Part shown: positions 1 through 10,900 of the stretch, in pieces
Numbering within the stretch: position 1 is the stretch's first letter
Layout of the letters: each line of letters opens with the position of its first letter
Source of the DNA: Burkholderiaceae bacterium
GTDB lineage: Bacteria > Pseudomonadota > Gammaproteobacteria > Burkholderiales > Burkholderiaceae
NCBI GenBank assembly: GCA_017997515.1
Contig: JAGOEY010000039.1
Location: 1-10,900 of the forward strand
Direction: 5' to 3'
DNA length: 10,900 bases
Made by a program: the position numbers and the translations under genes
The notes under the pieces: generated by a model
Seen by the model: the letters and a program-made list of their open reading frames with translations, nothing else
What the model was told of the DNA's origin: nothing
Databases searched by the model: none

Positions 1-731
1 ACACCGGCTTCGGCCATGGTGGGCACGTCGGGCAGCTGCGGGTTGCGTTTGGCGGCGGCCACGGCCAGCGGGCGGATCTTGCCGTTCTTGATGTGGCCCA
101 TCACCGAAGGCATGGTGTCGAAGCTCACCTGCACCTGGCCACCGATCAGGTCAATCAGCGCCGGGCTGCTGCCCCGGTAAGGGATGTGGGTGATGAAAGT
201 GCCGGTGGCGTCCTTGAACAGCTCGGCCGCGATGTGCTGGGTGCTGCCCGAGCCGCTGCTGGCGTAGTTGAGCTGGCCAGGTTTGCTCTTGGCCAGCTTC
301 ACCAGATCGGCCACGTTGGTTACCGGCAGGGCCATGTTGGCCACCAGCACGTTGGGCACGGCTCCGACGAAGGCCACCGGCACCAGGTCCTTGTTGTTGT
401 CATAACCCAGCTTGAGCAGGTGCGGCGCAATGGCATGGGCGGTGGACACGCCCATCACAAAGGTGTGGCCGTCGGTGGACTTGGCGGTCACGTCGGCGGC
501 CAGGGTGTTGGACGCGCCGGGGCGGTTTTCCACCACCACACTCTGCTTGAGCAGCGGGCCCAGGCGGTCGGCCACAGCGCGGGCCATGGCGTCGGTACCG
601 CCGCCGGGGGCCGAGCCCACCAGCAGCTTCACGGGCTGGCGCGGCCATTCCTGGGCGGAGGCGGTGGACACGGCGGTGCCCAGCGTGGCCGCCAGGCTGC
701 AGGCAACGGCAAGGTGCGTGAGGGATTTCAT
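1..731 (-). CDS. Bug/TctC-family periplasmic solute-binding protein (partial, C-terminus outside window)
   Basis: The 243 visible residues match the Bug (Bordetella uptake gene)/TctC family of extracytoplasmic receptors. These bind small carboxylates or similar ligands in the periplasm, often for tripartite tricarboxylate transporters. A Sec signal peptide occupies about residues 1-26 and ends AsaSAQ. It is followed by WPRQPVKLLVG and the conserved loop APGGGTD, then VVENRPGAS, YASSGSGS, HIPYRGSSPAL and LPDVPTMAEAG, all family landmarks in the expected order. The start is set by an AGGAG site (complement of 740-744) 8 nt upstream. Family members run to about 320 residues, so roughly the last quarter lies beyond the left edge. 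The gene diverges from a LysR regulator, the usual arrangement for Bug genes. The ligand cannot be predicted from sequence. The family call is secure. Confidence 0.93.
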   Translation of the reverse strand, partial: MKSLTHLAVACSLAATLGTAVSTASAQEWPRQPVKLLVGSAPGGGTDAMARAVADRLGPLLKQSVVVENRPGASNTLAADVTAKSTDGHTFVMGVSTAHAIAPHLLKLGYDNNKDLVPVAFVGAVPNVLVANMALPVTNVADLVKLAKSKPGQLNYASSGSGSTQHIAAELFKDATGTFITHIPYRGSSPALIDLIGGQVQVSFDTMPSVMGHIKNGKIRPLAVAAAKRNPQLPDVPTMAEAG

Positions 732-795
732 GGTTTTGTCTCCTGTTTATCGGAATAAGGTTGGGGTGCAACAGGGACAGATGCTAGGCTTGTGA

Positions 796-849
796 TTGAT
801 TTCTGAAAATTCAAAGTTCTTCATGTATTGATAACCTGAAGATATACAT
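796..849. promoter_or_regulatory. Candidate LysR operator region between divergent genes
   Basis: The 121-bp gap between the binding-protein gene and the LysR gene holds two imperfect dyads. One is TTGA-N11-TCAA at 796-814. The other is ATGTAT-N15-ATACAT at 823-849, overlapping TTCA-N13-TGAA at 820-840. LysR regulators typically bind AT-rich dyads in exactly such divergent gaps. Neither dyad is a strict T-N11-A box, so this is a candidate only. Confidence 0.35.
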
Positions 850-852
850 CCC

Positions 853-1803
853 ATGAGCACCACCCCCACCGCCCAACTGCTGAACCGCCTGCGTATGCGC
901 CAGGTGGCCCTGTTACTCGCCATTGGGCAGCACCGCACCCTGCGCGCCGCCGCTGCCCAGCTGGGCCTGACCCAGCCGGCGGCCACCAAGATGCTGCAGG
1001 AGCTGGAAAGCGCCATGGGCCACGCCCTGTTCGACCGGGTCGGCCGGGGCCTGCAGCTCACGGCGGCCGGGCACTGCGTGCTGGCGTATTTCGAGGGCTT
1101 ACAAGGCCATTTCGACGCCCTCACCCGCGAGCTGGGCGAGCTGGAACAGGGCAGCGCTGGCAAGCTGTGTATCGGCAGCATCATGGCGGCCTCCCCCGCG
1201 GTGCTGACACAGGCCCTGATCCGGCTCAAGGCGCTGTACCCGCTGCTCACCATCGAGATCACGGTGGACACCAGCGACCGCCTGAGCGACGCACTGCGCC
1301 GGGGCGACCTGGACCTGGTGATTGGCCGGGTGCCCGATACCAACGCCGGGGCCTTCAGCTTCTCACCCATCGCCGAAGAAGCACTGTCCATCGTCGCCTC
1401 GCCCCAGCACCCGCTGGCCGGGCAGGCCCGCGTGGCCTGGGCCGAACTGCTGGCCTACCCCTGGATCCTGCAGCCGCACGGCAGCCCCATGCGCGAGGTG
1501 ATGGAGCATGAGTTCAAAAACCAGCGCAGCCCGCTGCCCCGGGGCCTGATCGAGACCGCGTCCATCCTCACCACCACCAACCTGATCGGCAACTCCGACA
1601 TGCTGGCGGTGATGCCCACCGAGGTGGCCGAACGCTACGAGGCCCACGGCCTGCTGGCCTGCCTGCGTTACACCGTGCGCCAGCGGCTCAGTGTGTACGG
1701 CACCATCGCCGCCCGGGACCGGCCCGCCGGGCCAGCGGCAACCCAGCTGATGCAGTTCCTCCGTTCGGCCACTGCCGAGGCACCACAGAATCAAAAACAA
1801 TAG
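853..1803 (+). CDS. LysR-family transcriptional regulator
   Basis: A 316-aa protein of normal LysR length. The N-terminal winged helix-turn-helix spans about residues 13-72 and contains the typical run RAAAAQLGLTQPAATKMLQELE followed by LFDRVGRGLQLTAAG. A linker helix follows. The effector-binding domain (about 95-305) has IGSIMAASPAVL at its start and the LDLVIGRVPD motif. The effector domain recalls the GbpR-like subgroup, which is a weak assignment. It diverges from the Bug binding-protein gene, so control of that gene and possibly of itself is the likely job; the inducer is unknown. The ATG at 853 has only a weak upstream GAAG. The last codons (NQKQ) and the TAG stop lie in the AT-rich left end of an interspersed repeat, so the C-terminus may have been reset by that element. 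Confidence 0.93.
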   Translation: MSTTPTAQLLNRLRMRQVALLLAIGQHRTLRAAAAQLGLTQPAATKMLQELESAMGHALFDRVGRGLQLTAAGHCVLAYFEGLQGHFDALTRELGELEQGSAGKLCIGSIMAASPAVLTQALIRLKALYPLLTIEITVDTSDRLSDALRRGDLDLVIGRVPDTNAGAFSFSPIAEEALSIVASPQHPLAGQARVAWAELLAYPWILQPHGSPMREVMEHEFKNQRSPLPRGLIETASILTTTNLIGNSDMLAVMPTEVAERYEAHGLLACLRYTVRQRLSVYGTIAARDRPAGPAATQLMQFLRSATAEAPQNQKQ

Positions 1804-1851
1804 CGCTGTACGCACATGGGTATTGTGCTAAAGCCACTTTTGGCTTCAAAA
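1791..1851 (+). repeat. Interspersed palindromic repeat, copy A (about 55 bp)
   Basis: This copy shares its layout with copy B near 4442-4505: ATAGC (1800-1804), a CGC block, a first hairpin GCAC/GTGC (1812-1815 with 1825-1828), then AnAGnC, a T-run and CTT. A second hairpin AAGCCA-CTTT-TGGCTT spans 1831-1846. The short direct repeat TCAAAA flanks it at 1791-1796 and 1846-1851. It overlaps the end of the LysR gene. I recall this type of repeat from intergenic regions of Comamonadaceae genomes, without having checked. Confidence 0.6.
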
Positions 1852-1879
1852 CCCCACCCCCACAGGGGCGGGCAATAAT

Positions 1880-1905
1880 CCCTAGAATTCAAGGGTTTTC
1901 CCTAG
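1880..1905. promoter_or_regulatory. Direct CCCTAG repeats spaced by two helical turns upstream of the MFS gene
   Basis: The hexamer CCCTAG occurs at 1880-1885 and again at 1900-1905, exactly 20 bp apart, with AGGG (1892-1895) between them forming AGGG-TTTT-CCCT with the second copy. The block ends 33 bp before the MFS start codon. Same-face spacing suggests a protein binding site controlling the transporter. No regulator is identified and no clear -10/-35 pair is seen. Confidence 0.3.
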
Positions 1906-1938
1906 GATGCAGCACCCCTCCCCGCTGCGCAACACCCC

Positions 1939-3126
1939 ATGAACCTTCCCCTCTTCGCCCTGGCCGTGGCGGCCTTTGGTATCGGCACCACCGAATTTGT
2001 CATCCTGGGCCTGCTGCCCGAAGTCGCCAGCGACCTGGCCGTGTCCATCCCCGCAGCGGGCATGCTGGTGTCGGCCTACGCGCTCGGCGTGGCGGTGGGT
2101 GGACCGATCCTGGCCGTGGCCACGGCGCGGATGCCGCGCAAGACCACACTGGCATGGCTGATGGCGCTGTTTATCCTGGGCAACGTGGGCTGCGCACTGG
2201 CCCCCAACTACGCGTGGCTGATGGTGGCGCGGGTGGCCACGTCGTTCTGCCATGCGGCCTTCTTTGGTATTGGTGCGGTGGTGGCGGCCAGTGTGGTCGA
2301 GCCGCACAAACGGGCGCAGGCCATGGCGCTGATGTTCACCGGCCTGACACTCGCCAACGTGCTCGGGGTGCCACTGGGCACGCTGATGGGCCAGCACCTG
2401 GGCTGGCGCTCCACCTTCTGGGCCGTGGCCGTGATTGGTGTGCTGGCCATTGCCGCCGTGCTGCGCTGGGTGCCGAACCTGCGCCACACGCTGAGCGGCA
2501 GCGCGCTGGGTGAATTCCGCGTGCTGCGCAGCAAACAGGTGCTGCTGGCGCTGGGTGTGAGTGTGCTGGCCTCGACCAGCATGTTCACCGTGTTCACCTA
2601 CATCACACCCATCCTGCGCGACGTGACCGGCGTGTCGCCCCAGAACGTGAGTGGTGTGCTGCTGCTGTGCGGTGTGGGCCTGACCATCGGCAACCTGCTC
2701 GGTGGCCGCCTGGCCGACTGGAAACTCATGCCCTCACTCATGGGCATCTTCGCCGTGCTGGCCGTGGTGCTGGCCGCGTTTTCGTTCACCAGCGCCTGGC
2801 TCTGGCCCGCTGTTTTCACCGTGGTGGTGTGGGGCATGGTGGCTTTCTCCGCTGGCACGCCGCTGCAGGCGCGGGTGGTGACGCAGGCGGGTGACGCGCC
2901 CAGCCTGGCGTCCACCCTGAACATCGGGGCGTTTAACCTTGGCAACGCCATTGGTGCGTGGCTGGGGGGTGTGGTGATCAGCGCAGGCTGGTCGCTGCAG
3001 ACGATCCCGCTGGTGGCCGCAGGGGTGACGCTGGCGGCGCTGGCGTTGACGGTGTACACCGCATCGCTGGACCGGGCACCTGCGGCGGGGTCTTCCACGA
3101 AACTGGCGGGGTGTGAAGCGGGCTGA
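1939..3126 (+). CDS. MFS transporter, DHA1 family, YdhP-like
   Basis: A 395-aa integral membrane protein with about 12 hydrophobic segments, the normal size for the major facilitator superfamily. Similarity to E. coli YdhP is strong along the length: AFGIGTTEFVILGLLPEVA at the N-terminus, VSIPAAGMLVSAYALGV in helix 2, AAFFGIGAVVAASVV, FTGLTLANVLGVPLGTLMG, and near the C-terminus STLNIGAFNLGNAIGAWLGG. It is probably a proton-driven inner-membrane drug or metabolite exporter; the substrate is unknown. The ATG at 1939 has no convincing Shine-Dalgarno sequence, but the protein starts where YdhP starts. It follows the LysR gene in the same direction after 135 bp that hold a repeat and CCCTAG direct repeats. 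It converges with the VOC gene after 23 bp. Confidence 0.92.
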   Translation: MNLPLFALAVAAFGIGTTEFVILGLLPEVASDLAVSIPAAGMLVSAYALGVAVGGPILAVATARMPRKTTLAWLMALFILGNVGCALAPNYAWLMVARVATSFCHAAFFGIGAVVAASVVEPHKRAQAMALMFTGLTLANVLGVPLGTLMGQHLGWRSTFWAVAVIGVLAIAAVLRWVPNLRHTLSGSALGEFRVLRSKQVLLALGVSVLASTSMFTVFTYITPILRDVTGVSPQNVSGVLLLCGVGLTIGNLLGGRLADWKLMPSLMGIFAVLAVVLAAFSFTSAWLWPAVFTVVVWGMVAFSAGTPLQARVVTQAGDAPSLASTLNIGAFNLGNAIGAWLGGVVISAGWSLQTIPLVAAGVTLAALALTVYTASLDRAPAAGSSTKLAGCEAG

Positions 3127-3156
3127 AAAAGCGGAAGGACAGGCCAGCTTCAGCCC
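3120..3156. terminator. Inverted repeat holding both convergent stop codons; possible bidirectional terminator
   Basis: GGGCTGAA (3120-3127) pairs perfectly with TTCAGCCC (3149-3156) across a 21-nt loop. The TGA of the MFS gene (3124-3126) lies in the left arm and the TGA of the VOC gene (complement of 3150-3152) in the right arm. There is no U-tract and the loop is long, so termination is uncertain. Confidence 0.35.
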
Positions 3157-3629
3157 CGGTACGCCGCCTCAATGGCGGCAACGTCGATCTTCTGCATGGT
3201 CATCATGGCGTCGAACGCACGTTTGGCGGCCGCACGGTCGGGGTCGGCTATCGCCTCCAGCAGCACACGCGGCGTGATCTGCCATGACAAACCCCATTTG
3301 TCCTTGCACCAGCCACAATCACTTTCCTGGCCACCATTGCCGACCACCGCGTTCCACAAACGGTCGGTTTCCGCCTGGTCAACCGTTGCGATCTGGAACG
3401 AAAAAGCCTCACTGTGTTTGAAGTGGGGGCCGCCGTTCAGGCCGACGCAGGGAATACCCACCACCGTGAACTCCACCAACAGCACATCCCCTTCACTGTC
3501 ATCCGGGTAGTCGCCCGGCGCGCGGTGGATAGCTCCCATGGCACTGTCAGGGAAGGTCTGCGCATAGAAGTTTGCGGCTTCCACCGCATCCCGCTCGTAC
3601 CATAAACACAGTGTGTTCTTGTGGACCAT
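3150..3629 (-). CDS. VOC-superfamily protein, PhnB-like (3-demethylubiquinone-9 3-methyltransferase-like fold)
   Basis: A 159-aa cytoplasmic protein with the paired beta-alpha-beta-beta-beta modules of the vicinal oxygen chelate superfamily, PhnB-like subgroup. Typical stretches are LCLWYERDAVEAANFYAQTF at the N-terminus, the LNGGPHFKHSEAFSFQI segment, CGWCKDKWGLSWQITP, and a C-terminal helix with RAFDAMMTMQKIDVAAIEAAY. The family name 3-demethylubiquinone methyltransferase is historical; most members have no proven reaction. I chose the ATG at 3629 because AGGAG stands 7 nt upstream (complement strand) and it begins at the family N-terminus. An in-frame start at 3707 would add 26 unrelated residues. 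Likely monocistronic, facing the MFS gene. No function beyond the fold can be assigned. Confidence 0.88.
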   Translation of the reverse strand: MVHKNTLCLWYERDAVEAANFYAQTFPDSAMGAIHRAPGDYPDDSEGDVLLVEFTVVGIPCVGLNGGPHFKHSEAFSFQIATVDQAETDRLWNAVVGNGGQESDCGWCKDKWGLSWQITPRVLLEAIADPDRAAAKRAFDAMMTMQKIDVAAIEAAYRG

Positions 3630-3653
3630 GGTCTGTCTCCTGAAGCAATAGAA

Positions 3654-3668
3654 CGGGTTGGCAACCCG
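3654..3668. promoter_or_regulatory. Perfect dyad CGGGTT-GGC-AACCCG upstream of the VOC gene
   Basis: Six-base perfect arms with a 3-nt centre lie 25 nt upstream of the VOC start codon. It could be an operator or a hairpin in the leader. A second, shorter dyad AGACC-N11-GGTCT lies at 3701-3721. No regulator can be named. Confidence 0.3.
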
Positions 3669-3730
3669 CATGATCTGCCCGCGAACCACTGGCATCGTAC
3701 AGACCACAAAAAACCCGGTCTATAGGACGC

Positions 3731-3756
3731 GGCCGATGCCGCTGTAGCCATCGGCC
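3731..3756. other. Strong inverted repeat in the divergent gap between the VOC gene and the 201-aa gene
   Basis: GGCCGATG (3731-3738) pairs perfectly with CATCGGCC (3749-3756) over a 10-nt loop, and three more pairs form outside a single bulged C. It lies 52 bp before the 201-aa gene. No T-run follows, so an operator or leader structure is more likely than a terminator. Confidence 0.4.
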
Positions 3757-3808
3757 CGCGCTGACTACACTTCACCACTCCCGCCCAACGAACCAGCCCC
3801 CCTTCCCC

Positions 3809-4414
3809 ATGGACTTTTTCCTCCTGACACTGATCAGTGCCACCGGCTTTTACATGCTCAAGTCTGCCGAGCAGCGCAAACGTATCACCCTGCTGGGCAG
3901 CCATCTGAGCCAGTACCAGATCGAAAAACTGATGGAGACCTTGTCCGACGGCTACCTGCGCGCGCTGGGGGAGAAGGATGCCGCGCGGCGTGAGCAGGTG
4001 TGGGCGCTGCTGGCCAGCAGCGAGGCCCAGCTGTGCAGCCAGTTCAGCCGTTTTGTGGCCGAGTTTGCCAAGGTGGACGAGGTGTCCACACGGGTCAGCA
4101 AGATTCCGGTGGCGGTGCCGTTTGCCAACCAGCTGCTGTCCGCCGCCACCTTCGACCTGCGCAAGGTGTTTGCCGTACACGCCAAGGGCCTGGCCCAGGC
4201 CGCACAGAACACCGACGGGCGCTCGCCGCGCGACAAGGCCTTCACCATGTCGGCCGAGCTGTATCTGATGCAGCACACCTGCCACTGGTTCTGCAAGTCC
4301 AAAACCGTGGCCTCGGCCCGGCTGATGGCGCGGCACAAAACAACGTACGAACAGGTGCTGGCCTCGGTGGCCCCGGCCACGCGGGACGCCTACCGGGCGC
4401 TGGTGGGTGCGTAA
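3809..4414 (+). CDS. Membrane-anchored protein of unknown function
   Basis: I do not recognise this 201-aa protein. It begins with a hydrophobic helix (about residues 2-17) directly followed by KSAEQRKR, as in an N-terminal anchor with a cytoplasmic positive flank. The remainder is soluble and mostly helical, with SRFVAEFAKVDEVSTRVSKIPVAV in the middle and a cluster HTCHWFC (H156, C158, H159, C162) near the C-terminus. That cluster could bind a metal or form a disulfide, but this is speculation. Codon use matches the neighbours and the reading frame is strongly GC3-biased, so it is very likely a real gene. The start at 3809 lacks a clear Shine-Dalgarno sequence; it is preferred because it includes the membrane helix. 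A copy of the interspersed repeat follows its stop codon. Confidence 0.75.
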   Translation: MDFFLLTLISATGFYMLKSAEQRKRITLLGSHLSQYQIEKLMETLSDGYLRALGEKDAARREQVWALLASSEAQLCSQFSRFVAEFAKVDEVSTRVSKIPVAVPFANQLLSAATFDLRKVFAVHAKGLAQAAQNTDGRSPRDKAFTMSAELYLMQHTCHWFCKSKTVASARLMARHKTTYEQVLASVAPATRDAYRALVGA

Positions 4415-4441
4415 AACCCCAGTGTGGCTTGCCTCGAATGC

Positions 4442-4505
4442 TATAAATTAAATAGCTATTCGCGCTCACCCAGAGGGCGCCAGAGGCCTATTTTTCTTAT
4501 AAATT
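4442..4505 (+). repeat. Interspersed palindromic repeat, copy B (about 56 bp)
   Basis: Flanked by perfect 8-bp direct repeats TATAAATT (4442-4449 and 4498-4505). It contains the palindrome AATAGCTATT (4451-4460), a hairpin GCGCTC/GGGCGC (4462-4467 with 4475-4480, one G-T pair) and an AGAGGCCTATTTTTCTT tail. The layout matches copy A, and the first hairpin is kept although its sequence differs. It lies between the converging ends of the 201-aa gene and the four-gene minus operon, where it may also reduce read-through. Confidence 0.65.
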
Positions 4506-4537
4506 GCGCCAACATGGGAGCGGTGTAGAACCACCTT

Positions 4538-5059
4538 TCAGCGGGACCCAATGGCGCGTGCCACCGCGTCCTGAACGGTTCCCAGGGTGTTGCTGTTGCG
4601 CAGCATGCCCAAGCCGTTGGAGCTGGCATGTATGACAGTTTGCACACGGATCTGCTGGTCGTTCAGCGTGTTCTGGATCACCAGGCCCGCACCGAGGTCT
4701 GAGGCCCGGCCCTCGACGCTGTTGCCCGGACCGTTTTGCACGAGGTTCATACCCGCCATCCGCTGGCTGATCTGCAGGGCCTGCGCCGGGTTGAGCTGCG
4801 ACAAGCGGTCGAGTGTGAGGGTGGTCTGGGTCACCAGCGCGCCGTTGATGTAGACCGCCCGGCTGATTCCAAACCCCACTCGCAGGCCGTGCCCGGCATC
4901 AAAGCCACCCCGCAGGGTTTCCAGGTGCTGGTCGCTGACCGTGCGCCACACCAACGGCTCTGCGGCATACACCGGCACGTGGTGGCCGGCACCCCACACC
5001 AGCAGCCCACAACACAGCCCCCGGGCGAGTGCAGCGGTCGGTACAGGGTGGTGGAGCAT
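4538..5059 (-). CDS. Exported protein with double-glycine (LRGG) site, last gene of the C39 peptidase operon
   Basis: A 173-aa protein with a hydrophobic N-terminal segment (about residues 9-32) that looks like a Sec signal peptide ending near VYAAE. After a short stretch comes VSDQHLETLRGG (41-52), with V, L and L at -12, -7 and -4 before the GG, the spacing of double-glycine leaders cut by C39 peptidases. The part after GG begins FDAGHGLRVGFGISRAVYING and continues with Gln/Asn-rich segments such as LVQNGPGNS and LVIQNTLNDQQIRVQ. The start ATG overlaps the stop of the C39 peptidase gene (TGATG), with GGAG 7 nt upstream, so the two are translationally coupled. I think similar short LRGGF proteins sit beside C39 peptidases in other Proteobacteria, from memory. 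By position it corresponds to FapE in fap operons, but homology is unproven. Confidence 0.82.
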   Translation of the reverse strand: MLHHPVPTAALARGLCCGLLVWGAGHHVPVYAAEPLVWRTVSDQHLETLRGGFDAGHGLRVGFGISRAVYINGALVTQTTLTLDRLSQLNPAQALQISQRMAGMNLVQNGPGNSVEGRASDLGAGLVIQNTLNDQQIRVQTVIHASSNGLGMLRNSNTLGTVQDAVARAIGSR

Positions 5060-5739
5060 CAGAAATCTCCCGGCCCCAGCTTGGGCAGAGAAATATCGGT
5101 CAGGCTGTCGCGGCCCACACCACTCAGCAAAGGAGCGCGCGGCGCCACGCGCCAATCGGCACGCAGGTTGAAGCGTGCCTGGTCCATGCGGTTGTGCACC
5201 ACAAACAGCACACCGTTTTGCCAGTTTTTCGCGAAGACCTCACGGGCCAGTGCACGGGTGCCCTGTGCCGGGTCCCCCACCAGCACCCGGTCGGGCTGCA
5301 GACCTTTCACGACCACAAAATGCAGGTATCCGTTGTCGTTCAGCAGCACGATGGCCGGAACATTCACCTCACCCAGTTTGTCCAGGGGCTGCTCGAAGCC
5401 GTCGGCGTCAAAGCCATGGGCCGCAAGCACCCGTTTCATGTCGAGCAGCGAAAAACCATCTTGGCGGATACGCGCCTGGTCGCCTTGCGCATACATCTGC
5501 TCAAACACGGCCTGCTCGCTGATCGGGTAGGCGTAGTGGTGTGTGAGCAAGGTCGCCACCGCCGCAGACCCACAACTGAAGTCGTACTGCTGCAGCAGCG
5601 TGCCCGACCAACGCGCCTGCCGCAGGCTGGTCACCGGAACCTGCATGTCACCGGCCCCGGTGGACAGCAACTGGGCAGATTGCGCCCCGGCAGTCCCGCC
5701 CACAGCCGCCAGCGCAAGGAATAACAACAGGCCGCGCAT
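5059..5739 (-). CDS. Periplasmic C39-family cysteine peptidase, FapD-like
   Basis: A 226-aa protein with a Sec signal peptide (about 1-20, ending AGAQ) and a complete papain-like C39 domain. The oxyanion-hole Gln is Q50 and the nucleophile is C56 in QQYDFSCGSAAVATLL (Q-x5-C as in the family). The catalytic His is H140 in NDNGYLHFVVVKG, and the Asp is D156 in VGDPAQG. Unlike bacteriocin exporters it carries no ABC-transporter domains: it is a free-standing, exported peptidase like FapD of the Pseudomonas amyloid system. The likely substrates are the two neighbouring proteins with LRGG sites. It starts 5 nt after the stop of the 125-aa gene and its stop overlaps the start of the 173-aa gene, so it is in an operon. 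No clear Shine-Dalgarno sequence precedes ATG 5739, which suggests coupled translation. Family and triad are secure; the substrate is inferred. Confidence 0.93.
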   Translation of the reverse strand: MRGLLLFLALAAVGGTAGAQSAQLLSTGAGDMQVPVTSLRQARWSGTLLQQYDFSCGSAAVATLLTHHYAYPISEQAVFEQMYAQGDQARIRQDGFSLLDMKRVLAAHGFDADGFEQPLDKLGEVNVPAIVLLNDNGYLHFVVVKGLQPDRVLVGDPAQGTRALAREVFAKNWQNGVLFVVHNRMDQARFNLRADWRVAPRAPLLSGVGRDSLTDISLPKLGPGDF

Positions 5740-5744
5740 GGTGT

Positions 5745-6122
5745 TCAATCCATCTGCACATGCAGGAGAACCGCGTTCTGGATCAACACATTGGCACCGG
5801 AGTTCTGGATCACGACAGGAAGTCCACTCATGTTCGAAAACGCACCGCTGCTGATCGTGTTGCTGCCCGTCGCCACCTGATGGGCGCTGTTGCCTGTTGT
5901 GGCCCCTGTCAGCAGCATGTCGTTCTGTACGTAAGTGCCACCACGCAAACGCTCCAGAGCGGTGGTCGCCACAGGGGTGGAGAAACTCCCGCGCCCGGCC
6001 AGTGCACCGGCAACAGGGGCGTTGGTCGCATTGGTGGCTTCGCCTGGCGGGGCTTGCGCCATTGCCGCCAACGTACACAGCATGGCTGTGGCCCCCACTG
6101 CCAATGTCAGGTGGTTTTTCAT
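5745..6122 (-). CDS. Small exported protein with double-glycine (LRGG) site and IQN-type C-terminus
   Basis: A 125-aa protein with a clear Sec signal peptide (1-24, ending AMAQA). A Pro/Ala-rich segment follows, then VATTALERLRGG (51-62), whose V, L and L at -12, -7 and -4 fit double-glycine leader spacing. The part after GG is short and rich in Ser, Thr, Asn and Gly, and ends in SGLPVVIQNSGANVLIQNAVLLHVQ (99-123). That end resembles the C-terminus of the upstream 410-aa protein: both read NSG-x3-LIQ and then a V-rich strand ending in VQ. It could be a fibre subunit, a nucleator or a cap. The start is supported by AGGAG 5 nt upstream (complement of 6128-6132). The C39 gene follows after 5 nt. 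I cannot assign a named family. Confidence 0.82.
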   Translation of the reverse strand: MKNHLTLAVGATAMLCTLAAMAQAPPGEATNATNAPVAGALAGRGSFSTPVATTALERLRGGTYVQNDMLLTGATTGNSAHQVATGSNTISSGAFSNMSGLPVVIQNSGANVLIQNAVLLHVQMD

Positions 6123-6157
6123 GGTGTCTCCTCAGGTCGTCGCGGACACAGCGGAAT

Positions 6158-6244
6158 GGGCCGGCGGGGACAACCCGGGCAGACAGTGCGCTGGCTGCAC
6201 ACCGTCTACCCGATGGCCCACCCTACCGACCCTCAACCCGGCCC
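6158..6244 (-). other. Intercistronic region with long-range inverted repeat
   Basis: The 125-bp gap between the 410-aa and 125-aa genes holds a perfect pair GGGCCGG (6158-6164) / CCGGCCC (6238-6244) around 73 nt. In the transcript this could form a structure after the fibre-candidate stop codon and help set unequal expression. There is no T-run to indicate a terminator. Confidence 0.25.
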
Positions 6245-6247
6245 GTG

Positions 6248-7480
6248 TCAGTGGCCCACGTTCAGGTTGGCCTGCACATTCACACTTTGCTGGATCAGCG
6301 AAGAAATGCCGCTGTTCTGGCTGGCGATCATGATGCCGGCGGCGGACTGTCCTACGCTGGTCATGCTGTTCGACAGGTTGAACGTACCCGCAGAAACGGA
6401 ATTGCTTCCGCCCGCACCGCCGACGCCACCCTGGCCAGTACCACCTGCGCCACCTGCGGCCGTGTTGGTGCCACCGTTGCCAGCACCACCGGTGCCACCG
6501 GCGCCACTGCCGCCTGCACCACCATTACCCGCCGTGTTGCTGCCATTGCTGGCGCTGCCATTGGTGGCACTGCCGTTGTTGGCAGCGCCGCCGTTGCCAC
6601 CCGTGCCAGCGCCCGTGGTGCGGCCACCGGTATTGGAGCTGGTCGCCGTGCCACCGTCGCCACCGCTGCCGCCCGCTGCGCCGCTGCCGCCAGCACCTGC
6701 CACACCCGTGTTGCCGCTGGTGCCACCATCACCACCCAGGCCGCCGCCATTGGCACTGCCGCTGGAGCCGCTGCCCCCGCCACTGCCGCCGCGGCCACCA
6801 CGCGCACCGTTGTCGCCATTGGCTTGGGCATTGCCACCCGAGTTCGAGCCGGATGCACTGCCGCCTTTACCCCAGGCACCGTTGCCGGCCTCGGCACTTC
6901 CATTGTCCGCACTGCCGTTGGTGACCGAACCGTTGGAGGCTCTTCCGCCCGAGCCACCCATGGCGGCTTCGCCACCCGCGCCCGTGCCACCCGTGCCCCG
7001 CCCCGAGGCAACGCCACCCTTGCCTGTGCCGCCATCACCGCCATAACCCTTGCCACCATTGGCAGAACCGGCGTTGGAGGCATAGTTTCCGATGTTGGAC
7101 ACACTGTTACCGGTTACGGCCCCATCCAGCTTGCTTAAAGCCGTGGCGCTGGACACGTTGAAGGCATTGGTGAAGCTGCCCGAAGACCCGTTGTTGAGTG
7201 CCACGGAGCGCGCCCCTGTGGCGCGTGCAGCGCCGGTGTTTTTGTAGTTGGTGCTGCTGTCGGTCGATGTCCGTGCGTACGTGCTTGAGTCGGTGGAAGT
7301 TTTGGAATAACTGCTGGAGTCCGTCTTGCTGCTGGTTTCCGTGTTGGTGTTGTTGATCGTGCTGGTGTTGTCACCAGTACGCGTCCTTTGCGCTGCATCC
7401 TGGTCAACGCCTGCTGCCATCGCGACATGGCTTAACCCGAATACCGCTGCGATGGCCGTGGCCAAAAGTGTCGTTTTCAT
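6248..7480 (-). CDS. Exported Gly/Ser/Asn-rich low-complexity protein; candidate fibre or adhesin subunit
   Basis: A 410-aa protein. Residues 1-23 form a clear Sec signal peptide ending AMAAG. Residues 38-83 are Ser/Thr/Asn-rich with a tandem (Y)xxTSTDSST repeat. Residues 94-137 are an ordinary-looking segment. Residues 138-358 are glycine-rich, with an internal duplication NGSVTNGSADNGS (183-195) and NGSATNGSASNGS (302-314), 119 residues apart. Residues 359-410 end in SQNSGISSLIQQSVNVQANLNV, which resembles the end of the 125-aa neighbour. It has no Cys in the mature part. This composition suits a secreted fibre, matrix or amyloid-like protein; by position it corresponds to the FapB/FapC subunits, though I see no clear FapC repeat. 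The ATG at 7480 is preceded by GGAGG 4 nt upstream; the longer frame up to 7579 has no such support. It is first in its operon, behind a sigma-54 promoter. Confidence 0.85.
   Translation of the reverse strand: MKTTLLATAIAAVFGLSHVAMAAGVDQDAAQRTRTGDNTSTINNTNTETSSKTDSSSYSKTSTDSSTYARTSTDSSTNYKNTGAARATGARSVALNNGSSGSFTNAFNVSSATALSKLDGAVTGNSVSNIGNYASNAGSANGGKGYGGDGGTGKGGVASGRGTGGTGAGGEAAMGGSGGRASNGSVTNGSADNGSAEAGNGAWGKGGSASGSNSGGNAQANGDNGARGGRGGSGGGSGSSGSANGGGLGGDGGTSGNTGVAGAGGSGAAGGSGGDGGTATSSNTGGRTTGAGTGGNGGAANNGSATNGSASNGSNTAGNGGAGGSGAGGTGGAGNGGTNTAAGGAGGTGQGGVGGAGGSNSVSAGTFNLSNSMTSVGQSAAGIMIASQNSGISSLIQQSVNVQANLNVGH
6407..7069 (-). repeat. Imperfect glycine-codon repeat tract inside the 410-aa gene
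   Basis: The plus strand reads as a long run of imperfect gccacc/gccgcc units, coding on the minus strand for residues 138-358. Two better-conserved blocks at 6896-6934 and 6539-6577 encode the same 13-residue NGS pattern with substitutions. Such tracts can change length by slippage, so strain-to-strain variation is likely. Confidence 0.7.
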
Positions 7481-7521
7481 AAATCCTCCAAATGTTGAAC
7501 TTGAATGACTACCTTGAGGGT

Positions 7522-7536
7522 GGTGTGTGCCACACC
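7522..7536 (-). other. Perfect hairpin at the predicted 5' end of the minus operon transcript
   Basis: GGTGTG and CACACC pair around a 3-nt loop. The outer end is 3 nt from the transcription start predicted from the sigma-54 site (about 7539). Such 5' stem-loops can stabilise an mRNA; a regulator binding site is the alternative. Confidence 0.4.
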
Positions 7537-7549
7537 CATCGCAGTCCAT

Positions 7550-7565
7550 CGCATATCGCGTGCCA
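7550..7565 (-). promoter_or_regulatory. Sigma-54 (-24/-12) promoter for the minus operon
   Basis: The minus strand reads TGGCACG-CGAT-ATGCG. The -24 element TGGCACG matches the consensus in full, the GC of the -12 element is present, and exactly 10 nt separate the GG and GC. It predicts a start near 7539 and a 59-nt leader before the 410-aa gene. A sigma-54 activator gene lies in the same locus. Confidence 0.72.
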
Positions 7566-7688
7566 GGAATCCTGAACATCCAGAACGCTGTCGAGGGTAA
7601 AAAGACGCGGTTTTAGATACGGTACTGGCCGGTTTGGCAGCACGTGGACGGTTTTTGCACTCCCCTGTCGACGGGCTCACCGCACCTT

Positions 7689-7706
7689 TGTCGCAGATGT
7701 GTGACA
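7689..7706 (+). promoter_or_regulatory. Candidate activator-binding dyad, copy 1 (TGTCGCA-N4-TGTGACA)
   Basis: Two 7-bp arms that are inverted repeats but for one base pair, 4 bp apart. It lies about 125-140 bp upstream of the -24 element of the minus promoter and 44-61 bp upstream of the -24 element of the plus promoter, normal positions for an enhancer of sigma-54 transcription. Binding by the VpsR-like protein encoded downstream is inferred. Confidence 0.5.
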
Positions 7707-7748
7707 GCACTCTGCAAGACACCTCCACAGCTTGACGCGTATGGGGAA

Positions 7749-7764
7749 TGGCACTTCATTCGCA
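7749..7764 (+). promoter_or_regulatory. Sigma-54 (-24/-12) promoter for the plus operon
   Basis: TGGCACT-TCAT-TCGCA: the -24 element has TGGCAC, the -12 element has GC, and the spacing of GG to GC is exactly 10 nt. It predicts a start near 7775, leaving an unusually long leader of about 435 nt before the outer-membrane gene at 8210. The TC in place of TT before GC is a deviation. Confidence 0.6.
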
Positions 7765-7792
7765 CACCACACAGGCCCCGTGCCATAACCAG

Positions 7793-7810
7793 CGTCACAT
7801 ACATGCGACA
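7793..7810 (-). promoter_or_regulatory. Candidate activator-binding dyad, copy 2
   Basis: Read on the minus strand this is TGTCGCA-TGTA-TGTGACG, identical to copy 1 in the 13 bases TGTCGCA and TGTGAC with the same 4-bp spacer length, but in reversed orientation. The two copies are centred 104 bp apart with the plus sigma-54 promoter midway. Copy 2 would lie about 18-35 nt downstream of the predicted plus start. Confidence 0.48.
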
Positions 7811-7984
7811 CATCACGTGTGACACAGATCTCGTCGCTGCGCGACACACGGCCACGCGCCTGCATGGCATGTGCAGGACAACACCCCTCTCCTGGGTACA
7901 CCCCGTATCGCTTCGTCAAGGGCTGCAACAGGCCTGTGACAGATGCATCCCAGGCAGCGTTTACGTACCGTTGCAAGTTGCAAA

Positions 7985-8013
7985 TTGAAAAGCGCCATGG
8001 ATACACCTATACC
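7985..8013 (+). promoter_or_regulatory. Possible sigma-70 promoter for the plus operon
   Basis: TTGAAA (7985-7990) and TATACC (8008-8013) are separated by 17 bp, the optimal spacing, with 5/6 and 4/6 consensus matches. It would start near 8020, nearer the outer-membrane gene than the sigma-54 site, and could supply basal activator. Confidence 0.4.
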
Positions 8014-8123
8014 TGAAGAACGTTCAAGCTGTGTTATGGCTACGTCGCACCGCTAGATGCCTGTTCCGATGGCAAAAAAGAAATACAAGCGGCAACAGTT
8101 TTAAGCAGACGCGGTTCCGGAAA

Positions 8124-8135
8124 ACGCTGCAGCGT
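8124..8135. promoter_or_regulatory. Perfect 12-bp palindrome in the leader of the plus operon
   Basis: ACGCTGCAGCGT is self-complementary. It lies between the possible sigma-70 promoter and the outer-membrane gene. A second small dyad CCAG-ATT-CTGG follows at 8140-8150. Either could be an operator; no regulator is known. Confidence 0.3.
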
Positions 8136-8196
8136 CCAGCCAGATTCTGGTGCAGTGCCAAGAATGATGGAACCCCCAAAAAACACGGTCACACAC

Positions 8197-8202
8197 GAGG
8201 AG
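8197..8202 (+). promoter_or_regulatory. Ribosome binding site deciding the start of the outer-membrane gene
   Basis: GAGGAG ends 7 nt before ATG 8210 but only 4 nt before the in-frame GTG 8207. The ATG is therefore preferred. An out-of-frame ATG at 8205 is followed immediately by TGA. Confidence 0.6.
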
Positions 8203-8209
8203 CAATGTG

Positions 8210-9535
8210 ATGGCAAAGAACCCCCGCAACTGGCCCGTACTGTGGGGTGCTTGTTCGTTCGGCCTACTGCTATGCACGCATGGACAGGCACAACAAACCC
8301 CCTCCAGACAAGGGGCCCTCAAACGCCTGGAAACGTTACAGCAGCAAGTGACCGAACAAGGTTTCCAGATTGAGAGACTGCGCCAGCAGGTCGCGGAGCA
8401 AGAGATCCGCTACACACAGCAACAACAGCAACTACAAACCCTCGCACGCCAGGAAGACGCAGGCAACAGGCCCGTCGCCACCGCCCCTCCCGACGTCAAC
8501 CAAGCGGGCCTGGCCAATGCCCCGTCCGACGGCTCCACCCAGGCCATAAGGGTTGGTATTTCCCCCCAGGCCGAAGAAGCACTCCCGGCCGTGGCACAGC
8601 TGTTCGACCAGCCTGGCATCCTGACCCCTCCCGGGCGTTTTGTGCTGGAGCCCTCGGTACAGTACGGCTACTCGTCCAGCAACCGTGTGGCCCTGGTGGG
8701 TTACACCATCATCCCGGCGCTGCTCATTGGCCTGATCGACGTACGTGAGGTCAAGCGCAACATACTCACTACCGCACTCACCGGGCGCTGGGGCCTGAGT
8801 AAACGCCTGGAGATCGAGGCCAAGGTACCTTACGTGGTCCGGTCTGACTCCACCATCAGCCGCGAAATCTTCACGGGCTCCGCATCCGACAGTGTGTTCA
8901 ACAGCAACGGCAAGGCGCTGGGCGATGTGGAACTGGCAGCGCGTTACCAGTTGAACCAGCCCCAGGGCAACAGCCCCTTCATGGTCGGCTCCTTGCGCTT
9001 CAAGTCCCGCACCGGCAAAGACCCGTTTGAGGTGGTGACCGACTGCGTGACCCGCTGTGTGGGCAACACCACCGGCACCGGACTGCCGCTGGACCTGCCC
9101 ACCGGCTCCGGCTTTTACTCGCTGCAGAGCGGCTTGACCGCGTTGTTTCCTTCCGACCCCGCAGTGTTTTTTGGCAGCCTGAGCTACACCCACAACTTCA
9201 AGCGCAACAACGTGAGTCGCCTGGTGCGGGACGGGCAGCAGGAGTTCATTGGCACTGTCAAACCCGGCGATGTGCTGGGCCTGAATTTCGGCATGGGCCT
9301 GGCCCTCAACGAGCGCTCGACGTTCAGTGTGGGCATGGACCTGTACTCCATCGGACGCACCCAACAGAACGGGGCCGCAGTGGTGAGCTCCGTACGCACC
9401 CAACTCGCATCGCTGCTGCTGGGTTACTCCTACCGGTTGACCCCCAGCACCACCCTGAACGTGTCCGTTGCGGCGGGACTCACACCGGACACACCCAACT
9501 TGAACCTGACTGTCAGAGTTCCCGTTTCTTTTTAG
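8210..9535 (+). CDS. Outer-membrane beta-barrel protein with N-terminal coiled coil, FapF-like
   Basis: A 441-aa protein. A Sec signal peptide covers about residues 1-28. Residues 36-82 form a Gln-rich heptad coiled coil (LKRLETLQQQVTEQ, IERLRQQVAEQE, LQTLARQ). A Pro/Ala linker leads to GISPQAEEALPAVAQLFDQPG, which may form a plug. From about residue 142 (GRFVLEPSVQYGYSSSN) to the end, alternating strands such as LEIEAKVPYVVRSD, GDVELAARYQLN, GLNFGMGLAL and SLLLGYSYRLT indicate a barrel. The chain ends in RVPVSF, with the terminal Phe typical of BAM-inserted proteins. C279 and C283 lie in a probable loop. Signal, trimeric-type coiled coil and barrel in this order match FapF, the amyloid secretion pore, in design and length; direct homology is not proven. 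The activator gene follows after 11 bp. Confidence 0.85.
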   Translation: MAKNPRNWPVLWGACSFGLLLCTHGQAQQTPSRQGALKRLETLQQQVTEQGFQIERLRQQVAEQEIRYTQQQQQLQTLARQEDAGNRPVATAPPDVNQAGLANAPSDGSTQAIRVGISPQAEEALPAVAQLFDQPGILTPPGRFVLEPSVQYGYSSSNRVALVGYTIIPALLIGLIDVREVKRNILTTALTGRWGLSKRLEIEAKVPYVVRSDSTISREIFTGSASDSVFNSNGKALGDVELAARYQLNQPQGNSPFMVGSLRFKSRTGKDPFEVVTDCVTRCVGNTTGTGLPLDLPTGSGFYSLQSGLTALFPSDPAVFFGSLSYTHNFKRNNVSRLVRDGQQEFIGTVKPGDVLGLNFGMGLALNERSTFSVGMDLYSIGRTQQNGAAVVSSVRTQLASLLLGYSYRLTPSTTLNVSVAAGLTPDTPNLNLTVRVPVSF

Positions 9536-9546
9536 GCGGCCATTCC

Positions 9547-10900
9547 ATGCCGCGGCGAAACATCCTGTGTGTGTCTCTGGGCTGTGGTGCGCGCAACGTA
9601 GTGGAGTACCTGGTCAACAACGGATGGAATGTTGCAGAGGCGAGTACCCTGGCCGCCGCCGGTCGCCTCCAGGCCCTCCAGCACTTTGGAGTGAGCCTGC
9701 TTTTGATGGCCGGTGCGCCGCCCACACCGCCTGGGGCACTTAGAGCCTGCGTGCGCACGTCCCGCGGGTCAGAATGGGTGGCCCTGTGTGACAACCTGGC
9801 GCTGGAATCCACAGAATTTCGTGACTTGATTCTGGGGGACTTTTTTGGCCACCAGACTCTGCCGCTGGATGGGCCAGCCCTGGCGACGCTGCTGCTGCAT
9901 GCAGGCCAGCGTGCAGAGCTGCGACACCAGCACACCACCACCCAGACTTTGACGTCACAAGTGCAAGGTATGGTAGGAGAAAGCCCAGCCCTGCAGCATC
10001 TGCGACAGCAGATCCGCAAAGTGGCAGCCACCACCGCCCCGGTGCTGATTGGTGGAGAAAGTGGCAGTGGCAAGGAACTCGCAGCGCAGGCAATCCACCA
10101 CACATCGGCACGCTCAGAAGGGCCTTTTGTCGCGATCAACTGTGGCGCCATTGCGCCGTCGCTGATCCATGCCGAGCTGTTCGGCCATGAGCGGGGGGCC
10201 TTCACCGGGGCCTCCACCCAACATGGGGGCCTGATTGAAGCCGCCCATCGGGGCACGCTTTTTCTCGACGAAATTGCAGACCTCCCATTGGACCTGCAAA
10301 CCAACCTGTTGCGCTTTCTGCAGGAGAAGACGATCAACCGCCTGGGCTCTGTGCGCAGCCTGCATGTGGACGTGAGGGTGCTCGCCGCCTCACACACCGA
10401 TCTTGCAGCCGCTGTCGCACAGGGGCGGTTCCGCGAAGACCTGTTCTACCGCCTCAACGTGCTGCCAATCGAGGTGCCACCACTGCGCAGCCGCCTGGAG
10501 GACATCCCACAACTGGCCCACCATTTTCTGCAGCAGTGTGCAGGCAGCGTCAGCATGCGCATTGACGGGTTCCAGCGCCAAGCCATGACAGCCATGCTGG
10601 CCTACCACTGGCCAGGCAACGTACGCGAGCTCCACAACCGCGTACAGCGCGCGGCCGTCATGGCGGATCGGCACCTGGTCAGTGCCGCAGACCTGGGCCT
10701 GGAGGTTGCCCACAGTGTGTTTGGTGGTCTCCATGCAGCGCGCACCACCGCCGAACGGGACACCATCTGCCTCACGCTGAACCGGGTGAGTAGCAACGTC
10801 ACCCTCGCGGCCCGCGAACTGGGCATTTCACGCATGACCTTGTACCGGCTGATGGAGAAACACCGCATCGCCCCCCACGCAGGGCCGCACGGCCCACCAT
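9547..10900 (+). CDS. VpsR-like sigma-54-dependent transcriptional activator (partial, stop beyond window)
   Basis: The open frame gives 451 residues to the window edge. Residues 1-125 form a receiver-like domain resembling that of VpsR, but the strand VSLLLMAG has no phospho-acceptor Asp. The AAA+ core (about 142-375) has Walker A GESGSGK (170-176), an intact GAFTGA loop (217-222) for sigma-54 contact, Walker B GTLFLDE (236-242), FREDLFYRLNV with the arginine finger, and YHWPGNVREL. A Fis-type helix-turn-helix ends the protein (about 415-440, AARELGISRMTLYRLMEKH), close to the VpsR end TMYRLLNKH. VpsR responds to c-di-GMP and controls biofilm matrix; the same input here is inference. It is probably nearly complete, since VpsR is about 444 aa. 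AGGCGG stands 7 nt before ATG 9547. It shares an operon with the barrel gene, so it probably activates its own transcription. Confidence 0.9.
   Translation, partial: MPRRNILCVSLGCGARNVVEYLVNNGWNVAEASTLAAAGRLQALQHFGVSLLLMAGAPPTPPGALRACVRTSRGSEWVALCDNLALESTEFRDLILGDFFGHQTLPLDGPALATLLLHAGQRAELRHQHTTTQTLTSQVQGMVGESPALQHLRQQIRKVAATTAPVLIGGESGSGKELAAQAIHHTSARSEGPFVAINCGAIAPSLIHAELFGHERGAFTGASTQHGGLIEAAHRGTLFLDEIADLPLDLQTNLLRFLQEKTINRLGSVRSLHVDVRVLAASHTDLAAAVAQGRFREDLFYRLNVLPIEVPPLRSRLEDIPQLAHHFLQQCAGSVSMRIDGFQRQAMTAMLAYHWPGNVRELHNRVQRAAVMADRHLVSAADLGLEVAHSVFGGLHAARTTAERDTICLTLNRVSSNVTLAARELGISRMTLYRLMEKHRIAPHAGPHGPP

Follow-up and report, generated by a model that had tools for sequence, protein, structure and literature searches.

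The 10,900-nt stretch analysed here (the window) probably encodes an export system of the FapF/C39 kind, sister to Fap and built to place a glycine-rich protein on the cell surface. It is apparently an undescribed relative of the machine that exports amyloid fibres in Pseudomonas: neither the gene cassette nor a FapE leader is described in the titles and abstract openings found among open-licence papers, although this is weak evidence of absence. The open-licence papers likewise yielded no experiment on any member of the system.

All genes named in the first-pass annotation are present with uninterrupted reading frames, R alone being cut by the window end. The minus strand encodes the Gly/Ser/Asn-rich exported protein G (6248..7480, 410 aa), which is the candidate main subunit, the small exported “IQN” protein S (5745..6122, 125 aa) with the C-terminal block VVIQNSGANVLIQNAVLLHVQ, a FapD-like C39 peptidase with a signal peptide (5059..5739), and the FapE-like exported protein E (4538..5059, 173 aa). 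For E, the ATG at 5059, which overlaps the C39 stop codon, is a likelier start than the TTG at 5155. The plus strand carries the FapF-type outer-membrane pore F (8207..9535) and the sigma-54 activator R (9547..10900). Signal peptides were called by visual inspection and a rough hydrophobicity rule.

The homology of F to FapF is clear (166 bits, E 1e-48 with the NCBIfam model), although it lies under the 700-bit cut-off, as does the pore of the genuine fap locus L120 with 456 bits. A profile built from 26 F proteins matched the FapF entry in PDB at 7e-42. The structure predicted for F, a model of modest confidence (mean pLDDT 61), combines a barrel with a long N-terminal helix (residues 35-84), as in FapF, and the 18 best PDB matches of this barrel in Foldseek were all FapF chains, the top one at 5e-14. 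A barrel unlike FapF had been named in advance as evidence against a Fap-like locus, and the model points the other way.

The peptidase matches Pfam C39 (6e-22), NCBIfam FapD (5e-40) and FilB (4e-33); on the FapD profile it reaches 137 bits against an equivalog cut-off of 330. The catalytic motifs Q/C/H/D are intact in all 62 C39 proteins of the group, as judged by pattern matching. Thus, of the Fap profile searches proposed by the first-pass annotation, those for FapF and FapD gave matches below the cut-offs, while FapB, FapC and FapE had no NCBIfam match among the window proteins. FapA was not matched by any of the 7 window ORFs in NCBIfam, where the presence of a FapA model is itself unconfirmed, and fapA is frequently missing from Fap operons (PMC3792158).

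Conservation of the cassette was assessed in 54 of 81 related loci, namely those where F is flanked by more than 5 kb on its upstream side and 2 kb on its downstream side; the window, one side of which is too short, is outside this set. The pore gene is accompanied by its complete set of five partners in 51 of the 54 loci, so their association is not due to chance. G is present in 53 of the 54 and the C39 gene in 51, while over all 81 loci S was found in 64 and E in 60 (many shortened). Moreover, of 56 places with S, 55 have a pore gene nearby, and of 60 places with G, 59 have S nearby. Carriers of the system include Cupriavidus metallidurans CH34 (L139) and a Janthinobacterium isolate. The expected joint occurrence of a C39 peptidase, a barrel protein and three exported proteins is thus borne out, and the opposite prospect, exported proteins found mostly away from the C39 and barrel genes, is not what the relatives display. 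The same data bear on the suggestion that the barrel is a COG4313-type uptake channel and its C39 neighbour incidental. The next structural match of F after the FapF chains is indeed COG4313 (4rl8, 1e-9), but all 18 FapF chains rank ahead of it, F possesses the FapF-like helix and the peptidase gene is a nearly constant companion, which makes this suggestion highly improbable.

The divergent layout, in which the pore gene forms a separate unit with the activator, exists in the window and in 58 of the 71 loci having both G and F. It does not hold as a general trait of the system, since the other 13 loci are collinear; the divergent arrangement is lineage-specific and represents one variant.

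R adjoins F and possesses the AAA+ domain (Sigma54_activat, 1e-68) and the GAFTGA-type loop that define a sigma-54 activator (bEBP); its N-terminal VpsR-type domain scores 25.3 bits against a cut-off of 23.7. The loop was found in all 74 R proteins, including that of the window, as GAFTGA in 50 and as a close variant in 24. The locus therefore has its own sigma-54 activator, as was claimed for it, but this is not peculiar to the system because 16 of 20 genuine fap stretches examined have one as well. In P. fluorescens, according to the accessible part of PMC13101488, the enhancer-binding protein BrfA drives fapA and the amyloid operon. R can be set beside BrfA by this description, while the c-di-GMP sensing reported there is a trait of BrfA which we do not carry over to R.

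Upstream of G, the sequence TGGCACGCGATATGC at 7551..7565 of the minus strand is a candidate sigma-54 (-24/-12) promoter from which the G-S-C39-E unit may be transcribed. Taken alone it is not above chance (40 of 200 shuffles contain such a site), but sites of this kind recur before G in the relatives: exact in 28 of 67 (0.04 expected), at 10/11 or better in 57 (about 0.6 expected) and at 9/11 or better in 66 (3.8 expected), mostly 64-90 nt upstream of the G start. Before F, no site at 10/11 was found in 59 divergent loci, and the 7 sites at 9/11 compare with 5.6 expected, for which reason we do not claim that F depends on sigma-54. The window also contains three TGTGACA elements (7700-7706, 7818-7824 and 7935-7941), which are candidate activator sites; TGTCACA/TGTGACA, chosen post hoc as the top one among all 7-mers, occurs in 52 of the 67 regions upstream of G, with 3.9 expected.

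The system shares with Fap the FapF-type pore, the FapD-type C39 peptidase, a partner that may correspond to FapE, a nearby enhancer-binding activator and, in some relatives, the collinear order. However, Fap is a single fapABCDEF operon encoding FapB and FapC with three imperfect repeats, while the window is divergent and has instead a Gly-rich protein with conserved ends. A repeat HMM, seeded from 14 FapB/FapC proteins and detecting three repeats in 14/14 of them, found no FapB/FapC repeat in any of 67 G proteins or of 60 E proteins. In 11 further genuine fap loci, two three-repeat proteins were found in 9, while for L172 and L173 only one protein, with 2 repeats, was listed. G also lacks similarity to the FapC profile (score 10.9, equalled in 30 of 100 shuffles), and its comparison with the FapB profile gave P 0.04. 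The early impression that the main exported protein is Gly/Ser/Asn-rich and not an evident FapC has therefore held. The conserved C-terminal block of G, AGTFNLSNSMTSVGQSAAGIMIASQNSGISSLIQQSVNVQANLNVGH (6251..6397, minus strand), resembles the C-terminus of S (score 28.2; the best of 100 shuffles reached 21.1). The structure predicted for G from 24 sequences had no usable fold (mean pLDDT 40) and was dropped as evidence; hence G offers no structural indication of a fibre. The system may nonetheless display a Gly-rich surface protein of another type altogether.

One can suppose that the locus is a diverged fap operon, G being a FapC and S a FapB altered past recognition, and that its product is Fap amyloid. 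The 13 collinear loci and the resemblance of E to FapE agree with this, and S weakly matches both the FapB profile (24.4, with shuffles reaching 18.9 at most) and the Fap repeat, the latter as a single match in 7 of 64 proteins at E <0.01 and in 17 of 64 at >5 bits, with 0 of 64 for reversed sequences. A similarity of S to FapC (19.1, equalled in 1 of 100 shuffles) is not claimed. Nevertheless, we consider such an origin rather unlikely, because no protein has three FapB/FapC repeats, F and C39 group in clades of their own, apart from Fap, and both systems occur together in three genomes: G002 (L119, L001), G018 (L124, L125) and G515 (L178, L179). The same clades, missing repeats and co-occurrence support the initial proposal of a sister system, or variant, of Fap that is so far undescribed.

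Judging from their sequences, the distinguishing traits of the sister system also include explicit double-glycine-like motifs in E and S. In the window these are LETLRGG (E residues 46-52; 4904..4924, minus strand) and LERLRGG (S residues 56-62; 5937..5957, minus strand), each followed by a proposed C39 cut after GG. The pattern used at first (L, M or I before a basic residue) was too narrow, detecting the motif in 42 of the 60 E and in 10 of the 64 S proteins; broadened to L...RGG, it occurs in all 60 E and 64 S proteins of the clade (124/124), compared with 26 among the 3094 remaining ORFs of 100-300 aa from the same loci. In E the motif is in register in 59 of 60 proteins by pattern and in the remaining one by eye. 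LxxxRGG resembles the double-glycine leader of C39 substrates. S has 780 homologues at E 0.01 or better. In several more distant relatives the S motif is altered or absent, so only E looks like a general substrate. A match of E to Flagellin_N (Pfam, 0.029) was below the cut-off and was discarded.

In 19 of 20 genuine fap loci, FapE, the apparent counterpart of E, carries the leader found in E, except that it closes with RG[K/R] instead of RGG; the residue after RG[K/R] is Y or F. This tally takes one FapE per locus and leaves out the second FapE-like ORF of L178; the leaders of L171-L175, missed by the first pattern, were recovered by alignment, and the pattern giving 19/20 was written afterwards. 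Profile comparison aligned E with FapE along 32 columns surrounding the leader at a score of 36.3 (highest of 100 shuffles 18.4); a second, C-terminal segment of similarity was not significant alone. Since the two proteins share the leader when aligned, we nominate it as a candidate FapD cleavage site in FapE; the comparison with Fap thus probably marks where a dedicated protease cuts its partner protein. The sister system would serve here as an intermediate, since its explicit LxxxRGG makes the FapE leader, which closes with K or R, recognisable. A point against a cut at this place is precisely the K or R, not G, at -1. In the accessible parts of the published work, FapC secretion requires the catalytic Cys of FapD, and the FapE N-terminus is absent from mass-spectrometry data: approximately the first 70 residues are unseen, which is beyond the leader marked here, and GG/GA motifs elsewhere in FapE and FapF were indicated (PMC5557850, PMC6173800). 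The part of Rouse et al. available to us describes the Fap proteins as devoid of canonical C39 sequences, though GG/GA motifs in FapE were noted (PMC5557850).

We suggest, at about even chances, that all FapF/C39 systems, including Fap and Fil, have a Sec-exported partner with a second leader, a pro-leader of double-glycine type acting in the periplasm (hydrophobic at -12, L/M at -7, hydrophobic at -4, G or A at -2), the removal of which by C39 opens transport. In Fap the FapD substrate would be FapE, cut after RG[K/R], and the window would represent a third major lineage building a Gly-rich fibre other than FapC. Fil (FilA-FilB-FilC, a putative pilus in NCBIfam) similarly combines a C39 peptidase, a FapF-like pore and an exported protein whose motif (LDDSALADVTGQ type) resembles a leader. 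The window peptidase and pore score lower on FilB and FilC (115 and 50 bits, with cut-offs of 475 and 630) than on FapD and FapF (137 and 166 bits), and FilA had no NCBIfam match. Leader-like motifs outside Fap and the clade were also obtained, with permissive patterns lacking a background control.

The proposed mechanism is the following. R, encoded beside the pore gene, would switch on the G-S-C39-E operon via the sigma-54 promoter, and Sec would carry the four products across the inner membrane. Periplasmic C39 would then cut E, and in the window clade also S, after LxxxRGG, and the trimmed E may license or escort transport through the FapF-type pore. G would leave by this pore together with S and E, and the related Q/N-rich C-terminal blocks may guide export or join the three proteins outside, where they could polymerise into a fibre, possibly amyloid, or a matrix.

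The nap island of Neisseria offers another role, under which the exported products would be short processed peptides with a signal, toxin or autolysis function, and G would serve as a matrix or carrier instead of forming a fibre. According to the available part of PMC11798529, nap pairs a C39 peptidase (NapP) and a FapF homologue (NapF) with GG peptides, all of which have parallels in the window system, compared by description only; S indeed has a short part after its GG motif (63 residues in the window). However, the Nap peptides NapA-C are described there as small, cationic and promoting autolysis, whereas the median net charge after the motif is -1 for S and 0 for E (+3 for the window E). 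Besides, that description is without a Gly-rich protein, whereas G is present in nearly every locus, and profile comparison revealed that S and E are alike and that S resembles the end of G. We find the export of peptides quite unlikely and prefer the placing of G on the cell surface.

According to the accessible text of the published GTDB surveys (PMC12392863, PMC12822426), these demanded the FapB/FapC repeat, and a system of the window type would therefore have been overlooked. It is nonetheless widespread and common among relatives: in 245 related genomes, 60 pore genes were scored as the window type against 1 genuine FapF.

The cassette in the window has six genes. Four are on the minus strand and are given here in transcription order: G (a Gly-rich exported protein of 410 aa, 6248-7480), S (a small exported protein of 125 aa, 5745-6122), the C39 peptidase (5059-5739), and E (a FapE-like exported protein of 173 aa, 4538-5059), whose start codon overlaps the C39 stop. 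The plus strand carries the outer-membrane protein F, a FapF-type pore (8207-9535), followed by the VpsR-type sigma-54 activator R, which begins at 9547 and is cut by the window end. Beside the cassette, a 201-aa hypothetical protein (3809-4414, plus strand) has no Pfam or NCBIfam match, and positions 1-3707 hold an ordinary-looking TctC-type receptor, LysR regulator, MFS transporter, and VOC-like protein, all named by eye from translations.

Searches with Fap profiles, as the first-pass annotation had proposed, recovered only part of the expected set. The C39 peptidase matched FapD (5e-40) and F matched FapF (1e-48), both below the curated NCBIfam cut-offs and with Fil models second, while E, S, and G matched no Fap model. 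The motifs Q-x5-C, H, and D were present, by pattern, in all 62 peptidases found. With a profile of 26 F proteins, the FapF crystal structures (7e-42) were the only PDB chains to score below 0.05. The AlphaFold2 model of F, built from 26 sequences (mean pLDDT 61, pTM 0.51), shows a barrel and, at residues 35-84, a long helix; its best 18 PDB matches in Foldseek are all FapF chains (top 5e-14), and a COG4313 channel follows as the first other match (1e-9), so that the predicted barrel is FapF-like. Public databases list many of the named F homologues as “acetate kinase” or “FimV family protein”, apparently a misannotation that has spread.

The cassette had been suggested to be an undescribed variant or sister of Fap, and our data show that it is a real and widespread sister, not a fap operon, and belongs as a variant to a known type of secretion system. 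Trees were built from 49 F and 47 C39 proteins (25 F and 24 C39 from the 81 close loci, the rest from more distant ones) by a short search with midpoint rooting, and have several long branches. In them, nine genuine Fap sequences form one clade (SH-aLRT 95 for F and 99 for C39), and the window type groups with its distant relatives in another (99 and 90). Both systems occur together in three genomes: G002 (Polaromonas sp. AET17H-212, with fap at L119 and the sister system at L001), G018 (L124 and L125), and G515 (L178 and L179, left out of the trees). Among genuine fap loci, L120 matches the FapB, FapC (above its cut-off), FapD, FapE, and FapF models, and L172 matches FapE and FapF above their cut-offs.

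The three-repeat FapB/FapC proteins are absent from the sister system. A repeat model seeded from 14 FapB/FapC sequences recovered three repeats in each seed and found two three-repeat proteins in 9 of 11 further genuine fap loci, the other two (L172 and L173) having only one protein with two repeats. It matched none of 67 G or 60 E proteins; S gave one weak match in 7 of 64 proteins, with 17/64 above 5 bits and none among reversed S sequences. Since this repeat is a requirement in recent GTDB surveys, as their available text describes them (PMC12392863, PMC12822426), the sister system would be missing from them. The accessible part of a 2018 review notes fapD-fapF pairs in five further phyla (PMC6173800).

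Profile comparison relates the exported proteins to Fap unevenly. With distant relatives included, E scored 36.3 against FapE in hhalign over 32 columns starting at the leader motif, where 100 column shuffles reached 18.4 at most; a second collinear segment near the C-terminus was not significant on its own. Given this similarity and its gene position after C39, E may be taken as the FapE counterpart. The C-terminal Q/N block of S resembles those of E (46.7 against a maximum of 22.0) and G (28.2 against 21.1); S is weakly similar to FapB (24.4 against 18.9), and neither S (convincingly) nor G showed profile similarity to FapC. G is conserved at both ends, its Gly-rich middle varies greatly in length, and structure prediction gave the protein no fold. 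The system likely forms a fibre.

The genes of the cassette occur together. The F alignment was used to scan the genome collection, and the best 80 of 317 loci were retained; by title they belong to Comamonadaceae, Oxalobacteraceae, and relatives, with some MAGs labelled otherwise. Including the window, 54 of 81 sequences have more than 5 kb on the upstream side of F and 2 kb on its downstream side, and in 51 of these E, C39, S, G, and R all lie within 7.5 kb. The exceptions are L025 (a lone pore gene), L067 (E and C39 slightly farther away), and L042 (the fetched stretch stops before E and C39). The stretches fetched for L025 and L187 showed no C39 or exported partners for their F-type pore genes. 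A survey of 245 genomes from one related family gave a FapF-model match at 1e-15 or better in 65. By thresholds chosen in this analysis, 60 places were of sister type (100-300 bits), one was genuine FapF (above 300 bits), and 23 belonged to a weaker third type. The S profile hit 56 places, and 55 have a sister-type F within 6 kb (5/60 such F lack an S match); the G C-terminal profile hit 60, with 59 within 6 kb of S; homologues of the exported proteins are thus mostly found with the cassette, not apart from it. The sole G match without a nearby S (G245:C17:107569-107793) is possibly an orphan substrate elsewhere in a system-bearing genome. In broader samples, the FapF model matched in 32/185 genomes from the class (at 1e-3) and 23/299 from the phylum (at 1e-12).

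C39 substrates typically carry a double-glycine leader, LSxxELxxIxGG. In the window's clade, L-x-x-x-R-G-G occurs in 60/60 E and 64/64 S proteins (pattern matching set the register in 59 and 63 of them, inspection by eye in the remaining two, L033 and L042), against 26 of 3094 other ORFs of 100-300 aa from the same loci, spurious ORFs included. Numbering from the proposed cut (-1 before it, +1 after), E has V at -12 (46/60), S at -11 (39/60), and L or M at -4 (41/60), which together with that motif follows the double-glycine leader; protein S agrees less closely at -11 and -4. RGG is kept in E of all nine more distant loci, while the motif is altered or lost in S of L129, L131, L133, L135, L142, L183, and L184, which makes E the general candidate substrate and S a putative second one in the window's clade. 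A similar motif ending RG[A/G/R] precedes the barrel in 16/81 F proteins.

The FapE leader is comparable in 19 of 20 genuine Fap loci (hydrophobic at -12, L/M at -7, R at -3, G at -2, K/R at -1, Y/F at +1; the exception, L182, has HGK); these 19 include each of the five loci, presumably Pseudomonas, in which FapF scores above the NCBIfam cut-off. In the available text of Rouse et al. (PMC5557850), canonical C39 sequences are absent from Fap proteins and GG/GA motifs are present in FapE, FapD is essential, complete N-terminal processing is confined to FapE, in which about 70 residues are unseen, and FapE is proposed as the likely substrate. New here are the leader alignment and a candidate RG[K/R] site in FapE, and the main value of the sister system is a concrete, testable statement on where FapD may cut, the leader motif being the candidate cleavage site of C39/FapD.

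Two Fil-type loci have an exported neighbour that matches the FilA model and carries a comparable motif with GQ at its end; the C39-pore loci L136 and L138 have motifs ending AG plus one residue, and in L137 and L188 no leader-like motif was seen. A third lineage of C39 with a FapF-like pore comprises L189:5400-7748 (matching FilA, FilB, and FilC), L190 (exported neighbour matching FilA), and L132; a leader-like motif is present in its exported neighbours, with GQ at the end except in L132, where it is GG.

The divergent layout is not a defining trait of the system: among 71 loci with both G and F, 58 share it with the window and 13 are collinear (G-S-C39-E-F), all Janthinobacterium, Massilia, Duganella, or Rugamonas records, with R preceding the cassette in 10. 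In some collinear loci the S gene was concealed inside a longer ORF. Among further relatives, L125, L133, L135, L139, and L142 are collinear and showed no R within the stretch fetched, and F is convergent in L129, L131, and L134. The position of F is labile. Fap has the same gene order as the collinear loci, and Fap operons with a separated fapF were already known, as far as the available text of PMC3792158 describes them.

Upstream of G, matches to the sigma-54 motif TGGCACN5TTGCW were counted, with expectations from first-order resampling. Of 67 loci, 28 have an exact site (0.04 expected), 57 reach at least 10/11 (0.58), and 66 at least 9/11 (3.8); most of the sites lie 64-90 nt from a G start chosen by rule. 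The window's candidate promoter, TGGCACGCGATATGC (7551-7565, minus), is a 9/11 match, weaker than most relatives' sites. Across 59 divergent loci, none had a 10/11 site before F. All 74 R proteins examined carry GAFTGA or a close variant of it, and an R-like activator was also present in 16/20 genuine fap stretches fetched. TGTCACA/TGTGACA is the top 7-mer upstream of G (52/67 loci, 3.9 expected), and the window's intergenic region has three copies, the whole-window count being not above chance. We infer that R may act at these elements and could sense c-di-GMP as BrfA does according to the available text of PMC13101488.

In L183:988-6370, a tandem double G-S-C39-E has equal E-values for S, C39, and E between copies, and is either a recent duplication or an assembly artefact. 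Related cassettes lie on large plasmids or chromids in L142 (Croceicoccus marinus plasmid), L140 (Photobacterium pDA100), and L139 (C. metallidurans CH34 megaplasmid), also in an alphaproteobacterium; with such locations, the system may move at times.
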